Source: Candidatus Kryptoniota bacterium (GTDB lineage: Bacteria; Bacteroidota; Ignavibacteria; Kryptoniales; JAKASW01). From it: a stretch of 64,000 bases of DNA. The position numbers were made by a program, and so were the translations under genes. Below the pieces are notes generated by a model. The model did no database searches. It was not told the origin of the DNA and worked only from the letters and a program-made list of their open reading frames with translations. The stretch spans positions 1 to 64,000 of the forward strand of contig JAHECO010000012.1 in NCBI GenBank assembly GCA_024641705.1, written 5' to 3'. Shown here piece by piece: positions 1-64,000 of the stretch (positions are counted from its first letter, which is position 1; every line of letters begins with the position of its first letter).

Positions 1-168
1 GTGAACAGCAGAACGAACGGGTGGGGAGTATCTTGCCGGCGCTTCGGCGGAACCGACCGCGTTACTGTCGGAGCGGACGACGCCTGGATGTATTCTACAA
101 CCGGCAACGCGCGGACCTGGAAATCACGGATGGTCAGCGCTTGGCGGGCTGAGGTGAGGGGCTCCTAA
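1..168 (+). other. possible C-terminal end of an unrecognised protein, partial at window edge
   Basis: Frame 1 is open from the first base to a TAA at 166-168, giving about 55 codons. The peptide includes TNGWGVS and MYSTTGNARTWKSR, which loosely resemble BNR/sialidase-type propeller repeats (G.. then T.G..W). It would overlap the convergent glycosyltransferase gene by about 35 bp. It carries no T9SS sorting domain. A random open frame of this length is quite possible at this GC, so this is only a weak suggestion that a propeller gene enters from the left. Confidence 0.2.
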
Positions 169-1732
169 TCCCCGTGTAGTGGTACAGTACAACAGGGCCT
201 TTTGAAGCGACCAGGCTCCAGCCAGCATCCCCGGGGTCTTTGCCCAGCACATCGGGTATCAGTGTGCTCTTCCAGTCGCACAGCCATTCTATGTGTTGAC
301 TGCGAAGGTACGCCGGCATATCGGCCATGTGTGCCAGCGCCGCAGGATTAACCTTCCCGTCGAGGTTCACGACACCGTCCCGGCAATATCCAAGAGTTCC
401 GCTTTGCGGCGCACCGACGGTGGCGCTGTCCGGAACGTACTCGCGGACAAGACCAACCTGCTTCTCGAAGTATTCGTTCGCGACCTTTCGCTCGGCGAAG
501 GCATAAACGACCAGACAGACGGGAATCGCCAGGAGGAATGGGACTACCGAGCGGGCCTTGCCGAGATTTCCGGCGATCGCGTAACCGAACATGACGGTTG
601 AGACGGCTGTAAGCGGCGCAACGTACCGAACATAGAACCAGGTTGACTTGAACGTCAGCGTGTACCAACCGAGCAGAAGGAGAGACGTGAGAAGAATTAT
701 CCCGGCAAAGCCAACGGTTCGCGCGGTCAGCCATTCGTCGGGCCGAGACGGTTTGCTGAAAACCTCTCTCTTCTTCCAGAGAAGAAACAATCCGGCCGCA
801 AGGAGAAGGAAACGGACCACAACGGCTGCGGTTCCTTCAAATTCCAACTTTCCCCAATAGATATACGGGACCGCGACCTGCAAGAGAGAAGATCCTGCCC
901 GCCAGACTCTTCCCCACGAAAACAGCAGGCCCTCCTCGGATGTGCCGCTCGTCGGCATCAACGATCCGAAACGAAGAATATTGTACACCCACCAGGGCAG
1001 CGACACGAGAAACGCCGTGCCTGCCACGACCACGGACCTGCCAAGCCTTTCAGGAAGCGGCCGGCTCCGCTCTCGAAGCAAAATGGTCGCGGAGATAATT
1101 ATGACCAGAAAAACGGCGTCCACCCGTGTAAGGACCGTCAGCCCAAGGAGGAAACCGAAGATGAAGAGGCCGCTCCACGACTCATGTCTCCCCAGCTGGT
1201 AGTACCGCCATGCCGCCGCGTAGAAGAACATCAAGCATCCGGTTTCCAGACCGTTGAACGATGCCATAAAAATCCATGTGCTGGCAAGATATAGGAACGC
1301 GGTCCACCAGAACGCCTCGTGCGCGAGAGCAGGAGAACGATCTTTAATTCCGTCCCTGGCCACCATGCCCAGTAGCCAGGCTGTACCGAGATAGAAGAGC
1401 CATTGCAGGAGGAGTACGTACCTGAGAGCGTCGAGACGGCGACCATGAGCAATCCAGTATGCAGGCACAGTCATGAAAGTGAAAAGCGGCTGAAAGCCGT
1501 TGGTGAGTGTGTGGCCGTCGATCGTTACACCACGACCTCCAGCAATGTTTCTCGCTACGGTCAGTGCGTAGTAACCGTCTTCACTTATCGGCCTGCCGAT
1601 GAGATCCTTTGCCGGACGGAACACAAGAGACAGCGCTGCTGCCGCGACCAGTACTGCTGCGCATTTCACAGCCAGCATCGCGAACTTCCTATTTGAGTGC
1701 GAGGCATCCGGGTCTCCGTCATACCCTCGCAT
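134..1732 (-). CDS. GT-C family integral membrane glycosyltransferase
   Basis: About 532 residues with roughly ten or more hydrophobic segments, in the style of lipid-phosphate-sugar dependent GT-C transferases (ArnT/PMT-like). A charged N-terminus is followed by a TM helix and then the acidic loop motif EDGYYALTVARN with TNGFQPL. This is the conserved first periplasmic loop of this family, where the acidic residues are catalytic or metal-binding. A soluble C-terminal part (about 430-530) follows the last TM. It probably transfers a sugar from a polyprenyl-phosphate donor to a lipid or glycan outside the membrane; acceptor unknown. Start chosen at ATG 1732, which has GGAG eight bases upstream. 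ATG 1747 and a TTG at 1756 are alternatives. Confidence 0.8.
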   Translation of the reverse strand: MRGYDGDPDASHSNRKFAMLAVKCAAVLVAAAALSLVFRPAKDLIGRPISEDGYYALTVARNIAGGRGVTIDGHTLTNGFQPLFTFMTVPAYWIAHGRRLDALRYVLLLQWLFYLGTAWLLGMVARDGIKDRSPALAHEAFWWTAFLYLASTWIFMASFNGLETGCLMFFYAAAWRYYQLGRHESWSGLFIFGFLLGLTVLTRVDAVFLVIIISATILLRERSRPLPERLGRSVVVAGTAFLVSLPWWVYNILRFGSLMPTSGTSEEGLLFSWGRVWRAGSSLLQVAVPYIYWGKLEFEGTAAVVVRFLLLAAGLFLLWKKREVFSKPSRPDEWLTARTVGFAGIILLTSLLLLGWYTLTFKSTWFYVRYVAPLTAVSTVMFGYAIAGNLGKARSVVPFLLAIPVCLVVYAFAERKVANEYFEKQVGLVREYVPDSATVGAPQSGTLGYCRDGVVNLDGKVNPAALAHMADMPAYLRSQHIEWLCDWKSTLIPDVLGKDPGDAGWSLVASKGPVVLYHYTGIRSPSPQPAKR

Positions 1733-2025
1733 AAACTCGACTCCCATGTGCACCAATGTTAATAATCACGCGGCAATATTTCCACGACATGGTAATTGAC
1801 GATTTTGATTTTGCATTGTCTGCCGCCTTTCGTGCCGAAAGCCGGCATTCCTTGCAGCGAAGTCGTCGGTCCAACCGCCGGCCGCAAGATACAGGGAGTG
1901 CGGCCTATCCGGCTCCAGGGGAGTGAGCTGTTCGAGGAAGAATAAATCATCCGGTAGCCGATGGCTCGTAACTCGTAGCGGCATCCGCGGACATAGAAAG
2001 AATACGAAGAATACGGAATGAACGA

Positions 2026-2060
2026 AAAGGCGGCGTGGTAATGCGCCGCCTTCTTCTTTT
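2026..2060 (+). terminator. orphan rho-independent terminator
   Basis: AAGGCGGCG (2027-2035) pairs with CGCCGCCTT (2044-2052) and is followed by CTTCTTTT. No plus-strand gene ends just upstream. The stem core is almost the same as those at 27.09 and 30.27 kb, which lie directly behind T9SS genes. Its T-run abuts the ATG of the truncated T9SS gene, so it looks like a leftover from a lost neighbour. Confidence 0.75.
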
Positions 2061-2825
2061 ATGTCCCACACGATTAAGGTGCGTTACGGAAGTGTGTACG
2101 CAACACCGAGCGACAGCATCCCCTGGACTCAGGTGTTGCCCGATACCCTCAGCGAAGGTTATGCAATCGTGGCTCTTGACACGAACGTATTCGTCGCCAC
2201 GATGCGCGGAATTTATTTTCACGGCGGCATTAGTTCCGGATGGGTAGCGAGAAACAACGGGCTTCCGGTGAGCGACACCACTTGGCTGGCATCGTGTCTT
2301 CTGATGGTGCGGGACAGCGTGGTGGTCGCGTACATTTCATCCAGTGGCAACACCACTTATTCAAACGGTCTTTACATGACATCAGATCTGGGACAGGCAT
2401 GGCACCCCGTCGACGATTCGGCCCTCGCGGGGACACCTGTCAACGCCGTCGCCTCTAACGCTGAATACCTCTTTGCGGGGACACAAACGGGCGCGTGGCG
2501 CGTACCGATCTCAGACGTAATAACCGCGGTGAATGCGGGTGGCCCGCAATTACCTTCGGAGTATTTGCTTGATCAAAATTATCCTAACCCGTTCAACCCG
2601 ACGACGGCTATCGGCTATCAGCTGTCGTCCGCCGCAGGCGGACACGTGACGCTTAAGGTTTACAACGTGCTGGGGCAGGAAGTTGCAACCCTTGTCAGCG
2701 GCGTTAAGCGGCCGGGAAACTACACGGTGAATTTCGACGGGAGCAGGCTGTCGAGCGGCGTCTATTTCTACAGTCTTCGGGTGGACGGGTTCAGCAAAAC
2801 GATGAAGATGATGCTTTTGAAATGA
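2061..2825 (+). CDS. 5'-truncated T9SS type A sorting domain protein, propeller-like
   Basis: 254 codons. The N-terminal ~165 residues have short repeats ending in aromatic/Gly motifs (GISSGWVARNNGLP, TSDLGQAWHPVDD, YLFAGTQTGAWR) typical of BNR/YCF48-like beta-propellers. The last ~80 residues are a full T9SS type A sorting domain: LDQNYPNPFNPTTAIGY, then VYNVLGQEVATLV, then SGVYFYSL, then KMMLLK. There is no signal peptide, and the ATG lies directly behind the T-run of a terminator with no ribosome binding site. The intact protein should have a Sec signal and more blades. It is therefore probably a pseudogene, the 3' remnant of a surface-exported protein. The coding frame and domain are certain; expression is doubtful. 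Confidence 0.7.
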   Translation: MSHTIKVRYGSVYATPSDSIPWTQVLPDTLSEGYAIVALDTNVFVATMRGIYFHGGISSGWVARNNGLPVSDTTWLASCLLMVRDSVVVAYISSSGNTTYSNGLYMTSDLGQAWHPVDDSALAGTPVNAVASNAEYLFAGTQTGAWRVPISDVITAVNAGGPQLPSEYLLDQNYPNPFNPTTAIGYQLSSAAGGHVTLKVYNVLGQEVATLVSGVKRPGNYTVNFDGSRLSSGVYFYSLRVDGFSKTMKMMLLK

Positions 2826-3014
2826 AGCATCGGCCGGAGCTTAGCACCGCCGGGAGAAATGAGTTGGCTGATTGGAGTTCAGATCTCGCCGTGCGACTTG
2901 TTGAATCTGACTTAGCTCCGGCATACATTTGAGCTCCAGTCGGTTCCGGAGCGTTGCTTCGCGTGGAACCGGGGGATCGGGTGTTTAACCTGGAGAGGCG
3001 GGAGGGTCAGGGTC

Positions 3015-3650
3015 ATGAAAGCGGGACGGTCTGCATTTATTCTTGCTCTTCTTCTGTCGTGCTCGGCCGCGCAGGCCCAGCAGTTCGGGGCGTTCACATC
3101 CTTTCAGCATAACGAAATCACGCCGGGGCTCTACATAATATTTGCCGGTGAGAGGGTCGCGTACCAGTGGAACATGAGTATACCCATCCTTCCACACGAT
3201 CCCTACAACGGCAACAGGTCCAACGCCTCGTTCTGGTCTGTGTACATGGTCGGCATCGCGGCACTGGATTACTACGGAGGCATGGCGATCGAAAGCGACT
3301 CCTCCTTGACGGGGTTTCTCGCGCAGATATTCTTTATGATCCTTCCGGTCATATCTAACGGGCAGCTTCACCTCAATCTCCTGCCGGCAACTTCCGTCGA
3401 TATCACCGGGGCGCAGGCATCCGCCTTCATCGGATGGGACACGGCGCTGTTTGAGCTGAGAGATATACAATGGTTCAGGATCGCGCCGAAGGCCGGTGTC
3501 GCCTGTTACAAGGTTTTCGGTTCACCCGAGAGCGGTAAGACGAGGCTAAGTCTGGGGCTGCAGATCGGCGTGAAGATGAACATCGATTCCCGCGGACACG
3601 GGCGAAGCCCTGTTATCGGGTTCGTCACGTTGGAGGCAGGTATATACTGA
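3015..3650 (+). CDS. secreted protein of unknown function
   Basis: 211 residues. A clear Sec signal peptide (MKAGRSAFILALLLSCSAAQA, cleavage near residue 21) is followed by alternating hydrophobic/aromatic strands and a C-terminal aromatic residue (VTLEAGIY). That is the look of a small outer-membrane beta-barrel or a periplasmic beta protein. No catalytic motif was recognised. A weak AGG-type Shine-Dalgarno lies upstream. It stands alone between a truncated T9SS gene and the toxin-antitoxin island. Membership of a named family cannot be claimed by eye. Confidence 0.7.
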   Translation: MKAGRSAFILALLLSCSAAQAQQFGAFTSFQHNEITPGLYIIFAGERVAYQWNMSIPILPHDPYNGNRSNASFWSVYMVGIAALDYYGGMAIESDSSLTGFLAQIFFMILPVISNGQLHLNLLPATSVDITGAQASAFIGWDTALFELRDIQWFRIAPKAGVACYKVFGSPESGKTRLSLGLQIGVKMNIDSRGHGRSPVIGFVTLEAGIY

Positions 3651-3802
3651 CCTGAGACCGCTGTGGGAGCAGATGGGAAGGAATCGCGATGAGGTCGCAG
3701 TGCAGACTCAGGTGTTAGGTAGTAAGGGTTAGTCAGCTGCAGCACATATCATTAAGCTTACGGCACGGTTGTGGACTTGACTCGGGAAACTTTCCGCAGG
3801 AC

Positions 3803-3875
3803 TTGACTTCCACGGACGCACCGGTTACATTGTTCCCGATGAGGGAGCGTTGCGCTATGGTAAATTTAGGGAACA
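3803..3875 (+). promoter_or_regulatory. sigma70-like promoter and possible operator of the higBA module
   Basis: TTGACT (3803-3808), a 17-bp spacer, then TACATT (3826-3831). A 10-bp direct repeat GGACTTGACT occurs at 3773-3782 and 3799-3808. An inverted repeat, TGTTCCC (3831-3837) and GGGAACA (3869-3875), begins at the -10 element and ends before the GTG start at 3897. HigA-type antitoxins normally repress their own promoter, so the inverted repeat is a reasonable operator candidate. This is inferred from sequence only. Confidence 0.5.
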
Positions 3876-3896
3876 TTGCCCAGAAGGCCTCTATAG

Positions 3897-4175
3897 GTGA
3901 AGGTTATTGGAATAACAAAACTCGATGAGTTTGCAGATAAACATGGCGATGTGCGCGGACAATTGGCATCTTGGCTTGGAGAAGCCAAAAAGGCGGAATG
4001 GCACACGCCTGCAGAAATCAAAGCACGATACGCTTCTGCAAGCTTTCTTGCTGATTATCATGTCGTCTTCAATCTGAAAGGCAAGAAATACAGGCTTGAA
4101 GTCGTAGTGGGCTACAAGAATCAAATAATATCGATAAGCAGAATCGGCACACACGCCGAGTATTCAAAGTGGTGA
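3897..4175 (+). CDS. higB: HigB-family mRNA interferase toxin
   Basis: 92 residues, usual for the HigB_toxin family (RelE-like fold, ribosome-dependent mRNA cleavage). Diagnostic features are the N-terminal KVIGITKLDEF, the centre LASWLGEAKKAEWHTPAEIKARYASASFL, and the C-terminal FNLKGKKYRLEVVVGYKNQIISISRIGTHAEY, where the basic residues and the terminal TH..Y form the active face in relatives. Start is GTG with AGAAGG about nine bases upstream. It sits ten bases before an antitoxin gene and is driven by a candidate autoregulated promoter. It is intact, so a functional toxin is likely. Confidence 0.85.
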   Translation: MKVIGITKLDEFADKHGDVRGQLASWLGEAKKAEWHTPAEIKARYASASFLADYHVVFNLKGKKYRLEVVVGYKNQIISISRIGTHAEYSKW

Positions 4176-4185
4176 ATCAGATAAA

Positions 4186-5400
4186 ATGACAGATTCTGTG
4201 AAAATGATAAAAACACGATCAGACTTGGAAAAAGCTCTTTCTGAGGTCGAAAAACTTCTGGCTCTTGACCCGGATCCAGATTCCAAAGAGGGTGAAACAC
4301 TGAAAATGCTTACTCTTCTTGTGGAGGATTACGAGAAAAGTGTTTTGTGGAAGTTTCGGCCCGATCCGATTGATGCGATAGTGTTTAGAATGGAACAGCA
4401 GAATCTTTCGCAGAGAGACCTGATTCCTTTTATCGGCAGTAGAAGCAAGGTCTCAGAAGTCCTCTCTAGGAAACGTCCCTTGACCCTATCCATGATTCGG
4501 GCTCTTCACAATGGACTTGGCATACCGGCGGAATCCCTAATCCAGGATCAGGATGATACGAAATCAAGCGACTTTAAGATCGAATGGCAGAGGTTTCCGG
4601 TAAAAGATATGGCCTCGCGTGGCTGGTTGAAGCCGTTTTCCCGTGCAACAAAAGACGACATAGAGGCGGTAAAGAAGTTTTTTGATGAATTGAAGCCAAT
4701 TCCGTTGGTTCAGGTGCTATACAGAACTTCGAATCACATGCGTTCGGCTCGGAAGATGGACCAGTATGCGCTGGCTGCTTGGACAGCAAGGGTGATAAAT
4801 GTTGCTTCTGCAAACCCGCCCAAAGCACCCTATGAAAAGGAAAGCATAGACGATGACTTCATGAAGGCGCTCGTCCGCCTGAGTGTTTTTAACGATGGCC
4901 CACTCCTCGCTTGTCGCTATCTAGAAGAACAAGGGATCTCCATAGTGATTGAAAAACATCTTCCTGGCACTTACCTAGACGGGTCCGCAATCATGATAAA
5001 GCAAGAGCATCCTATCATTGCACTCACCTTGCGGCACGATCGATTGGATAATTTTTGGTTCAGCCTGATGCACGAACTTGCGCATCTGCGCCTTCATTTG
5101 GGATCGGAGATTGATCAGTTTTATGATGATTTCGATGTTGATTATCAAGGTGATTTGCGGGAGGATGCAGCCGATGCACTGGCCAGCGAAATTCTCATCC
5201 CAAAAGATGTTTGGAAAAAGAGTCCCGCGAGCAAACTGAAAATGCCAGAGGCGGTTTCAAGCCTTGCGAAGACCCTAGGTATCCATCCTGCAATCGTGGC
5301 CGGAAGAATTAGACACGAGACCGGAGATTTTCGTATCTTGAATAATCTCGTGGGCCACAGGCAGGTAAGAACCCTCTTTGGGGAGCACGGTTGGAACTAA
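4186..5400 (+). CDS. HigA-type antitoxin fused to ImmA/IrrE-family metallopeptidase
   Basis: 404 residues. Residues 1-50 are the HigA-like N-terminus. Residues ~62-115 form an XRE helix-turn-helix (MEQQNLSQRDLIPFIGSRSKVSEVLSRKR), as in HigA partners of HigB. The C-terminal half (~200-395) is an IrrE/ImmA zinc peptidase: HELAH at 296-300 and the downstream acidic helix REDAADALASE (E326), which supplies the third zinc ligand in this family. ImmA/IrrE enzymes cleave repressors in response to stress or DNA damage. The fusion suggests an antitoxin that can cleave itself or a partner and release HigB. The next gene overlaps its stop by ten bases, implying one operon. Confidence 0.85.
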   Translation: MTDSVKMIKTRSDLEKALSEVEKLLALDPDPDSKEGETLKMLTLLVEDYEKSVLWKFRPDPIDAIVFRMEQQNLSQRDLIPFIGSRSKVSEVLSRKRPLTLSMIRALHNGLGIPAESLIQDQDDTKSSDFKIEWQRFPVKDMASRGWLKPFSRATKDDIEAVKKFFDELKPIPLVQVLYRTSNHMRSARKMDQYALAAWTARVINVASANPPKAPYEKESIDDDFMKALVRLSVFNDGPLLACRYLEEQGISIVIEKHLPGTYLDGSAIMIKQEHPIIALTLRHDRLDNFWFSLMHELAHLRLHLGSEIDQFYDDFDVDYQGDLREDAADALASEILIPKDVWKKSPASKLKMPEAVSSLAKTLGIHPAIVAGRIRHETGDFRILNNLVGHRQVRTLFGEHGWN

Positions 5401-6557
5401 GCTTTGGGCCAAATCATTATATGCCGGTGCTTCATTGGAAACCAGCGGAGGTGGGAGCACTATCCAAGCTTGCAGATACGACAAGAGAACACATAACACC
5501 GCTGCTTGAATTGTGTCCAACGATGTTCGTCCAGAAAGAGGGGATTAAACGAAAGAAGCGTGGCCCCAAAAAAGTCGAAGATATTCTCCTTTCCAGAATT
5601 GAAGAGCTGAGGCTCGCTGTCACGGGAAATCCATTCTTAATTGACCTTAGACACCTGCCGGAATCCCTAACCTGCTCAGATGGTGAACATATGTGGGATG
5701 CCCTTAGCAGAAAAGGAATCTCTCTTGGCTTAGTGGCCGTCCCCGTTACGGGTTTCTTTGGAAAAGGGAAACCCCATCAGGCAAAAATTGCGGAAATAGC
5801 CGAGAACTTCGGGAGAGGACTCGCGATCCGACTTTTCAGAAGAGATCTTGAAAGGCCGAGTCTACCCAGAGATGTTCTAACTTTGCTCGAAATCTTAAAG
5901 ACCGACATTGGACGCGCCCATCTGCTGATTGACCTCGAATTAGTCAGCGCCGACTCTCATTCGTTGGATTCTTTGATAACGAGAATTCCTCAAGTAAATG
6001 ACTGGAGAAGTGTGACGATCGTAGGGGGTTCATTTCCCCTCGATCTCCGACACCTGAAGGCAAACGACGTCTATGAACTTGACAGACATGAGTTCAAACT
6101 GTGGAACGATCATCTCTGCTCGCTGATGCAGTCTCGATACGGCAGAACACCTTCTTTTGGCGATTACACGATTCAGCATCCTTTCTACAACGAACCAGTC
6201 AAAACTCCGCATGTGAGTGCAAGCATCCGTTACTCTACGCCTGAATCTTGGACTGTCTTTCGCGGGGAGTGGATTGGAAAGAAAAGCGGTGCGGGTTGTG
6301 GCCAGTACCCGGCCGAGGCACAACTCCTTATGAAAAGACCCGAGTACGCCGGGGAAGATTTCAGCTTCGGAGATAAGTTTATAGCGGAAAAGGCCCGGAA
6401 CGGATCAGATCATCCTGGAGGTCCAGCTCAATGGTTGCTTGCCGGTATTAACCACCATATTACGATTACAGCGGAAACGATTAGAGCCATCTATGAACCA
6501 GCAGCGACAACCGAGGTTACTATTCCGGTTGCCTCAGCGGTTGCGAAGTCATCTTAG
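5391..6557 (+). CDS. Beta-family protein (phage Beta-protein-like), third gene of the higBA-IrrE operon
   Basis: 388 residues. The N-terminus NHYMPVLHWKPAEVGALSKL with RITPLLEL-like TPLLELCP matches the Beta protein family (PF14350), whose biochemical function is unknown. A central IDLRHLP, a VTIVGGSFPLDL segment and a C-terminal YCxxP-like stretch (GCGQYPAEAQLL) fit the family's TIM-barrel-like pattern. Start is TTG 5391, overlapping the previous stop. ATG 5421 is possible but would remove the conserved NHY lead-in. Beta-family genes are recurrently found beside ImmA/IrrE proteins in mobile islands, so a role in the same stress or anti-phage module is inferred. Confidence 0.75.
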   Translation: MELSFGPNHYMPVLHWKPAEVGALSKLADTTREHITPLLELCPTMFVQKEGIKRKKRGPKKVEDILLSRIEELRLAVTGNPFLIDLRHLPESLTCSDGEHMWDALSRKGISLGLVAVPVTGFFGKGKPHQAKIAEIAENFGRGLAIRLFRRDLERPSLPRDVLTLLEILKTDIGRAHLLIDLELVSADSHSLDSLITRIPQVNDWRSVTIVGGSFPLDLRHLKANDVYELDRHEFKLWNDHLCSLMQSRYGRTPSFGDYTIQHPFYNEPVKTPHVSASIRYSTPESWTVFRGEWIGKKSGAGCGQYPAEAQLLMKRPEYAGEDFSFGDKFIAEKARNGSDHPGGPAQWLLAGINHHITITAETIRAIYEPAATTEVTIPVASAVAKSS

Positions 6558-6754
6558 CTGGGCAGAAGCAGCGCTGCATTGCCGGCGCAGGCTGGCCCAA
6601 AGAGAACGTGATTCTTGAGGCACCTCATTCATCTCCTGACATTTGACAGCATGTATCTCCTCAGTGTCCACGAACCCGGAGAGATAGCCCCCCTTAGACT
6701 TCAACGCTCCCTTACTGACTTCAACCGTCGAACCGTTTCAGGAAGGATCCTGTC

Positions 6755-9010
6755 ATGAAAGCATTCCAGATCATCCTCGCTCTTCTGTTTGTGCTTCCGG
6801 TCTTGTTGTTCGCTCAGGAGCAGGAGACGAGTTATGCGATATCGATAATCGCCGGGGAAAGCCGGGTGATTCTGACTCGTGACAACACGCCCATCATGGA
6901 AGTTGACAGCATTCAATTCAACTTCATAACCCCGTCACAGATGAAGGTGAAGCGGCAGAGCGCGGAGAGCACAGTGCTGGAGTTTTTTTACAGTAACGTG
7001 CCGGACCCGGGGAAGGTGAATACCGCGAATGATTACACGGTGGACATAAACATCGACAGGATAGAAGACGGCTGGCACATCCATGCTCACCCGGAGTGGG
7101 GACGCGACGTGTCGATTTATCTCAAAGATCTTCACGGACATTATTTCGGAATACGAGAGAACCTTGTCCCCGACAACAGCAAGAGTCCGGATATTACCGG
7201 TTCGGTCCAGAATTTCGTCGTGAAGGGTGAAGACACCAGGTACCACGAGAATTATGCCTCAGTATGGTCGGCGTTTTTCTTCAACAGCCTCGGCTACGCC
7301 TCTTTCTTCGATACGTTCGCGGAAGGTCAGTATCAATTCGCGATAAACGGGAAGACGGAAATCTATCACAGGACGGGAGATCTCGACTGGTATATCTTCA
7401 CCGGGGACAGCGGTGACGAGATAATGAAATCATATTACAACGTCATCGGTGCGCCGAAGCACATCCCCGCGTGGGCTTCCGGCGTGACAATATGGCGGGA
7501 CGAGGATAAGAACGGCAAAGCGGACATACTCGACGACGTGGAACAGATGACCGCACTCAAGATTCCGATCACCTCGATTATGGTTGACAGGCCCTACAGC
7601 AACGGCGTAAACGGGTGGTCGAAAATGGATTTCAATGAGAAGTTCAGGAACCCGAGGGCTTGGATATACACGCTCAATGCCGACTACAACCTCCGGTTCA
7701 TGTCGTGGGTGGCACCGTGCACGTTCGGAGATACGAGCATCGTTCACGGGATGCCCGGCGACCACGGATATATCGACCTCAGCGATCCGGAGAGCGTGTC
7801 GGAGTTCGATAATGCGTTGACGAAGAATCTTTATGCTTACGGTGTTCAGGGGCACAAGATGGATCGTGCCGACGAGGTGTTTCCTGTCGAGCAGACCTGG
7901 CACGACAGGACCCCGCCGTGGGAGCGGAGGAACAAATACATTTACCTTTACGCGAAAGTCATAGATTCCGTGCTTGCCGCGAAATGGGGGAAAGATAATT
8001 TCAACTACTCCCGGGGCGGAATGCAGGGGAGCCAGAAGTACCTGAGCGCTTTGTGGGGCGGGGACTCGCGGGCGAGCTGGGACGGGCTTGCGTGTAGTGT
8101 CGCGAACGCCATGCGGGTCGGATTTATTGGTTTCCCGGATTGGGGAAGCGACGTCGGCGGGTACCTGGGCGATGTCGGGATGGAGCCGGAGGAGCTTTTC
8201 AGCAGGTGGCTGCAGTTCGGGACGTGGTCTGGATTGTTCGAAATCAAACTCGACGGCGCGGGCGGAAGCGGTAATGACAGAGCTCCCTGGCATTACGGCG
8301 AGACGCTCCAGGACAACTTCAGGCGTGCATGCGTGGAGAGGATGGAGCTCGCGCCCTACGTCTACTCGCAGCTGAACACGTCTGCCGACAACGGCGTGCT
8401 CATGAAACCACCGGCTTACGTCTACCCGCATGATCCCGCGACATATGATGTCTGGAACGAATATTTGTTCGGCAATTCATTCCTCGTCGCGCCGGTGACG
8501 CAACCCGACCAGTCGATGCGGAATATTTATCTCCCCGAAGGAACATGGTACGATTGGTATTCGCCGGGAAGATCCTACGCCGGGGGAAAGACTTACACAT
8601 GCGTGCTTTCCGCGACGCATATCCCCGTCTTCGTGGAACAGAACGCCATATTCGTGACCGGAGATAACTGGCTTACGGGCAACTCGGTGAAATGGAACGG
8701 CGACGCGAAGCCGGAGTTGATAGTGAACGCTTTCCCCGGCGACAGCGACTTTACGAACAGGTTCACATATGTCGACAGATTTGCCGGGGACAGTCTGAAG
8801 GTGATAACGATATCACAGAAGGGGAGCGGGATCGCGATTCAAGTTCCCGCTATTGGGTGCGAAGCGAAGGTGGTCGTCTACAACGTGGTCCCGAAGGGAC
8901 AGGTGATGGTGAACGGCAAGGCGGTGGACGCCAGGATTGACGAAGAAAGGAAGACAGTGGAGGTTGAGATCGGCAGGGGACTGGAGTACCGGATTGTGGT
9001 TGGAAGATGA
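6755..9010 (+). CDS. secreted glycoside hydrolase family 31 (alpha-glucosidase/alpha-xylosidase type)
   Basis: 751 residues with a Sec signal peptide (LALLFVLPVLLFAQ). The N-terminal beta-sandwich (~25-230) is followed by a GH31 (beta/alpha)8 barrel. The nucleophile region is HKMDRADE (D370). The acid/base region is LWGGDSRASWDGL (D437), followed by GFPDWGSDVGGYLG. A distal beta domain includes LPEGTWYDWYSPG, typical of GH31. It retains alpha-linked sugars from exo positions; the exact substrate cannot be read from sequence. There is no T9SS domain, so it is probably periplasmic. It lies between two conflict modules without an obvious operon partner. Confidence 0.9.
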   Translation: MKAFQIILALLFVLPVLLFAQEQETSYAISIIAGESRVILTRDNTPIMEVDSIQFNFITPSQMKVKRQSAESTVLEFFYSNVPDPGKVNTANDYTVDINIDRIEDGWHIHAHPEWGRDVSIYLKDLHGHYFGIRENLVPDNSKSPDITGSVQNFVVKGEDTRYHENYASVWSAFFFNSLGYASFFDTFAEGQYQFAINGKTEIYHRTGDLDWYIFTGDSGDEIMKSYYNVIGAPKHIPAWASGVTIWRDEDKNGKADILDDVEQMTALKIPITSIMVDRPYSNGVNGWSKMDFNEKFRNPRAWIYTLNADYNLRFMSWVAPCTFGDTSIVHGMPGDHGYIDLSDPESVSEFDNALTKNLYAYGVQGHKMDRADEVFPVEQTWHDRTPPWERRNKYIYLYAKVIDSVLAAKWGKDNFNYSRGGMQGSQKYLSALWGGDSRASWDGLACSVANAMRVGFIGFPDWGSDVGGYLGDVGMEPEELFSRWLQFGTWSGLFEIKLDGAGGSGNDRAPWHYGETLQDNFRRACVERMELAPYVYSQLNTSADNGVLMKPPAYVYPHDPATYDVWNEYLFGNSFLVAPVTQPDQSMRNIYLPEGTWYDWYSPGRSYAGGKTYTCVLSATHIPVFVEQNAIFVTGDNWLTGNSVKWNGDAKPELIVNAFPGDSDFTNRFTYVDRFAGDSLKVITISQKGSGIAIQVPAIGCEAKVVVYNVVPKGQVMVNGKAVDARIDEERKTVEVEIGRGLEYRIVVGR

Positions 9011-9255
9011 TAGGAAGATACGTGGCTGTAGCAAAACAACGTTGGATATTGTTTGATGAAGATTCTGATGTGGTTTCTATGTTCACCGAGGAGTGCGTTG
9101 CCCCCTATGGAGCCGGCGCACGAAAGAACAAGAGCATTTCGTTTGGAGGGGGCCAATAGAGGAGACGGCTTGCATAGGTCCCGCTGCCATGGGGAGTTAC
9201 GTGCTGTTACTATCGGTTGGCCGACTTTGCAGAACCTGCCCACATACCCGGAAAT

Positions 9256-9284
9256 TTGACTTTTCAGGATTGGCCATTTATATT
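9256..9284 (+). promoter_or_regulatory. sigma70-like promoter for the SDH-protease/GAF module
   Basis: TTGACT (9256-9261), a 17-bp spacer, then TATATT (9279-9284). Transcription would start near 9291, about 58 bases before the ATG at 9349. The rest of the 338-bp gap 9011-9348 shows no gene, terminator hairpin or repeat that I can support. Confidence 0.55.
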
Positions 9285-9348
9285 CGACAAGCTGCAAAAT
9301 GACTGATTTCATGATTCCAAGAATTCAACTCTAAAGTTAAGACGGCTT

Positions 9349-10239
9349 ATGCCGATAAGAATCCCAGAGAACCTAAAGCCGATTCTGAACGTTGAAGAGG
9401 AGAATGACAGCGTGTTGCAGGCCCTCGCGTTGAGAAAAAATGCAGTTCTACTGGCGCTGATTGCTCCCTATGTGCCCGAGCGTATATCTCCAACCGAGTA
9501 TGCTTCGGCATCGCTCGGTGTCTCCGAGGAGTTTGGAATTGAGACGGTAATATCTCACATACGGCAGCACACGAAATGCAAGAACCTGTATTTGGTTATA
9601 CACAGTCCGGGTGGACTTGTCCATTCTTCTTATAAGATTGCTAAGGCGCTTAGGTCTAACTTTAAGGAAATTACCGTATTCGTGCCCTATTTGGCCGCTA
9701 GCGGAGGGACGCTAATAGCACTGACCGGGAATCACATTGTTATGGGTTTGATGAGTTATCTTACCCCAATTGATCCACTTTACGGATCAATACCGCTGAA
9801 TTCGCTTCCAAGGGCATTCACCAGATTGGTGAATTATTTTGAAAAGAGGGAGAAGGACGAGGCATCATATCCGTGGATCGCTTTGACCGAGAAGATCGAT
9901 CCAATACAGCTTGAAACCTATAGTGGCGAGATTGATGCGGTCCAACGATACGCTTGTGAGATCTTGAGCCTAAGTCACCCGAGTCTATCGAAGCAAGAGG
10001 TCGAGAAGATAGCGAAGGCTCTTATATTAGAATTTGAGTCGCATTCCACCCTTATTGGGTTCAAGGATGCATCGCGGATAAACCTACCTGTGACGAACAA
10101 CGTTAGTCACCACAATGAGTGGAGAATATTGAGGGAGTGGCTAGGAAGGTACCTGTTGAAAAGTGAAAGCCAGCATTTTATCCGTTGCGTTATACCGGGT
10201 AGAAAGGCAACAAGGAACTCGAAGGGGAGCAAGAAATGA
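9349..10239 (+). CDS. SDH-family Clp-fold serine protease (SppA-like)
   Basis: 296 residues of the serine dehydrogenase proteinase family (PF01972), which has a ClpP/crotonase-like fold. The oxyanion turn is LYLVIHSPGGLVHSS (~80-93). The nucleophile elbow is FVPYLAASGGTLIALT (Ser118). The segment MSYLTPIDPLYGS contains the conserved acidic residue after it. There is no signal peptide or TM helix in this copy, so it is probably cytosolic or peripheral to the membrane. It is the first gene of a four-gene cluster, and its stop overlaps the next start as ATGA. Likely substrates are membrane or misfolded proteins, but the in vivo target is unknown. Confidence 0.85.
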   Translation: MPIRIPENLKPILNVEEENDSVLQALALRKNAVLLALIAPYVPERISPTEYASASLGVSEEFGIETVISHIRQHTKCKNLYLVIHSPGGLVHSSYKIAKALRSNFKEITVFVPYLAASGGTLIALTGNHIVMGLMSYLTPIDPLYGSIPLNSLPRAFTRLVNYFEKREKDEASYPWIALTEKIDPIQLETYSGEIDAVQRYACEILSLSHPSLSKQEVEKIAKALILEFESHSTLIGFKDASRINLPVTNNVSHHNEWRILREWLGRYLLKSESQHFIRCVIPGRKATRNSKGSKK

Positions 10240-10457
10240 AGAGAAGCAATCTCTTGAAAGATCGACGAATAGGAGACGCAATCGCATTCCAGAACGCATT
10301 TGAAACCTGGAGGAGCTTGGACTCCCGCGAAGCGTTTAAACTGTGGAGATCACTTGCCAATCGGAAGAGCAAGACTACCGTCGATAAGAGTTCAAAGGGA
10401 ACAAAGAGGCGTCGCGTTTCTCGCCCGGCCTCGAACGGATTTGGCAGCGAACGATAA
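10236..10457 (+). CDS. small basic protein coupled to the SDH protease
   Basis: 73 residues, strongly basic. The first half contains two related stretches (AFETWRSLD and AFKLWRSLA), a short tandem repeat of a W-containing helix. The tail is Ser/Arg/Lys-rich and probably disordered. The ATG overlaps the upstream TGA by four bases, the usual sign of translational coupling. No family recognised. It could be a protease adaptor or nucleic-acid-binding accessory, but that is a guess. Confidence 0.5.
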   Translation: MKRSNLLKDRRIGDAIAFQNAFETWRSLDSREAFKLWRSLANRKSKTTVDKSSKGTKRRRVSRPASNGFGSER

Positions 10458-10621
10458 TGTTTTGACTGGTTGGAGCGGTTGGGGAGCGGGGGGACGAGTG
10501 CCCCTTTTCACGAACTCACGAGCAGAATACCTGCGTTGGCCGGTGGGGAGTGGTATTTTGAATTGGTTTTCCGATTGGCGATATCTGATCTTATTTTGAA
10601 GGCCGCAATTAAGGGATTCTC

Positions 10622-11503
10622 TTGCATAAGGTTGTCTTAGAAGCGTTTGAGTCTACAAACTCGAAACGCTTCTGGTTGTTCTTACTTTCCGGGTGGGGAT
10701 CTATTGTAGCCATCCTTCTGTTTGGCAAGAACTTCGTTGGTCTCAATGTGGTTGCCTCGTGTATCTTGGGTCTCCTAATCGTCGTGGCTATATGGCTCGG
10801 TAGATTTCTATTCTTTCTCTTGAAGTACTCTTTGAAGTACTTGAACTCTAGGTACAGAGAAATAGCCTATGCCGAATCGATATTGATCCTGAAAGACGCC
10901 TTTGCTAAGGTGCATTGGCTGCGGAAGAACAGTAGCGTTACAGATAAAGATTTCAAAGAAGCCATGTTGTATCTCTGTGATCGGCTAAAAGAGATATTTG
11001 CGCGACTAACGCGTTCAACTTGCTCGGTTTCAATAAAGGTCGCGGTGAAGGGAACCGTCACGGCTATTGCAGAAGTTGCTAACCTCTCGAGAGACCAAGA
11101 ATCACGCGCTAGAGACACCCACGCCTACAAGAGCGTTCAGCATTTGATTTTCAAAAACACATGCTTTCTTCAGATTTTCACTAATTTTACAGACGGCAAG
11201 AAAGACAAATTATTCTATGTCAATAATGATATTCCAGCAGACAGAAGTTACCAGAACACGAGTCGGGAAGCATATTCAGACGGGAAGCTCCCCTATGATA
11301 GTGAAATTGTCGTGCCGTTGATTCCATTGATTAGAGACGAGGAAAACAATTATAATCTTTTGGGGTTTCTCTGTGTTGACTGTAAGGACAGAAATAAGTT
11401 TGATGGGAAGTATCATGTTGGCCTGCTCCAAGGTGTTGCAGACGGAATTTATGATCTGATGCTCCAGCGAATTGAAGCAAAAGGACGCCAGTCAAATTCT
11501 TAG
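10622..11503 (+). CDS. two-TM membrane protein with C-terminal GAF-like sensor domain
   Basis: 293 residues. Two TM helices (~18-36 and ~41-68) form a hairpin. A helical linker (~72-125) follows, then a domain with the GAF pattern: paired strands TCSVSIKVAVKG, the late strand YDSEIVVPLIPL, LLGFLCVD and a terminal helix HVGLLQGVADGIYDLM. GAF domains bind small molecules such as cyclic nucleotides or act as redox sensors. Start is TTG with AAGGG six bases upstream; no in-frame ATG is near. It lies in the SDH-protease cluster after a 164-bp gap, so it is plausibly the sensor or membrane anchor of that module. Confidence 0.65.
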   Translation: MHKVVLEAFESTNSKRFWLFLLSGWGSIVAILLFGKNFVGLNVVASCILGLLIVVAIWLGRFLFFLLKYSLKYLNSRYREIAYAESILILKDAFAKVHWLRKNSSVTDKDFKEAMLYLCDRLKEIFARLTRSTCSVSIKVAVKGTVTAIAEVANLSRDQESRARDTHAYKSVQHLIFKNTCFLQIFTNFTDGKKDKLFYVNNDIPADRSYQNTSREAYSDGKLPYDSEIVVPLIPLIRDEENNYNLLGFLCVDCKDRNKFDGKYHVGLLQGVADGIYDLMLQRIEAKGRQSNS

Positions 11504-11513
11504 GAGGTTTAGG

Positions 11514-11774
11514 ATGGCAATCGAACAGAAAAAAGAGGATGCGTTACTAGATACCCTTCCGTTCACGGTTGAGGAAGAAACGGATCACATAAAATTGGTT
11601 TCTAAGAAATCTGTGAGTACCGGTACAAGTGGTCCACGTTCATCGACGTCCAAAGGAGTCACCGTAGAGGTTCATCTGTTTGACAGGGGAGACCTGGACA
11701 GATTAAACGCCATTAATGTGGATCCGCCCAAGAAGGTGCGGTTGCTTGACAGAATCATAAGGCGCATCAAATAG
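11514..11774 (+). CDS. small protein of unknown function, last gene of the SDH/GAF cluster
   Basis: 86 residues. ATG 11514 is set by a strong AGGAGG at 11502-11507 with a six-base gap; a longer reading from 11472 has no such site. An acidic/basic N-terminus is followed by a Ser/Thr/Gly-rich middle, a strand GVTVEVHLFDRGDLDRLNAI and a basic end (LLDRIIRRIK). The ribosome site overlaps the stop of the GAF gene, so the two are co-translated. No known family recognised. Confidence 0.6.
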   Translation: MAIEQKKEDALLDTLPFTVEEETDHIKLVSKKSVSTGTSGPRSSTSKGVTVEVHLFDRGDLDRLNAINVDPPKKVRLLDRIIRRIK

Positions 11775-12085
11775 GTCGGTGGCCGTCGATACCCGAATCT
11801 GTTGTGCTGTTATCGTATTCACGTTAATTCTTCCGTTGTAATCTACTTACAGTGCGTCGCTCTTACCGGGGGCAAGCGGTGATGATTTCGCCGTGGCTCC
11901 GTATCGAAATTTCCCATTGTACAAGATGTCGCTTTTAGTCATCCGAAGCCAATCCTTCCCGTGACGGATAATATTGAATCGGCTAAAACAAGGCGATGCG
12001 CAAACCCATGCACCGCTCGACCGGATTTTGGTGAACGTAGCTCAAAGAGAAGGACGCCTCTTGTTGCCCGCATCAAGCGGAAGAA

Positions 12086-12175
12086 TAAATGCCCGATCTT
12101 GACGACCGATGGAGGATCTGTTTTAGGTACGTGGATGGCGATGCTTATGATGTCGGCATCGAAGATTATCATTGA
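12086..12175 (+). pseudogene. decayed HigB toxin, 3' remnant
   Basis: The frame ending at TGA 12173-12175 reads DDRWRICFRYVDGDAYDVGIEDYH, the well-conserved C-terminus of RelE-like HigB toxins (WRI.F.W..G.AYDVEI.DYH). An in-frame TAA lies at 12086-12088. The expected preceding residues (RIN) occur in another frame at 12080-12090, consistent with a small insertion. Upstream to 11775 no convincing toxin N-terminus is seen. The remnant ends 12 bases before higA, the normal higBA spacing. The remaining part of the 413-bp gap 11775-12187 shows nothing I can support. Confidence 0.6.
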
Positions 12176-12187
12176 GGAGTATACAAC

Positions 12188-12496
12188 ATGAAGAAGGTAA
12201 AAGAGAAGATAGAGACTCCCACGGTTGGTGAAATACTGACAGAAGAATACCTGGAGCCCAGTGGGATTACTTCCTACAGGCTTGCGAAGGAAATCGGAGT
12301 CTCGACAACCACGGTTCTCGATATCATTAACGGGAAGAGGAGGGTTACGGCTGACACCGCCCTGCGGCTCTCTAAATTTTTCGGTACCTCCGAGCGATTC
12401 TGGCTGAATATCCAGAACGATATAGACATCCGCACGCAGAAAGAAGGACTCGGTGCCAAACTAAAGAGGATCAGGACCATCCCCCGGCAGGAATAG
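12188..12496 (+). CDS. higA: HigA-family antitoxin, now orphan
   Basis: 102 residues, the standard length of the HigA addiction-module antidote. The N-terminal motif TVGEILTEEYLEPSGITSYRLA is followed by the XRE helix-turn-helix LAKEIGVSTTTVLDIINGKRRVTADTALRLSKFFGTSERFWLNIQ, which is diagnostic of this family. It binds DNA as a dimer and represses its own operon. Its HigB partner just upstream is decayed, so this antitoxin may persist as a regulator or neutralise related toxins. TGAGGAG of the old toxin stop provides the ribosome binding site. Confidence 0.9.
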   Translation: MKKVKEKIETPTVGEILTEEYLEPSGITSYRLAKEIGVSTTTVLDIINGKRRVTADTALRLSKFFGTSERFWLNIQNDIDIRTQKEGLGAKLKRIRTIPRQE

Positions 12497-12565
12497 AAAT
12501 ACTAGGTCATTGTTCTCGAAGCGCCGTCGGGCAGAGCGCCCGTGAATTGGCTTACCACGAACGCG

Positions 12566-12769
12566 TTATCTTTTCCGTTTCATCTTCCGCTTCACATTTT
12601 CAAGCAGCCTCCTTGCCCACACGAACTCCGTTCCCAGTATCGCCAGCGCGACCGGTATAACGATGATCGCAGGTCCGGGGAGGACTATCATAACCACGCC
12701 TATCAGGAGGAGCGTGAAGCCGACGACGGCCACAGCAACCCTTCGTATTTGCTTAAGAGTCTTATACAT
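12566..12769 (-). CDS. PGPGW-family small transmembrane protein
   Basis: 67 residues. A basic N-terminus is followed by two closely spaced TM helices (~12-30 and ~33-48) bearing VMIVLPGPAIIVIPVALAILGTEFVWARRLL, the signature of the PGPGW family (PF09656, here with the final GW altered). The C-terminus is a Lys/Arg-rich tail on the cytoplasmic side. Function of the family is unknown. It is encoded alone, opposite to its neighbours. Confidence 0.8.
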   Translation of the reverse strand: MYKTLKQIRRVAVAVVGFTLLLIGVVMIVLPGPAIIVIPVALAILGTEFVWARRLLENVKRKMKRKR

Positions 12770-13087
12770 GTATTAAATTAGTACGGAAGTCGGGAAGATT
12801 TGTTTGTCTCTCTCCCGCCCTGTCCACGGCAACGCGTGTCATGGACAACAAGCGTAGCGCGACCCCATCGATTGACCTTCCCAAGCACCAGCTTATATGT
12901 GTCTGGAGAACCCTCCCGTGCGGCATTAGCCCGTGGTTGAAACCGCATCGCACCACGAAAAAGCAAGAAAGAAACCGGAAGCCACTGATAAATCCGTAAA
13001 ACGTTTCGGCGGTCTTAACCCGCCGATATTGAAGCGCTGAACCGCTGCAAAGTTGCGAAACCAAACGTTTGTAAGGGAGGATGAAGA
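12770..13087. other. 318-bp intergenic region without supported gene
   Basis: Between the PGPGW gene and the EACC1-like gene. I see only the 5' leader of the downstream gene, including a good ribosome site (GGGAGG about seven bases before ATG 13088). Open frames here are short and lack coding character. Confidence 0.4.
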
Positions 13088-13465
13088 ATGCAATCAATTA
13101 AGCTTCTTATTCAGGGTGCCCTTCCGGCTGATGAGGTTCGCCGCCTTCTTAGCGGGCCGGACAGTGGCATCGAACTCGCTGAGGGCTTCCGGGAAGAAAG
13201 CGGCCTGAACGTTTCTTCCCGTGAGCCGCGGCGCTCTGCTGTCGGCGATGTTCTCGTCCTTGCGGGCATCATTGTCAACATAGCACAGCTGTCGTTAACG
13301 ATCTATCGAATTTACCAGGGGCAGAAGAAGAAATCGGAAGGGGGAAGCAAACCTCAACCCGTTCCTGTACAGATCATCACGGCTAAGGGCACACTGATTG
13401 TTCCTGTTGCCACGCTGGCCGAAATTGAGGAGTCGATTAAGCAACATGTCGTCGATGACAAGTAA
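13088..13465 (+). CDS. EACC1-like effector-associated small membrane protein
   Basis: 125 residues. The pattern is a short N-terminal strand (SIKLLIQG), a helix (ADEVRRLLSG), a linker, a single TM-like helix at ~53-76 (VGDVLVLAGIIVNIAQLSLTIYRIY), then a basic loop and two strands reading VQIITAKGTLIVPVATLAEIEESI. This matches the layout of 'effector-associated constant component 1' (EACC1), a partner protein in NTP-dependent conflict systems. The family call is by pattern only. Its last codons overlap the start of the downstream HExxH protein, so the two are translationally coupled. Confidence 0.55.
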   Translation: MQSIKLLIQGALPADEVRRLLSGPDSGIELAEGFREESGLNVSSREPRRSAVGDVLVLAGIIVNIAQLSLTIYRIYQGQKKKSEGGSKPQPVPVQIITAKGTLIVPVATLAEIEESIKQHVVDDK

Positions 13466-15272
13466 CGACCTGTACGGGCAATTCCGCGAGGTACTCTGCA
13501 CATCGGGACGCGAGCGGCAGCGTGATCCGGTTATGGGGGAATTTGATCCGATGAACATGATATTGAGACTCAGGTGGGATATAGGAGCGCTGGCCAGCGT
13601 CGGGCCGGAGGCTATCGCAAACGCGCGGTTGACGGATTGGCGGACTCTGTTCGCCCGGTACGACCCGGCAAAGGAGTATATGACGTTTCTCCCGGATGCA
13701 TTTCCCGACGAGATATCTGCCGACCTTCTGCACAGTCTGCCTTTGATCGTCGCGAGTCCCGGGACGATGAACGAGCCCAAGGCATATGCTGCTTACTTTC
13801 ATGAAATGCTGCATTGGTGGCAGCACGTCGGCACAACATCTGGACTCCTTTACGGTCTGGCGATCCCTGCGGTTTGCCAGCAAAACTACGAGCACATCAG
13901 AGCCGCCGTCCGGCAGGCTCGCCCTTTGAGAAAACCCCTCTACCGTTACTCAATGGTCCGGGCGGGATCGCATGCCGCGGACCTCGAGATGAATGTTAAT
14001 ACAGCCGTGAACAACTGGTTCGATGTTGAGATCGGTGCGTTCCTCTTGAGCAGTCCTGAACGTGCGGCTAAACTTCAGGCAAAGCCGGCTGTGCTGTTCT
14101 TTGACTGTCTGGGGCATTCCATTGAGATGCTGCTCACTTATACGGTTGGCAATCTTGCCGCCTGTTTAGATGATCGCCGACGCCCTGTCCTGCCGGACAC
14201 GCGAGGATGGGACGCGGGGTTCAACAGCTTGCGCGACAAAGGAGAGCCGGGCTTCCAGCACGGTGAGCCGCTCCGCTTGCCTCCGTTCGGCATGCAAAAG
14301 ATCCAGGAAGGACAGGCTCACCTGCTCGAATTGCAGTACTTGCATCTGGTCAGCGACGGCAGACTCTCCTGGCGCGACTTTCATAAGGACGGATTGTTAG
14401 GGGATGAGTACATGCAGGCATTGGTATACTTCTGCGAGGCCACGGGGCTTGAATTTCCCTCACGCCCAACAGGCGGTGAGGCAAACCTGTTCCTCATCCT
14501 CTGTGATATCTCGCTTAACCCGAGTGCCGGATACCCGGACGAGATGGTTAACTACCGCGGATTACTCTTCGAGATCAGCCCGGGCATTCGGTTCCTGCAG
14601 GGATGCGAGATTCTTGGCCATCAACACGATCTTTGCCGGAGGCTGTGCGGTGAGGTCAGGCCATTAGACGGCGGCGCATACGACAAGGTTTCGCAAGCGA
14701 TATGCAGCGTCATGGGTGTGAAGACGCCCCGCGAGACCGCCCGGACAATCGTCGAGCTTGCAGCACGGATGCCGTCAGTCGCAGCCCTCAAGAAGGATTT
14801 CACGGGAAGCTGCAAGTTCGAACCCAACAGCGCGGGGAGCATGCCGATACGCTACACGTTCCTCAAACATTTACTTCTCATGGAGGACAAGTCGATGCAT
14901 CCGGAGATTTTCTGCTGGCCGGCGTGGCATTTCGCACTCCTGGGTCGTAAGTCGCGAGAGAGTTTTGATTCTGCAAAAATGTTGCTCCGGCGTCATGCAC
15001 CACCGTTCGTCTCATATGGTATGAAGAGCCCCGTGAGATACACTCCGCAAGACGGCGCTGATCCTGCCGGACTGGAACGCGTGGTCGCTGCTTATTTCAA
15101 ATGGATGGTCATCTACGATCTCTATACGCAACTGATCGCGAGAGACGGGAAGTTCTGCTTCAACTACGCCTGGCTCGATTCTACCAAAGACCAGGAGTGG
15201 TATCGCGGGTGGGCGGCAAAGAACTTCAGCGACCTCATCGGCTGTGATATTGGTGCGATTGAGACGTGGTGA
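13446..15272 (+). CDS. predicted HExxH (gluzincin-like) metallopeptidase coupled to the EACC1-like gene
   Basis: 608 residues from ATG 13446; ATG 13455 is an alternative, and both lie inside the upstream gene. HEMLH at 119-123, in a hydrophobic helix (AAYFHEMLHWWQHVG), is a zinc-binding HExxH. A downstream helix, IQEGQAHLLELQYL (E288), fits the third ligand EGxA of gluzincins. No signal peptide or TM helix is evident. I do not recognise a named family. The ~320-residue C-terminal part is Cys/Trp-rich with no familiar motif. Given the tight coupling to an EACC1-like protein, a toxic or signalling peptidase in a biological conflict system is inferred. Confidence 0.6.
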   Translation: MSSMTSNDLYGQFREVLCTSGRERQRDPVMGEFDPMNMILRLRWDIGALASVGPEAIANARLTDWRTLFARYDPAKEYMTFLPDAFPDEISADLLHSLPLIVASPGTMNEPKAYAAYFHEMLHWWQHVGTTSGLLYGLAIPAVCQQNYEHIRAAVRQARPLRKPLYRYSMVRAGSHAADLEMNVNTAVNNWFDVEIGAFLLSSPERAAKLQAKPAVLFFDCLGHSIEMLLTYTVGNLAACLDDRRRPVLPDTRGWDAGFNSLRDKGEPGFQHGEPLRLPPFGMQKIQEGQAHLLELQYLHLVSDGRLSWRDFHKDGLLGDEYMQALVYFCEATGLEFPSRPTGGEANLFLILCDISLNPSAGYPDEMVNYRGLLFEISPGIRFLQGCEILGHQHDLCRRLCGEVRPLDGGAYDKVSQAICSVMGVKTPRETARTIVELAARMPSVAALKKDFTGSCKFEPNSAGSMPIRYTFLKHLLLMEDKSMHPEIFCWPAWHFALLGRKSRESFDSAKMLLRRHAPPFVSYGMKSPVRYTPQDGADPAGLERVVAAYFKWMVIYDLYTQLIARDGKFCFNYAWLDSTKDQEWYRGWAAKNFSDLIGCDIGAIETW

Positions 15273-15490
15273 GACTCGCTGCGCAAGGAGGATCGGACTG
15301 ACCGATATCATCTCCTATAAGGACTGGAAGTGCGCTTCAGTGAACCGGCCCTGAGCGATTGTGTTTGTGAGTCACTGCCCATACGACATCGTCAGCATCG
15401 GCGCACGGGCGCTGCGAGCGCCGGTCGCTGAGCTTGGACATTGGGCTTTCTTCTACATATAGAGGAACGTCTGAAATAGCGAGATCTAAT

Positions 15491-16418
15491 ATGGGTGCCA
15501 TCTTTGAATGCGAACACCTCGTCAAGCGATACGGGGATGTTGTCGCCGTCAATGACGTCAGCCTCAGTATCGAAGAGGGAGAGATATTCGGGCTGGTGGG
15601 GCCGAACGGGGCTGGCAAGACGACCCTCATCGAGATGCTCGAAAGCCTGAGGACGCCGGACAGCGGTTCTATCAGGATACTTGGGCTAGACCCAACCAAG
15701 GAGGCTGATGAATTCAAGGAGAAGATAGATAGGCGTTCAGCTCCAGACAACTTCTATCCAGCCCAATATCAAGGTCAAGGAGGCCATGAAGCTCTTTGCC
15801 AGTCTATACAGGCGGCCTCTCTACAATCCTGAAGGACTCCTCAGAACCCTGTCCCTGGAAGACAAGGCAGACAGTCGATTCAGGACGCTCTCCGGAGGGC
15901 AGAAACAAAGGGTGGCTATAGCCTTGTCTCTGGTAAACGATCCGTCGTTGCTTTTTTTCGATGAGCTTACTACCGGTCTGGATCCTCAAGCGCGACGCAA
16001 CATGTGGGAGTTGGTGAGAGAAATACAAGGGCAGGGCAAAACCATTTTCCTCACCACTCATTATATGGAGGAAGCCGAGGAGCTGTGCGACCGGGTGGGA
16101 GTCATTGACTACGGGAAGGTGATTGCGCTCGACCCCCCCCGGAACCTTGTCAGAAATCTGGGTGCCGAGTCAAAGGTGCTCTTCAGCGTAGAAGGTAAAG
16201 AAGCAACCGCAGCCGGATTCAACGGGCTGTCGGCCGTAAACAGGGTGGAAGAGGCTGAGGGTGGTTTTGTCCTGTACACTCGCGACGATAGTGTGGCTCT
16301 CCAGGAACTGCTCAGGTTCGCAGATGCGCAGAAGTTACGGATAGGCAACATACGTACTGAGCTTCCCAATATGGATGACGTATTTCTTACTCTTACGGGA
16401 AGGGAGTTAAGAGAATGA
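15491..16418 (+). pseudogene. ABC-2 exporter ATP-binding protein, frameshifted by a 4-bp duplication
   Basis: The N-terminal frame (from ATG 15491) has Walker A GPNGAGKTT. The C-terminal frame has the signature LSGGQKQR, Walker B LLFFDELTTGLDP (Leu in place of the usual Pro after DE) and the switch His in LTTHYMEEAE. Between them GATA is tandemly doubled (15724-15727 and 15728-15731). Removing one copy restores EKIGVQLQTTSIQPNIKVK through to MKLFASLYRRP, a continuous ~308-residue ATPase. This is one slippage event or a sequencing error. The permease gene follows with an ATGA overlap. As read, no functional ATPase would be made. Confidence 0.85.
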
Positions 16419-17158
16419 GAAGCCTGCTGCAGCTTGCCTGGACGGAGTTCAAACTCAATCTGAGGGACCCGATGATGGTCTTCTGGTCACTTGCCTTCCC
16501 CGCACTCTGGCTGGTGTTCAATGCCGTAATCTTCAGGCAGCCCATACCCGGTTCTGGCTATGCGGGGTTGAATTACGCCAGTTTTCTGCTCCCCGGGGCG
16601 ATCGGGATTGTTATTCTCAGCGCTTCTTTCATCGGTGTGCCTATGACCATGACCACCTACAGGGAGACCGGCGTCCTCAAGAGGCTGCGGGCAACCCCGG
16701 TGAAGATCTCAACACTGGCTTTGAGCTACTCCATCAGCAATTTGGTCTTCGTCATCGCGGGGGTGTTCCTTCTGTTCGTGGTCGGCAGGATCTTCTTCGA
16801 CATACAGGTCCTCGGCTCGTGGGCGGCTTTTGCGGGGATGACATTCTTTGGCATGATCACCTTCCTCGCCATAGGCAGCGCCATCGGCAGTATCGCCCCC
16901 TCATTTCGCGCAGCCAGTATTATTATCTGGTCCCTGTTTACACCACTGCTCATGCTTTCCGAGTTGTTCCTGCCGATAGCAATATTACCTGCCTGGCTCC
17001 AGCCGATCGCCAGAGTCCTCCCGCTTACGCCGCTGAATACGATGCTGAGGGATATCGTCTATGGAGTCCCCATAGAAGACCTATGGCGGCTGGGCCTGTT
17101 GGCTGGTTGGGCAATCTTTGCCAGCATCATCACAATCAGATTCTTCCGGTGGGAGTAG
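16415..17158 (+). CDS. ABC-2 type transporter permease
   Basis: 247 residues with six hydrophobic segments in the ABC-2 membrane layout. A cytosolic N-terminal amphipathic helix (LLQLAWTEFKLNLRDPMMVFWSLAFPALWLVF) is followed by the coupling loop TYRETGVLKRLRATPV, conserved in drug/antibiotic exporters (DrrB/NodJ-like), and a C-terminal PLNTMLRDI. It pairs with the upstream ATPase through an ATGA overlap. The substrate is unknown. Since the ATPase is frameshifted, the transporter may be inactive in this strain. Confidence 0.88.
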   Translation: MRSLLQLAWTEFKLNLRDPMMVFWSLAFPALWLVFNAVIFRQPIPGSGYAGLNYASFLLPGAIGIVILSASFIGVPMTMTTYRETGVLKRLRATPVKISTLALSYSISNLVFVIAGVFLLFVVGRIFFDIQVLGSWAAFAGMTFFGMITFLAIGSAIGSIAPSFRAASIIIWSLFTPLLMLSELFLPIAILPAWLQPIARVLPLTPLNTMLRDIVYGVPIEDLWRLGLLAGWAIFASIITIRFFRWE

Positions 17159-17343
17159 TTTCTTGAGTGCTTGATGTACCGGACGGCACCAGCGCGCAAA
17201 CAACAACCCTCAGAAGAAGACGAGAATATATTTGAAGTCTATTATTCACAAACATGGGCACAACCTGACCGGCGGCCGCGCTCTGTCACAAGTTTTTATG
17301 TACGCTCGGGTGGCCGACTCGATCCCGAAATCTGTCTTGACGA

Positions 17344-18429
17344 TCAACATGACAATGATCTACTCCAGTCTAGTTTCTTTCCGACAAACTCGGCGTATCT
17401 ATTCACCGCATTCTCCACGGCTTGCTCTTCTTCCTTCGTGAATTTCCGGAAGCTTCTCGCTTCTAACACAACGCTGTCATTCTTAAATGTCGCGTTCCAT
17501 TTGCCGACAATCCGTCCGTCGATCATGACGGTTGCGTCTGGCATTCCGCCGTTCCTCAATCGTTTCGAGACAGCCGCATCAATAGAAGCGCCTCGCTCCT
17601 TGTAGCCCAAAAGGTACTCATCAAACGGAGGAAGCAGACAGACAACAGGAGAGGTCGATTTTGGGAATTCCATTTCCGCCGACATCCAGTATGTCTTGTC
17701 GGCGATAACCATCTGGACTAATTCCTGCCTGACAGATTCCAAACCGATCTTTGCGTCTGTCGCGGCGAGTCCCGACCACCACATGTAATCCTGCAACGTT
17801 GCCGGACCGTGGCTTGTGAAGTAACGACGCGTGAGTTCGGCCAGAGATTCTTCCCGACCGATCCGTTTCTTTGTCGGCACCCATTCATCAAACGACGCGT
17901 GAGTGTGTTCCTTTCCGCGCGTCACACCGAAGCAAATGACTCTGTCAAGTGAAGCGCGGTGCAGAATGAAAATCATCCGCTGTCCTTCGCACGAAATACC
18001 GTTCTTTTCGATTATCACTTTAAGTTCGCCGCGTGTGAGATGTCTGTTACCATCCAAGGCTTTCGCGAGACTTGATTCGGCCTTTTTGAATGTGGCGGAG
18101 TCCAGGTCCAGATCTCTGTAGCGCCGCGCGAGGCGCAAGATTATTCCGGGTGCAAGGAGCTCGAGGACCCAGCGTACGTCTGTCCGGGCAAGAAAATGGA
18201 GCGTCCCCCGCATAGCCCACGTGCGGACGATCTTTCCGTCGGAAATCGCTTTCTTAATATCCGTCAGCTTCGAGCCCGGCAGCCTGAGCCCGATCGACCA
18301 CTCGCCGCCCGAATAATCCTGGCCCTGTATGCCGCAGAGATGTCTTACTATGTCTGCGGGAGCCCTTGCGCCATGTCGCAAGAGAAGCTGATTGACCAGA
18401 CGCAGGCGGGCGATGTTGGGTGTCGTCAT
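17344..18429 (-). CDS. AlkZ/YcaQ-like winged-helix DNA-binding protein
   Basis: 361 residues of the HTH_42 family (PF06224), which includes the DNA glycosylases AlkZ and YcaQ. Tandem winged helices occupy the N-terminal two thirds. The loop LCGIQGQDYSGGEWSIGLRL contains the Q-x-Q motif that is catalytic in AlkZ relatives. WAMRGTLHFL and CLLPPFDEYLLGYKER are other family landmarks. A role in excising bulky or crosslinked base adducts is possible; many members are uncharacterised. It stands alone on the minus strand. Confidence 0.8.
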   Translation of the reverse strand: MTTPNIARLRLVNQLLLRHGARAPADIVRHLCGIQGQDYSGGEWSIGLRLPGSKLTDIKKAISDGKIVRTWAMRGTLHFLARTDVRWVLELLAPGIILRLARRYRDLDLDSATFKKAESSLAKALDGNRHLTRGELKVIIEKNGISCEGQRMIFILHRASLDRVICFGVTRGKEHTHASFDEWVPTKKRIGREESLAELTRRYFTSHGPATLQDYMWWSGLAATDAKIGLESVRQELVQMVIADKTYWMSAEMEFPKSTSPVVCLLPPFDEYLLGYKERGASIDAAVSKRLRNGGMPDATVMIDGRIVGKWNATFKNDSVVLEARSFRKFTKEEEQAVENAVNRYAEFVGKKLDWSRSLSC

Positions 18430-18517
18430 CGGAGAGTCGCACCGTTGTCGCTACGTTGTTTGACTAATTAAATCGTTGGGACTCGTTTGGAGCTTCGCGT
18501 TTGGCCCCTGGGACATG

Positions 18518-19102
18518 TTACTTGACTGCTGCGAACGATATTGCGTCGGCCGACCACTCAGGTGAGCTCTCGATTGCCTTGATTACGTCAGCGGGCTCGG
18601 AGACGACCGTCCACATCTCCCGGTGCGTCTCCGCCATGAAATTCTCGCGAATGCTCTTCTCGAGCATCTCCATAAGCGGGGCATAGTACCCGTTGGTGTT
18701 CAGAATAACGATCGGCCTCGTATAGAGCCCGAGCCGTTTGAGGGAGATGGCCTCCAGGAGTTCTTCGAACGTGCCGCTTCCGCCGGGAAGGGCGATCACC
18801 GCGTCCGTTCCTTCAAGAAGCTTCTTCTTTCGCTCGTGCATATCGGACACGACGTGTATCTCCTCGACTTCCTTATGCTGCCACTCGACCTCGGTCATGA
18901 ATTTCGGAATTACCCCGACGACGCGGCCGCCGTGTTTGATCACGGTGTCCGCGATGCGACCCATCAGCCCGGCAGCGCCGCCTCCGTAGACCACGGTAAC
19001 ATTGTGAGTTACCAGCTGAACGGCGAGTTTCTCCGCCGCGTCGAAGTATGACTCGTCGATTTTGCTGCTTGAAGCACAGTAGATACAGATTCTCTTTATC
19101 AT
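18518..19102 (-). CDS. LOG-family nucleotide 5'-monophosphate phosphoribohydrolase
   Basis: 194 residues, the normal length for TIGR00730 LOG proteins. A Rossmann-like start (RICIYCASSSKID, YGGGAAGLMG) is followed by the catalytic/nucleotide motif ALPGGSGTFEELLEAI (PGGxGTxxE). It hydrolyses cytokinin-riboside or other purine 5'-monophosphates to a base plus ribose phosphate. Cytosolic. Upstream of ATG 19102 no terminator or operon partner is visible. Confidence 0.9.
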   Translation of the reverse strand: MIKRICIYCASSSKIDESYFDAAEKLAVQLVTHNVTVVYGGGAAGLMGRIADTVIKHGGRVVGVIPKFMTEVEWQHKEVEEIHVVSDMHERKKKLLEGTDAVIALPGGSGTFEELLEAISLKRLGLYTRPIVILNTNGYYAPLMEMLEKSIRENFMAETHREMWTVVSEPADVIKAIESSPEWSADAISFAAVK

Positions 19103-19264
19103 GGTTGCGCCGGTGATTTACCTTTCTTCTTAATTGGTCTCCTGGTACTCACTTAATTTAACCCATAAATCTTTTCCGCAGACAGTCCTCGGGGAAAATC
19201 TTTCTTAGCCTCTTCGTCTTCGCTTCACTTGACGCTGAAATGCTTGAAAGGTATCCGCAGGCGA

Positions 19265-19840
19265 TCACCCTGCGAGCGTCCTTTCAATGCGTCGGTCGGG
19301 TATCAGCCACATTACCGCGACGAACACGTACAGCGCGCACGCGATCCATTGGGTGAAGAGACAGGATACGATAGCGGCAAGATAGATGACGACGGATATC
19401 CTCCCCTTGAAATTCTTTCCGAGGGCTTTCGCGATGACAGAATCCCGGCCGTGAAGACCGACGAGCGACTTTGCCAGTATGAAATAGGCGACTGCGGCAA
19501 GGAGCAGGATAATACCGTACACCGCGACGGGCCAGGGCGCAAAGCTGTTCTCACCCATCCAGGCAGTCGCGAAAGGGAATAGCGAAAGCCAGAAGAGAAG
19601 ATGGAGGTTTGCCCACAGGACGTGCCCGTCAACCCGATTAACGGCTTGCAGGAGGTGGTGGTGATTGTTCCAGTAAATGCCGAGGTTGAGAAAGCTGAGC
19701 ACGTAGCTGAGAAAGACCGGGATCAGCGGAACCAGGGCTTTCGGCGTGTCGCCGCGCGGTGCGGCAAGACCGAGAACCATTATGGTGATAATGATCGCAA
19801 GGACTCCGTCGCTGAAAGCTTCCATCCGCCCTTTACTCAT
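19265..19840 (-). CDS. TMEM175/DUF1211-family membrane protein
   Basis: About 191 residues from ATG 19840. The first TM contains MEAFSDGVLAIIITIMVL, the FSDGVxAI signature of TMEM175-type potassium-channel-like proteins. Six TM segments follow, with NNHHHLL after the third and LWANLHLLFWLSLFPF in the fourth. Bacterial members form potassium-permeable channels as tetramers. An earlier start at 19888 would add 16 residues without a conserved role. Confidence 0.85.
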   Translation of the reverse strand: MSKGRMEAFSDGVLAIIITIMVLGLAAPRGDTPKALVPLIPVFLSYVLSFLNLGIYWNNHHHLLQAVNRVDGHVLWANLHLLFWLSLFPFATAWMGENSFAPWPVAVYGIILLLAAVAYFILAKSLVGLHGRDSVIAKALGKNFKGRISVVIYLAAIVSCLFTQWIACALYVFVAVMWLIPDRRIERTLAG

Positions 19841-20072
19841 TATCCGGACAGCCTTCCCTGGTAGGGGGCGCTGGACGGTCCCACGCATCGCCGGGGTCGG
19901 GCTGTCACAAGCCGGCCGTCACACGCAACTCCAGGTGTCAAGACGACCGCCTGCGGGCCCACGGTTTCTCCTGATTTTCTTCCGGGAAGCATTACATAGT
20001 CTAACCGCTCCGAATGAATATATCGTTCCCGTTCGGCCGGGTTTTCGCCGGATCCGTGTCGGGACCGGCAGA

Positions 20073-20486
20073 CTACTCTACCGTCAGATCGTCTGCTTCC
20101 AGGTGGGTCCCGATGTCTTCCCGGTCAAGAGTATTCTTGATTTCCTTCCTCAGCCAGGACGTGTCTATGCCGTTTTTGTCCGCTACCGACTTCAGCCATT
20201 TCTCTTCCTTGTGGTCGAAGTGTTTATCCGACAAAGCAACCACAAGTCCGTCCCTGATGAACATCATGGCAAGCTCTTTTGAAGAGAACTCCGGAGGGGA
20301 ATCTTCGATGTACCGGTTCTTCAGAATTTCCTGAACGGCCGTATCGCAGAACTCTTTCTCGAAACCGAGCTGCTTGCCGACTCGTGCGATCAGGGCGATC
20401 TCGGTTTCCGTCACCTTGTGGTCCTTTCTTATGAGGAGCAGCAACCCCTTGAAGTACTTGCCTGCGTCTATCATACTGATTTTCAT
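20073..20486 (-). CDS. TerB-like domain protein
   Basis: 137 residues, all helical, with an EF-type TerB-like layout: LLLLIRKDHKVTETEIALIARVGKQLGF, then ALSDKHFDHKEEKWLKSVADKNGI, each a helix pair with acidic loop residues (DHKVTETE, DHKEEKW). TerB-family proteins are linked to tellurite resistance and to membrane-associated stress responses, probably binding metal. No other ter genes are nearby, so the biological role here is open. Overlap with a divergent gene is avoided; the next gene starts at 20651. Confidence 0.75.
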   Translation of the reverse strand: MKISMIDAGKYFKGLLLLIRKDHKVTETEIALIARVGKQLGFEKEFCDTAVQEILKNRYIEDSPPEFSSKELAMMFIRDGLVVALSDKHFDHKEEKWLKSVADKNGIDTSWLRKEIKNTLDREDIGTHLEADDLTVE

Positions 20487-20650
20487 CTGGCGACTCCCGT
20501 GAGGATGATCAAATGGGACCGGAATCCGATGAGAGTTTAGCGACAGTAAAGGCGAAATTCAAGATGACGATTCTCCATGCGGCATCCTGGAGTTGCAATC
20601 CATTTTACCAGCGACTAAATTTCCGGTGCAGTAATAAGGGAGGTGCGACG

Positions 20651-23176
20651 ATGAAGAAGTCGTGCATATCGTCTCTGGCCTTTCTCTTCGGGCTATTTGC
20701 GGGCATAGGGTTCGCCCAGCAGAGTCAGCAATTCGATGTAAACGCCTACAAGGCTTTCCTTAATTCCAGCAAGGACATGACAGCGGCGGAGCTGCTTTCG
20801 CTCCACCCGGCCGGATTGTTCAAGGCGAAGGCGCCTACCGACGTCTACTCGGCAGCATACTTCGACAGCGTTTGCGAGAAGCTTTCGCTCACAGGCGACG
20901 AAAAGTCTATGATTGCCGCGAACGGCTTCGTCGTGACGGAGCGCCTGAGCTACGGGTCATTCGGCAGTGCGCTGGGCGACGTTTATCATAACGATCTTCC
21001 GGTGTTCGTGTCGACGGATGCGATCCTCCACACGATACACATGTCTTACGACGACATCCTCATGACCGTAGAGGCGCAGATCCTCATCCCGAAGCTTGAC
21101 ACACTTCTTGCCGGACTTCACGAGGCCTTGCCGCTTCTGGCGAGTAAGTACGCATCGCATCCTGAAATGACCCGGATGCTGAACGATGTGGACGTCTATC
21201 TCACCGTGCCGCGGGTTCTCTTGGGAAGCATAACGGGGCCGCTCTTCGGTGATAACACCGGGATGGTCGATACACTTCTCGGGTTAATCGCAGATGAGAA
21301 CGCGGTCGAATACCCGTTGTTTGCATCTGTCCGAAGAAAGATAGATTTCAGCCAGTTCACAATACGGGGACATTACACGCAGTCGCCCGAACTGGGAAGG
21401 TACTTCAAAGCGATGATGTGGCTGGGGAGGATAGAGATTTATCTGACAGCACCGGTCTCTGCGGATCCCAAGCCTTCCGACGCGGATATCCAAAGGCAAA
21501 CGATAGATGCCGTCCTGATACACGAGCTCGCCGACACGAGCTATTCCTTCCGCATCCTCGACGACATGGACAGCATCATTAAGTTCTTCGTCGGCGAGTC
21601 AGACAACATCACGCTCGGGAATGTTGGCACGATCACCGATGAGATCGGGCTTGGGGATGCGAGCGATCTGCTCGACACACTGCGCTGGAAGGCGTTTCGC
21701 GATACTTTGGCGTCCAAGCCTTTCGCATTTCAGAGGATCCTCTCGCAGATACTCTATTCGGACCCATTCGATGTGGAGAAGGTCCAGCCGGCTTCCGCGT
21801 TCCTCTTACTCGGGCAGCGCTTCATCGTCGACTCCTACGTGACGGGGAATGTGGTCTATGATAAGGTCCCGACAAGAAGGATGCTCCCGTCGCCGCTCGA
21901 CGTTCTCTTCGCGACTGGCAACGACGCCGCGGCCCAGCTGCTCCAACCGGAACTTGAGCAATATGAGTATGCTCCGAACCTTGCCGCGCTTCGGTACCTT
22001 GTAGATTCCTACGGCGACGATTTCTGGCGCGTGTCGATATACAACGCGTGGCTCGAGGCGATCAGGTCGCTCAATCCGCCGTCCGACCGGAGCAAGCTGC
22101 CGGCGTTCATGCAGACGGCGGCGTGGTGGCAGGAGAAAATGAACACGCAACTGGCTTCATGGGCGCAGCTAAGGCACGACAACCTCCTCTACGCGAAACA
22201 ATCTTACTCGGCTGGCGTCATTTGCTCGTATCCGGAAGGTTATGTGGAACCGGTGCCGGAATTTTACGATGCGATCGGGGCGTACGCGGAGATGGTCAAG
22301 TCAAGGTTCGAGCAGCCTCCGCTGGATCGCATCGGAGCCGCATACTATTTCGCTTATTTGAAAAACGTCGCGGACACTCTCGGCTCGATTTCCAGGAAAG
22401 AATTGTCGGGCACGCCGCTCTCGGCCGCTGAGAAAATGTTCCTCAAGACGATACTCTACGACACTCCGATGTGCGGAGTCGTATACGACGGTTGGTATAC
22501 GAGGCTCTTCTACGGGACAAAGTCCGTGCTTGATTCGGACATGGTCGTCGCGGACATACACACCTCGCCCACGGATGAAATGGGCGCTCTTGTCGGCTGG
22601 GTGCTTCATGTCGGTACGGGCCCGATCAACATGGCCGTGGTCGTGACGCCGCTTCCCGGCGGAAAGTTGACTGCATTCGTAGGTCCGGTGATGAGCTACT
22701 ACCAGCACCTCAGCACTGGGTTCAAGCGTCTCACCGACGAAGAATGGGTGACCGCATACGCTCTTTCGCCGTCGCTGCGGCCGTCGTTCGTTAACCTGTA
22801 TCTCGCCAACACGTCCGGCATGTCGCGGGGAGAGGGAGCATCGCTTCTCACTGCGGTCAAGGGGCCCGGCGTACCCGGGCCGCTGCCGTCAACTCTTGAA
22901 CTCGCCCAGAACTACCCGAACCCCTTCAACTCAACGACGACGATTGCCTTCACGATACCGGCCGCGCTTTCCCGTGTCATGACGGAAGTCGCGGTGTATA
23001 ATGTGACCGGGCAGGTTGTGAAGCGGCTCGTTTCGGGCGAGCTCCCGGCGGGTAACTACACCGTCTGCTGGGACGGAAAAGACGATCATGGTACGGCCGT
23101 CGCGAGCGGAGTTTATTTCTACAGGGTTATCGCCGGCGGCGCAAGCGCATCAGGCAAGCTCATCCTGCTCAAATAG
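20651..23176 (+). CDS. secreted DUF3160 protein with T9SS sorting domain
   Basis: About 841 residues. ATG 20651 has GGGAGGTG seven bases upstream and begins a Sec signal peptide (ISSLAFLFGLFAGIGFAQQ). Residues ~25-720 match DUF3160, with the family landmark YHNDLPVFVSTDAILHTIHMSYDDIL. The C-terminal ~80 residues are a T9SS type A domain (LAQNYPNPFNSTTTIAF, VYNVTGQVVKRLVSGELPAG, GVYFYRVIAGG). The protein is exported and probably anchored or released at the cell surface. DUF3160 function is unknown. The next gene begins eight bases after the stop, so the two form an operon. Confidence 0.88.
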   Translation: MKKSCISSLAFLFGLFAGIGFAQQSQQFDVNAYKAFLNSSKDMTAAELLSLHPAGLFKAKAPTDVYSAAYFDSVCEKLSLTGDEKSMIAANGFVVTERLSYGSFGSALGDVYHNDLPVFVSTDAILHTIHMSYDDILMTVEAQILIPKLDTLLAGLHEALPLLASKYASHPEMTRMLNDVDVYLTVPRVLLGSITGPLFGDNTGMVDTLLGLIADENAVEYPLFASVRRKIDFSQFTIRGHYTQSPELGRYFKAMMWLGRIEIYLTAPVSADPKPSDADIQRQTIDAVLIHELADTSYSFRILDDMDSIIKFFVGESDNITLGNVGTITDEIGLGDASDLLDTLRWKAFRDTLASKPFAFQRILSQILYSDPFDVEKVQPASAFLLLGQRFIVDSYVTGNVVYDKVPTRRMLPSPLDVLFATGNDAAAQLLQPELEQYEYAPNLAALRYLVDSYGDDFWRVSIYNAWLEAIRSLNPPSDRSKLPAFMQTAAWWQEKMNTQLASWAQLRHDNLLYAKQSYSAGVICSYPEGYVEPVPEFYDAIGAYAEMVKSRFEQPPLDRIGAAYYFAYLKNVADTLGSISRKELSGTPLSAAEKMFLKTILYDTPMCGVVYDGWYTRLFYGTKSVLDSDMVVADIHTSPTDEMGALVGWVLHVGTGPINMAVVVTPLPGGKLTAFVGPVMSYYQHLSTGFKRLTDEEWVTAYALSPSLRPSFVNLYLANTSGMSRGEGASLLTAVKGPGVPGPLPSTLELAQNYPNPFNSTTTIAFTIPAALSRVMTEVAVYNVTGQVVKRLVSGELPAGNYTVCWDGKDDHGTAVASGVYFYRVIAGGASASGKLILLK

Positions 23177-23184
23177 GAGAAACG

Positions 23185-24765
23185 ATGAACAACCGTGAAT
23201 CCGAACGGCTCACATCGAGCTTTGTCGCGGGACTATTCATCATCCTGGAGTCCTTCATGTATACCGGCATCTCCCACGGGCAGTGGGTTACCAACCACGA
23301 TCCCGTCTTTCAGCCGAGCATGGCGAAGCCCGCGGCAGGAGTGGTGTTTGCGGACCCGAAATTCGGCACTGAAGTCCGCAGGCTCACCGACGCGCGCAGC
23401 GCCGGCATCGCCAGTATCGTCCCGCAGTACTCTAAGAGACAGGCCTGGAATTCGGACCAGTCGCGCCTTCTTCTTTTCACGGGAGACGGAACAGCGCGCC
23501 TCTATGACGGGACAACCTACACATTTCTGAAGACACTGGACGCGGTAGGCGGCGAGGACGTCTTCTGGCATCCAACGGACCCGTCTCTCATTTATTACAG
23601 CGCAGACAATGTTCTCTATTCGTATGATACCGGAACGGAAACGAGCGCGCCGGTACATACTTTTGACGGCTATACGTGGGCAAATACGCGCGGAGAAGGG
23701 AACATGTCACTCGACGGGAGGTATTATGCTTTCGTCGGGCAGACTTACGACACCGACACGCATTTCAAAGACATTGTTGTCTACGATCTCCTCCTGGACA
23801 GCGTAATATCAAAGATGGCGCTTCCCTCCACTTTGTCTGATTTCGACTGGGTCTCGATTTCTCCGCTTGGGAATTACATCGTCGTCGATTACGCGACGAT
23901 GGACACGGGCAGGTACCAGGGGATCGAGGTTTACGACCGGAATCTGAATTTCATCTGGCAGAAGGGACTCGGTGCCGGCCACAGCGATCTCGGGATCGAT
24001 GCGCAGGGGAACGAAGTGCTCGTCATGGATTACTATGATTCCGACCTCAATTGCGGGATCGTCAAGAAACTCAATCTCGCCGACGGGTCCTCCACCGATC
24101 TGATTCAGGTCTCGGTATACTTTGATATGCACATCTCCTGCAGGAACGAGTCGAGGCGCGAATGGTGCTTCATCAGCACGTTCGATGCGGAAGGCCGCCT
24201 GTCCGACGACAGCCTCTCATGGTTTCCGTTCGAAGACGAGGTCTTCGCGTTAAAAATGGACGGGAGCGGCGACGTGCAGCGGATCGCCCATCACCACAGC
24301 AGGCGCTTTTCTCCATCGACACCCGACCGGGACAACAGCAACTACTGGGCTGAGCCGCACGCGACCGTGAGCAGGGACGGAATGCGGATGATCTTCGGCA
24401 GCAACTGGAGGGAAGACGTCGCTTCCGATTCCAGCGTCGATGCATACGTGGTCGACTTCCGTTCGTTCCTCTCGGTCAGCGATGGACCCTCACCCGTTCC
24501 AGGTCGATTCACTCTGTCTCAGAATTTCCCGAATCCATTCAACCCTACAACGGCGATCGACTTTCAGCTTTCGGCGGTCAGCCACGCGACCGTTATTGTT
24601 TACGACATACTCGGCAGAAAAGTGGCCACGCTTGTCGACGGGCTGAAGCGACCGGGGAGCTACAAGGTGAACTTCGACGGGCGGGGATTGCCGAGCGGAA
24701 TATACTTCTGCCGCATGAGTGCGGGTAATTTCACCGGTATAATGAAGATGGTATTGATCAAGTAG
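23185..24765 (+). CDS. secreted WD40-like beta-propeller protein with T9SS sorting domain
   Basis: 526 residues. An N-terminal hydrophobic signal region (SSFVAGLFIILESFMYTGISHGQ) is followed by a propeller-like body with blades such as WNSDQSRLLLFTGDGTARLYD, DPSLIYYSADNVLYSYD and GNYIVVDYATMD. The C-terminal sorting domain is LSQNFPNPFNPTTAIDF, VYDILGRKVATLV, KMVLIK. AGGAG lies five bases before the ATG, and only eight bases separate it from the DUF3160 gene, implying co-expression. The likely role is a surface-bound recognition or scaffold protein; no active site recognised. Confidence 0.85.
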   Translation: MNNRESERLTSSFVAGLFIILESFMYTGISHGQWVTNHDPVFQPSMAKPAAGVVFADPKFGTEVRRLTDARSAGIASIVPQYSKRQAWNSDQSRLLLFTGDGTARLYDGTTYTFLKTLDAVGGEDVFWHPTDPSLIYYSADNVLYSYDTGTETSAPVHTFDGYTWANTRGEGNMSLDGRYYAFVGQTYDTDTHFKDIVVYDLLLDSVISKMALPSTLSDFDWVSISPLGNYIVVDYATMDTGRYQGIEVYDRNLNFIWQKGLGAGHSDLGIDAQGNEVLVMDYYDSDLNCGIVKKLNLADGSSTDLIQVSVYFDMHISCRNESRREWCFISTFDAEGRLSDDSLSWFPFEDEVFALKMDGSGDVQRIAHHHSRRFSPSTPDRDNSNYWAEPHATVSRDGMRMIFGSNWREDVASDSSVDAYVVDFRSFLSVSDGPSPVPGRFTLSQNFPNPFNPTTAIDFQLSAVSHATVIVYDILGRKVATLVDGLKRPGSYKVNFDGRGLPSGIYFCRMSAGNFTGIMKMVLIK

Positions 24766-24892
24766 TACCGGATATTGCTCCGCGCGCCGACTCAAACCTG
24801 TCCGGCTTGGCATCCCCTGCGACACCCTTCCTGTTCACGGGAATTTCATCTCGCCCGCGTAATTTGTTTGACAAGCACATTGCAGGGACGGA

Positions 24893-27067
24893 ATGAAGAG
24901 ATATCTTTTACTTTTCCCGATTTTTCTCTCGTTGGTTACCACAGCTGAAGCCCAGAGCCGAATGGTCGCCAGCGTACTCGACAGTGCGACGGGGAAACCC
25001 ATCGCCGGGGCGAACGTGCTCGTTGAGGGAACGACGATAGGAGGCACAACCGGCATCGACGGTACGGTAGTGGTTCCCGGAATACCCGACGGGTGGCACA
25101 CGGTCGTGTTCTCTTCTGTCGGGTACTTGAAGCGGAGCTCAAGGCTGCGCTTCCCGCTGAGCGTCGACACGGTAGTAGCAACACTCATAGAATCCAACGT
25201 GACGATGGAGGGGGTGACGGTCACGAGTGCCCGGACGAGTTACCATCTTTATGACGCACCGGTCCGCATCGAGGTCAAGGGCGAGGACGACATCCGCGAA
25301 ACAATGATCGACCACCCGTCCAGCATATCCGAACTGTTCCTGGAGTCGACGGGAATCCAGGTGCTCCGGACATCGGCGGTGTCCAATTATGTCAGCGTGA
25401 AGATGCAGGGTTTGGACGGAAGCTACACGCAAATACTCAAAGACGGTTTCCCCCTTTATGGCGGGTTGTCCTCCGGCCTCAGTGTTACCCAAATCCCGCC
25501 GCTTGATCTGAAACGAGTCGAGATTATCAAAGGCCCTTCGTCTTCACTTTACGGAGGGGGCGCGATAGCCGGGCTGATAAACCTTATCTCGAAGACCCCC
25601 GACCCGAAAGGGGAGACAACTATCCTTCTGAATGGGGAGAGCGACCGCGGTATCGACGCCGGCCTGTTCTATTCGAGACAATACGACGACAGGCTCGGCG
25701 TGACGTTGACGCTGAACGGAAATTCACATTCCGCTTACGACGCCGACGGAAGCGGATTCTCCGATGTGCCGAAGAAGACATCGTATGTCATTAACCCGAA
25801 AATATTTTATTCGCCGAGCGATAACACGAGAATAATGTTAGGGTTGTCTACCGGCTTTGAGGATCTCGAGGGCGGCGACATGACGGCTCTGGGTTCCGGT
25901 GCCAGCAGCGAACATCCGTACCTCGAGAAGAACAAGTCGGACAGGACATACACGCAGCTCGAGCTGAATTCGACGCTCGGCGGAATATCGGTCACGTTGA
26001 AAAACAGCCTTGGCTACTTCTCGCTGAACAACTCCCTCGAATCTCTCGGTTTCTCCGGGACGCAATGGACGAGTTATACGGAGCTGACGCTGCAATCACA
26101 TACCGTGGAACATACGCTTACCGGCGGGCTGAATGCCACGAGCGACCGCTTCACTGAAAACCATCCGACCTACGGACCGGACAGGAGTTACTCAAGATGG
26201 ACGGTTGGAATGTTCGGACAGGACGACTGGCGCATTGCGCCGCCCTTTACGGTCGAGACAGGGTTGAGAATCGACAAGCCGAAAGGGTACGGGCTCCAAG
26301 TCCTTTCGAGGATAGGGGCCGTTTACAGGCTGAGCGAAGAAGTCGGACTCAGAGCAAGCGCGGGGATGGGATATAAAATCCCGACGATTTTTTCCGACCA
26401 GTCGGACCCGTACGCGGTCTACCAGATCCTTCCGACAAGCGGCAACATGGTTCCTGAAAAATCGGTCGGAGGCGAGGTGGACGTCACATATAATGCTATT
26501 CTCTTCGAGGAACTTTCACTCAGCATCGACCAGGCGTTCTTCTATACCCGCGTGAACCACCCGTTCGCGCTCCTTCCGGTTTCGGCCCGGCTATTCCTGT
26601 CAATGATAAATGCGGATGGATACTTGTCCAGCCGCGGGACGGAGACCGACGTGAAGTTGACCTATGCCGACCTGCAAGCCTACATCGGCTATACCTATAC
26701 CGATGCGGAGAACAGTTCCGCCGGATATCAGGGAGAGCTCTATTTGACGCCGCGGAACAGGTTCGTGACAGATATCGCTTACGACCTTGAGGGTTTTGGG
26801 GAGGCGGGGATCGAGCTGCGATACACCGGGCCGCAGCTTCTGCACGGCGGGTCGAGATCGCCGGGATACTGGATAATGGATCTGCTCCTGGAAAAATCAT
26901 ATCACGACTTCACATTCTTCGTCGCAGCGGAGAACTTCTTCAACTACAAGCAGGCTAATTACGCGCCGGTATTTTCGGGGTCGGTTGACAACCCGGAGTT
27001 TGCCGACGTCTGGGCGCCGCTCGAAGGAAGGGTAGTGAACGCGGGGATAAGGATTGATTTGAAGTAG
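24893..27067 (+). CDS. TonB-dependent outer-membrane receptor
   Basis: 724 residues. Signal peptide (LLLFPIFLSLVTTAEAQ), then a carboxypeptidase-regulatory-like beta-sandwich (~20-100, VLDSATGKPIAGANVLVEGT), a TonB plug (~120-235, LKRVEIIKGPSSSLYGGGAIAGLINLISKTP) and a 22-strand barrel ending in an amphipathic strand with terminal Lys (GRVVNAGIRIDLK). It imports siderophores, vitamins or glycans using TonB energy. There is no SusD partner adjacent, so a SusCD glycan system is unlikely. Ribosome site AGGGACGG just before the ATG. A bidirectional terminator follows. Confidence 0.92.
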   Translation: MKRYLLLFPIFLSLVTTAEAQSRMVASVLDSATGKPIAGANVLVEGTTIGGTTGIDGTVVVPGIPDGWHTVVFSSVGYLKRSSRLRFPLSVDTVVATLIESNVTMEGVTVTSARTSYHLYDAPVRIEVKGEDDIRETMIDHPSSISELFLESTGIQVLRTSAVSNYVSVKMQGLDGSYTQILKDGFPLYGGLSSGLSVTQIPPLDLKRVEIIKGPSSSLYGGGAIAGLINLISKTPDPKGETTILLNGESDRGIDAGLFYSRQYDDRLGVTLTLNGNSHSAYDADGSGFSDVPKKTSYVINPKIFYSPSDNTRIMLGLSTGFEDLEGGDMTALGSGASSEHPYLEKNKSDRTYTQLELNSTLGGISVTLKNSLGYFSLNNSLESLGFSGTQWTSYTELTLQSHTVEHTLTGGLNATSDRFTENHPTYGPDRSYSRWTVGMFGQDDWRIAPPFTVETGLRIDKPKGYGLQVLSRIGAVYRLSEEVGLRASAGMGYKIPTIFSDQSDPYAVYQILPTSGNMVPEKSVGGEVDVTYNAILFEELSLSIDQAFFYTRVNHPFALLPVSARLFLSMINADGYLSSRGTETDVKLTYADLQAYIGYTYTDAENSSAGYQGELYLTPRNRFVTDIAYDLEGFGEAGIELRYTGPQLLHGGSRSPGYWIMDLLLEKSYHDFTFFVAAENFFNYKQANYAPVFSGSVDNPEFADVWAPLEGRVVNAGIRIDLK

Positions 27068-27084
27068 CATTGATTTGAATAAAA

Positions 27085-27120
27085 GAAAGGCGGCACCGGG
27101 TGATGCCGCCTTTCGAGTTT
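27085..27120. terminator. bidirectional rho-independent terminator
   Basis: GAAAGGCGGCA (27085-27095) pairs with TGCCGCCTTTC (27104-27114). T-rich tracts lie on both flanks (GAGTTTT rightward, CTTTTATT leftward). It sits between the convergent TonB receptor and the beta-propeller T9SS gene. The core is shared with the hairpins at 2.03 and 30.27 kb. Confidence 0.85.
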
Positions 27121-27140
27121 TGAAATACGAGACCTCGAGC

Positions 27141-29744
27141 TTATTTCATCAGCACCATTTTTCTGGTGCGGACGTAACTCCCGGTCTGTATCCTGTAGAA
27201 GTACACGCCGCTTGCAAACCTCGATCCGTCAAACACGACGCTGTGAGCACCCGGCGACTGCACGCCATCGACCAGAGTAGCTACGGATCTGCCGAGGATA
27301 TCGTACACCCTCAACGTCACGTGTCCGACAGCCGAAAGCTGGTAGCTGATAACTGTCGACGGGTTGAAGGGATTAGGATAGTTCTGTGCCAGGGCAAAGC
27401 TCTTCGGCGTCGCAGGGGGTTCATTGACCGGCGTCAGATTGGGATTGTAGCGAGCGAACCTGTAAGAAGGCTTCCCTCCCGCCAGGTTGAATAATCCACC
27501 TACATAAAGATCTTCATTCATGCCGGTCGCGATGGCGCGTACTCCGCCATCGGTTCCGCTTCCGACCGTGGACCATGTCTTGGAGGAGACATTCCACACG
27601 GCAATGGAATTTGCGGTCAGCAGGCCCGCGGTGGAGAAGTTTCCGCCCACGTAGATCGTATCTCCGCTCACTACAACGGAGCGGACGTCGTTTGAACTTC
27701 CCACCCCTCCGGATAGTGTCGACCAACTGTCACCGGCGATGCTGTACTTGGCGATACCGCTCGCGGGTGAACCGCCTGCGTTTGCAAAAGTGCCTCCGGC
27801 ATACAAAGCGGTATCTCCGCGGACCCCAATCGCGTAGACGACGTTGTCCGTGCCGGGCGTGGTTCCGAGGGCGGCCCAGCTGGAACCGTCCCACGAGGCT
27901 ATATGGTTTACCGTGTTACCTCCGGCAGTTGTGAAATTCCCGCCGACATATATCTTTCCTCCCGCCAGGACTATCGCCCTGCCGCTGGTCGAGAGGCCGG
28001 TACCCAGTGCCGACCAGGTTGTGCCGTTCCACTGTGCGGCATAGTTTGCCGCGCTTCCACCCGCATGGGTGAAAGAGCCGCAAATGTATAGATTCGAGCT
28101 GACCATCGCCATGCCGTATACGGTGCCATCGGTGCCCGATCCGAGAGCGGACCAGCCCGCAGAGGGATTCCATTTGACTATGTAGTTGGCGGGAGTAGTT
28201 CCGGCATGAGTGAAACTGCCCGCGATGTAGACATCGCCTGTAGCGGTGGGCAATATTGAGTAAACTGAGCCGTCTACTCCTTCGGCATTTGGGGTATTAT
28301 CGAGTGCAGACCATTGTCCTGTTGCTTTGTCCCAGACAGCTATGTTAAGTGCCGGTGAAGTCCCTGCCGTCGGGAAGCTTCCTCCCACAAAGACGCTGTC
28401 TCCACGCACGGCAATTGCATTGACGCTGCCGCCGACACTTCCGTTTCCGCCGCTGGGGGTGAGAGCGCTCCAGTTCGTGCCGTCCCAGGACGCCACCGCG
28501 TATGCACTTGAAGTGCCTGCCTCGGTGAAGAAGCCTCCGACGTACACGATGCCTCCTGTTGCCATAACGCTGTAAGCGTAGCTATTGACCCCGGCGCCGA
28601 GTGCCGACCATGAGGAGCTACTTATTGTCCATTTCGCAACATTACTTGCGGAGACTATTCCCGCGGTCGAGAACCCACCGCTGACATAGAGATTGTCGCC
28701 GTCGACCGACAAGCCGTAGGCAACGCCGTTGACGCCACCTCCGAGTGCCGACCATGAGTCTGTGGCTATGCTGTATTTTGCGACGTAACTGGCGGGAGAG
28801 CCGCCCGCTTGCGTGAAGTTTCCGCCAACATACAACACACTATCTCCGCACACTGCGATGTCAACAACCTCGCCGTTAGTCCCCGGCGTGCCGGAACCGA
28901 GTGCGGACCAGATCGTGCCGTTCCAACTGGCTATGTGGTCCACGGTGGTTCCACCCGCCGTCGTGAACGTGCCGCCTACGTAGAGATTGCCGCCGACCGT
29001 AACCAGGCCGAAATCACCCTGGCTGTTCAGTCCGGTGCCTAGCGCGGACCACGCACTGCCGTCCCATTTTGCTATGTGATTCGCGGGACTACCGCCGGCT
29101 TGCGTGAACTGCCCGGTGACATAAAGGTTTCCGCCCGAATACAGCATTGACAGCGGAGCTCCGTTCAGCCCGGTTCCCAGCGATGACCAGCCTGATGTGG
29201 AATTCCACTTGGCTATGAAATCTGCCGTGGTCGGGCCTGCGGTCGTGAATGAACCTCCGACATAGACGTCGCTTCCTTCGAAAGTAATGCAGTAAACGGT
29301 TCCGTCGGTGCCGACACCCGCACTATCGACAGGAGACCACGTCTTGGCCGTCAGGTCGAACTTCGCGATGTTGTTGGCGATGACGTTTCCGACTGCACTG
29401 AAAGATCCGCCGACATACAGATAATTCCCGTTTATTGCGACCGTGTACAGAAAGCCGCCGACGCCCCGGACTATGAACGAGTCATCCCAGTTGACGTCGT
29501 TCGGATCTGAAGAGACCTTCCGGAACCGGGGGGTGCCGTCCTTAGACAGGACCATCGTATACCCCTTTGTATTGAAGCTCCCGTTGGAAGCATTCGCCTT
29601 GATGGTTCCGTCCGGGTTCAAAATTGACCGGATGGAAACCGAAGACTGAGCGGATGCTGCCCCAAATGTTAGAACGAGCATCAGTGCGATGCTTGTTGTG
29701 AGCCGGTATAAATGAGCCGGCCTGATGTTGTTGAGATGGATCAT
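27141..29744 (-). CDS. large secreted repeat beta-propeller protein with T9SS sorting domain
   Basis: 867 residues. Signal peptide (LTTSIALMLVLTFGAASAQ), then roughly fifteen repeats of about 45 residues of the form LYVGGxFTxAGGxxxNHIAxWxGxxWSALGxG, a delta-60/Kelch-like propeller unit. The C-terminus is a sorting domain (LAQNYPNPFNPSTVISYQL, VYDILGRSVATLV, KMVLMK). AGGAGGAG lies before the start. The repeated blades suggest one or two large propellers for surface adhesion or binding; catalysis is unlikely. The sorting domain is nearly identical to that of the gene at 30.3 kb. Confidence 0.88.
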   Translation of the reverse strand: MIHLNNIRPAHLYRLTTSIALMLVLTFGAASAQSSVSIRSILNPDGTIKANASNGSFNTKGYTMVLSKDGTPRFRKVSSDPNDVNWDDSFIVRGVGGFLYTVAINGNYLYVGGSFSAVGNVIANNIAKFDLTAKTWSPVDSAGVGTDGTVYCITFEGSDVYVGGSFTTAGPTTADFIAKWNSTSGWSSLGTGLNGAPLSMLYSGGNLYVTGQFTQAGGSPANHIAKWDGSAWSALGTGLNSQGDFGLVTVGGNLYVGGTFTTAGGTTVDHIASWNGTIWSALGSGTPGTNGEVVDIAVCGDSVLYVGGNFTQAGGSPASYVAKYSIATDSWSALGGGVNGVAYGLSVDGDNLYVSGGFSTAGIVSASNVAKWTISSSSWSALGAGVNSYAYSVMATGGIVYVGGFFTEAGTSSAYAVASWDGTNWSALTPSGGNGSVGGSVNAIAVRGDSVFVGGSFPTAGTSPALNIAVWDKATGQWSALDNTPNAEGVDGSVYSILPTATGDVYIAGSFTHAGTTPANYIVKWNPSAGWSALGSGTDGTVYGMAMVSSNLYICGSFTHAGGSAANYAAQWNGTTWSALGTGLSTSGRAIVLAGGKIYVGGNFTTAGGNTVNHIASWDGSSWAALGTTPGTDNVVYAIGVRGDTALYAGGTFANAGGSPASGIAKYSIAGDSWSTLSGGVGSSNDVRSVVVSGDTIYVGGNFSTAGLLTANSIAVWNVSSKTWSTVGSGTDGGVRAIATGMNEDLYVGGLFNLAGGKPSYRFARYNPNLTPVNEPPATPKSFALAQNYPNPFNPSTVISYQLSAVGHVTLRVYDILGRSVATLVDGVQSPGAHSVVFDGSRFASGVYFYRIQTGSYVRTRKMVLMK

Positions 29745-30261
29745 CTCTCCTCCTATTTATTAGTTCTTGACAAAAATCTGCCAATCGTGCGGCGCACGAA
29801 ATGGCAATGCGTGCCGTGAAGCCGGTTCAACCGGCCTTACGTGCAAAAGCCTTGATGTAACTAACCCTAAATTCTGATTGGGTTTCCCGGCGGAATAATT
29901 GCGGCGATCTGTTCTGTGGACGGACAGGCCGCACTGGATGTACGTTTGTCAGGACGTCTAAACGTAAACCCGCATGGACTGACTATGCCGTTAAGCATCT
30001 CTCTCCTTCTTATCACGTTGACCCGATAGCGGCGCAGAACCCTTCATTTTTTCTCCTCATGATGCCCTCTCCGTTTACTGTGCCCGGGCTATGTTCCTCT
30101 ATTCTTTTGTCAAGGTAAAGCAATACACCGAGGAAGACATATGACGATAGTCACATATCCCCGAGGAATTTGAGCTGAAAGAAAAGCAGAATGAGTGGGA
30201 GTAAGTAAAGTCTTGGCAGAGAAGCTTCATCCGGAACAGCTGCGAGGGCCTGGAAAAAAGA
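29745..30261. other. 517-bp intergenic region with leader sequence and a hairpin
   Basis: Upstream of the 27.1-kb propeller gene (minus strand) and downstream of the 30.3-kb gene. A small hairpin AGCCGGTTCAACCGGC lies near 29820. I see no coding frame with good character and no convincing terminator here apart from the one at 30262-30286. Confidence 0.4.
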
Positions 30262-30286
30262 AAGCGGCACCGAGTAAGTGCCGCCT
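30262..30286 (-). terminator. rho-independent terminator of the 30.3-kb T9SS gene
   Basis: On the minus strand AAGGCGGCAC pairs with GTGCCGCTT and is followed by TCTTTTTTCC. It lies 29 bases behind the stop codon at 30315. It has the same core stem as the terminators at 2.03 and 27.09 kb. Confidence 0.85.
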
Positions 30287-30314
30287 TCCGGGGATATCCG
30301 ATCTATAAAACAAC

Positions 30315-31829
30315 CTACTTCATCAGTACCATTTTCCTGGTCTGGACATTGTTCCCCGTGACGATGTGGTAGAAGTATACTCCGCTTGCTAACCTCGATC
30401 CGTCAAACACAACGCTGTGTACACCGGGCGACTGAACACCGTCAGCTAGAGTAGCCACCGACCTGCCGAGGATATCATACACCTTCAACGTGACATGTGC
30501 CAAAGCCGACAGTTGATAGCTGATGACGGTAGTCGGGTTGAACGGGTTAGGATAATTCTGCCGAAGAGAAAAATCTGCAGGGAGCAGCGGCCGGTTTAGC
30601 ACCGTGAGTCCGGTCGTGATATAGCCATTTGCCTTCAGTCTTGCAGCAACTTTGAGATCATCCATTAGATGGGCGGAATCAGCCGCTACTGCAATTGCCA
30701 ACTCGAATCGCTTTGCCTGTCCGGGCTGCAGGGTGAACGGTCCTGACGACAGCCACCAAACCGAGTCCCCGTCATAGGTGTCGGGTGGATAGGTAAGGTT
30801 ACTGAGCGGTCTTCTCGGTCTGAACGCAATTTGGTAAACTAGACTATCCTGGGAATTGAGAAGATTTCCGTAGTGCACAACATAACAGCTGGTGACTCCC
30901 GGAAGATTGCCCGCGTCTCCACTCGGAGTTTCCAGGACGACTTCGCCAAGCCATCCCGGTATGACTCCATTCCACGCAGGAATGGTTGCACTCCCTTTGC
31001 CATTAGTCGCAAACGAGTACACTATACCTGAGTCGATCAGATCAGTCCGCGTGGTGTTGTTTTCGAAATTGTCACTTCCTCCTACGCTTCCATCGCTGAA
31101 GAATCCGAAGAATGCATTTGGTATAGGCTTGGTGTTAATGTTCTTGAGGACATATGTGAGAAACAGGATGTCCTGAAGCGCCGAGTCCGAGTACCGGTAG
31201 GTCCTGGCAGTGATCTGAACCCCCAGGCCCTTCATGCCGGGCGTAAGCTGTTCCAGCGAGTCGTTATTTCCATAGCCGGGAGTTGTATCTTGATCCGTCA
31301 TTACGTACATCGTTTTCAGATTTGCCGGCGTGCTGTCTGATTCTGGATAGGCACTGTCGCCTGCCCAAGTCTTCCAACCGAGGGGCCATGAGAAAGGATC
31401 GATGCTCGATGCGAAACCGTTCATATCGGAGGCGTTCACGAAACTGTCGTCCGGTTCGAATCTACCGGTCCCGCCATCCTGAATCCCGTCCTCAATGAGC
31501 GATACCGAATCACCATAGATGTTCTGTATGCGGGCTCCGACAACGGGTCCGAATTCGTATCCGTATTCTCTGCCGCTGAGAGCCGGCCACTCGATCTTGG
31601 GGCTGTTGTACGATTTGGGGCCGCCGATGGACCCGAAGTTTGAGAGTCGCGTCCTTATTTTGTTTCCCGCGATGATCATCGAACGTCTGTCGGAATATGA
31701 TAATGGTTCGGTTGCGCGACCGGATACTGTCTTCACATCTCTAATCTGTGCACTTGCTGTCGTAAGCAGGGCGAAAAGAATGATCGTGACAATGCTTCCG
31801 CTGCAGTTGGTCCTTACTACCCGTATCAT
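30315..31829 (-). CDS. secreted protein with T9SS sorting domain, body unrecognised
   Basis: 504 residues. Signal peptide (GSIVTIILFALLTTASAQ). The body contains a WPxxxG-type acidic/aromatic region (DPFSWPLGWKTWAGDSAYPES) and repeated DxFxxYVL-like strands (QDILFLTYVLKNINTK), as seen in FCB secreted proteins that report 'status' values. The sorting domain is LRQNYPNPFNPTTVISY, VYDILGRSVATLADG, SGVYFYHI, KMVLMK. A terminator follows. No enzyme motif found. It is probably surface-displayed. Confidence 0.82.
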   Translation of the reverse strand: MIRVVRTNCSGSIVTIILFALLTTASAQIRDVKTVSGRATEPLSYSDRRSMIIAGNKIRTRLSNFGSIGGPKSYNSPKIEWPALSGREYGYEFGPVVGARIQNIYGDSVSLIEDGIQDGGTGRFEPDDSFVNASDMNGFASSIDPFSWPLGWKTWAGDSAYPESDSTPANLKTMYVMTDQDTTPGYGNNDSLEQLTPGMKGLGVQITARTYRYSDSALQDILFLTYVLKNINTKPIPNAFFGFFSDGSVGGSDNFENNTTRTDLIDSGIVYSFATNGKGSATIPAWNGVIPGWLGEVVLETPSGDAGNLPGVTSCYVVHYGNLLNSQDSLVYQIAFRPRRPLSNLTYPPDTYDGDSVWWLSSGPFTLQPGQAKRFELAIAVAADSAHLMDDLKVAARLKANGYITTGLTVLNRPLLPADFSLRQNYPNPFNPTTVISYQLSALAHVTLKVYDILGRSVATLADGVQSPGVHSVVFDGSRLASGVYFYHIVTGNNVQTRKMVLMK

Positions 31830-32039
31830 ATTTGATACTCCCTTTTTTCAATGTCGCCAGATCTCGGACCTCTGTCAAGGCCGAACCGATCCAGCATATT
31901 GACTACCTTCCTCGGACAATCACCGGCCACGGCGCAGTTCGTTCCGGTTTGAGCGCTGGTTGCATGTTCTGGCGGAGTCGCGAAATTTCCCGCAGGGAGC
32001 ACTGCAACCCTCGGCGCTCCTTCGCATCAAACACAGTGC

Positions 32040-32258
32040 ATGGAAAGAGTCACCGCTCAAATCACGATCGAAGAGCTTGTTACGGAGCTCCCCGCATCCG
32101 TTAATTATCTCATGGAAAAAGGAATCAAGTGCATAGCCTGCGGCGAGCCGATCTGGGGAACACTCGAGTCGGCCGCAAGGGAGAAGGGGTTCGACGATAA
32201 GGAGATCGCCGGCTTCGTGTCGGATCTCGATCGAATGGCAGGTAATCCGCAGCCCTAG
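32040..32258 (+). CDS. DUF1858-domain small protein
   Basis: 72 residues: TAQITIEELVTELPASVNYLMEKGIKCIACGEPIWGTLESAAREKGF. This matches DUF1858 (hybrid-cluster-protein-associated disulfide domain), in which a CxxC (here CIAC) follows a helix ending 'GIxC'. A redox or metal-cluster role is presumed. It is convergent with the DUF72 gene, and their last four bases overlap. The ribosome binding site is poor. Confidence 0.75.
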   Translation: MERVTAQITIEELVTELPASVNYLMEKGIKCIACGEPIWGTLESAAREKGFDDKEIAGFVSDLDRMAGNPQP

Positions 32259-33004
32259 GCCGTTCCTCCGGCGATCATCCCCTTGAATGTTCTTCCATTC
32301 CGGTAGCATGTCTCGTTGTTGAAGAAAACGTAGACGTCCTTTGTCGGGCCCGGGAGCGAATCGATCTTCTCGCGCAGCCGCCGGAGCTCCTCATCTGAAA
32401 AATTGTACCTGTACATGGTCGGCGTTCCGAATCCGTGAAGCCTGAAGTAAACCGTTCCTGTCGCGCCGGTGACGAGCTGTTCGTTCCTGAATGGATCGAC
32501 GCAGTGTACGAGGCCGTTTTCCATGCAGACCCGCTCGATCATACCCGGGTTTTCGTACCAGGATCCTCTTGGTTCCCAGACCGCGGTGAGCCCACCGCGG
32601 TCGATGGTCTCGAAGAACAGACGCATGCTTTCGATGTTGCCGTCGCTCGGTTTGAAACTCGCCGGCGACTGGAAAAGCACGCGTGTCGCGCGAAGGGCGG
32701 AGCAAACATCCCCGATCACCCCGAACGAGTCGAGAGACTGTTTCTTGCCGAACCGGTGAAGATGCGTTATCCCCTTGAACGCTTTGACTGTGAACTCAAA
32801 ATCAGGATTGATTTCATCCGCTTCCTTGCGCCATTTCTCTGCGGTGCTGATGCGGGGGAGCCTGTAAAAGGTGGAGTTGATTTCGACCGAGTCGAAGAGC
32901 TCCGCGTACGCCTGCAGTGTGGACGAGTATTTGCGGGTGATCTCGTCCCGGAATTCGCCCGCGTTAAGGTAGCTCCACCCGCAGCAGCCCGTGTGAATCT
33001 TCAT
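32255..33004 (-). CDS. DUF72 family protein (YecE-like)
   Basis: 249 residues, a TIM-barrel-type DUF72 protein. Landmarks are the N-terminal IHTGCCGWSYLNAGEF, VEINSTFYRLP, FTVKAFKGITHL, VFFNNE and a C-terminal stretch. Function unknown; the family may act on nucleic acids or in cell division. Full length with a good start at 33004. Tail-to-tail with DUF1858. Confidence 0.9.
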   Translation of the reverse strand: MKIHTGCCGWSYLNAGEFRDEITRKYSSTLQAYAELFDSVEINSTFYRLPRISTAEKWRKEADEINPDFEFTVKAFKGITHLHRFGKKQSLDSFGVIGDVCSALRATRVLFQSPASFKPSDGNIESMRLFFETIDRGGLTAVWEPRGSWYENPGMIERVCMENGLVHCVDPFRNEQLVTGATGTVYFRLHGFGTPTMYRYNFSDEELRRLREKIDSLPGPTKDVYVFFNNETCYRNGRTFKGMIAGGTA

Positions 33005-33153
33005 GGGAAGCTCTCCCTTGTTTCACACAGATAACGAGGAGGCCGCGGGGAGCAGGGTTCTCTCCGTGACCTCTCAAAACACATACTTTCCGGATATAAA
33101 AAGCCGATCGCTCTCCTGGCTGCTATGAGCCATCAGCTATGAGCTAACGACTC

Positions 33154-33558
33154 CTACTTGACCGTGAAAGTGACGTTCTTCAGAACGTCGCCCGACTGCG
33201 TCGACACGGTCACCGTCCACTCCCCGGATGCTGTCATCGTCTTATACGCCCAGGTTCGCCACGAATTGCTGCCGATGTGTATCGTGGTACTGTACGTAAT
33301 TTCGGCGTGCTTCCAGGTCACGACTATCGAGTCGTTTGCCGCACCGGTCACTCTCATCCAGGCATAGACTTTCTCGCCCATGTTGAACGTCGAATCCTGT
33401 CCGACGATTTCCCTGTCCTGGACCGAGGTGCCGAGTTTCAGCTGCTCCACCGCCGGACCGCTCTGCGCCTTCATCTTCATCTCCTGAGCCGTTGCGGCGG
33501 TCGCCAGAAGGAATACAACACCGATGAGAGCCGTAGAGCCTAATAGGATCTTCTTCAT
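33154..33558 (-). CDS. secreted DUF2914-domain protein
   Basis: 134 residues. Signal peptide (LLGSTALIGVVFLLATAATAQ), then a single beta-sandwich of the DUF2914 type: GEKVYAWMRVTGAANDSIVVTWKHAE, then IGSNSWRTWAYKTMTASGEWTVTVSTQSGDVLKNVTFTV. This family is found in periplasmic or outer-surface proteins of unknown function. AGGAG precedes the ATG. Confidence 0.8.
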   Translation of the reverse strand: MKKILLGSTALIGVVFLLATAATAQEMKMKAQSGPAVEQLKLGTSVQDREIVGQDSTFNMGEKVYAWMRVTGAANDSIVVTWKHAEITYSTTIHIGSNSWRTWAYKTMTASGEWTVTVSTQSGDVLKNVTFTVK

Positions 33559-33706
33559 GGTAGAATGCTCCTTTCTGTTGTGTCACGATATCCCGCGGGG
33601 GTCTCCACTCCCCCGTTGGTCAGATGTTAAACAATCCGCGCGTAATTCACAACCACGCCGGGAGGCGAGGCTTTTCAATTCGGCTATGTGACCTACATCG
33701 GGTCGC

Positions 33707-34621
33707 TTACGCGGCGTGCTCTTTTACGAAAGTCCCTCTTTCCAGCTCTTCGAACGCCGTCCTCAACTCCCCCTCGTGGTTCATCACGATCGGGCCGTAC
33801 CATGCGATAGGTTCGCCGATGGGCTTTCCCGAGAAGAGGAGGAATCTCACCGGTTCGTCCGCGGTGCTCACCTCCACCGCTTCGCCGTCGTCGAAGAGTA
33901 TGAGGCTCTCGTTGTCGATGATCTGTGTGCTTTCGGCCTCGGACCCGTCGGAGCCTTCTATTTCATACGAGAATAGATCCTTCTCGCGCGTGAAGTAACC
34001 TTTTCCATCGATCACGTACGCGATGACCTTGTGCCCTTTCGTAGTGGGGAGGTCGAAGCTCGCGTTCGCAGGCATCGTCACGTCCAGGTACTGCGGAGTG
34101 ATGACTATGTCGGTGACGGGCCCTTTCACGCCCTCCACTTCACCCGCGACTATCTTTATCTTCGTCCCGTTCTCTCTGGTAACGGTAGGGAACTGCCCGC
34201 TCTTCACTTCCTGGTAGCGCGGGTCCATCATCTTGTGCGTCTTCGGCAGGTTCGCCCACAGCTGGAATCCATACATTTCACCGGCGTTGTCTCCCTTAGG
34301 CATCTCCTGGTGAATGATGCCGCTCCCGGCAGTCATCCATTGAACGTCGCCGGCGGAGATTACTCCCTTGTTTCCCATACTGTCGCCGTGCTCCACGTCG
34401 CCTTTGAGCACATATGTGATCGTCTCGATGCCCCTGTGCGGGTGCCAGGGAAAACCCTTCAAGTACTGCTCGGGATTGTTCGACCTGAAGTCGTCGAGCA
34501 ACAGGAACGGGTCGAACATCTTGACTTCGTGAAATCCGAAGGCGCGCTTCAGATGCACCCCGGCACCTTCAAGTGTCGCTCTGCTCCTGAAAACCCTCTT
34601 GATCTTTCTATATTCGGTCAT
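33707..34621 (-). CDS. pirin family protein
   Basis: 304 residues with two cupin domains. The N-terminal cupin carries the pirin metal motif FPWHPHRGIETITYVLKGDVEHGDSMGN (His pair and Glu) and MTAGSGIIHQEMP. The C-terminal cupin has TKGHKVIAYVIDGKGYF. Bacterial pirins bind iron; some have quercetin 2,3-dioxygenase activity and others modulate pyruvate metabolism, so the exact substrate is uncertain. Full length. Confidence 0.93.
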   Translation of the reverse strand: MTEYRKIKRVFRSRATLEGAGVHLKRAFGFHEVKMFDPFLLLDDFRSNNPEQYLKGFPWHPHRGIETITYVLKGDVEHGDSMGNKGVISAGDVQWMTAGSGIIHQEMPKGDNAGEMYGFQLWANLPKTHKMMDPRYQEVKSGQFPTVTRENGTKIKIVAGEVEGVKGPVTDIVITPQYLDVTMPANASFDLPTTKGHKVIAYVIDGKGYFTREKDLFSYEIEGSDGSEAESTQIIDNESLILFDDGEAVEVSTADEPVRFLLFSGKPIGEPIAWYGPIVMNHEGELRTAFEELERGTFVKEHAA

Positions 34622-35087
34622 CTTTATCTCCTCTCTGCGGATGTTTGATGCGGTCCGACTCTGTCGGATTCACAATCTTAACAGAGAGGCGAAGGTGCGC
34701 GGTTCCCCCGGGGAGAAGGTCGCGATCGGTTATTCCCGTTCGATTAGGAACGCCTTACCGTGCGATGTTATCTCTCATCGGCGGATCGGCACACAGATCG
34801 ACTACCAGGTGGTTGACTTTCCCCGCACATTCAAATATATTTTTATTGCATTTTGGGCAGCGGATAGGAGATCAGTTCGTCACAAGAGATTTTCCGCCGT
34901 AGGCGGACCGGACGGAACAGTCCGGACATAGACCGGCAATGAAGTTCGCGATATATACAAACCTCCCGGTTCACGCTCCCGAAAGGGATTACCCGCCGTA
35001 AGACCGGCATTAGGATGAGTCCACCGTGTTAGAGGAGGACGCTTGAGTCAAAACACCGTCACGTACTAAAATCATCCGGGGCTCGAA
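34622..35087. other. 466-bp divergent intergenic region
   Basis: Lies between the pirin gene (minus) and the T9SS glycosidase (plus). An AT-rich stretch near 34830-34855 (CAAATATATTTTTATTGC) could hold promoter elements. No gene, repeat or strong hairpin is evident. Confidence 0.4.
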
Positions 35088-36851
35088 ATGAAAGTCAAAA
35101 GTATTCTTTCCGGTCTATCGCTTTTTCTTGCCGCGCTTACATCCACAGCGGTTGCACAGACGGATTCAATCACCTTTCAGGTCAAACTGGAGACGGACCT
35201 GCCGCAGGGCGAGACAGTATGTGTCTATCTGATGGAACGCGAACCTACAGGCGAACAATTTGTATTCCCTTTGACAAACACATCTGCGGGTACCTGGTCA
35301 ACCACACTGCAGTTCGACAACGGCTGGCTGTCGGTGGGGGCCACGTATCATTATAAATATTGTCGGAATTATGTTTATAACGGCGCCGACGAAGCCGTAA
35401 ACGGGCAAGACCAGGGGCTTCGTGCGGCGACCATTCAGGACAATAACGCCGTCGTGGCCGACACGATAACACAATGGAGATGGTGGCCGACCGACGGGCA
35501 GATCCCCGATATAGATACAAGCAATTACATTCACACTCCGCCGGCACACCTGCCGGACTCGACCTTTCAATGCGGCATAGGATTGCCTGATTACTGGGAC
35601 CATAACTTCATCAATTCTGTCGCTCCCACTCTGGATAGAATTGTGTCTCAGTGCAAAGCAAAATACGTGGAGTATAATCCCGTCCCGGAAATAACCCAGT
35701 TCTATCCCACTCCCATAATAAAGAGGGAAGGAAACAACGGTACACCCGAAGCGGATCTCATTAAGATTATCACCGAGGCAAAGAAGCGCGGGCTGAAGGT
35801 TTATTTGGATCCCTTTCCATGGGCATTGAATACGACCGATACTTCTTCAGATTATCATACAAATGAATGGTGGACGGCGTATGAGGAACAGTGGCGCCCC
35901 ATAATCCTCTATTACGCACAGATAGCTCAAGATTATGGAGTCGACGTCCTAACCTTCGGCATGTGGCCGAGCAGGTGGTCCGTGTCACAGCAGGAAGCCC
36001 CGATTGTCGACTCGCTCGCGCAAAAACTATTGCATGATGTCGGACAGATCTACACCGGGAAGATTGCTGTGGAATTTACCCCGTGGGGACCCGATCTGAA
36101 CCTGTACAGCGAGGGGGACTATCTTAAATTCAATATTTCGGCATTCTGGCCTTATCAATTGAGTACGTCCAAAAGTCCTACGGTAGCCGGAATGGTAGCG
36201 AACTTGAACACGGCGCTGGATGGTCTGTACGATGAGGCAACTGGAAAATGGGGAAAGCCAATCCTATTGTCGCAGATCGCCGCTTCCAGTTACGACGGTA
36301 CGGTCATAAATCAGCCGGACTGGCAGACGGAGTTGTACTATAACCCGGATGACCCGAACGTACCCATCGATTTGCAGGAACAGGCGGATACATATGAGGC
36401 CTTCCTCCAGGTATTTACGCAAAGGAACTGGATTGCCGGTGTCTACAGTTTCAACTACAACTACTGGAATTCTCTTGACAAGGCCCCGTCGATCCGTTCG
36501 AAGCCGGCGGAACAAGTCGTCGCCAAATGGTATCATTGGATCAGTCCGCAAAGCTTGACCGGAGTCCGAGGCAATTCGGGCGCGGTGGATAATTTCAGGC
36601 TGTACCAGAATTATCCGGATCCGTTCAACCCGACAACGACCATAAACTATTCCGTTCCAAAGCGGGCTTTCGTCAGCGTGAAAATATTCGATGTCCTGGG
36701 AAGAGAGGTGGCAACGCTGGTTGAAGGTCAAAGAGCGGCGGGAAGTTACAGCGTTCAATTCAATGGAAGCAAGTTCGCGAGTGGAGCATATTTCTACAGG
36801 CTCCAGGCAGGAACATTCAGTGAGACGAAGAGATTCCTGTTGTTGAAATAG
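35088..36851 (+). CDS. secreted TIM-barrel glycoside hydrolase-like protein (GH113-like) with T9SS sorting domain
   Basis: 587 residues. Signal peptide (LSLFLAALTSTAVAQ). A CBM20-like beta-sandwich (~25-125, ITFQVKLETDLPQGETVCV with RWWPTDG) is followed by a barrel (~160-490) with conserved polar ends: KYVEYNPVPEIT, LKVYLDPFPW, VDVLTFGMWPSRW, KIAVEFTPWG and SIRSKPAEQVVAKWY. The last resembles the C-terminal motif of GH113/GTA-type mannanase barrels. The sorting domain is LYQNYPDPFNPTTTINY, IFDVLGREVATLV, KRFLLLK. It likely hydrolyses an external polysaccharide; substrate not decidable. Confidence 0.7.
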   Translation: MKVKSILSGLSLFLAALTSTAVAQTDSITFQVKLETDLPQGETVCVYLMEREPTGEQFVFPLTNTSAGTWSTTLQFDNGWLSVGATYHYKYCRNYVYNGADEAVNGQDQGLRAATIQDNNAVVADTITQWRWWPTDGQIPDIDTSNYIHTPPAHLPDSTFQCGIGLPDYWDHNFINSVAPTLDRIVSQCKAKYVEYNPVPEITQFYPTPIIKREGNNGTPEADLIKIITEAKKRGLKVYLDPFPWALNTTDTSSDYHTNEWWTAYEEQWRPIILYYAQIAQDYGVDVLTFGMWPSRWSVSQQEAPIVDSLAQKLLHDVGQIYTGKIAVEFTPWGPDLNLYSEGDYLKFNISAFWPYQLSTSKSPTVAGMVANLNTALDGLYDEATGKWGKPILLSQIAASSYDGTVINQPDWQTELYYNPDDPNVPIDLQEQADTYEAFLQVFTQRNWIAGVYSFNYNYWNSLDKAPSIRSKPAEQVVAKWYHWISPQSLTGVRGNSGAVDNFRLYQNYPDPFNPTTTINYSVPKRAFVSVKIFDVLGREVATLVEGQRAAGSYSVQFNGSKFASGAYFYRLQAGTFSETKRFLLLK

Positions 36852-37152
36852 TGGAACGTGTTAGATGGCGTGGGGAAGAGCGAGACTGAGCCATCACGCC
36901 ATCAAGAAAGCACGTATTTGCTTTTGTCGCAACGGGTGATAAATTCACACAAAGATGATCGGATCATCCGTACCCGCTTTTCATGCACGGATGTTTTTAC
37001 GATAATGATATCAACGCTTGGTCTAAAGCGGGCGTGTTCAGGGAACGTTCAAGTCAAATGACAAACAGATGTCTGTTCTGGCTATGGCTCAGAGGAGGCG
37101 GGCCACATTTGGAACGGCAGGCTCAACAAGACTAAAAGGAAGTGAGTGAGTC
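36852..37152. other. 301-bp intergenic region
   Basis: Between the 35.1-kb glycosidase and the lipoprotein gene, same strand. Beyond a purine-rich ribosome site (AAAGGAAGTGAG) just before ATG 37153 I see no gene or terminator hairpin I can support. Confidence 0.4.
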
Positions 37153-38412
37153 ATGAAAAAATTCTTCTTATTAGTTCTACTTCCCCTCGTCATCGCGGGC
37201 TGCAAAAGCAGCACAGGTCCGGACAATGGCAGCAGTGGAGGCGCGAGGATTGCAATTAAGGGGACGATATCCGCTGGGAGTCTCTCAAAACGTGGTCATC
37301 CACGATCCGTCAACTCGTTGTCGTTATCGGATGCAAGAAAAGTGCTCGTCTTCAACGGGAGCTCTTATCAGCTTTTCGATATTACCGACAGTGCCTTCAC
37401 GGCCTACGCGCAGGCGGGAACAGCGACTGCTCTCGCGTTCCTCGACGCAAATAATAAGTACATCGGGAATCTCTGTGCGGGCGGCTTGAACGTCCTGCCG
37501 CTCGTAAGCCTGAAGGACGGCGCGAATACCGTCATCGACCTGAGCACTCTTACTTTGGACAGCACGAGTGTTATACCTGCGAACAATCCTATCGGAAGTA
37601 CGATCAATATGAGCCCTGCGGATGTCGAACGGTTCAAAGAGCTTGGCGGGTATTACGAATCGTTATCGAAGAACATCGATGCCGATAACGACGGCGTCCC
37701 GGATATTCTCGATAAGAAGGACATCAACATCAGTACCATTTATTCTGTCTACGTCGGAAGATGGGGCATAAACGATTCTTTGCCTCTGCCGATCGATACG
37801 TCGAGATTTTTCGTCAATTACACGCTTCGCATCCAGGGAGACAAAGCTGTGATCCCGGCGAGCCATGATGTGACGCTGTCAGGACCTGCAGAGCATCCAT
37901 ATACAGATATCCAGCTTTCGTATTACACCGACACCACGGATTGTTTTATCACGTTCTTCCAGCGGGAAACACAGGCGCCGCCTGGATACCCGTTCGGCTC
38001 CGCATTTCTCCCTTTTGAAAAGGGAACATACACTCTGACGCTCAACGGGACTGAAAATTATACGCTCTCCTACTCAGATGTCAACTCAAGATATTACATG
38101 GTGATCGCTGAGCCTACGGTGCATACCGACAGCCAGGGCAGGATTACTTCGATTACGGTCGAGTACAAGCTTCCCGATAATTCGAGTGCAAACCCTGCAG
38201 ACTTTGTCAATACCGTCGCGATTCAGCTTACCGATGCACAGGCAAATCAACTAGGTCAGGTCGGTGCGCTCTGGGGCGACACCGGATCGCACTCAGCATC
38301 GGACATCTACAATTTCACCCTAGATTCACCTATCGATTTGTCAAGGCTGGCACAGGTGGACGTGAGTTACACGGATTTGATAGGAAACGTTTACAATATT
38401 ATTTGGAAGTAA
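37153..38412 (+). CDS. lipoprotein of unknown function with Ca-binding-like DxDxDG motif
   Basis: 419 residues. The lipobox VIAGC at residue ~17 sets a lipoprotein, probably at the outer membrane or cell surface given the Ser/Gly tether after it. An acidic DADNDGVPDILDKKD motif near residue ~178 resembles thrombospondin-type-3 calcium repeats. The rest is beta-rich with no catalytic motif. It is followed 86 bases later by the beta-helix T9SS gene in the same direction. Confidence 0.75.
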   Translation: MKKFFLLVLLPLVIAGCKSSTGPDNGSSGGARIAIKGTISAGSLSKRGHPRSVNSLSLSDARKVLVFNGSSYQLFDITDSAFTAYAQAGTATALAFLDANNKYIGNLCAGGLNVLPLVSLKDGANTVIDLSTLTLDSTSVIPANNPIGSTINMSPADVERFKELGGYYESLSKNIDADNDGVPDILDKKDINISTIYSVYVGRWGINDSLPLPIDTSRFFVNYTLRIQGDKAVIPASHDVTLSGPAEHPYTDIQLSYYTDTTDCFITFFQRETQAPPGYPFGSAFLPFEKGTYTLTLNGTENYTLSYSDVNSRYYMVIAEPTVHTDSQGRITSITVEYKLPDNSSANPADFVNTVAIQLTDAQANQLGQVGALWGDTGSHSASDIYNFTLDSPIDLSRLAQVDVSYTDLIGNVYNIIWK

Positions 38413-38498
38413 TTCGTAAAACAGAAAGACGACGTCGTGTCGCGTTTAAAGTGGTTGTTGCAATTGCACCATAACAAATGACCTTAACGGAGGTTAAA

Positions 38499-40553
38499 AT
38501 GAAAAAATTACAAGTTATGCTTGGGATCTTGATAATCGGATTCACAAGCAGTTCATCGAATGCCCAGACAAATGTGAGCGGGGTTATTTCAAGCAACACC
38601 ACCTGGACGAAAGGAGCAAGTCCATACATTGTCACAGGTAATCTCCTCGTCAATAATGGCGTTACTTTGACGATTCAACCGGGAGTTGTCGTACGATTTG
38701 ACAGCGCCCTATCCATGCAAATCGATGGAACGTTGCTTGCACAGGGGACAAGCAATAATGAAATAACCTTCACCTCCAACACCGCAGATACCGCCGGTGC
38801 ATGGGGATATATTTATTTCAGCGATGCAAGCACCGATGCCGTTTTTCAGAATAGTATTTACGGAGATTACGTCAGCGGAAGCATCCTCGAATACTGTACC
38901 ATCCAGTATGCAGGCGGGGCAAGCGTTGACAATAACGGCGCTGTGCGATTAAATGCTGCTCATCCTTTCGTGAATCATTGCACTGTATCAAATAATAGCG
39001 CCACAGGAATTACTGCTTATAACCTTACAGGAAACCTGAAAATTTCGAATTCTACCATTAGCAATAATACATCACCTGATAATGGTGGTGGTGTTTATAT
39101 TGGAGGTAATTCCAACGCGAGTAGCAATACACTTATTTCAGGTGATACAATAACACATAATGGATCTTTTGACGGTGGTGGTATTATCGACGATCCCTCC
39201 GGTTATAACCCCAATTTAATTATTACAAATAATATTATTTCATATAATACTGCTTCTAATGTCGGCGGCGGTATTAGAGTTAGTGGAGGACTCGCGACCA
39301 TATCGGATAATGTAATAATGAACAATTCAGCATCTTATAGTGGAGGTGGCGTTGCCGATGACGGCGATACCGTAGTCATATCTCATAATGCCATCATAAA
39401 CAACATCGGGGATGAAGGAGGAGGTGGTATTGCTATTATCACCGGTACCGCTGGCACAATTCATAATAACATAATAGCCGATAATATTTCATCAAGTAGC
39501 GGCGGAGGAATTTCTCATAGTTTTAACACCACGACACTGCTTAATAACCATATTATCAGAAATACTGCTCTTGATGATGCCGGCATGATTATTTTAAGCA
39601 GCGGTAATTCTGTTTATTTCAGTACCAACACCATAGCATATAATAAAAATATCGACTTCAATAACAATCTGAACACATGCATTTATATAAATAACAGTGC
39701 TGTCCCCGGTATTATTTATACTTTAGATAATAATAATATTTTCAATAACTCCGCTTCGTATGAATTATTTAATGGCAACGCACAAGGAACTCCCAATATT
39801 GCCGCAACCGGTAATTGGTGGGGAACAGCAAATGATTCTAGCATCCAGGCAATGATCCACGACTGGCTTGATGATAATACATTAGGCGTGGTCGACTATA
39901 GCCCTTTTCTATCTGCGCCTGATACTGCCGCTCCTGTTTCGCCTCCTGCGAATGTAATCAAAACGGACATGGGGGGAGGGCAGGTGCAAATAACCTGGAA
40001 CCATAATCCCGAGACGGATATTGCCGGTTATCATATATACCATGGCGGCTTTACCGGATATTCGTTTACTAACGTCACTGATGTGGGAAATGACACTTCA
40101 TACACACTTACGGGAGTTTCTTTTACCGACACGATTGCTGTTACAGCTTATGACAGAACCTATAGTCCAGCAAACGAGCTTGATTCCACGATTGTTATCG
40201 ATAATATGACCAATGGGAACGAAAGCTGGTATGCTTATGCGGTAGATACTTCTGCAACCGTAGTATCGGTTCACAAAAAGGGGACGCCTGACATTTACAG
40301 ACTGCAGCAAAACTATCCCAACCCGTTCAACCCGTCCACGGTAATCAGTTATCAGTTGCCAGCGAACAGCATGGTGACATTAAAGGTCTATGATGTGCTC
40401 GGAAGAGAAGTTGAAACCTTGGTGAACGAACGCCAGAATGCAGGAACTCATTCGATTACCTTCGACGCAAGTACATTGCCAAGCGGAGTATATTTCTACA
40501 GGCTGCAAGCGGGGACATATAGTAACACAAAGAAACTTTTGCTATTGAAATGA
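38499..40553 (+). CDS. secreted right-handed beta-helix protein with T9SS sorting domain
   Basis: 684 residues from ATG 38499; ACGGAGGT sits five bases upstream, and an ATG at 38478 lacks a site. Signal peptide MKKLQVMLGILIIGFTSSSSNAQ. The body is a parallel beta-helix with Asn-rich turns (GGGVYIGGNSN, SYNTASNVGGGIRVSGG, NNSASYSGGGVADDGD), as in pectate-lyase-like PbH1 proteins. A fibronectin-like segment (~490-590) and a sorting domain (LQQNYPNPFNPSTVISY, VYDVLGREVETLV, KKLLLLK) follow. It is clearly more AT-rich than its neighbours, hinting at recent acquisition. Likely a surface polysaccharide-binding or -cleaving protein. Confidence 0.85.
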   Translation: MKKLQVMLGILIIGFTSSSSNAQTNVSGVISSNTTWTKGASPYIVTGNLLVNNGVTLTIQPGVVVRFDSALSMQIDGTLLAQGTSNNEITFTSNTADTAGAWGYIYFSDASTDAVFQNSIYGDYVSGSILEYCTIQYAGGASVDNNGAVRLNAAHPFVNHCTVSNNSATGITAYNLTGNLKISNSTISNNTSPDNGGGVYIGGNSNASSNTLISGDTITHNGSFDGGGIIDDPSGYNPNLIITNNIISYNTASNVGGGIRVSGGLATISDNVIMNNSASYSGGGVADDGDTVVISHNAIINNIGDEGGGGIAIITGTAGTIHNNIIADNISSSSGGGISHSFNTTTLLNNHIIRNTALDDAGMIILSSGNSVYFSTNTIAYNKNIDFNNNLNTCIYINNSAVPGIIYTLDNNNIFNNSASYELFNGNAQGTPNIAATGNWWGTANDSSIQAMIHDWLDDNTLGVVDYSPFLSAPDTAAPVSPPANVIKTDMGGGQVQITWNHNPETDIAGYHIYHGGFTGYSFTNVTDVGNDTSYTLTGVSFTDTIAVTAYDRTYSPANELDSTIVIDNMTNGNESWYAYAVDTSATVVSVHKKGTPDIYRLQQNYPNPFNPSTVISYQLPANSMVTLKVYDVLGREVETLVNERQNAGTHSITFDASTLPSGVYFYRLQAGTYSNTKKLLLLK

Positions 40554-41328
40554 GTGCCAAGGTAAACTGTCCTGTTTCTATTCGGATGAGAGGTTCCGGA
40601 GACAGTAAGACTCTGCGGCTGTGTAGTGAGGAGTCAGTGGATGATTGGAAACGGTTGTTCGCTAAGCGACTCGACAACGTAACCTATAGGGTACTACACG
40701 AAAGCTCAGGTTGTAATGAAAATGAACGCACAGGTAGCCTCGTAAAGAGTAGTGAGATGGACGAGACTCTATTTTATAGGCGAAGTCAGCATATCATGTT
40801 GAGAGCAGAGAAGAGCGGCATCGTACATCTCCGGGGTGCTAGCGGCGACATGAGCAGACAGAGACAGGACGGGACTCGGGAGGCCCTCGCCAGCTGTTCG
40901 GTCAGTAAGGATGAACAAAAACACTACGCTTATAAGGGAACAAAGTGGAGAAGTGCTGGCAGGGAGTCGGATGAGGCCATAGTACTTAGGATGAGTATGC
41001 AGCGAAACATACTCGGAGGGAAGGGCCTCTGCTGAACTCGGGGATTCAAAGAACGGACGAGATGTGTATTATCCGTCTTTGGCGGATTACCAAACACGAG
41101 TATCTCAGGAAGTTTAGAGAATGCCGCCCCGTCTATGGAGGGGTCAAGGTTCAGGAAAGCCGTACCGCGTGGCGCGGCAGGCGCTATGAGGGAAACCCCC
41201 ATGTACGGTTTGACGAGGGGGCAGGAGAAACGGAATGATGGTCTGCTTGAGTGAGACACTTGCTCGAAAGAGGAGAAACGTTTCGGCTCACATGACCTGT
41301 ACATCACTGCGCTCTTGTCCTACTCTAC
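40554..41328 (+). mobile_element. group II intron remnant lacking its reverse transcriptase ORF
   Basis: Directly after the stop codon of the 38.5-kb gene comes GTGCC (the intron 5' end is often GUGYG), then group II domain I-type sequence: GACTCGACAACGTAACCTA, CAGGTAGCCTCGTAAAGAG, GACAGGACGGGACTCGG and GGGAAGGGCCTCTGC. In active relatives the last precedes the reverse transcriptase gene. Here only ~125 bases follow before a domain-V-like hairpin: AAGCCGTA (41157-41164) pairs with TGTACGGTTT, capped by GAGGGAAACCCCC. The 3' end is placed at CCTACTCTAC (41319-41328), as in related introns, but could lie earlier. No RT coding sequence remains, so the intron cannot move alone. Confidence 0.65.
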
Positions 41329-41332
41329 AGCA

Positions 41333-41491
41333 ATGCCCGGCGGGGTAGTGCTCGCTGCGTGGCTTCTCTTCGGTTCCCTCGCGTTGCCCATGCGCGGCAA
41401 TGTCATCCTCTGGGCGCTGGTTGTCGTTCTCGTGGGGATTAGCACTCTTGAGCCGTTTGCCCGTGGGTCCCGCCGGAGGGATGCGAGCTGA
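41333..41491 (+). pseudogene. C-terminal remnant of a membrane protein
   Basis: The frame ending at TGA 41489-41491 reads two hydrophobic helices: GGVVLAAWLLFGSLALP, then GNVILWALVVVLVGIS, then a basic tail (FARGSRRDAS). It is open upstream to ~41255 without a convincing start. It probably derives from a membrane gene cut by the intron insertion or by deletion. The stretch 41492-41665 before dinB shows nothing further. Confidence 0.35.
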
Positions 41492-41665
41492 TCTTTCCCC
41501 AGCCCTTGCCGGCCCCCTCCGACACAAGACCCCGTGCATCCGACCTGTTCTCCACAAGAACCGATTCTCCCGCAACGTTGTTAGGATAGCTATCGGGAAC
41601 AAAACAACGCCGGTCATGTTGCTCGGCGCCATCATAACACGGAACTTATCCGGAAGGGAAAGCCT

Positions 41666-42148
41666 ATGATCACGAAAAACAACCTGCTGCAACTGTTCAA
41701 GAGGGAATTCGCGACGACTCTCAAAGTAATGCGCGCCTTCCCGGAAGATAAACTATCGTTTGCACCGCACGAACGGTCATCGAACGCTAGGAAGATCATG
41801 TCGACGTTCGTGTTCGAGATGTACCTGGTCGATTCATACGTCATGGGAAAACACCTGGACAGGTCGGTCTTTCAGGCATACTCTCCAGACAAAGTGGCGA
41901 CACTCATCTCCGATTTTGAAAGGGAATCGGCAGACATAATTTCGAAATTAGAGAAATTGCCTGAGGCCGACCTGAACAAAACGGTCGAGTTCGCGGGAAG
42001 AAAGATCCCCGCCGACGAATTCATGCTCATGATGCTGTTCGACCAGATCCATCACCGCGGACAAATGTCCGTCTATATTCGCCTGGCGGGAGGGAAGGTG
42101 CCGTCGGTTTATGGACCATCGGCGGACGACAGCGACACGAACCTGTAA
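41666..42148 (+). CDS. DinB family protein
   Basis: 160 residues of the DinB/YfiT four-helix family, putative metal-dependent hydrolases or thiol transferases. The metal-binding His pattern is partly kept: DQIHHRGQMSVYIRLAGGKVPSVYGPSAD carries the C-terminal His pair, while the first His of the family (usually in HxxxHxxW) is not obvious. AAGGG precedes the ATG. It is not in an operon; the next gene is convergent. Confidence 0.8.
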   Translation: MITKNNLLQLFKREFATTLKVMRAFPEDKLSFAPHERSSNARKIMSTFVFEMYLVDSYVMGKHLDRSVFQAYSPDKVATLISDFERESADIISKLEKLPEADLNKTVEFAGRKIPADEFMLMMLFDQIHHRGQMSVYIRLAGGKVPSVYGPSADDSDTNL

Positions 42149-42163
42149 ACCACAGTCGGAGCT

Positions 42164-42937
42164 TTATCCCCTGCGCTTTTTCCCGGCTGGCGTGTTGTCG
42201 CAGTATCGGTCGATCGCCTCGTTGAGATAATCTGCGAGTCCTGCCCGGTACTTCTCGAAATAAGCACGGAAGCGCGGGTCTTCCACGTACAGCTTCCCGA
42301 GACCGCGGTACATGTTCGGCTTGACCTCGTAGAAATTGTTCAGGTAAGCGTAGTGGCGTGTGACAAGTGCCTGCACCTTGCGATCTTCGACCGGAGTTCC
42401 CATAAGGGCCGCAAGCTGCCTCAGGATCTCGTCGAGTTCTGCGTTGACCGCTTTCCATTTTTCCTTCGACCACTTTTTCACATTCGCATTGGCGTTGTCG
42501 ACGAGCTTCGGGTCCCATCTCCGTCTCGCTTCTTCGGCGTACGCATTCGCCTGCTCTTTCGAGAGTCCGCCGTACAATTCTTCGTCCGACATTTTTATCT
42601 TCTCTCCTTTCAGTTTTCTTATCGTCTTGTCAATTGTCTTTAAAAGCGCATCAAGGCGTTCGGCGCGTTTCTTCAACTGTTCCCTGTGTGCCTCCAGGGC
42701 CTCAACCGGGTCGAAGCCGGGACCGTCGAGTATACGCGCGATGTCGTCAAGACCGAAGTCGAGTTCCTTGAAGAACAGAATCTGCTGGAGCCTGAGGAGT
42801 TCGGATTCGCCGTAAAACCTGTATCGCGCGACGTTGCGGGATGAAGGTTTGAGGAGCCCGATATGGCCGTAATGATGCAGGGTCCTCACGCTTACGCCTG
42901 CGATCTTAGCCAGCTGTTGAACGGTGTATTCTTTCAT
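42164..42937 (-). CDS. MerR family regulator with TipAS antibiotic-recognition domain
   Basis: 257 residues from ATG 42937, preceded by GGAGA seven bases upstream. The N-terminal MerR HTH (YTVQQLAKIAGVSVRTLHHYGHIGLLKPS) is followed by the dimer coiled coil (~78-125) and a C-terminal TipAS domain (~140-250) with EARRRWDPKLVDNANANVKKW and a final helix. TipAL-like regulators bind peptide antibiotics and activate promoters with over-long spacers. Targets here are unknown. It is divergent from the interrupted gene at 43.0 kb. Confidence 0.88.
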   Translation of the reverse strand: MKEYTVQQLAKIAGVSVRTLHHYGHIGLLKPSSRNVARYRFYGESELLRLQQILFFKELDFGLDDIARILDGPGFDPVEALEAHREQLKKRAERLDALLKTIDKTIRKLKGEKIKMSDEELYGGLSKEQANAYAEEARRRWDPKLVDNANANVKKWSKEKWKAVNAELDEILRQLAALMGTPVEDRKVQALVTRHYAYLNNFYEVKPNMYRGLGKLYVEDPRFRAYFEKYRAGLADYLNEAIDRYCDNTPAGKKRRG

Positions 42938-43041
42938 CAAATTCTCCGGCAATAATATACAACCCTGACGTTCCGTCAGAGCAAGGGGAAAGTGAAAGAA
43001 AATTTGAAGTGTTTCTTATGTATCCGATTAATTCAGAGAAA

Positions 43042-43797
43042 TCACCACACGGCGTGCAGGGTGACTCCGAAGGCACCCGGATAGTAGAAGGGTTCAAGCC
43101 GGATAGCGGCCGTGTTCTCCTTCTCGTAAATCGATCTGCCGCGGAGGGCCTTCCAGTGCATCGATATCCGGTTCCAGTCGAGGACTATGTCTACGGTGGC
43201 GAGCGTGAGAAGTGCCGTGTAAGTAAGGACTCTCCAGCCGTCCTTTCTTCCTGCGACAACCGTCACGAAGTTGTCGATGTCCGAGCCGCTTCTGCCGGCC
43301 AGGTTGAGCAGCGCGTCCTGCAGTACGTACCGGGGAAAGTCGAACCTCGAGAGAATAAATGTCATGGAGAAGAATCTCTCACCCCAGTCGGGGAGGTGCA
43401 CTGCCTTCACGAAGGCGTCCGAGCCTTCCGCCAGCCCTCTTGAAAAGAGGACGCCGCCGATATCCGTCAATCCCGACCCGAATGAAGACAGCGACCATTT
43501 CTCTCAGGCTGTCCAGCCGATCTCGTAGTCTGTTTTGGTGGGAGATATATACACGGTCCTGTAGAGACCCATTCTTGGATTCTGCGCGCCGCAGAGCACG
43601 GCAAAAGTGTAGTGCCCTGTTTCGTGCACCCAGAGCATGGTCAGGAACGAGGGAACAAGATAAGCGGCGTCCGTAAGGATAACGACACCTTCAGGGTCGT
43701 GATTGATTGATTGGTCTTGCGCGAGCGCGGGACTCAGTACTAATGCTTGTGTCAACACGACGAACGCGATGCACAGCTTAAGGTTCATTGACTGCAT
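43042..43797 (-). pseudogene. HExxH protein interrupted by an in-frame UGA
   Basis: A 5' part from ATG 43797 (signal peptide LCIAFVVLTQALVLSPALAQ, then LWVHETGHYTFAVLCGA with HETGH) runs to TGA at 43504-43506. The same frame then continues without a stop to 43042 through LTDIGGVLFSRGLAEGS and further TM segments. The two halves are collinear in one frame, so this is a nonsense mutation (or a recoded UGA) in a ~250-residue membrane-linked zinc-peptidase-like protein. The HExxH helix is intact. Without readthrough the product ends before its TM region. Confidence 0.75.
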
Positions 43798-43842
43798 ACG
43801 AAACGTGCCTCCCCATCATAAGGCTGTCCAGAAAGTCTTGTC

Positions 43843-43924
43843 TGTCATGCTGAACGAAGTGAAGCATCCATTTTTCAGAACGAATAAGTGGATTCTTCAG
43901 TCGCTCCGCTCCTTCAGGATGACA
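43843..43924. repeat. imperfect palindromic repeat (MITE/REP-like)
   Basis: Left arm TGTCATGCTGAACGAAGTGA (43843-43862, continuing to 43870) pairs imperfectly with the right arm ending CTCCTTCAGGATGACA (43890-43924). The design, GTCAT-CTGA...GCGAAG outward, matches dispersed palindromes seen in many FCB and other environmental genomes. It lies between the interrupted peptidase gene and deoC and may also act as a transcription end. Confidence 0.65.
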
Positions 43925-43954
43925 TTTTCCTTGTTTTGGGACAACCTCAGGTTG

Positions 43955-44620
43955 TTATTTCAGTCTTTCGAGTATCCCCACCGTGGCCGTACAGCCGAAC
44001 CGCGTGCACCCGAGCTCTCTTATCTCGATTGCGCGCTCCAGCGTCCGGACTCCGCCGGCAGCTTTTATCTGGATCTTCGGATCCGAGTACTTCCTCATTA
44101 TCCTGATGTCTTTGTCTTCAGCCCCGCCGGTTCCGTATCCGGTCGAAGTCTTCACGAAATCGACGCCGACTTCGTTGCATATTCTGCACGCCGCGATGAT
44201 CTCTTCCTCGGTGAGATAGCAATTCTCAAATATCACCTTGATTAGAACGTTTCTGCGATGAGCCGTGTCGGTCACGGCTTTGATATCCGATTTGACAAAA
44301 TCGTAGTTCTTCGATCTTAGTTTGCCGATATTCACCACCATGTCGAGTTCGACCGCGCCGTTGTCGATGGCCTCGTTCGCCTCGGCTACTTTTGCCGCGG
44401 TGGTCGTCGTGCCGTGCGGGAAGCCGATTACGGTTGTGACAAGCACCCCCGTGTCTTTCAAGATCTCTGTTGCGAGCCTGACGTCCGACGGCCTGACGCA
44501 AACCGACGCAACTCTGTATTTCGCAGCGAGTTCGCAGCCCTCCTTAATTTCCTGGTCGGTGAGAGTCGGTTTTAGCAAGGAATGGTCGATCATTCCTGCA
44601 ATTTCATCGTAAGTGACCAT
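43955..44620 (-). CDS. deoC: deoxyribose-phosphate aldolase
   Basis: 221 residues. Class I aldolase that cleaves 2-deoxyribose 5-phosphate to glyceraldehyde 3-phosphate and acetaldehyde. Schiff-base lysine in VDFVKTSTGYG and the second active Lys in IQIKAAGGVRT; N-terminal IDHSLLKPTLT and ELDMVVNIG complete the signature. Full length, standard. It is in the same direction as the metallophosphoesterase, with a short gap. Confidence 0.96.
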   Translation of the reverse strand: MVTYDEIAGMIDHSLLKPTLTDQEIKEGCELAAKYRVASVCVRPSDVRLATEILKDTGVLVTTVIGFPHGTTTTAAKVAEANEAIDNGAVELDMVVNIGKLRSKNYDFVKSDIKAVTDTAHRRNVLIKVIFENCYLTEEEIIAACRICNEVGVDFVKTSTGYGTGGAEDKDIRIMRKYSDPKIQIKAAGGVRTLERAIEIRELGCTRFGCTATVGILERLK

Positions 44621-44684
44621 TGTCGAGCCTCCCTTCTTTCGCTGATCCCTGGAACGTCCCCGGTTGCGGAGTGGGCGGCGTCTC

Positions 44685-45833
44685 TCAATCTTGGAAGTGC
44701 AGCCGGAACTCTGCTATCTCTGGATTCGCGACGATCCTCAGCGGCGGGCCCCACGTGCCGACGCCGGAAGAAACATATATGTGCGTGGAGCCCTTCACGA
44801 GGTAGCCGTAAGCGAGTTCGTAAACCATGTCGGTAATGTAATTGAACGGCCACATTTGTCCGTAATGTGTGTGACCGGAAAGCTGCAAGTCGACGCCGTT
44901 CTCCTCGGCCTCTTCGAGACGAAACGGCTGATGGTCCATGAGTATTACCGGGTATTTCCTGTCGACATTCTCCATGAGCTCAGAAAGCGGCTTCCTCTTT
45001 CTTGCGGACCTGTCCTCGCGGCCGACGACATAGAAACTGCTGTCGACGAACACCGTGGAGTCCCTGAGCATTTTCACCCCGTGTTCCGTTATATACTTGC
45101 ATGCCTTCTCCACGCCGCCGATGTATTCGTGGTTGCCGGTGATCGCGTAAACTCCGAGCGGAGCCGTTATCTGCCGCAGCGCTTCGCCGAGGTTCTGTTG
45201 CACTACAGGGTTCAGATCTCCGTCGACTATGTCGCCGGGGAGAAGCACGATATCCGGCGAAAGCGAGTTGATCTTGTTCACTATTGCGCTTATGCGGCCG
45301 TTGTTTATGATCGAGCTGAGATGTATGTCCGATGCCATGACTATGTTGAGGCTCTTCCTTCCACCAGCTTCTTTCGGGACATTTATGTCGAAGCTCCGCA
45401 CGCGGATGATGTGCGCGTTGATGAAACCATAAACGACGACGAGCGCGACTAAAGAAATCACGGTGTACGCGGTTATCTTTGCCGTGCGCTCCGGGTTCGA
45501 GTAGAGGAAAGAAGGGAAGTAGTGAATGAAGTAGTCGGCGACCCTGGCGAGATCGATTACCGCGAGTACGAGAAGGAAGTATATGAACGCCCCGAGCCAG
45601 AACGACCCGATCCAGCTGAGCGGCTTGCCGATGGAAATGATGTCCGCGCGTTCAAGGAACATCGCGGCGATGAAGGACACTGCGAGGAAGATGAACGCTA
45701 CGATATAGATCGTCCTGACGGCGCCCGTGGGCCGCAGCGCATGAAGTCCGCGTATAAAGATGAAGTAATTTGCCAGGCCATATATGGAAAAGATGAGGGA
45801 AACAACGACAATGATTATCAGGGTGCGCGTCAC
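44685..45833 (-). CDS. membrane metallophosphoesterase
   Basis: 382 residues. Four N-terminal TM helices (~5-145) are followed by a calcineurin-like phosphoesterase domain with all metal motifs: ASDIHLSS, LLPGDIVDG, ITGNHEY and SGHTHYGQMWP. A cytosolic or periplasmic orientation cannot be fixed by eye. The substrate is unknown; relatives act on phospholipid-like or nucleotide phosphates. Confidence 0.92.
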   Translation of the reverse strand: MTRTLIIIVVVSLIFSIYGLANYFIFIRGLHALRPTGAVRTIYIVAFIFLAVSFIAAMFLERADIISIGKPLSWIGSFWLGAFIYFLLVLAVIDLARVADYFIHYFPSFLYSNPERTAKITAYTVISLVALVVVYGFINAHIIRVRSFDINVPKEAGGRKSLNIVMASDIHLSSIINNGRISAIVNKINSLSPDIVLLPGDIVDGDLNPVVQQNLGEALRQITAPLGVYAITGNHEYIGGVEKACKYITEHGVKMLRDSTVFVDSSFYVVGREDRSARKRKPLSELMENVDRKYPVILMDHQPFRLEEAEENGVDLQLSGHTHYGQMWPFNYITDMVYELAYGYLVKGSTHIYVSSGVGTWGPPLRIVANPEIAEFRLHFQD

Positions 45834-45952
45834 GGTTTCACCGTTTCATGAGTTTTTGATTTGAACAAAATATAAAGATTTCCCGTTTCATGCATCGTGC
45901 GCATGCATGTACCGCCCCAAATCTTAATTTTCCAGCCCCGATTTAACAGGAC

Positions 45953-46582
45953 TTACTTCAGCAGGACCAGTTTTCTGGTCTCGGAGTACAGGATGTTCCG
46001 TTCATCCGAGGTCCCGCGGACGAGGAGACGGTAATAGTAGACTCCGCTCGGCAGTCGTGAGCCGACAAACCTGACTTTGTGGTTTCCCATACTCTCAACT
46101 CTATCCACGAGAGTTGCCACCTTCCTTCCAAGGACGTCATAAACGTTCAGCGTGACGTGTCCGCCTGCGGCGGACGGCAGCTGATAGCCGATGGCCGTCG
46201 TCGGATTAAACGGGTTGGGGTAGTTCTGATTCAGTCTGAACCCGGTTGGATGTCCCCCAGGACGGTTCATTCCGATGACCACGCTTTCGTACGCGATGGC
46301 TGCGTCGAAGACCTCATCCACAAGTTGCGGCGCGACGATTTCCGTCGCGGCCGCGTTGGGATGACTGTCGTCCGTGCTCGAGGCGTATTGGGCCGGGAGT
46401 TTACCGTCGGCCCCCGCAAGCTTGTGGAAAAAGTCGAAGACGTAAACGTTCTGCGGGAATCCGCCGAAGAGGGGATCGAGCCCGGCCGCAAGCGTGTCCT
46501 TCGCCCATCTGCAGAAAGCGTCGGATAGGCCTGCCTGCTCGTCGTTTGTCTGGCTCGCTACGAGCGGAGCATTCGTCCACAC
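45953..46582 (-). pseudogene. 5'-truncated SGNH hydrolase-like protein with T9SS sorting domain
   Basis: 209 codons. The frame opens at VWTNAPLVASQTNDEQAG; a TAA lies upstream in-frame. HPKNFFVVWTNAPL is preceded in the next frame by LARIHKVMA, so one extra base near 46610 probably broke it. The region ends with TDDSHPNAAATEIVAP, the DxxH catalytic pair of SGNH/GDSL hydrolases. The sorting domain is LNQNYPNPFNPTTAIGY, VYDVLGRKVATLV, RKLVLLK. The N-terminal block with the catalytic Ser and the signal peptide is absent. A decayed exported esterase. Confidence 0.75.
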
Positions 46583-46787
46583 GACGAAGAAGTTCTTCGG
46601 ATGCTGCCATTACCTTATGGATGCGCGCGAGGCGATCCGCGCAAACGGGGACGCGCCCGGGGCCGACAACAACCATCCGCCGGATATGTCCTACTTCACC
46701 TCTTGGTTCACAAACAGCCCGCTGAAAACTAACGCTGCCCTCCGATATTGTCAAACACGGGTGGGAATATCGAACGGTCCGCAGCGC

Positions 46788-47771
46788 TTACCAGTAATTG
46801 TGAACGTGATCCCTGATCTTGTTTTCGTACAACTTGTGGATTTCGGCCATGACACTTTCTGAAAGCGGCGGGAGATCGGCAGCCCCGACATTCTCTTCGA
46901 TCTGAGACGGCCGCTTAGCGCCCGGGATCGCACACGTAACGGCGGGGAACATCAGTATCCATCTCAGCGCGAACTGTGCCATGGTCTGGCCTGGAGGCAC
47001 CAGCGTTCGCAGGCTTTCGACGGCCTGCAAGCCGATGTCGTAGTCCAGACCGGAGAACGTCTCGCCCCTGTCGAACGCCTCGCCGTGCCTGTTGAAGTTC
47101 CGGTGATCGTCCGCTGCGAAGGTGCTGTTCTTCGTGAGTTTGCCTGTGAGGAGGCCGGAAGAGAGCGGTACTCTCGCCAGTATCCCGACGCGTCTCCGCT
47201 GCGCCTCTTTGAAGAACAATTCTGCCGGGCGCTGCCGGAAGATATTGAAGATTATCTGCACCGTCTGAACACCCGGGTACTCGATGGCCTTAAGCCCCTC
47301 TTCGACCTTCTCGACGCTCACGCCGTAGTGGCGGAGCTTGCCCGCTATTACCAGGTCGTCGAGCACACCGAAGACCTCGGGTGTGTAGTACACCTCTGTC
47401 GGAGGGCAGTGCAGCTGCAGAAGGTCTATGGAGTCGGTGCCGAGGTTCTTGAGGCTGCGGTCGACGAATGCCGTGAGGTTCTCCCTGTTATATCCGCCCG
47501 CGACGTGAGGGTCCAGCCTTCGTCCCGCCTTGGTGGCAATGTGGAACTCCTCGCGGCGTTCTTTCCGGAGCTGTCGCAGCAAACGCTCGCTCCGCCCATC
47601 TCCGTACACGTCGGCGGTGTCGAAAAAATTTACTCCAAGATCAAGCGCTCGGTGGAGTGCGGCCAGCGATTCTTTGTCGTCGACGTCGCCCCATGTGCCG
47701 CCGATGGCCCACGCGCCGAAGCTTATTGCCGATACTTTCCATCCTGTCCTGCCGAGTTCGCGGTATTCCAT
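46788..47771 (-). CDS. aldo/keto reductase
   Basis: 327 residues, (beta/alpha)8 NADPH-dependent oxidoreductase. ELGRTGWKVSAISFGAWAIGG opens it. The catalytic tetrad is Asp/Tyr in FFDTADVYGDGRSE, Lys in FHIATKAGR and His in LLQLHCPP. A C-terminal NADP site is read from AIPGAKRPSQIEEN. The substrate is not deducible. Intact; its 3' end lies next to the truncated SGNH gene. Confidence 0.94.
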   Translation of the reverse strand: MEYRELGRTGWKVSAISFGAWAIGGTWGDVDDKESLAALHRALDLGVNFFDTADVYGDGRSERLLRQLRKERREEFHIATKAGRRLDPHVAGGYNRENLTAFVDRSLKNLGTDSIDLLQLHCPPTEVYYTPEVFGVLDDLVIAGKLRHYGVSVEKVEEGLKAIEYPGVQTVQIIFNIFRQRPAELFFKEAQRRRVGILARVPLSSGLLTGKLTKNSTFAADDHRNFNRHGEAFDRGETFSGLDYDIGLQAVESLRTLVPPGQTMAQFALRWILMFPAVTCAIPGAKRPSQIEENVGAADLPPLSESVMAEIHKLYENKIRDHVHNYW

Positions 47772-47838
47772 TTATGTTTCTCTCATCCTTTAGTTGTTCT
47801 AAGATCCAATGTTGCGGCAGAGTGCGGCGGGGAAGTCC

Positions 47839-48213
47839 TTAGATTCGTTTCTCCGCCAGTGTCCCCTGGTGAAAGACGATCTGCCAGCGGCCCTTGGTGA
47901 GCTGCCAGATCGAACTTCTCAGTGAGCGCGTCGCTTTGCCGGTCCGCTCGTCGCGTGATATGATGCTGTAGTTCGAGAGCGCGACATCGGCGGACAGCGA
48001 CCTGACGCGGAAGTCGCCGATCTTCATCTCCACGGCCGCCGCGTGCGGGAGCTCTTCGAGCACATCCTTCTTGCTGTAGACGCGCCCGCTGCTGCCGAAC
48101 TCTATGAAATCTTCAGATATCAGTTCCGACAGCTCCGCGACGCTCTGCCGTACCTCGTACTGCAGGAGCTTCTCTTCGAGTTCCTTGATTTGTTCTTTGA
48201 GCGCTAGTGCCAT
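47839..48213 (-). CDS. DUF4440 / NTF2-like domain protein
   Basis: 124 residues with a SnoaL/NTF2-like fold: LISEDFIEFGSSGRVYSKKDVLEEL, VALSNYSIISRD and SSIWQLTKGRWQIVFHQGTLA. Such proteins often serve as small-ligand isomerase-like or stress-associated proteins; no catalytic residues are certain. Its ATG directly follows the TAA of the upstream secreted peptidase gene (TAAATG), so translation is coupled. Confidence 0.85.
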   Translation of the reverse strand: MALALKEQIKELEEKLLQYEVRQSVAELSELISEDFIEFGSSGRVYSKKDVLEELPHAAAVEMKIGDFRVRSLSADVALSNYSIISRDERTGKATRSLRSSIWQLTKGRWQIVFHQGTLAEKRI

Positions 48214-49524
48214 TTAGTCCTGTCTCCTTACTACCCGGTAGTTGCCCATGTTGTCCCGGACCAGCGTGTAGTGGTTGTCGAGCATAAGCGTCCAGCCGCT
48301 GCCGCTTATATTCCCTCCGTCGATCTTCGTCGGTACGCTGACAGTTATCCTGTCCCACTTCGGGCTCATCAATGCGCCGTCCTCAACGTTGAGGATTCCC
48401 CAGTTGTCGGTAACGCGGATGGTCGGATATACCGTGCCGTTCTCCCCGAGGGGCATGAGGTTTCTCGGATCGAAGGATATCTTCATGCTCTCGAACCTTA
48501 TTATGAGGTGCGGGCGGTCGACGAATTCCTGCCGGTACCGTGAGATCATTTCCTTCCTCGCCGCTTCCCTGGTCGATTCCTCCGCCGCGATGACCTGGCC
48601 GTCGTACCGGGCTTGCAGCGAAGCGACGGCCGCTTTCAGGTCGGTGGGAATTGCGACGCCGAAGGCGCGTATGAAATAATCCGTGAGATTCGTCTCGCCT
48701 GAAATATCCCTGTTCCAGTATCTGTCGATCGTGCTGAGGAGATAGCCGTATGTCGGAGTCGTGACGTAGGCGAACGACCTGACATATGTCGGGAAGCGGA
48801 CGAAGTCGTTAATGCTCTTCTCGAAGTGGTACAGGGCGGCGTCTCCGCTCCTCCCCGCTATCACTGCGCCCGTATATTCGGCCAGGCCCTCGTTCAGCTC
48901 CAGGAGGTTTTCCGTTACACGGGCACGCGGGTAGAGCTGGTAGCGGTACTCCCTGAAAGTGATGGCGTCCGCAATGTGCCGCTTCATCTCGGATGTCGAT
49001 GTGGCCTCAAGTGCCTGCCGCAGCGCCTCGAGCTCGAGCTGCATGTAAATTCGTCCGTCCTTCTCGTCGAGCTGGCCGTTGTCGGGACTGTAGCCGCGGA
49101 AGCCGAGCGACGGCTGGGCGACATGGAAAAGCTCGTGCGCCAGGAGGTTCACCCTGTCCTCTTTGTTGTCTGGGAGCGGGAGCATGACCATTGCCCATTC
49201 TCTGCCGTTCCAGTGGACTTTCGTGTTAGCGATGTTGATGTCTTCGGGGAGGTGACCGACATAGACGTCGCCCTCGCGTTTCAAAGCGCCTCCTCCGTCC
49301 GGGAAGTTGGAGTATACCTGTCTCGTCGACGGATTGACGAGGAGTATGGGGCCGTACATGTCGCGGTTCCAGAGTTCGAAGTGTTGTCCCTCAGCGGCTT
49401 TCACCTCGCTGAAGTAACTCGCGAACGCCTGTTCGGGAGAAGAGAAATCCTGCGCTGCCAGAAATTGTGCGGGAAAGAAGAAGAGTACTGCCGCACTCAG
49501 TACCAGTGAAAACCGTGAAATCAT
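48214..49524 (-). CDS. secreted gluzincin-type metallopeptidase
   Basis: 436 residues from ATG 49524. Signal peptide (SLVLSAAVLFFFPAQFLAAQ). The zinc motif LLAHELFHVAQ (HExxH, 130-134) and the third ligand ELNEGLAEYTGAV (E212) mark a gluzincin. A C-terminal domain (~340-436) has beta-strand pairs. No T9SS domain, so periplasmic or soluble. Its substrate is unknown. The DUF4440 gene is directly downstream with no gap. Confidence 0.8.
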   Translation of the reverse strand: MISRFSLVLSAAVLFFFPAQFLAAQDFSSPEQAFASYFSEVKAAEGQHFELWNRDMYGPILLVNPSTRQVYSNFPDGGGALKREGDVYVGHLPEDINIANTKVHWNGREWAMVMLPLPDNKEDRVNLLAHELFHVAQPSLGFRGYSPDNGQLDEKDGRIYMQLELEALRQALEATSTSEMKRHIADAITFREYRYQLYPRARVTENLLELNEGLAEYTGAVIAGRSGDAALYHFEKSINDFVRFPTYVRSFAYVTTPTYGYLLSTIDRYWNRDISGETNLTDYFIRAFGVAIPTDLKAAVASLQARYDGQVIAAEESTREAARKEMISRYRQEFVDRPHLIIRFESMKISFDPRNLMPLGENGTVYPTIRVTDNWGILNVEDGALMSPKWDRITVSVPTKIDGGNISGSGWTLMLDNHYTLVRDNMGNYRVVRRQD

Positions 49525-49642
49525 TTCCAAAAAACTAAGCGGGGATGGTCGAAAAACCAAATTCCCGCGGACAACGAAGGTGGAACGGTGACACGAAGAG
49601 GAGAGTCAGAGTCGGAGAACGCTCGAGATCTGCCGTCTCGAT

Positions 49643-50707
49643 CTAACCCGTGTTCTTCTTCTCGAAATCGAGGAGCCACCTCTTGCGCCACAAGCCGCCG
49701 CCGTAGCCGGTCAGGCTCCCGTCCTTGCCGATGACGCGGTGACAGGGGATAACTATTGAGATGCGGTTGGCCCCGTTTGCACTGGCGACGGCCCGGATGG
49801 CTTTCAGCTTGTTGATTGCGACGGCCTGCTCCTCGTACGACCTGGTCTTTCCGTACGGGATCGTTCTGAGCTGGCGCCAGACCGATTTCTGGAATTTGGA
49901 TCCCGGGGTGACGAGGGGGACATCGAAGTCCTTTCGTTTTCCGTCGAAGTACTCCGCCAATTGTTTTTCCAGCCGTGAGATGTGCCCGTTATCCCCGTAC
50001 ACGAGGTTTGCCTTGAGCAGGCGGCTCAGGTCCCTGAGTTCAACTTCGAATGCGCGTCTCTCGGTAAACTCGAGAAGGCAGATCCCTTCATTCGTTGCGC
50101 CGGCTATCATCGGCCCGAGTGGCGTAGTAAGCCGGCGGATGTTGATGACGTTCACGAGTTTGCCGGCTGCGGGGTTGGTGCCCACTATTTTCCTGAAAGC
50201 CTCGGAGAAACCGCTGAGGGAATCGTAGCCGTTCTCGAACGCAGCGTCGGTCACGGTTGCGCCGTCCTGCATCCTGTGAAGCGCGCCGTTTATTCTCAGC
50301 ATTCTCTGGTAACCCTGGAATGTCAGGCCGTGATTCATCTTGAACCAGCGTCTCACGCGGTTCGGCTCTATGTTCATCTTTACGAGATCGTAGTCGGTGA
50401 TTTTCCTGGAAGGGCTGGTGCCGAGGATATCGATCAGTTTCTGTATGTAGTCGGGCGTAGCACCCAGCGGCTCGAGCGGCTTACACATCTTGCAAGGCCT
50501 GTATCCGTTGAGCAGTGCGTCTTTCGCGGAAGGATAGAACTCGACGTTTTCCCTTTTGGGCCTGCGCGCGCCGCAGGTCGGTCTGCAGAAGATACCGGTC
50601 GTTCGCACGCCGACGAAGAAGAGCCCTTCATATGAAACGTCGCGCCTCATGAAGGCGTCATACATCGTTTCGTCGGACCAGATGCTTGTATTGTCTGTCG
50701 ATTTCAT
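49643..50707 (-). CDS. ada: bifunctional Ada-type DNA methylation repair and regulator protein
   Basis: About 354 residues from ATG 50707. The N-terminal zinc domain has the four Cys of Ada (GIFCRPTCGARRPKRENV then RPCKMCKP), an AraC-type HTH (EPNRVRRWFKMNHGLTFQGYQRML) and a C-terminal O6-alkylguanine methyltransferase with PCHRVIGKDGSLTGYGGG. It takes methyl groups from O6-methylguanine and phosphotriesters and induces repair genes. A longer upstream frame carries no known residues. The REP-like hairpin at 50811 lies in its promoter region. Confidence 0.93.
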   Translation of the reverse strand: MKSTDNTSIWSDETMYDAFMRRDVSYEGLFFVGVRTTGIFCRPTCGARRPKRENVEFYPSAKDALLNGYRPCKMCKPLEPLGATPDYIQKLIDILGTSPSRKITDYDLVKMNIEPNRVRRWFKMNHGLTFQGYQRMLRINGALHRMQDGATVTDAAFENGYDSLSGFSEAFRKIVGTNPAAGKLVNVINIRRLTTPLGPMIAGATNEGICLLEFTERRAFEVELRDLSRLLKANLVYGDNGHISRLEKQLAEYFDGKRKDFDVPLVTPGSKFQKSVWRQLRTIPYGKTRSYEEQAVAINKLKAIRAVASANGANRISIVIPCHRVIGKDGSLTGYGGGLWRKRWLLDFEKKNTG

Positions 50708-50810
50708 GTCCCAATGTAGCTCGGTCGTACGATTGTCCGCAACCGGAAAATTGACAGAGATGTTTGTCTCCGGCAAACCGTTGAAACGGTTACCGGGTTG
50801 TTGTTGGTAT

Positions 50811-50840
50811 CTCAGCCCCGCGATTAATCGCGGGGCTGAG
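50811..50840. repeat. perfect palindromic REP-like hairpin, downstream flank of the transposase
   Basis: A 30-bp perfect inverted repeat with arms CTCAGCCCCGCGATT and AATCGCGGGGCTGAG. The core CCCCGCGAT-AATCGCGGGG is shared with 51400-51424. It sits 24 bp beyond the transposase stop, as terminal hairpins do in IS200/RAYT elements. Confidence 0.85.
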
Positions 50841-50864
50841 ATGATCAATTGCGAGTGAATCGAT

Positions 50865-51338
50865 TTACCGATTTTGGCCGTGATTTTGTTCGTCCATTTC
50901 CATGTTCGAAATGTTGAACCCGAGTGATGACAAAATGGCCTCAAGTTCCTCGCCGAATGATTTTTTCCTGTGGTGCTCGTCCTGGTTCTTGATGTACTCC
51001 CTCACTGTGCCGACCTGTGACGGGCTCACTGAAAACGCGCCGTAGCCCCGCTGCCAGCTGAACTTGGGATGAACCAGGTTCTCTGCGTTCACCCAATGAG
51101 ACGACTCTCCCTTTATGAGTTTTGCGACGTCATCGACTTTCTGGTCGCTCCTCAGGCTTACCAGCGCGTGCACGTGCTCCGGCTGGATTGCCAGCGAGTC
51201 GACGCGGATGTCGTTGAGCTTGCAGTACTCCATTATATGCTGGAAAAGCTGCCGGCGTAGCTCGTGCGTGATGAAACGCTTCCAGTTCTTGGTCGACCAT
51301 ACGAGATGCACGAAAATTTTCGCGTACGAATGAGCCAT
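50865..51338 (-). CDS. REP-associated / IS200-type Y1 transposase (TnpA)
   Basis: 157 residues of the single-strand HUH transposase family. HxH at PEHVHALVSL and the catalytic Tyr in QVGTVREYIKNQDEHHRKKSF. These enzymes nick and join hairpin ends of their own element. It is flanked on both sides by near-identical hairpins (50811-50840 and 51400-51424). The GTAG-led hairpin on the far side is a REP hallmark, so it is best seen as a RAYT rather than a classic IS200. Intact. Confidence 0.92.
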   Translation of the reverse strand: MAHSYAKIFVHLVWSTKNWKRFITHELRRQLFQHIMEYCKLNDIRVDSLAIQPEHVHALVSLRSDQKVDDVAKLIKGESSHWVNAENLVHPKFSWQRGYGAFSVSPSQVGTVREYIKNQDEHHRKKSFGEELEAILSSLGFNISNMEMDEQNHGQNR

Positions 51339-51399
51339 ATCCGTATCCCCTTTTCCTGCAAACCGCTGAGGCGATTTGTCGTTTGCTTTCGTTACTACC

Positions 51400-51424
51400 C
51401 CCCGCGATGAATCGCGGGGCTACC
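51400..51424 (-). repeat. REP-like hairpin with GTAG lead, upstream flank of the transposase
   Basis: On the minus strand GTAG is followed by CCCCGCGAT, TC, ATCGCGGGG. This has the standard REP design: a conserved tetranucleotide just 5' of a stem-loop. It is the partner of the 50811-50840 hairpin around the Y1 transposase. Confidence 0.8.
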
Positions 51425-51561
51425 GTTCCACGCTATGCTAGTTATATCCCGACAGAATGTCAACCGTTGCGATTTGCCGCGCTAGGAAATCTGAGCTTCC
51501 CGGGCGCCAGGAAGGATGGAGCGGAAGATGAGTGATGTGCCGAGGTTCTCTGTTTGTCCGT

Positions 51562-53745
51562 CTACCTAATAAAAAAGATGAGACCCATGAAAGCCACCGC
51601 CGCCGCGATGATCGATGTCGCGAGCATCCCGAAGACCGGTACTAAGAACAATACCGCTGCGACAGACCCGACGCTTCCGCCCACCAGATCTGCCGAGTAG
51701 AGCCACGTCATGGATTTAGCGCGGTTGTCGACCTTGTTCAGGCTGATGAACGCGAACACCGCAGCAACAAGGGCTCCATCAAGTATCAGCATGAGAGATG
51801 TGAACGCAAGGGAACCGAGGGGTTCGGATCTGAGGGCAGAGAAGACGATAAGGTTCAGGGATCCCATCCCGATCATCAGAGCCGTCCCCAGCCAAGTGTG
51901 TCGTTTTCCGGGTCGCTGCTTTGTCGTCATGTACTTGCTTGCCGCAAACGCACCCAGCGCGAGACCCACCATGAAAGTCATCAGGAGAATTCCGATATCC
52001 TGGTACAGAACGCCGCTCCTGTTTTGGTAGTTCAGGAGGAGCACCGTTTCACACACCATACCCGCGGCTCCGGCCAGCGACATCGATATGAACCGCCGTG
52101 CCGCGGCGAACCTCCTGGCGATCGCGATGACAATCGCAAGGGCAATCGCCAGCCAGAAGATCGGGGAGATCAGTATCGAGGATGCCTGAAAGGAGTGCGC
52201 ATCAGGGAGCGCGAAACCGCCCAGGAATTTCGACAACCATAATGATATCGTATAACCGTAACAGGCGGGTTGAAAATCCGAGTTGGGTACCGGTGTTCCG
52301 CCGGAAAGGATCTCTCTTATGCCCCGAAACCTGTCGTTCGTATAGAGGTAGTCGATGTACTGCGGCGATACCAGCCGGCTCGCTATCCTTCTTGCTTTGA
52401 ACCGGTCCGCGAGGACATCGGGATTGGTGGTCAGCTGTAAAGTTGAGGCGGTGAAGATATTTGTGGCGCCGGGTATCACGACGACGTTTCCGAACACCGA
52501 CTTGAGCGCCGCGTAAACACTTTTGTTCCTTCTCAGCAGCTGCGGCGTCCACAGATTCTCCGCGGACCGGATCGGGAAAGCGAGCACGCCGTCCTGAGTC
52601 AGCGACGTCGAGCACTCACGGAAGAATTCTTCGGTATAGAACCGGTTGTTCTGTGCGGACATCGGCTCGGGCATTGCGACGAGGATAGCGTCGTAGAGGC
52701 GGCGCTGACAGAGGAACCGCCTCGGATCATCATAGGTTATCCTGACCCTGGCGTCGCTGAGTGAACTTGCGAGCCCGGGAGGAAGATGATTTCTGAGCAA
52801 GTCGACCGTAGCCTCGCTTATCTCGACGTAGTCGACTTCTTTCACGGGCAATTTCAGAAGTTCGAATACGATGCCGGCAAACCCTCCGCCTAACACCAGA
52901 ACCTTCTGCGGATTTTCTGACTGAAGCATCGACAACTGCACAAACTCTTCCGCCGCCGTGGTCTCGGTTTCATAGGAGAGAGCGTCGTTTTCGAAAACCG
53001 ATACCTGCTCTTCGCTCGCGGTCAATGTGACGCGGCCGTACGGGGTATCGCGCGAATCGATCAGGTACGGATGATTCCACGATGTCATCCACCTGTCGAG
53101 CGGCGGTGAGAAAGCGGTGAGCAGGAGGACAATCGAGAGTCCGGCAACCGGCAGGATTTTTTGCGGCAGGCGTCCGGCTTTCCATGAGTAAAACGACACG
53201 ACCGCCAGGGAGCAGGCACAGCAAAGGAGTCCGGCCGCGAGATTCTGGACTCCCCATATCAACAGAAGAGTGGACAGCAAACCGCCAAGAACCCCGCCGG
53301 CACTTTCAAGCGAATACGCTTCAGCCAGAGTCCGGCCCTCGGACAGGAACCTCTGTGCGGTCCACCTGAACAGGAGGCCGGTAAGAAAACTCAGCGGCAT
53401 GATTGCCAACACCAGCCCCGACATTTGTGTCTCGAAAGGAAGATATCCCCCCGGCACACCTCTGCCCATGATCCTGATGCCCCTGATGACGACGATGTCC
53501 GCCGCAAGGGCGGCAGACGTAATTATGAAAAGGCTGTTTATCGACCTCTCTTGCGGCGCATCGGAGCGGCGCCCGACGGCAGCTCCGATTGCGGTGCCGA
53601 GGAGCCAGACCGCGAGCGACAGAATGTAAATAAGCTCTATCCCGTAGAACGCGACGTTCAATTCACGCAGCACGACGACCTGGCCGAGTATCGAAACGAA
53701 ACCGACCGTTATCAGATACAGTTGTGTTGAAGAACTCTTCCACAT
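51562..53745 (-). CDS. spermidine-synthase-like multi-TM protein
   Basis: 727 residues. An N-terminal six-TM block (VGFVSILGQVVVLRELNVAFYG at the start) is followed by a Rossmann aminopropyl-/methyltransferase-like domain (~270-430): VLVLGGGFAGIVFELLKL, VDYVEISEATVDLLRNHLP, YDAILVAMPEPMSAQNNRFYTEEFFREC. A second TM block closes it. Such fused proteins resemble spermine/spermidine synthases but their substrate is unproven. It lies downstream of the AmmeMemoRadiSam genes in the same direction, so co-transcription is possible (about 117 bases apart). Confidence 0.82.
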   Translation of the reverse strand: MWKSSSTQLYLITVGFVSILGQVVVLRELNVAFYGIELIYILSLAVWLLGTAIGAAVGRRSDAPQERSINSLFIITSAALAADIVVIRGIRIMGRGVPGGYLPFETQMSGLVLAIMPLSFLTGLLFRWTAQRFLSEGRTLAEAYSLESAGGVLGGLLSTLLLIWGVQNLAAGLLCCACSLAVVSFYSWKAGRLPQKILPVAGLSIVLLLTAFSPPLDRWMTSWNHPYLIDSRDTPYGRVTLTASEEQVSVFENDALSYETETTAAEEFVQLSMLQSENPQKVLVLGGGFAGIVFELLKLPVKEVDYVEISEATVDLLRNHLPPGLASSLSDARVRITYDDPRRFLCQRRLYDAILVAMPEPMSAQNNRFYTEEFFRECSTSLTQDGVLAFPIRSAENLWTPQLLRRNKSVYAALKSVFGNVVVIPGATNIFTASTLQLTTNPDVLADRFKARRIASRLVSPQYIDYLYTNDRFRGIREILSGGTPVPNSDFQPACYGYTISLWLSKFLGGFALPDAHSFQASSILISPIFWLAIALAIVIAIARRFAAARRFISMSLAGAAGMVCETVLLLNYQNRSGVLYQDIGILLMTFMVGLALGAFAASKYMTTKQRPGKRHTWLGTALMIGMGSLNLIVFSALRSEPLGSLAFTSLMLILDGALVAAVFAFISLNKVDNRAKSMTWLYSADLVGGSVGSVAAVLFLVPVFGMLATSIIAAAVAFMGLIFFIR

Positions 53746-53862
53746 ATCCCCGTCCGGAATTCTTCTGCAAAAATCTCAATCGAGGATGACGCTAGTACCG
53801 CGAATTCGAACGGCCATGAGAAAGGTAGACTCCATCGTCTATGGGAATCTTTTCCACTGGCG

Positions 53863-55407
53863 TCATCTGTGTTCTGTACTCCCGAACTCCGACTCGCTGA
53901 AGACATCGGCCTGGAAAGTGAACAACTGAGCCGTCTTCCAGTCTCCCTTCTCCAAACCCGCCTTGTAGCAGAGCTGGTCGAGGAACACCTCCTTGCTCCA
54001 CCCGGTTTCGGTCGCCACCTGCGGGAGGAAGACTGCCTGCCGGTTTCCCTTCCTGACGACGACACCGTCGCGCCCGAGAACGACCTCATCGGCACTCTTC
54101 ACCTCTGTGAATGGAGTGAGAGCGGAAATCTCGATCTCAACCCGCGGCAGTTCTTGCTCGCCGAGCGGATCGAACCGCGTATCATTAAACGCGGCCTGGA
54201 GTGCCATGGCGCCGACGACGGTACCCAATGGCCTGTCGCCTGACATACTGCCGATGCACCCGCGGAGCTCGCCGTTCTTCTTCAGCGTGACGAATGCCCC
54301 TCGCCTGACCTTAAGGCAAGCGCCGAGATTGCGGGGAAGAGGAACCGTTTCGGTTGTGAGAATCTGTTCGATAGTTCTGCGTGCGTAGCTCAGCAATGCT
54401 TCCTTGTCCGACGAAGTAAGCTTATAGAACGGGTCCACTTCGGTTGTGTCAATGCTGACCGCCGTGGAAAGCTTGCCTCTCCCAATTACGACAGCCCCGT
54501 AGCCTACGACCTGATCCGCCCTTCCGACCGGACTGTACCCCGAATTCGTGTAGCTGATCGTCGACGCATAGTTGGCGCCAAGCTCTTTTGCCGCCGCTAT
54601 CGCAGCCATGATCGGCGCTTCTCCGCACGCGCAGGTCGAAAGCTGTGGCGTGTTCTTTCTGAGTTGCCCACTCATGTAAGATTCTATCCTGTCGATGTCC
54701 ATGCTCTCGATGGCCGTAAGAGTTGCGTGGTCGATGCTCAACGCATCATCGAACCTCGGGTAATGAGACAGGTCGGAGCTCGCCACGATAAGAGACCGCT
54801 TGTCCTTCAGGATCCCGGCGAGTGCACGGCCGAATCTGACGCACATGTCGGCATCCGGTTCGCCCACCACGACCGGGATTATCTTCGCATGAGGGAACAA
54901 ATATTTCACGAACGGTATCTGAACCTCGATGGAGTGCTCCCTCTCGTGGACGGCAGGATTTGCAGTTACGTCCCGATCGCTTTTCATGAGTTCTGCAGCC
55001 GCGCTGTCGTCGACCGCGGCGGATCCTATCGGAGTGTCGAAGGACCCTTTCGGGTAAACCGAGATGCCGGTGAATCCGGCCGTCGTGTGGTTCGTCCCGA
55101 GGATTACGACCAGATCATAGCGGTTGCCTTTGACCTGGTTATATCCATCCGCCGCTATCTGTCCCGAGAAGATATACCCGGCATGCGGGACGATGATTGC
55201 CAGAGGGTGGTCGCTCTTTGCGGGCTTCGCATCGTTCAAGAACGCAGCGATCGCCTTGCTCAGCTTCGTCGAGTCCGCAGGATAGAATTGTCCCGCGAAC
55301 TGGGGCGCTCTCGCGGGACCCGATCCTCTGTCGCTTGAATTTATTTTCTGCCCCTGGCACGAATTGGCAAGGAGCAGAAGAGCCGTGAAAAGTAGAACCT
55401 TTTTCAT
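53863..55407 (-). CDS. AmmeMemoRadiSam system lipoprotein, fused Memo (B) and AMMECR1 (A)
   Basis: 514 residues from ATG 55407. Lipobox LLANSC near residue 17. The Memo domain (~30-290) includes IIVPHAGYIFSGQIAADGY, LGTNHTT, HEREHSIEVQIPFVKYLFP, SSDLSHYPRFDDA and TCACGEAPIMAAIAAAKELG. The AMMECR1 domain (~330-510) has GAFVTLKKNGELRGCIGSM, ALQAAFNDTRFDPL and VEIEISALTP. It is normally three separate proteins; here B and A are fused and lipid-anchored. It is placed behind the radical SAM partner. Chemical product unknown. Confidence 0.9.
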   Translation of the reverse strand: MKKVLLFTALLLLANSCQGQKINSSDRGSGPARAPQFAGQFYPADSTKLSKAIAAFLNDAKPAKSDHPLAIIVPHAGYIFSGQIAADGYNQVKGNRYDLVVILGTNHTTAGFTGISVYPKGSFDTPIGSAAVDDSAAAELMKSDRDVTANPAVHEREHSIEVQIPFVKYLFPHAKIIPVVVGEPDADMCVRFGRALAGILKDKRSLIVASSDLSHYPRFDDALSIDHATLTAIESMDIDRIESYMSGQLRKNTPQLSTCACGEAPIMAAIAAAKELGANYASTISYTNSGYSPVGRADQVVGYGAVVIGRGKLSTAVSIDTTEVDPFYKLTSSDKEALLSYARRTIEQILTTETVPLPRNLGACLKVRRGAFVTLKKNGELRGCIGSMSGDRPLGTVVGAMALQAAFNDTRFDPLGEQELPRVEIEISALTPFTEVKSADEVVLGRDGVVVRKGNRQAVFLPQVATETGWSKEVFLDQLCYKAGLEKGDWKTAQLFTFQADVFSESEFGSTEHR

Positions 55408-55511
55408 AGGTGCCCTTTCTTGTCTTGACCTTCGGGACCTCGTGAACCCTCCAAGGCTTGTGACTTTTCGGGAGCCGACGCGGCCGCGGTTTCTCTGCAA
55501 TTGTCCGCGGG

Positions 55512-56807
55512 TCATTTCCACACGCCGGCGATCGCCCGACCGCAATATTCGCAGCGGCAGTCCTTCAAATGGAGTTCTACCACGAAGAAGCCGGTGCGTT
55601 TTATCACCGTCTTTCCGCAGGACGGGCAATAGGTCGAGTTTCCCGGATGTCCCGGCACGTTCCCTACAAAGGCATAATGGATCCCTTTCGACATTGCGAT
55701 GTCCCTCGCTCGTTCGAGTATCGAGATAGGTGTCGGCGGGAGATTCAGGACTCTGTAGTCGGGATGGAACCTGGTGAAATGCACCGGCACGTCGGAGCCG
55801 ACTTCTCCGGCTATCCACGATGAGAGGTCGTTCATCATCTTGTCTGAATCGTTCAATGTCGGAACGACGAGGTTCACGATTTCCAGATGGGCTTTGCTTT
55901 TCGAAACCTGTTTTATGCTACGCAGGACGGGCTTGAGCTCCGCGCCGCAGACTCTCCGGTAAAAGTCCGCACTGAATCCTTTCAGGTCGATCTTTATGGC
56001 ATCGAGGATGTCACACATCTCCCGCAGCGGTTCGGGGTTCATGAACCCGCAACTCACGAGGACGCTCCTGATGTCTTTCTTTCGTGCGAGTCGCGCTATG
56101 TCTGTCAGATACTCGATGAAGACCGTAGGCTCGTTGTAAGTAAATGCGATAACGCGGACATCCTGTGACCTCGTGTCGCGGACGATCTCGTCCGGCGGGA
56201 CGGACTTCACCGGATAGTCTTCCGGCCTCGCCTGTGAGATTTGCCAGTTCTGGCAGAACTGGCAGGAGAGGGGACATCCGGCGGTCGCGAGAGAGTATGC
56301 CTGGCTGCCCGGCAGGAAGTGAAAGAAAGGCTTCTTCTCGATCGGGTCGACATGGATTGCGATCGGCTTGCCGTAGACGAGACTCCTGAGCTTGCCGTCC
56401 ACGTTCATCCTGGCCCTGCATTTTCCATGCTCGTTTTCTTCCATGACGCATCCCTGCGCACAGAGGAGACACTTCACGAATTTCTTCTCGTGGTCGAAAC
56501 CGGTCTTGTCGCCGACTTCGGAAACCGAATGGCACTTGAGGTAATCCACGTTTGGCGAGTCAGTTGAAACCCAATATCTGGCAAGCGGGATGTCCTGGTA
56601 AGATTTTCCATGGGCGCTCACCGGAAAACCGTCGATCCATGCGACGAGTTCTTTGAGAATGGGAGGGCAGGCGAGTGCGGCATAGCTTCCGCCGATTATC
56701 AAACCGGACTTCGAGATGAAATTACGACGCGTGAGATTATGCCCGCACATTTCCTGCGCACTACTTCGCGGACTTCCCGAATCGATAACGGACGAAATTT
56801 TGTTCAT
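55512..56807 (-). CDS. AmmeMemoRadiSam system radical SAM enzyme with Tat-like signal
   Basis: 431 residues. A twin-arginine-like leader (LTRRNFISKSGLIIGGSYAALACPP, ~25-50) is followed by a Cys-rich stretch (CLLCAQGCVMEENEHGKC), the SAM 4Fe-4S motif CPLSCQFC in AGCPLSCQFCQNW, and the C-terminal SPASM-like Cys set (CPSCGK, CRCEYCGRA). This is the radical SAM component of AmmeMemoRadiSam. Export of a SAM enzyme would be unusual, since SAM is cytosolic; the leader may instead be a membrane anchor. It is the first gene of the three-gene minus-strand run. Confidence 0.88.
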   Translation of the reverse strand: MNKISSVIDSGSPRSSAQEMCGHNLTRRNFISKSGLIIGGSYAALACPPILKELVAWIDGFPVSAHGKSYQDIPLARYWVSTDSPNVDYLKCHSVSEVGDKTGFDHEKKFVKCLLCAQGCVMEENEHGKCRARMNVDGKLRSLVYGKPIAIHVDPIEKKPFFHFLPGSQAYSLATAGCPLSCQFCQNWQISQARPEDYPVKSVPPDEIVRDTRSQDVRVIAFTYNEPTVFIEYLTDIARLARKKDIRSVLVSCGFMNPEPLREMCDILDAIKIDLKGFSADFYRRVCGAELKPVLRSIKQVSKSKAHLEIVNLVVPTLNDSDKMMNDLSSWIAGEVGSDVPVHFTRFHPDYRVLNLPPTPISILERARDIAMSKGIHYAFVGNVPGHPGNSTYCPSCGKTVIKRTGFFVVELHLKDCRCEYCGRAIAGVWK

Positions 56808-57023
56808 GACAGAACCACCATGACAAAGTTAGTTTCTCTGAACACTCGTCGTGCGGATTATCTCTCGAAGCCCTTGACCCTGACGGAACGCAACTCAAGA
56901 AGGGATAGTTACGGCCATGCCTCGCAAGAATGTAAACGTATCTTCCTGGAATATCAAGCAAGGGTCGTCCTCGTCCAGGTTTGATTCTCTTCGGCAAGTT
57001 TCCTAGAATTACAGAACAGTCTT

Positions 57024-57722
57024 ATGGATACAGCAGCGATCTATCGCGACAAGTCGCCTTCTCTGAAATCGAAGGCCACGCTCGCACTCCTTCACCTTGC
57101 CATCGTTACACTTGCGGTGTGGATCCTGTTCTGGAACGGCGCGACGACCATCGAAGGTATTTTCGGGGCGGGCCACACGGTCGCCATACCGCTGCGTCGC
57201 GCGATGCTCGCGGCGGTGGCCGTGCTCTACTTCATCCGCGTGCTGGGAACGCTTTTCATCTTTATCAAGCGCCGCGTGCCGTGGAGCGAGGTCGCGACGA
57301 TAGCCGTGTGGGTCGGCATGATCGACGCGCTCATTGCCTACTTCGGAGGCCGCAACCCGGCCGGCGTCGGAGTGTGGGAGGCGATAGGAGCGTGCCTGGT
57401 GATAATCGGATCGGCGACCAATACCGGCTCGGAGTGGCAGCGACATGCATGGAAGCGGAACCCCGACAACAAAGGGCACCTCTACACCGGCGGACTATGG
57501 AAGTTTGCCCGCCACATCAACTATTTCGGCGACCTCGTTCTTTTTACCGGATGGGTGTTGATGACCGGCGTGCCCGCACTTCTGGCAATTCCCGTGCTGA
57601 TGGTCTTCGGATTTGTTTTTGTTAACATGCCGGCGCAGGACCGCTATCTGGTGGAGCGCTACGGAGACGAATATCGGTCGTATGCCGGCCGCACGGCAAG
57701 ACTGATCCCGTTCCTTTACTGA
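57024..57722 (+). CDS. DUF1295 / isoprenylcysteine methyltransferase-like membrane protein
   Basis: 232 residues, six TM segments, with the C-terminal ICMT/steroid-5-reductase signature GHLYTGGLWKFARHINYFGDLVLFTGWVL and AQDRYLVERYGDEYRSYAGRT. Such proteins methylate or reduce lipid-linked substrates at the membrane using SAM or NADPH. The particular substrate cannot be told. Isolated between convergent and divergent genes. Confidence 0.85.
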   Translation: MDTAAIYRDKSPSLKSKATLALLHLAIVTLAVWILFWNGATTIEGIFGAGHTVAIPLRRAMLAAVAVLYFIRVLGTLFIFIKRRVPWSEVATIAVWVGMIDALIAYFGGRNPAGVGVWEAIGACLVIIGSATNTGSEWQRHAWKRNPDNKGHLYTGGLWKFARHINYFGDLVLFTGWVLMTGVPALLAIPVLMVFGFVFVNMPAQDRYLVERYGDEYRSYAGRTARLIPFLY

Positions 57723-57789
57723 GACCGCACAACCGCGGCATCACCTCGACAATGTGCCGGCCGGTCGTGTCCGTAAATGAGACTTCTTC

Positions 57790-59355
57790 TCAGATGAAGA
57801 TCTTCACGCTTTTCCAGATCTCGGCGATGGGCCGTTTCAGCCCTCTGCAAATGAAAACGGGGAGATTGTTTTCGTAGGGCATTGCGTACTGACTTCTTAT
57901 GACCGCAGCCTGCTCGGCGGAATTACACGACTTGAGATTGTCTTCCTTATTTCCGCCGATCACTATGATGGTCGTGTCGGTCGTGTCGCCGGGTCCCCAG
58001 TACCAGTAGTTGTTGTGTCCGCATATGACCCTCGGCAGGGGATACTTGCCTCTGAAGAAATCGATTGCGCCGGCTTCGCCGTAGTTCTGCGCAAAGACGA
58101 CCGTCTTCTCTCGCTCTTCCGGCGTAAGGGAGAGATAAACCTTCGAGACCGTTGCGGCCATGTTCTCCCAGCCGAACATGTCGGCGTAGAACTGCGGAAG
58201 CTCGACGAGCCGGTGTGCTTCCGGTGTTGAAGGCGTGATTCCAAGTGCCTGGGAGTATTTGATGAAAGTCTGTACCGGCAATACCGGAAGAGCGAACGGC
58301 AGGCTCACGAGGCCGAAGAGGGCAACGAGTGCCGGCATCGCAAACTTCGTCCAGCCGAAACCTCTATGTGAGGCTATTTGCTCGAACATGACGCCGCCGG
58401 CCGCGAACAAAATGGGGAACGCGGGGGCGATGTATTCGGGTTTGGAATGCCAGTTCAGGATCAGAACCAGGAATGAGACGAGAAAGATGTATCCGACCAG
58501 CCTGAAGTTCTTCCCGTCTCTCTGGAAGAAAAGAAAGTAAATTCCCGCGACCCACACGGGCAACGAAAGGATGTTCATGTTGTTCACGGTTCCAAGAATG
58601 AAAGTCACCGGGTTTTGAGAAGAATATTTGAGCGTAGCGGCATTATGGATGAACTCGAGCGTGGCGAAACCGTGAGTGATGTTCCAGATTATGTACGGAC
58701 TGAATAACAGAAACGCTATGGCACCGGAGACATACGGCCACCGTGTCCTTAACATCCTCCTGTGCGGTGTGAGGAGAAGTCCGACGAACAGACCAAATCC
58801 GAACCAGAGGAGGTCGATTTTGTTGAGGAGTCCGAAGCCGAGTATGATTCCCAGGAGGATCCAGAGTCTGTCTGTCGGAATGTCGCGACGGTCGGATTCG
58901 ACGATGAGCATGACAACATAGGCTCCGAGCGACCAGAACACCCAGTCGAAGGCGTTCATGGAGTAGATGCCGGTTGTCCCCAGAAATTCGGGAGCGATGG
59001 CAACTGAAAGGCACGCGAGCACAACCGCGAATGTGCCTCCGCTCAGTTTCCGCGTGATGAGACCTGCGAGGCATACCGTTATTCCGGATGCGATGGCGGG
59101 GAGGAGCCTTAACGTGAATATAGAATCGCCGAAGAGCTTGATGCTCGTGAAGAGGATGAAGCTCGCCAGCGGCGGTTGGTCGACGTAGCCCGCGGCGAGG
59201 TGCCTGCTGCAGGCGATGTAGTAGAGCTCGTCGCGGAAGTAGCCGTATCCTCCAAAAGCGTTCGTGAACAGGTGAAGCAGGACTTCCGCCGCTGCGAAGG
59301 CCAGTATGATTTGCGTACTTCGGCGTGCCATTGCGTCGGGTAGTGATTCGTTCAT
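57790..59355 (-). CDS. GT39/ArnT-like glycosyltransferase
   Basis: 521 residues, about eleven TM helices. The first outer loop reads FRDELYYIACSRHLAAGYVDQPPLASFILF, the DE..Y..DxPPL signature of PMT_2/ArnT enzymes, with the acidic pair that activates the acceptor. A soluble C-terminal domain (~375-520) has the RxICGHNNYWYWG stretch. It transfers a sugar from polyprenyl phosphate to a lipid, glycan or protein at the periplasmic face. Function in this organism unknown. Confidence 0.9.
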   Translation of the reverse strand: MNESLPDAMARRSTQIILAFAAAEVLLHLFTNAFGGYGYFRDELYYIACSRHLAAGYVDQPPLASFILFTSIKLFGDSIFTLRLLPAIASGITVCLAGLITRKLSGGTFAVVLACLSVAIAPEFLGTTGIYSMNAFDWVFWSLGAYVVMLIVESDRRDIPTDRLWILLGIILGFGLLNKIDLLWFGFGLFVGLLLTPHRRMLRTRWPYVSGAIAFLLFSPYIIWNITHGFATLEFIHNAATLKYSSQNPVTFILGTVNNMNILSLPVWVAGIYFLFFQRDGKNFRLVGYIFLVSFLVLILNWHSKPEYIAPAFPILFAAGGVMFEQIASHRGFGWTKFAMPALVALFGLVSLPFALPVLPVQTFIKYSQALGITPSTPEAHRLVELPQFYADMFGWENMAATVSKVYLSLTPEEREKTVVFAQNYGEAGAIDFFRGKYPLPRVICGHNNYWYWGPGDTTDTTIIVIGGNKEDNLKSCNSAEQAAVIRSQYAMPYENNLPVFICRGLKRPIAEIWKSVKIFI

Positions 59356-59577
59356 TTATTCCTCTCTTAATTATCCTTCAGACTTGTCAGTTTGATCCGG
59401 ACGGTACGATGACGCCGCCCGTGTGCGAAGATTTCAAAACACCGGTCCGGCCCGATGTTGATTAAAAACGAAAAATGCGAGGAAATGTTCCGACTGAGGT
59501 TGTCCGGTTTGCATTCGGGTATCATGTACACGGCATCGATTCTTAAGTGAGCCGTCGGTTCGAGAATTGTCCGCGCA

Positions 59578-59922
59578 CTATCCTTTTATCGTCAGCACGA
59601 TCGCAAGGGCCGCCCTGATCCGATCGATGAGTGACTCGTCGAGTTTACCGATGCGCCTCACGAACCTGCGCTCCGATATCGAACGCAGCTGGAAGCAGTC
59701 TGCGGCCGATTCCTTGCTGAGCCCGTTGCCGTCGGCGGGTTCGATCTTCACCATCCACGGCGCTATCGCGAAATGGTCCTTCCAGTCGGTGATCGGGACA
59801 ACCATCTTCAGCGGGAGCTTTCCGAAGTTGTCGTCGTTGACGATCACGCAGGGGCGGGTCTTCTCGATCTCGGCGCCGACCGTGGGGTCGAGCGTTATCA
59901 ACCAGACGTCACCTTGGTTCAT
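59578..59922 (-). CDS. MazF/PemK-type endoribonuclease toxin
   Basis: 114 residues from ATG 59922. PemK/MazF beta-barrel: MNQGDVWLITLDPTVGAEIEKTRPCVIVNDDNFGKLPLKMVVPITDW, with the catalytic Arg in the EKTRPCVIV loop. It cleaves single-stranded mRNA at short sites. The start lies inside the antitoxin's last codons (14-base overlap), so the two are coupled. Intact. Confidence 0.92.
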   Translation of the reverse strand: MNQGDVWLITLDPTVGAEIEKTRPCVIVNDDNFGKLPLKMVVPITDWKDHFAIAPWMVKIEPADGNGLSKESAADCFQLRSISERRFVRRIGKLDESLIDRIRAALAIVLTIKG

Positions 59923-60127
59923 AGAAGTCTTCCATGTCAAGGTCGGTGAATGACGTCAGGTCCCTATCGGCCCGATAATCCTGGAGCAGTTCCCGCACTG
60001 CTCTCTTGATTTCCTCCGTACCCCCCTCTTTACGCAACGATTTCAGCACTTTTTCGACGACGAGGATGCGGTCCTGTAAAGGAAGCTCTTCGATCGCCTT
60101 CAGTATATCTTCTACGTTCTTGCTCAT
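59909..60127 (-). CDS. antitoxin partner of MazF
   Basis: 72 residues, helical and acidic at the C-terminus (DRDLTSFTDLDMEDFYEPR). The N-terminal helices (EDILKAIEELPLQDRILVVEKVLKSLRK) resemble the addiction-module antidote family that uses a short helical DNA-binding/dimer domain. Start ATG 60127; a GTG at 60133 is possible. It precedes the toxin as in mazEF pairs. The acidic tail should wrap the toxin. Confidence 0.8.
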   Translation of the reverse strand: MSKNVEDILKAIEELPLQDRILVVEKVLKSLRKEGGTEEIKRAVRELLQDYRADRDLTSFTDLDMEDFYEPR

Positions 60128-60329
60128 GCCCACTCTGACGGAGTAAGATAAGACTTTTTTATCCTAATCTGCCAACCGCAGAAGCCAATCAAACGTTTTG
60201 CGCATTCGACCACATAGATGCGTAACGAAATACCCAAACGTTCCAATCCCCACTGTAATTAATAGAATCTGCAACATCAGTTCGGAAAGACGGCCTTTGG
60301 CCCGGCACCGCCTCAGAAGAGCAACCCCA

Positions 60330-60905
60330 CTATTTCTTCCGGACCAAGTCCGAAGATTCTTCTTTCTCGACTCGAAATCCGATAGGCCTCTTGGGCTTCT
60401 CGGGCGGAGTTAGAATTTGCCGGATTGCATCGAAAACGACCCTGAATTGTTCGTCATATTTCTTTTCAAGAGCATCCAACCTGCGAGCCAGTTCTGCATT
60501 TGATGCAAGCATCTCTCGCAGCCTGACGAATGTCCGCATTATCGCAATGTTCACCTGAATAGCCCGTTCACTGTTTAGAACGCTCGAGAGCATGAGAATC
60601 CCGTGCTCAGTAAATGCAAATGGACGATACTTAATGTGTTCGCCTCTCTTTAAGGTCACAATTTGTGACCTTAAATGTGAGCTCATGGAATTCTTCCACC
60701 ATGTTTGCGCCTCTTCCATAGTGAGTTGGAACATGAAATCTTCCGGGAACCGGTCAATGTTCCGCTTTACAGCCTGGTTCAACGCTTTCGTTTGCACTCC
60801 GTAAAGGGCTGCCAGGTCGCGATCGAGCATAACCTTTTGCCCCCTCACTAGTAGGATAGCGTTTTCAATTCTACCGTCTGGAACAAGTGACACATCCTTC
60901 CGCAT
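60330..60905 (-). CDS. ORF6N-domain regulatory protein
   Basis: 191 residues of the ORF6N/KilA-N-type phage-derived DNA-binding family. IENAILLVRGQKVMLDRDLAALYGVQTKALNQAVKRNIDRFPEDFMFQL is the ORF6N domain; it is followed by the recognisable RSQIVTLKRGEHIKYRPFAFTEHGILMLSSVLNSERA and a coiled-coil tail. A perfect 13-bp inverted repeat within the gene (60649-60675) encodes the SQIVTLK region. It is a probable repressor; a link to the adjacent helicase is possible. Confidence 0.88.
   Translation of the reverse strand: MRKDVSLVPDGRIENAILLVRGQKVMLDRDLAALYGVQTKALNQAVKRNIDRFPEDFMFQLTMEEAQTWWKNSMSSHLRSQIVTLKRGEHIKYRPFAFTEHGILMLSSVLNSERAIQVNIAIMRTFVRLREMLASNAELARRLDALEKKYDEQFRVVFDAIRQILTPPEKPKRPIGFRVEKEESSDLVRKK
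60649..60675. repeat. perfect 13-bp inverted repeat inside the ORF6N gene
   Basis: TTTAAGGTCACAA (60649-60661), one base, then TTGTGACCTTAAA (60663-60675). A sequence related in its core occurs at 63626-63654. It may be an autoregulatory binding site or a consequence of conserved coding in this family. Confidence 0.7.
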
Positions 60906-60961
60906 TTTCTCACCCCCGAAATTCGTTTCACAATCCGCTTCTACCGATAAGTATCGAATTA

Positions 60962-63535
60962 CTACTTCAAAATCTCACCTAAATCCGCAGTCCAGGTACA
61001 CCCGGGGTAGTTCGCGCAGCCGGCGAAGAATCCTCGCCGCCCTTTCTTTACACGGATCTTCCCGGCGCAGATCGGGCAAGCCTCTCCGTTCTCTTCCAGT
61101 ACGGCCTCTATTATCTTCCCGTCGGCCGCGACAGTCACGCACTGGTTGTCGGCGCATTGCGCGACGATCATCCCCTTCATCTCCTTAAGCTCCATCTTCC
61201 CGCCGCATACAGCGCAGTGCACATCGACCTCGCGGCTTCCCGTGCCGGTCAACTTTGAGTTCTTTCTCGGCAGGATATAATCGAACACCTTCGTTATCTC
61301 CGGTACGCCGATCCTCAGGCTGAAAGGTTTGTCCCTGCCGAGTATATCGAAAACGTGCAGCGTCTTCTTGTCTATCATCCAGTAGAACTGGTCCGATTTG
61401 TCGGACGTTATCAGGTTGGTGTTCTTCAGCTTCTGTTGCAGGAGGCTCATCTCCAGCGCCGCGAATTCCTTCGACGACTCGACTTCCTTGTTGAGAACGT
61501 ATTTGAAGAACTGCAGCTTCGCCTTCAACGGCTGTATCAGTTTCAGTTCCTCCGAAGATTCCTGTATGTCCCTGAGAAGCGGTACGGTGCAATCCACGAA
61601 GCCGTGGTGAACGGCGAGCCCGGGGAAATTCTTTCCGACATAATCCTTTGCCTTGCTGTCATCCATCTGGATCTGCTGCACGACTTTGTCGCGCTTCAGT
61701 TTGCCGAGCACGAACCGGAGGAGCGAGTCTTCGCTCGACCTGACCGACAGGTATTCGTAGTTGCCCACGAAGAGGAGTCGCTTCTTCGCTCTCGTCATCG
61801 CCACGTTGAGCAGCCGTTCGCCTTCCGAGATATCGTCGCTGTCCTCGCGTTGATAAGTCGAGAGGAGGACGCCGAGCGGGAGGGGGTTGTCGTCGACGAA
61901 ATCGAACACGATGACGTCTCGCTCGTTTCCTTGGAACGTGTGGACCGTTGCCGCGGATATCACGGCGCTGTCGAGGTTCATGCTGTTGAGCACGCTGCGG
62001 AGGAACCTTGCCTGGGCCCTGTAGGGTGTAATAATGCCGACCGTCTTGGCGCCGCGCTTCAACGCGTCGACCGCCAGGTCGATCGCCGTGATGCCTGAAA
62101 GTATGTTCACCCGGCTGTTGGAGGCCGCCTCGCGGAACGCTCTCGAGTTGAGCTTCGAGGTATCATAGAAAACAACCGGCTCCTGTTTCGGCTCGGTCGA
62201 CTTGATCTGCTGACTGGCCTTCAGTTTGCCCGCATAGATTCTGTCGTTGACAAGTTCCATTATTGCGAGCTGCATGCGATACTGTACTTCAAGCGTGCTG
62301 AGGCGGGGATGTTGTTTGGCCATATAGCGGTGCATCTTCGTTTCCCGGAAGATGTCTTTTGCAAGGACGTTGAGGACTTTCGTCGACGCCTGCGTGATGG
62401 GAGGGATCTGCATGAAGTCGCCGAATATCGCGACGCGCTTCTTCGCGAGCGACGCGGCATATACGACATACGGCACATAAAGCATGCTGGCTTCGTCAAT
62501 GAGGACGGTATCGAACCTCCGCGAAAAGACCTGCGATGAGATTGCCGCCTTTGCGGCGGTGCATGCCACAAGGTCCGCCTGCTGCACTATCTTGCTCTCC
62601 TTGCTGTAGGCTTCCTCTCTCAGAGTCGAAAGCTGGTCGCGAAGGTTGGAAATTTTTTCCTGGTTCGCCCCGCGCCTCGACCTGGGGTTTCTCATGCGGG
62701 CCATTATCCCGCGCATGTCGGTCTCTATCTTCTCGATTGTGGCGTACAATCCGGGGTGCTTGTCGCGCGCGATGTACGGCGGCAGCGACCATGGAAAGTC
62801 TTCCAGGCCGGGGAGCCGGGGTATCCCGAACCGGATGAATTTCCCCTCAAAGTACTCGTTTTGCTCCTGCAGGTACTCGAGAGTTTTCTGAAGCGCGACG
62901 TCCACCGCGATGTTCGTGTTCGAGACGATGAGGACCTTCTCTCCGAGAGCGACGAGGTTTGCCGCGGCGAAGGCGAGTGTCTGCGTCTTTCCGGTGCCCG
63001 GGGGCCCCCAGACAAACGATACCGGTCTCTTCACGACCGAACGGGCCGCTCCAACCTGAAACTCGTTCAGCTGTTTTGGGTCGAGGGTGAGGTCGAATTC
63101 GAACTCGCCGTCCCTGTCCTCGTCGAACAGCGTTTCTATCGTCTCCGCGTCCTTGTCTTCCAGGCCGTCCAGGCGTTCAATGAGTTGCTCAAGCAGGAAG
63201 AAGGGAGCCGTCATGAGAGTCGCTCTTTCGACGCTGTCGCCGATCTGGTTCTGCAAAAGGAGGACGAGCCTGTCTCCTTCGACGGCAACGACCGTGCCGT
63301 GCGTGACCTCATCGCCGATGCTTATCTCGACAGGCATGTCCTCGAGGATCCTTGTGTCATCCTCGAGTTTGAACTCATAGAGGAATTCCGTGTCGGCATT
63401 GCCGAGAAACCTGCCGGCAGCGAGCGAGTAGTTCCGCGAGGAGTAATTGCGAAGTGCTTCGATCTCGTTCTGGAGTGCGGTTATATAAAGTGAGATTCGC
63501 TTCTGGAGAGCTGTGTGATTTTCGGTAAGATTCAT
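60962..63535 (-). CDS. SF1 DNA2/NAM7-like helicase with C-terminal topoisomerase-type zinc ribbons
   Basis: 857 residues. Walker A GPPGTGKT (177-184), Walker B VLIDEAS (~342-348), motif III GDFMQIPP, motif V TVHTFQGNERDVIVFD and motif VI NVAMTRAKKRLLFVG identify an UPF1/SMUBP-type SF1B helicase. Two Cys4 zinc ribbons close the protein: CAVCGGKMELKEMKG then CPICAGKIRVKKGRRGFFAGC, like those of topoisomerase I tails. It probably unwinds DNA or RNA in defence or repair. The N-terminal ~160 residues are an accessory OB-like region. Confidence 0.9.
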   Translation of the reverse strand: MNLTENHTALQKRISLYITALQNEIEALRNYSSRNYSLAAGRFLGNADTEFLYEFKLEDDTRILEDMPVEISIGDEVTHGTVVAVEGDRLVLLLQNQIGDSVERATLMTAPFFLLEQLIERLDGLEDKDAETIETLFDEDRDGEFEFDLTLDPKQLNEFQVGAARSVVKRPVSFVWGPPGTGKTQTLAFAAANLVALGEKVLIVSNTNIAVDVALQKTLEYLQEQNEYFEGKFIRFGIPRLPGLEDFPWSLPPYIARDKHPGLYATIEKIETDMRGIMARMRNPRSRRGANQEKISNLRDQLSTLREEAYSKESKIVQQADLVACTAAKAAISSQVFSRRFDTVLIDEASMLYVPYVVYAASLAKKRVAIFGDFMQIPPITQASTKVLNVLAKDIFRETKMHRYMAKQHPRLSTLEVQYRMQLAIMELVNDRIYAGKLKASQQIKSTEPKQEPVVFYDTSKLNSRAFREAASNSRVNILSGITAIDLAVDALKRGAKTVGIITPYRAQARFLRSVLNSMNLDSAVISAATVHTFQGNERDVIVFDFVDDNPLPLGVLLSTYQREDSDDISEGERLLNVAMTRAKKRLLFVGNYEYLSVRSSEDSLLRFVLGKLKRDKVVQQIQMDDSKAKDYVGKNFPGLAVHHGFVDCTVPLLRDIQESSEELKLIQPLKAKLQFFKYVLNKEVESSKEFAALEMSLLQQKLKNTNLITSDKSDQFYWMIDKKTLHVFDILGRDKPFSLRIGVPEITKVFDYILPRKNSKLTGTGSREVDVHCAVCGGKMELKEMKGMIVAQCADNQCVTVAADGKIIEAVLEENGEACPICAGKIRVKKGRRGFFAGCANYPGCTWTADLGEILK

Positions 63536-63625
63536 TTGTGACTAATTTAGCACACGGATGGCACTGATTGGACGGATTTTTCAAACATTCTTTCTCTCAC
63601 GGCAAGCGCCTTTCGAGCATCCGCT

Positions 63626-63654
63626 TTTTGAGGTCACAAATTGAAACCTCAAAA
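63626..63654. repeat. inverted repeat related to the ORF6N internal palindrome, in the helicase upstream region
   Basis: TTTTGAGGT (63626-63634), 11-base spacer (CACAAATTGAA), ACCTCAAAA (63646-63654). The central AGGTCACAAATTG is identical to the core of the 60649-60675 repeat read on the other strand. It lies ~90 bp from the helicase start at 63535, where a regulator might bind. Confidence 0.65.
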
Positions 63655-63698
63655 TGTCCGTGGCAGGCTGTGAAGGAGTTCAACACCCAAACCTGTAA

Positions 63699-64000
63699 TC
63701 ATCTCATCTTTTTCGCCACCACTACCGGGGCCTTGTACGTCGCAAGCGAGTTTCCATCGGGACCCGTTACTTCCATGAATAGAATGTACAATCCGAACCT
63801 GACAATCTTGCCCGAACCGTCTCTGCCGTCCCACACGAGTTTGCCGGCTGAGGGAAGGACGGCGTTATCTGTCGGGGTTGCAATCAGTCGTCCGACGGAA
63901 TCGAAGATCCGCATCCTGATTTTTACTGACGTGACCGGAAACGAGTAGCTGACGAACGTGAAGTCGTCGTGGCCGTCGGCGTCGGGGGAGAACGGATTCG
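63699..64000 (-). CDS. C-terminus of a secreted protein with FlgD-like domain, cut by the window end
   Basis: Open frame of about 99 codons from the window edge to TGA 63699. Contains NPFSPDADGHDDFTFVSYSFPV, then RIFDSVGRLIATPTDN, KLVWDGRDGSGKIVRFGLYIL and a final KKMR. This is the FlgD/T9SS-associated C-terminal domain typical of lamin-tail or other large surface proteins of FCB bacteria. The bulk of the protein and its signal peptide lie to the right of the window. Confidence 0.8.
   Translation of the reverse strand, partial: NPFSPDADGHDDFTFVSYSFPVTSVKIRMRIFDSVGRLIATPTDNAVLPSAGKLVWDGRDGSGKIVRFGLYILFMEVTGPDGNSLATYKAPVVVAKKMR

What the first reader, a model, noticed from the sequence alone, without database searches (positions are those of the whole stretch)
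3897..6557. HigB toxin + HigA fused to IrrE peptidase + Beta-family protein operon
A canonical HigB is followed by an antitoxin that carries its own zinc peptidase (HELAH 296-300, E326), and a Beta-family protein overlaps its stop. The fusion offers a direct way to release the toxin by self-cleavage. The Beta protein's role is unknown, and this order suggests a three-part regulated toxin module.
Basis: partly seen in the sequence, partly recalled or inferred. Interest (0 to 1): 0.62.

Follow-up and report, generated by a model that had tools for sequence, protein, structure and literature searches.

The report
Horizontally acquired PD-λ-2-type phage-defence operon
The three genes form a phage-defence operon of an already described type (PD-λ-2, tested in E. 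coli in 2022); what stands out is that this copy keeps the intact HigB toxin residues that every E. coli-type relative examined has lost, so which protein is the toxin here cannot simply be carried over from the E. coli experiment.

Summary
Three same-strand genes encode a HigB-family protein (A, 3897-4175), a HigA domain fused to a zinc peptidase (B, 4186-5400; HELAH 296-300, E326) and a Beta-family protein (C, 5391-6557) that overlaps B's stop. This is the PD-λ-2 architecture: PADLOC E-values 1e-37, 3e-152 and 1e-44. Vassallo et al. 2022 showed that the E. coli operon defends by abortive infection; there B alone is toxic, A rescues, and C is needed for defence. That reversal may not transfer. 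R66, H86 and Y89, invariant in the HigB family, are kept in the window, in 72/80 two-gene relatives, 13/13 of its own clade and 9/9 ordinary HigBs, but in 0/6 E. coli-type A proteins. The window's B lies in a clade separate from E. coli's, where Beta is usually followed by a convergent P4-CII/sce7726-family gene, which the window lacks. The operon is inserted between genes that lie 98 bp apart in a congener and has lower GC than its flank.

The parts
3897..4175 (+). A: HigB-family protein (92 aa, GTG start); presumed active-site residues R66 (4092-4094), H86 (4152-4154), Y89 (4161-4163) intact
   Evidence: PF09907 E=4e-23; PADLOC PD-Lambda-2_A E=1e-37; profile match to solved E. coli HigB E about 1e-11; residue conservation
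4186..5400 (+). B: HigA-type antitoxin/repressor domain fused to an M78 (ImmA/IrrE) zinc peptidase (404 aa)
   Evidence: PADLOC PD-Lambda-2_B E=3e-152; HigA match residues 7-118 E=1e-15; PF06114
4186..4557 (+). HigA domain of B (about residues 1-124)
   Evidence: phrog_11202 match residues 4-124; solved HigA 5YCL/5IFG; stand-alone homologues in congeners
5071..5085 (+). HELAH zinc motif, residues 296-300 (third ligand E326 at 5161-5163)
   Evidence: invariant in 65 homologues
5391..6557 (+). C: Beta-family protein (388 aa, TTG start, overlaps the end of B by 10 nt)
   Evidence: PF14350 E=2e-56; PADLOC PD-Lambda-2_C E=1e-44; only PF14350 member of the genome
3803..3878 (+). Weak candidate promoter (TTGACT-17-TACATT, 3803-3831) with an inverted repeat CATTGTTCCC/GGGAACATTG (3828-3837, 3869-3878); not significant
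   Evidence: 18 of 200 shuffles contain such a repeat
3651..6754 (.). Inserted segment between two conserved neighbours (gene 3015-3650 and glycoside-hydrolase-like gene 6755-9010); empty site in congener G377
   Evidence: GC mostly 44-49% against about 55% on the left

Best explanation
This is a horizontally acquired phage-defence operon of the PD-lambda-2 kind, from a sister lineage of the one tested in E. coli. Proposed working: A is a HigB-type ribosome-dependent mRNase held inactive by the HigA domain of B, which also represses the operon. The M78 domain of B is a latent zinc peptidase. C acts as the infection sensor or licensing factor, its translation coupled to B through the 10-nt overlap. 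On infection C, directly or through a phage product, switches the peptidase on; it cuts the HigA/linker part of B (or a partner), lifting repression and freeing A, which cleaves mRNA so that the infected cell aborts phage production. Shown here: gene content and order, intact peptidase and HigB residues, HigBA kinship of A and of B's N-terminus, conserved A-B pairing, insertion at an otherwise empty site. Shown by others for an E. coli relative: abortive defence, toxicity of B, rescue by A, need for C. Inferred: that A is the effector here, the cleavage target, and C as sensor.
For: PD-lambda-2 by profile. A and the N-terminus of B match the two partners of the solved E. coli HigBA complex. 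R66/H86/Y89 of A kept in the window, 13/13 of its clade and 72/80 two-gene relatives. HExxH, H304 and E326 invariant in 65 B proteins. A directly upstream of B in 75/78 loci. M78 relatives ImmA and CapP act on HTH partners (ImmA-ImmR; weak profile match to CapP 7t5t). HigBAC, another HigB system, aborts lambda infection when a phage protein releases HigB. C needed for defence in E. coli.
Against: In E. coli PD-lambda-2 the HigA-peptidase, not the HigB-like protein, was toxic. No cleavage of B or of a repressor has been shown for this family. Beta is absent from most A-B loci (16 of 72 have it), so A-B must work without it.
Confidence: 0.5

Rival explanations
1. It works exactly as reported for E. 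coli PD-lambda-2: B (HTH-peptidase) is the toxic protein, A is only its inhibitor or stabiliser, and C is needed to unleash B during infection.
For: Direct experiment on the E. coli system; B is the best conserved component between the window and E. coli loci (40-42% identity) with the same active site.
Against: The E. coli-type A proteins have lost the HigB residues and are only 18-21% identical to the window's A, which keeps them; the window's B and C fall in another clade.
Confidence: 0.3
2. It is an addiction or stability module of a mobile insertion, or a decaying copy, with no present defence role: the fourth gene D usual in its clade is missing and the operon is confined to this genome within its genus.
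For: No D in the window; no Beta in other sampled congeners; single-copy insertion at a site empty in G377; a genome-wide D search found none (although its controls also gave none).
Against: All three ORFs and both active sites are intact; two other members of the clade also lack a detected D (L051, L053), and E. coli PD-lambda-2 defends without a D next to it.
Confidence: 0.12
3. B's peptidase acts in trans on a host or phage protein (a protease effector); the HigA domain only targets or regulates it.
For: B is toxic by itself in E. coli, which fits a protease with a host target; the M78 part also occurs fused to a different HTH beside a DUF6932 gene, so it is a portable module.
Against: Characterised M78 proteins mostly act on HTH repressors (own knowledge of IrrE and CapP); no target is known for this family.
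Confidence: 0.08

Closest known systems
PD-lambda-2 (Vassallo et al. 2022, PMC9519451; PADLOC PD-Lambda-2)
   Same: Same three families in the same order, with strong profile matches for all three proteins.
   Different: Window A keeps R66/H86/Y89, which the E. coli-type A proteins lack; B and C fall in a sister clade; function not tested.
HigBA of E. coli K-12 (YgjN/YgjM; PDB 5IFG, 5YCL)
   Same: A corresponds to HigB and B residues 7-118 to HigA.
   Different: HigA is fused to an M78 peptidase and followed by Beta.
Gop-Beta-CII of satellite P4 (PMC9122126)
   Same: Contains a Beta-family protein; relatives of the window's operon also carry the convergent CII/sce7726-family gene.
   Different: Window has no gop and no CII; P4 has no HigB or HTH-peptidase there.
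RosmerTA / ImmA-type antitoxins (PMC10440598)
   Same: HTH-ImmA-type peptidase antitoxin next to a toxin gene.
   Different: RmrA profiles match only the peptidase part and weakly (E=2e-8 against 3e-152 for PD-Lambda-2_B).
HigBAC and other toxin-antitoxin-chaperone modules
   Same: HigB-type toxin, HigA-type antitoxin, third gene, abortive defence; HigBAC is triggered by the lambda major tail protein.
   Different: Third gene is Beta, not a SecB-like chaperone; the HigA protein carries a peptidase.

Membership tests
PD-lambda-2 | HigB-like gene, HTH-M78 peptidase gene, Beta gene, in this order on one strand | tested here: met
PD-lambda-2 | Profile matches of all three components over nearly full length | tested here: met
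   PADLOC A 1e-37, B 3e-152, C 1e-44; note that A profiles also match ordinary HigB
PD-lambda-2 | Intact peptidase zinc site | tested here: met
   HELAH 296-300, E326
PD-lambda-2 | Abortive defence; B toxic, A rescues, C required | not testable with these tools
   Reported for the E. coli system; needs an experiment for this copy
HigBA (PF09907 type II toxin-antitoxin) | HigB-family toxin gene upstream of a HigA-family antitoxin gene | tested here: met
HigBA (PF09907 type II toxin-antitoxin) | HigB is an mRNase neutralised by HigA | not testable with these tools
   Conserved residues kept; reverse roles reported for E. coli PD-lambda-2
Gop-Beta-CII | gop, beta and convergent cII genes together | tested here: not met
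   Only Beta present; no CII/sce7726 match in the window; no gop at the locus
Toxin-antitoxin-chaperone (TAC) | SecB-like chaperone as third gene | tested here: not met
   Third gene is PF14350 only
RosmerTA | RmrA-type antitoxin | tested here: not met
   Best RmrA profile E=2e-8, peptidase part only, against 3e-152 for PD-Lambda-2_B

The most novel reading that the evidence does not exclude
The PD-lambda-2 family holds two mechanistic classes. In the ancestral class, to which the window belongs, A is a live HigB RNase and the effector. In the E. coli-type class A has lost its active site and become a dedicated inhibitor, leaving the HigA-peptidase itself as the toxic part, which would explain the unexpected toxicity of B. 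Beta joined the two classes separately, in the window's clade usually together with a P4-CII-like, predicted PD-(D/E)XK protein as a fourth component.
Probability: 0.4. Interest if true: 0.6.

Novelty: new member of a known kind. Interest (0 to 1): 0.42.

Why it matters
It turns a puzzling result (an 'antitoxin' that is toxic and a 'toxin' that rescues) into a testable one: most relatives, this one included, keep the HigB residues that the E. coli-type proteins have lost. It also links PD-λ-2 to the P4 Gop-Beta-CII system through the shared Beta protein and, in the window's relatives, a convergent CII-family gene. The window's operon itself is otherwise a further member of a described defence system.

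Tried and rejected
Beta fold by sequence: no solved relative. D remnant in the window: none by profile, tblastn gave only scattered weak hits and nothing D-like in the frames beside C. Operator palindrome: present, but about 9% of shuffles have one, so not claimed. Promoter and terminator scans: no better than shuffles. Literature searches by PF14350, COG2856, RosmerTA/ImmA and gop terms found no paper giving a mechanism for this operon. Considered and rejected as membership: TAC module (no SecB-like gene), Gop-Beta-CII (no gop or CII), RosmerTA (weak, peptidase-only match).

Full report
1. What is there. Three ORFs on the + strand at 3897-4175 (A, GTG), 4186-5400 (B) and 5391-6557 (C, TTG) are open and intact. 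Pfam names them HigB_toxin (E=4e-23), Peptidase_M78 (E=8e-10) and Beta_protein (E=2e-56). B's HELAH is at residues 296-300 and E326 is present. A and B are 10 nt apart; B and C overlap by 10 nt. The TTG start of C is supported because homologues begin level with C residue 4, while the next ATG would remove conserved Y10.

2. It is a known kind of system. PADLOC identifies A, B and C as PD-Lambda-2 A, B and C with E=1e-37, 3e-152 and 1e-44. Vassallo et al. 2022 (PMC9519451) describe PD-λ-2 as a HigB-like protein, a HigA-like domain plus peptidase, and a relative of a P4 antitoxin. It gave abortive defence; B alone was toxic, A rescued, and C was not needed for neutralisation but was needed for defence against λvir. 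Makarova et al. 2009 (PMC2701414) had already predicted three-component systems built on HTH-COG2856 fusions beside RelE or PIN toxins.

3. Anatomy of A and B. A profile of 36 A proteins matches solved E. coli HigB (5YCL, 5IFG, 6KML; E about 1e-11). A profile of 65 B proteins matches solved HigA over profile positions 7-118 (E=1e-15) and, weakly, CapP over the peptidase part. So A and B's N-terminus correspond to the two partners of the E. coli HigBA complex, with a peptidase added. Several genus relatives carry ordinary HigBA pairs without a peptidase. H296, E297, H300, H304 and E326 are invariant in 65 B proteins.

4. Neighbourhood statistics. The 80 best B relatives in genomes of many phyla were scanned with A, C and D profiles. 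A lies directly upstream in 75 of 78 loci with enough upstream sequence. C follows directly in 16 of 72 with enough downstream sequence. D, a P4-CII/sce7726-family gene (PADLOC cll and NCBIfam sce7726 matches), occurs in 11 of the 16 C-bearing loci, always on the opposite strand, overlapping the 3' end of C by 26-71 bp, and never in this set without C. Most D proteins carry a D-x-A...E-x-K-S motif of the PD-(D/E)XK type (reading by inference). The window has no D. In other loci (Rhizobium, Marinibacterium, an IS-split Acinetobacter copy, G301) a DUF6932-type protein and a different HTH-M78 protein stand before Beta and D. In P4 itself the order is gop, beta, convergent cII. Among 395 genomes sampled from the window's phylum only 7 have Beta; six of these have an M78 gene at the locus.

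5. Two Beta-bearing clades. In the B tree with E. coli loci added, Beta-bearing loci fall in two separate, well supported clades. Clade I (100/99) holds E. coli loci L244-L246, Marinobacter, two viral contigs and two basal loci; none has a detected D. Clade II (97/93) holds the window and 13 others, most with D. The C tree groups the clade II Beta proteins (90/91) apart from those of clade I, though some rows are long and weakly placed. This suggests, without proving, that Beta was acquired twice.

6. A's presumed active site differs between the clades. R66, H86 and Y89 (window numbering) are invariant in the 36-row A alignment and present in E. coli HigB. All three are kept in 72/80 AB-type loci, 13/13 of clade II including the window, 2/2 basal clade I loci and 9/9 ordinary HigBs, but in 0/6 E. 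coli-type A proteins, which also lack the GTHxEY end. These E. coli-type A proteins still score weakly as HigB_toxin. If the tested PD-λ-2 is of this type, its A is a HigB without its presumed active site, which would explain why it rescued rather than killed. Two DNA searches of 5,426 E. coli genomes found the operon in the same 8 genomes; the three representatives opened, one per sequence group, all carry such an A.

7. Acquisition. The flanking genes are adjacent in congener G377 (matches at 189714-190337 and 190436-192661) and nearly so in G259. The operon sits between them in the window and has mostly 44-49% GC against about 55% to the left. It holds the genome's only PF14350 and PF09907 members.

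8. Mechanism and confidence. Membership in the PD-λ-2 family is near certain by sequence. For the way this copy works I favour a live HigB effector held by the HigA domain of B and released by a C-controlled peptidase (0.5) over the published E. coli role reversal (0.3), an addictive or decaying module (0.12), and a protease effector with a separate target (0.08).

9. Verdict. Observation confirmed; interpretation partly supported; system already described. The useful addition is the split in A's presumed active site between the clades and the Beta-CII link to P4.

Noticed in passing
window 9349-11774: Second stretch of low GC (about 41-49%) with a ClpP-like SDH-type protease gene (PF01972) and two poorly matched ORFs; the protease has only a distant match in one of twelve sampled congeners.
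   Followed up: partly
L034, L041/L049, L046, L047: Related four-gene arrangement: DUF6932-type protein, a different HTH-M78 protein, Beta, convergent CII/sce7726 gene; the Acinetobacter plasmid copy is split by an insertion that carries blaNDM-1.
   Followed up: partly
L083, L092, L093, L094, L104, L107: A-B pairs without Beta followed directly by a type I restriction HsdR-like gene.
   Followed up: no
L038, L039 (G101, G105): HTH and M78 peptidase as two separate genes before Beta and a convergent CII-family gene, a CapH/CapP-like layout.
   Followed up: partly
L016:1168-1473 and PADLOC PDLC03979/PDLC03981: The PADLOC PD-Lambda-2_A profiles also score ordinary HigB proteins highly (132 bits), so A alone is not diagnostic of the system.
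   Followed up: yes

What the first reader, a model, noticed from the sequence alone, without database searches (positions are those of the whole stretch)
9349..11774. Clp-fold SDH serine protease, two small proteins and a TM-GAF sensor in one cluster
Four genes lie behind one promoter-like site (TTGACT-17-TATATT). The first two overlap, and the last two are coupled by a strong AGGAGG spanning the stop. A membrane GAF-type sensor with a Clp-fold protease suggests a ligand-triggered proteolysis module. It lies between toxin modules and I do not recognise it as a described system.
Basis: inference. Interest (0 to 1): 0.66.

Follow-up and report, generated by a model that had tools for sequence, protein, structure and literature searches.

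The report
Two separate gene pairs, defence hotspot
The four genes are real, but comparison with other genomes shows they are two independent two-gene units (a protease with a small partner, and a membrane sensor protein with a small partner) sitting where sister species keep DNA-cutting defence systems; the sensor pair is an undescribed family that most resembles a known membrane toxin, so it could be a new kind of bacterial self-defence switch.

Summary
The observation largely holds. 9349-10239 is a soluble PF01972 (SDH/ClpP-fold) protease with Ser118, Asp142 and His232 kept. 10622-11503 is a two-helix membrane protein with a GAF fold, shown by AlphaFold plus Foldseek, because no family model hits it. 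The strong AGGAGG before the last gene is real. The promoter-like site is within chance.

The single "ligand-triggered proteolysis module" is not supported. None of the 11 other TM-GAF loci I found (Bacteroidota, Chlorobiaceae, Desulfuromonas, Azospirillum, Planctomycetota, Oscillospiraceae, an archaeal MAG, two phage contigs) has an SDH protease nearby, and none of 35 SDH loci has a TM-GAF. What is kept is TM-GAF plus a 58-93 aa gene directly behind it. Soluble SDH proteases separately tend to carry their own small neighbour.

The block fills an interval that in two sister species holds BsuBI/PstI (and SacI-like) restriction systems, beside a complete PD-Lambda-2, so it is defence-hotspot cargo.

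Best reading: two unlinked defence-type pairs. TM-GAF plus small protein works like a toxin-antitoxin or abortive-infection membrane effector, closest in architecture to the validated GAF membrane toxin toxFtsL, but with a different partner. Function is inferred, not shown.

The parts
9256..9284 (+). sigma-70-like site TTGACT-17-TATATT, 65 bp before gene 1
   Evidence: present, 10 of 12 matches, but the number of such sites is within chance for the region
9349..10239 (+). gene 1: soluble SDH-family (ClpP-fold) serine protease, 296 aa; Ser118, Asp142, His232
   Evidence: PF01972 2e-19; best PHROG phrog_11747 2e-29; S/D/H invariant in the 22-sequence alignment
10236..10457 (+). gene 2: 73-aa basic small protein (net charge +13), overlaps the gene 1 stop by ATGA
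   Evidence: no relatives found; provisional as a gene
10458..10621 (.). 164-bp non-coding gap between the two gene pairs
   Evidence: no unusual RNA fold (z -0.18), no terminator-like site
10622..11503 (+). gene 3: 2TM-GAF membrane protein, 293 aa (TM about residues 17-57, long helix 41-102, GAF about 108-292)
   Evidence: 11 relatives
11502..11507 (+). AGGAGG Shine-Dalgarno sequence overlapping the gene 3 stop, 6 nt before the gene 4 ATG
11514..11774 (+). gene 4: 86-aa small partner of the TM-GAF protein
   Evidence: relative behind the closest TM-GAF (Chitinophaga L052, pairwise E 5.6e-5); a small gene in this position in 11 of 12 loci
9011..12187 (.). cargo interval of a defence hotspot (between the GH31 gene and HigA/PGPGW); restriction systems here in sister species
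   Evidence: GC 43-50% for the cargo genes against about 54-56% around them

Best explanation
The block is two independent two-gene units carried side by side in a defence hotspot, not one proteolysis module. Unit A is an SDH/ClpP-fold serine protease (probably active: Ser118-Asp142-His232) with an overlapping small basic protein that I take to be its dedicated regulator or substrate. Unit B is a 2TM-GAF membrane protein with a small downstream protein. I infer that unit B works as a toxin-antitoxin or abortive-infection pair: the GAF domain senses a small ligand or is held by the small partner, and the signal passes down the long helix to the membrane helices, stopping growth by disturbing the membrane or the division machinery, as the GAF membrane toxin toxFtsL does. 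Shown: the genes, folds, conserved pairing, hotspot location, and separateness of the units in other genomes. Inferred: toxicity, ligand, the small proteins' role, any phage defence.
For: Separateness: an SDH profile over 13 TM-GAF fetched stretches (187 kb) finds nothing but a weak match to an ordinary phage ClpP, and a TM-GAF profile over 35 SDH loci finds nothing. In genomes with a TM-GAF, the PF01972 matches lie on other contigs or are long SppA-like frames. Pairing: the mechanical rule puts a 50-100 aa ORF at -25..+60 behind the TM-GAF gene in 9 of 12 loci, and 2 more have one if an internal start is used; the background is 11 of 78 long ORFs. Leave-one-out profiles rank the adjacent small ORF first among 100-130 ORFs in 4 of 6 loci. 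GAF fold; invariant pocket-type residues Y210, P232, F249, C251, D253. Defence setting: BsuBI/PstI and SacI-like restriction genes occupy the same interval in sister species. Other TM-GAF pairs lie beside type III R-M, an NsnA/PD-T4-2_A-like DUF262 gene, a type I methylase, Phd/RelE and a conjugative element, and on phage contigs. Precedent: toxFtsL, a 281-aa membrane GAF toxin (PMC10440598).
Against: No functional data. Both pairs lie in one low-GC block in this genome and could be co-transcribed. The small partners fall into three groups whose common descent I could not show, and L053 has no same-strand partner. toxFtsL's sequence could not be reached, so descent from it is untested, and its antitoxin (Panacea) is absent here. 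Two TM-GAF loci (Desulfuromonas L055, Planctomycetota L058) have no obvious defence neighbours.
Confidence: 0.5

Rival explanations
1. One reading: one four-gene module in which the membrane GAF protein senses a ligand and switches on the Clp-fold protease.
For: All four genes are co-oriented within 2.4 kb, in one low-GC block that replaces other cargo of a hotspot.
Against: SDH and TM-GAF are never neighbours elsewhere. There is a 164-bp gap with no shared signal. The promoter is within chance.
Confidence: 0.08
2. TM-GAF is a membrane effector gated by a nucleotide or other signal made elsewhere in the cell (like Cap1, Cam1, TM-SAVED or PycTM) and the small protein is an accessory.
For: 2TM plus cytosolic ligand-domain architecture. 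The TM part of relative L046 matches the TM part of CBASS SAVED_TM (2.7e-5) and that of L061 weakly matches ThsA (0.028). GAF domains commonly bind cyclic nucleotides (established knowledge). Cap1 shows that 2TM plus a sensor domain can open a pore (PMC12642688).
Against: No cyclase or nucleotidyltransferase turned up among the neighbours scanned. The TM matches could be hydrophobic composition.
Confidence: 0.2
3. TM-GAF is a redox or methionine-sulfoxide type sensor or enzyme related to free Met-R-sulfoxide reductase, with a housekeeping stress role.
For: The best solved fold match is an fRMsr, and the profile finds an fRMsr in genome G401 at E 0.003 (sequence read). C251 is invariant.
Against: The cysteines of the fRMsr GVCG and HIACD stretches have no counterpart, and the first D of its LDID motif is C here. 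Patchy distribution in defence islands is unlike a housekeeping enzyme.
Confidence: 0.08
4. Decayed or chance assembly: unrelated hotspot cargo with no present function.
For: The neighbouring HigB is only a C-terminal remnant; gene 2 has no relatives.
Against: SDH catalytic residues, the GAF fold and a strong Shine-Dalgarno sequence are intact; the closest TM-GAF pair (42% identity) is kept as a pair.
Confidence: 0.12

Closest known systems
toxFtsL-D9 : PanA toxin-antitoxin of Gelidibacter mesophilus (NetFlax; PMC10440598)
   Same: about 280-aa membrane protein with a helical region followed by a GAF domain, encoded as one half of a two-gene unit
   Different: its antitoxin is a Panacea-domain protein; here the partner is a much smaller unrelated protein; sequence homology could not be tested
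2TM ligand-gated defence effectors (Cap1, Cam1, Csx23, CBASS TM-SAVED, Pycsar PycTM)
   Same: membrane helices plus a cytosolic ligand-binding domain; distant match of one relative's TM region to SAVED_TM
   Different: GAF instead of CARF, SAVED or CNB; no signal synthase found next to it; a conserved small partner gene
SDH family Clp-fold serine proteinases (PF01972 / NF047768)
   Same: fold and Ser-Asp-His residues; small neighbouring genes are frequent
   Different: no N-terminal membrane helix and no rhomboid neighbour as in the housekeeping type; well below the NF047768 equivalog cut-off (89.9 against 250 bits)
PD-Lambda-2 (PMC9519451)
   Same: same island, 2.8 kb upstream; a complete three-gene copy at 3897-6557
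   Different: a separate system; no shared components with the four genes

Membership tests
SDH/ClpP-fold proteases (PF01972) | Pfam score over the curated cut-off | tested here: met
   70.1 against 31.3 bits
SDH/ClpP-fold proteases (PF01972) | conserved Ser, Asp, His | tested here: met
   S118, D142, H232 invariant in 22 sequences
NF047768 SDH equivalog | score over the equivalog cut-off | tested here: not met
   89.9 against 250 bits
GAF domain | GAF fold | tested here: met
   AlphaFold model and Foldseek to many GAF structures
GAF domain | match to a Pfam GAF profile | tested here: not met
   no GAF family among the listed matches of the 12 members (25 of 31 families shown)
free Met-R-sulfoxide reductase | conserved cysteines (GVCG and HIACD stretches of E. 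coli MsrC) | tested here: not met
   alignment to MsrC
toxFtsL:PanA | membrane helices, helical stretch and GAF in about 280 aa | tested here: met
   293 aa; paper
toxFtsL:PanA | adjacent Panacea (PF13274) antitoxin | tested here: not met
   PF13274 in this genome only on contig C53; gene 4 has no Pfam match
toxFtsL:PanA | sequence homology to toxFtsL | not testable with these tools
   sequence not reached; 30 Panacea loci held no TM-GAF relative
toxFtsL:PanA | toxicity neutralised by the partner | not testable with these tools
   needs an experiment
CBASS/Pycsar-type effector | adjacent nucleotide cyclase or nucleotidyltransferase | tested here: inconclusive
   none among the neighbours scanned, but not every neighbour was scanned and a distant synthase is possible
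PD-Lambda-2 (neighbour) | A, B and C genes in order | tested here: met
   A 1e-37, B 3e-152, C 1e-44

The most novel reading that the evidence does not exclude
TM-GAF plus small protein is an undescribed stand-alone toxin-antitoxin or abortive-infection family, spread across bacterial phyla and also carried by phages, in which a GAF domain gates a membrane toxin and a tiny dedicated protein holds it in check; soluble SDH protease plus small protein would be a second undescribed pair of the same kind.
Probability: 0.4. Interest if true: 0.7.

Novelty: new variant of a known kind. Interest (0 to 1): 0.5.

Why it matters
No family model in Pfam, NCBIfam, PHROGs or PADLOC describes the TM-GAF pair, yet it recurs across distant phyla and on phage contigs, often next to restriction and toxin genes. 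If it is a defence pair, it gives the single published GAF membrane toxin (toxFtsL) a family of analogues with a different partner, and makes the question of what the GAF domain senses directly testable. It also shows that PF01972 proteases recur as accessory genes in prophages and defence regions, a subject on which the papers searched say almost nothing.

Tried and rejected
Intergenic terminator or structured RNA between genes 2 and 3: none. Close relatives of gene 1 in genome and viral contigs: none by pattern scan. DpnI/Dam-replacing (Pfam 0.005) and mREase_II (PADLOC 0.006) hits to gene 3: weak, cover only the GAF strand/helix region, contradicted by the GAF fold. fRMsr enzyme: cysteines missing. 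Link to toxFtsL by sequence: weak profile matches in 395 genomes looked like noise where read, except one true fRMsr, and 30 Panacea loci held no relative. Structure of the small partner family: low confidence (pLDDT 61, pTM 0.29), only a hairpin plus helix suggested. A minus-strand ORF in L053 (8603-8776) looks like the small partner by eye but does not score among the top ORFs. G155 hit to TM-GAF: stop-broken, rejected.

Full report
OBSERVATION. The four ORFs are present. Gene 1 (9349-10239) and gene 2 (10236-10457) overlap by ATGA. Genes 3 (10622-11503) and 4 (11514-11774) are coupled by AGGAGG at 11502-11507, which overlaps the gene 3 stop. Between the pairs lie 164 bp without a terminator-like site or unusual fold. 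The promoter-like site at 9256-9284 is real, but the region holds 6 such sites against 4.2 +/- 2.0 in shuffles, so it is not evidence of one operon.

GENE 1. PF01972 at 2e-19; the best PHROG is phrog_11747, unknown function, 2e-29. In an alignment of 22 SDH-type proteins, S118, D142 and H232 are invariant, so the enzyme is probably active. It lacks the N-terminal membrane helix and the rhomboid neighbour seen in the housekeeping type, and scores far below the NCBI equivalog cut-off. The nearest sequences with solved structures are the 1510-N/NfeD protease and ClpP. Relatives are often accessory genes: in 47 of 5426 E. coli genomes the gene seen on an E. coli plasmid-like prophage record (L006) recurs, and in the genome read it lies on the opposite strand between antiterminator Q and the holin; on Methylocystis and Rhizobium plasmids a relative ends multiubiquitin-E2-E1-DUF6527 operons. 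Several soluble relatives have a 53-83 aa ORF overlapping or just behind them (L006, L032, L033, L034, L036, L037, L040, L041), with similar small proteins within subfamilies. Gene 2 fits this pattern, but I found no relative of it.

GENE 3. No Pfam, NCBIfam or PHROGs family. I gathered 11 relatives from whole genomes, named genome contigs, viral contigs and plasmids: Chlorobiaceae (three), Chitinophaga (42% identity), a Woesearchaeota MAG, Desulfuromonas, Oscillospiraceae, a Planctomycetota MAG, Azospirillum and two phage contigs, one of 170 kb. Eleven of the 12 have two predicted N-terminal TM segments (the Chitinophaga one shows a single strong segment). AlphaFold on ten of them gives long helices 2-34 and 41-102, then an alpha/beta domain whose best PDB matches are GAF domains. 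Viral structure matches include phage membrane and GAF proteins of similar length. Invariant or near-invariant residues R157, F182, Y210, N212, Y225, P232, F249, C251, D253 suggest a shared ligand pocket. It is not a free-Met-sulfoxide reductase: the cysteines are missing.

PAIRING. A small same-strand ORF follows the TM-GAF gene in 11 of 12 loci: 9 by the mechanical start rule, and the window and L042 with an internal start; L053 lacks one. Only 11 of 78 other long ORFs have such a follower. In 4 of 6 loci a leave-one-out profile ranks the adjacent ORF first of 100-130. Gene 4 matches the Chitinophaga partner (27% identity, pairwise E 5.6e-5). The two phage partners resemble each other. Common descent of all partners is not shown.

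SEPARATENESS. No SDH protease lies in the 13 fetched TM-GAF stretches (187 kb), apart from a weak match to an ordinary phage ClpP 4.4 kb from the phage TM-GAF gene, and no TM-GAF lies in 35 SDH loci, though most of those span only about 1.5 kb each side. In genomes with a TM-GAF, PF01972 matches lie on other contigs.

SETTING. The GH31 gene upstream belongs to the genus background (78-69% identical copies in sister species). In two sister species the interval between GH31 and HigA/PGPGW holds BsuBI/PstI restriction-modification, in one of them also a SacI-like nuclease and a D12 methylase. In the window the same interval holds the four genes, at lower GC. A complete PD-Lambda-2 lies just upstream. 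TM-GAF pairs elsewhere lie by type III and type I R-M genes, an NsnA/PD-T4-2_A-like gene, Phd/RelE, a DNA methylase and a conjugative element. Location therefore supports a defence role for both pairs but does not prove it.

MECHANISM. Most likely two independent units. For unit B the best precedent is toxFtsL of G. mesophilus: 281 aa, membrane, helical plus GAF, toxic in E. coli with filamentation, FtsZ delocalisation and late lysis, neutralised by PanA (PMC10440598). Architecture agrees; the partner differs; sequence homology is untested. A ligand-gated pore of the Cap1 or TM-SAVED sort is the main rival. Ligand, toxicity and partner role are inference. For unit A, a protease restrained by or acting on its small partner is inference from arrangement only.

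NOVELTY. A new variant of a known kind (toxin-antitoxin or abortive-infection membrane effectors), with no existing family model found in the four libraries searched. The literature searches found no description of either pair, but they cover only open-licence papers.

Noticed in passing
3897-6557: Complete PD-Lambda-2 defence system (A 3897-4175, B 4186-5400, C 5391-6557).
   Followed up: yes
L083 (G008) and L084 (G003), interval between GH31 and HigA/PGPGW: Same hotspot carries BsuBI/PstI R-M in sister species; the G008 nuclease gene is split into two ORFs.
   Followed up: partly
12089-12175: C-terminal remnant of a HigB-like toxin gene in front of an intact HigA gene.
   Followed up: partly
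L007, L008, L010 (Methylocystis and Rhizobium plasmids): SDH-family protease as last gene of multiubiquitin-E2-ThiF-DUF6527 operons.
   Followed up: no
L006, L070 (E. coli prophages): SDH protease gene, found in 47 of 5426 E. coli genomes; in the two records read it lies on the opposite strand between antiterminator Q and holin.
   Followed up: partly
L060:7725-8887 (170-kb phage contig) and L059: Phage-borne TM-GAF gene with its own small partner.
   Followed up: partly
13088-15272: Two overlapping ORFs (125 and 624 aa) without any Pfam or NCBIfam match.
   Followed up: no
G000:C32, L002:1345-2370: A second SDH-family protease in the same genome, downstream of an ATPase-like gene.
   Followed up: no
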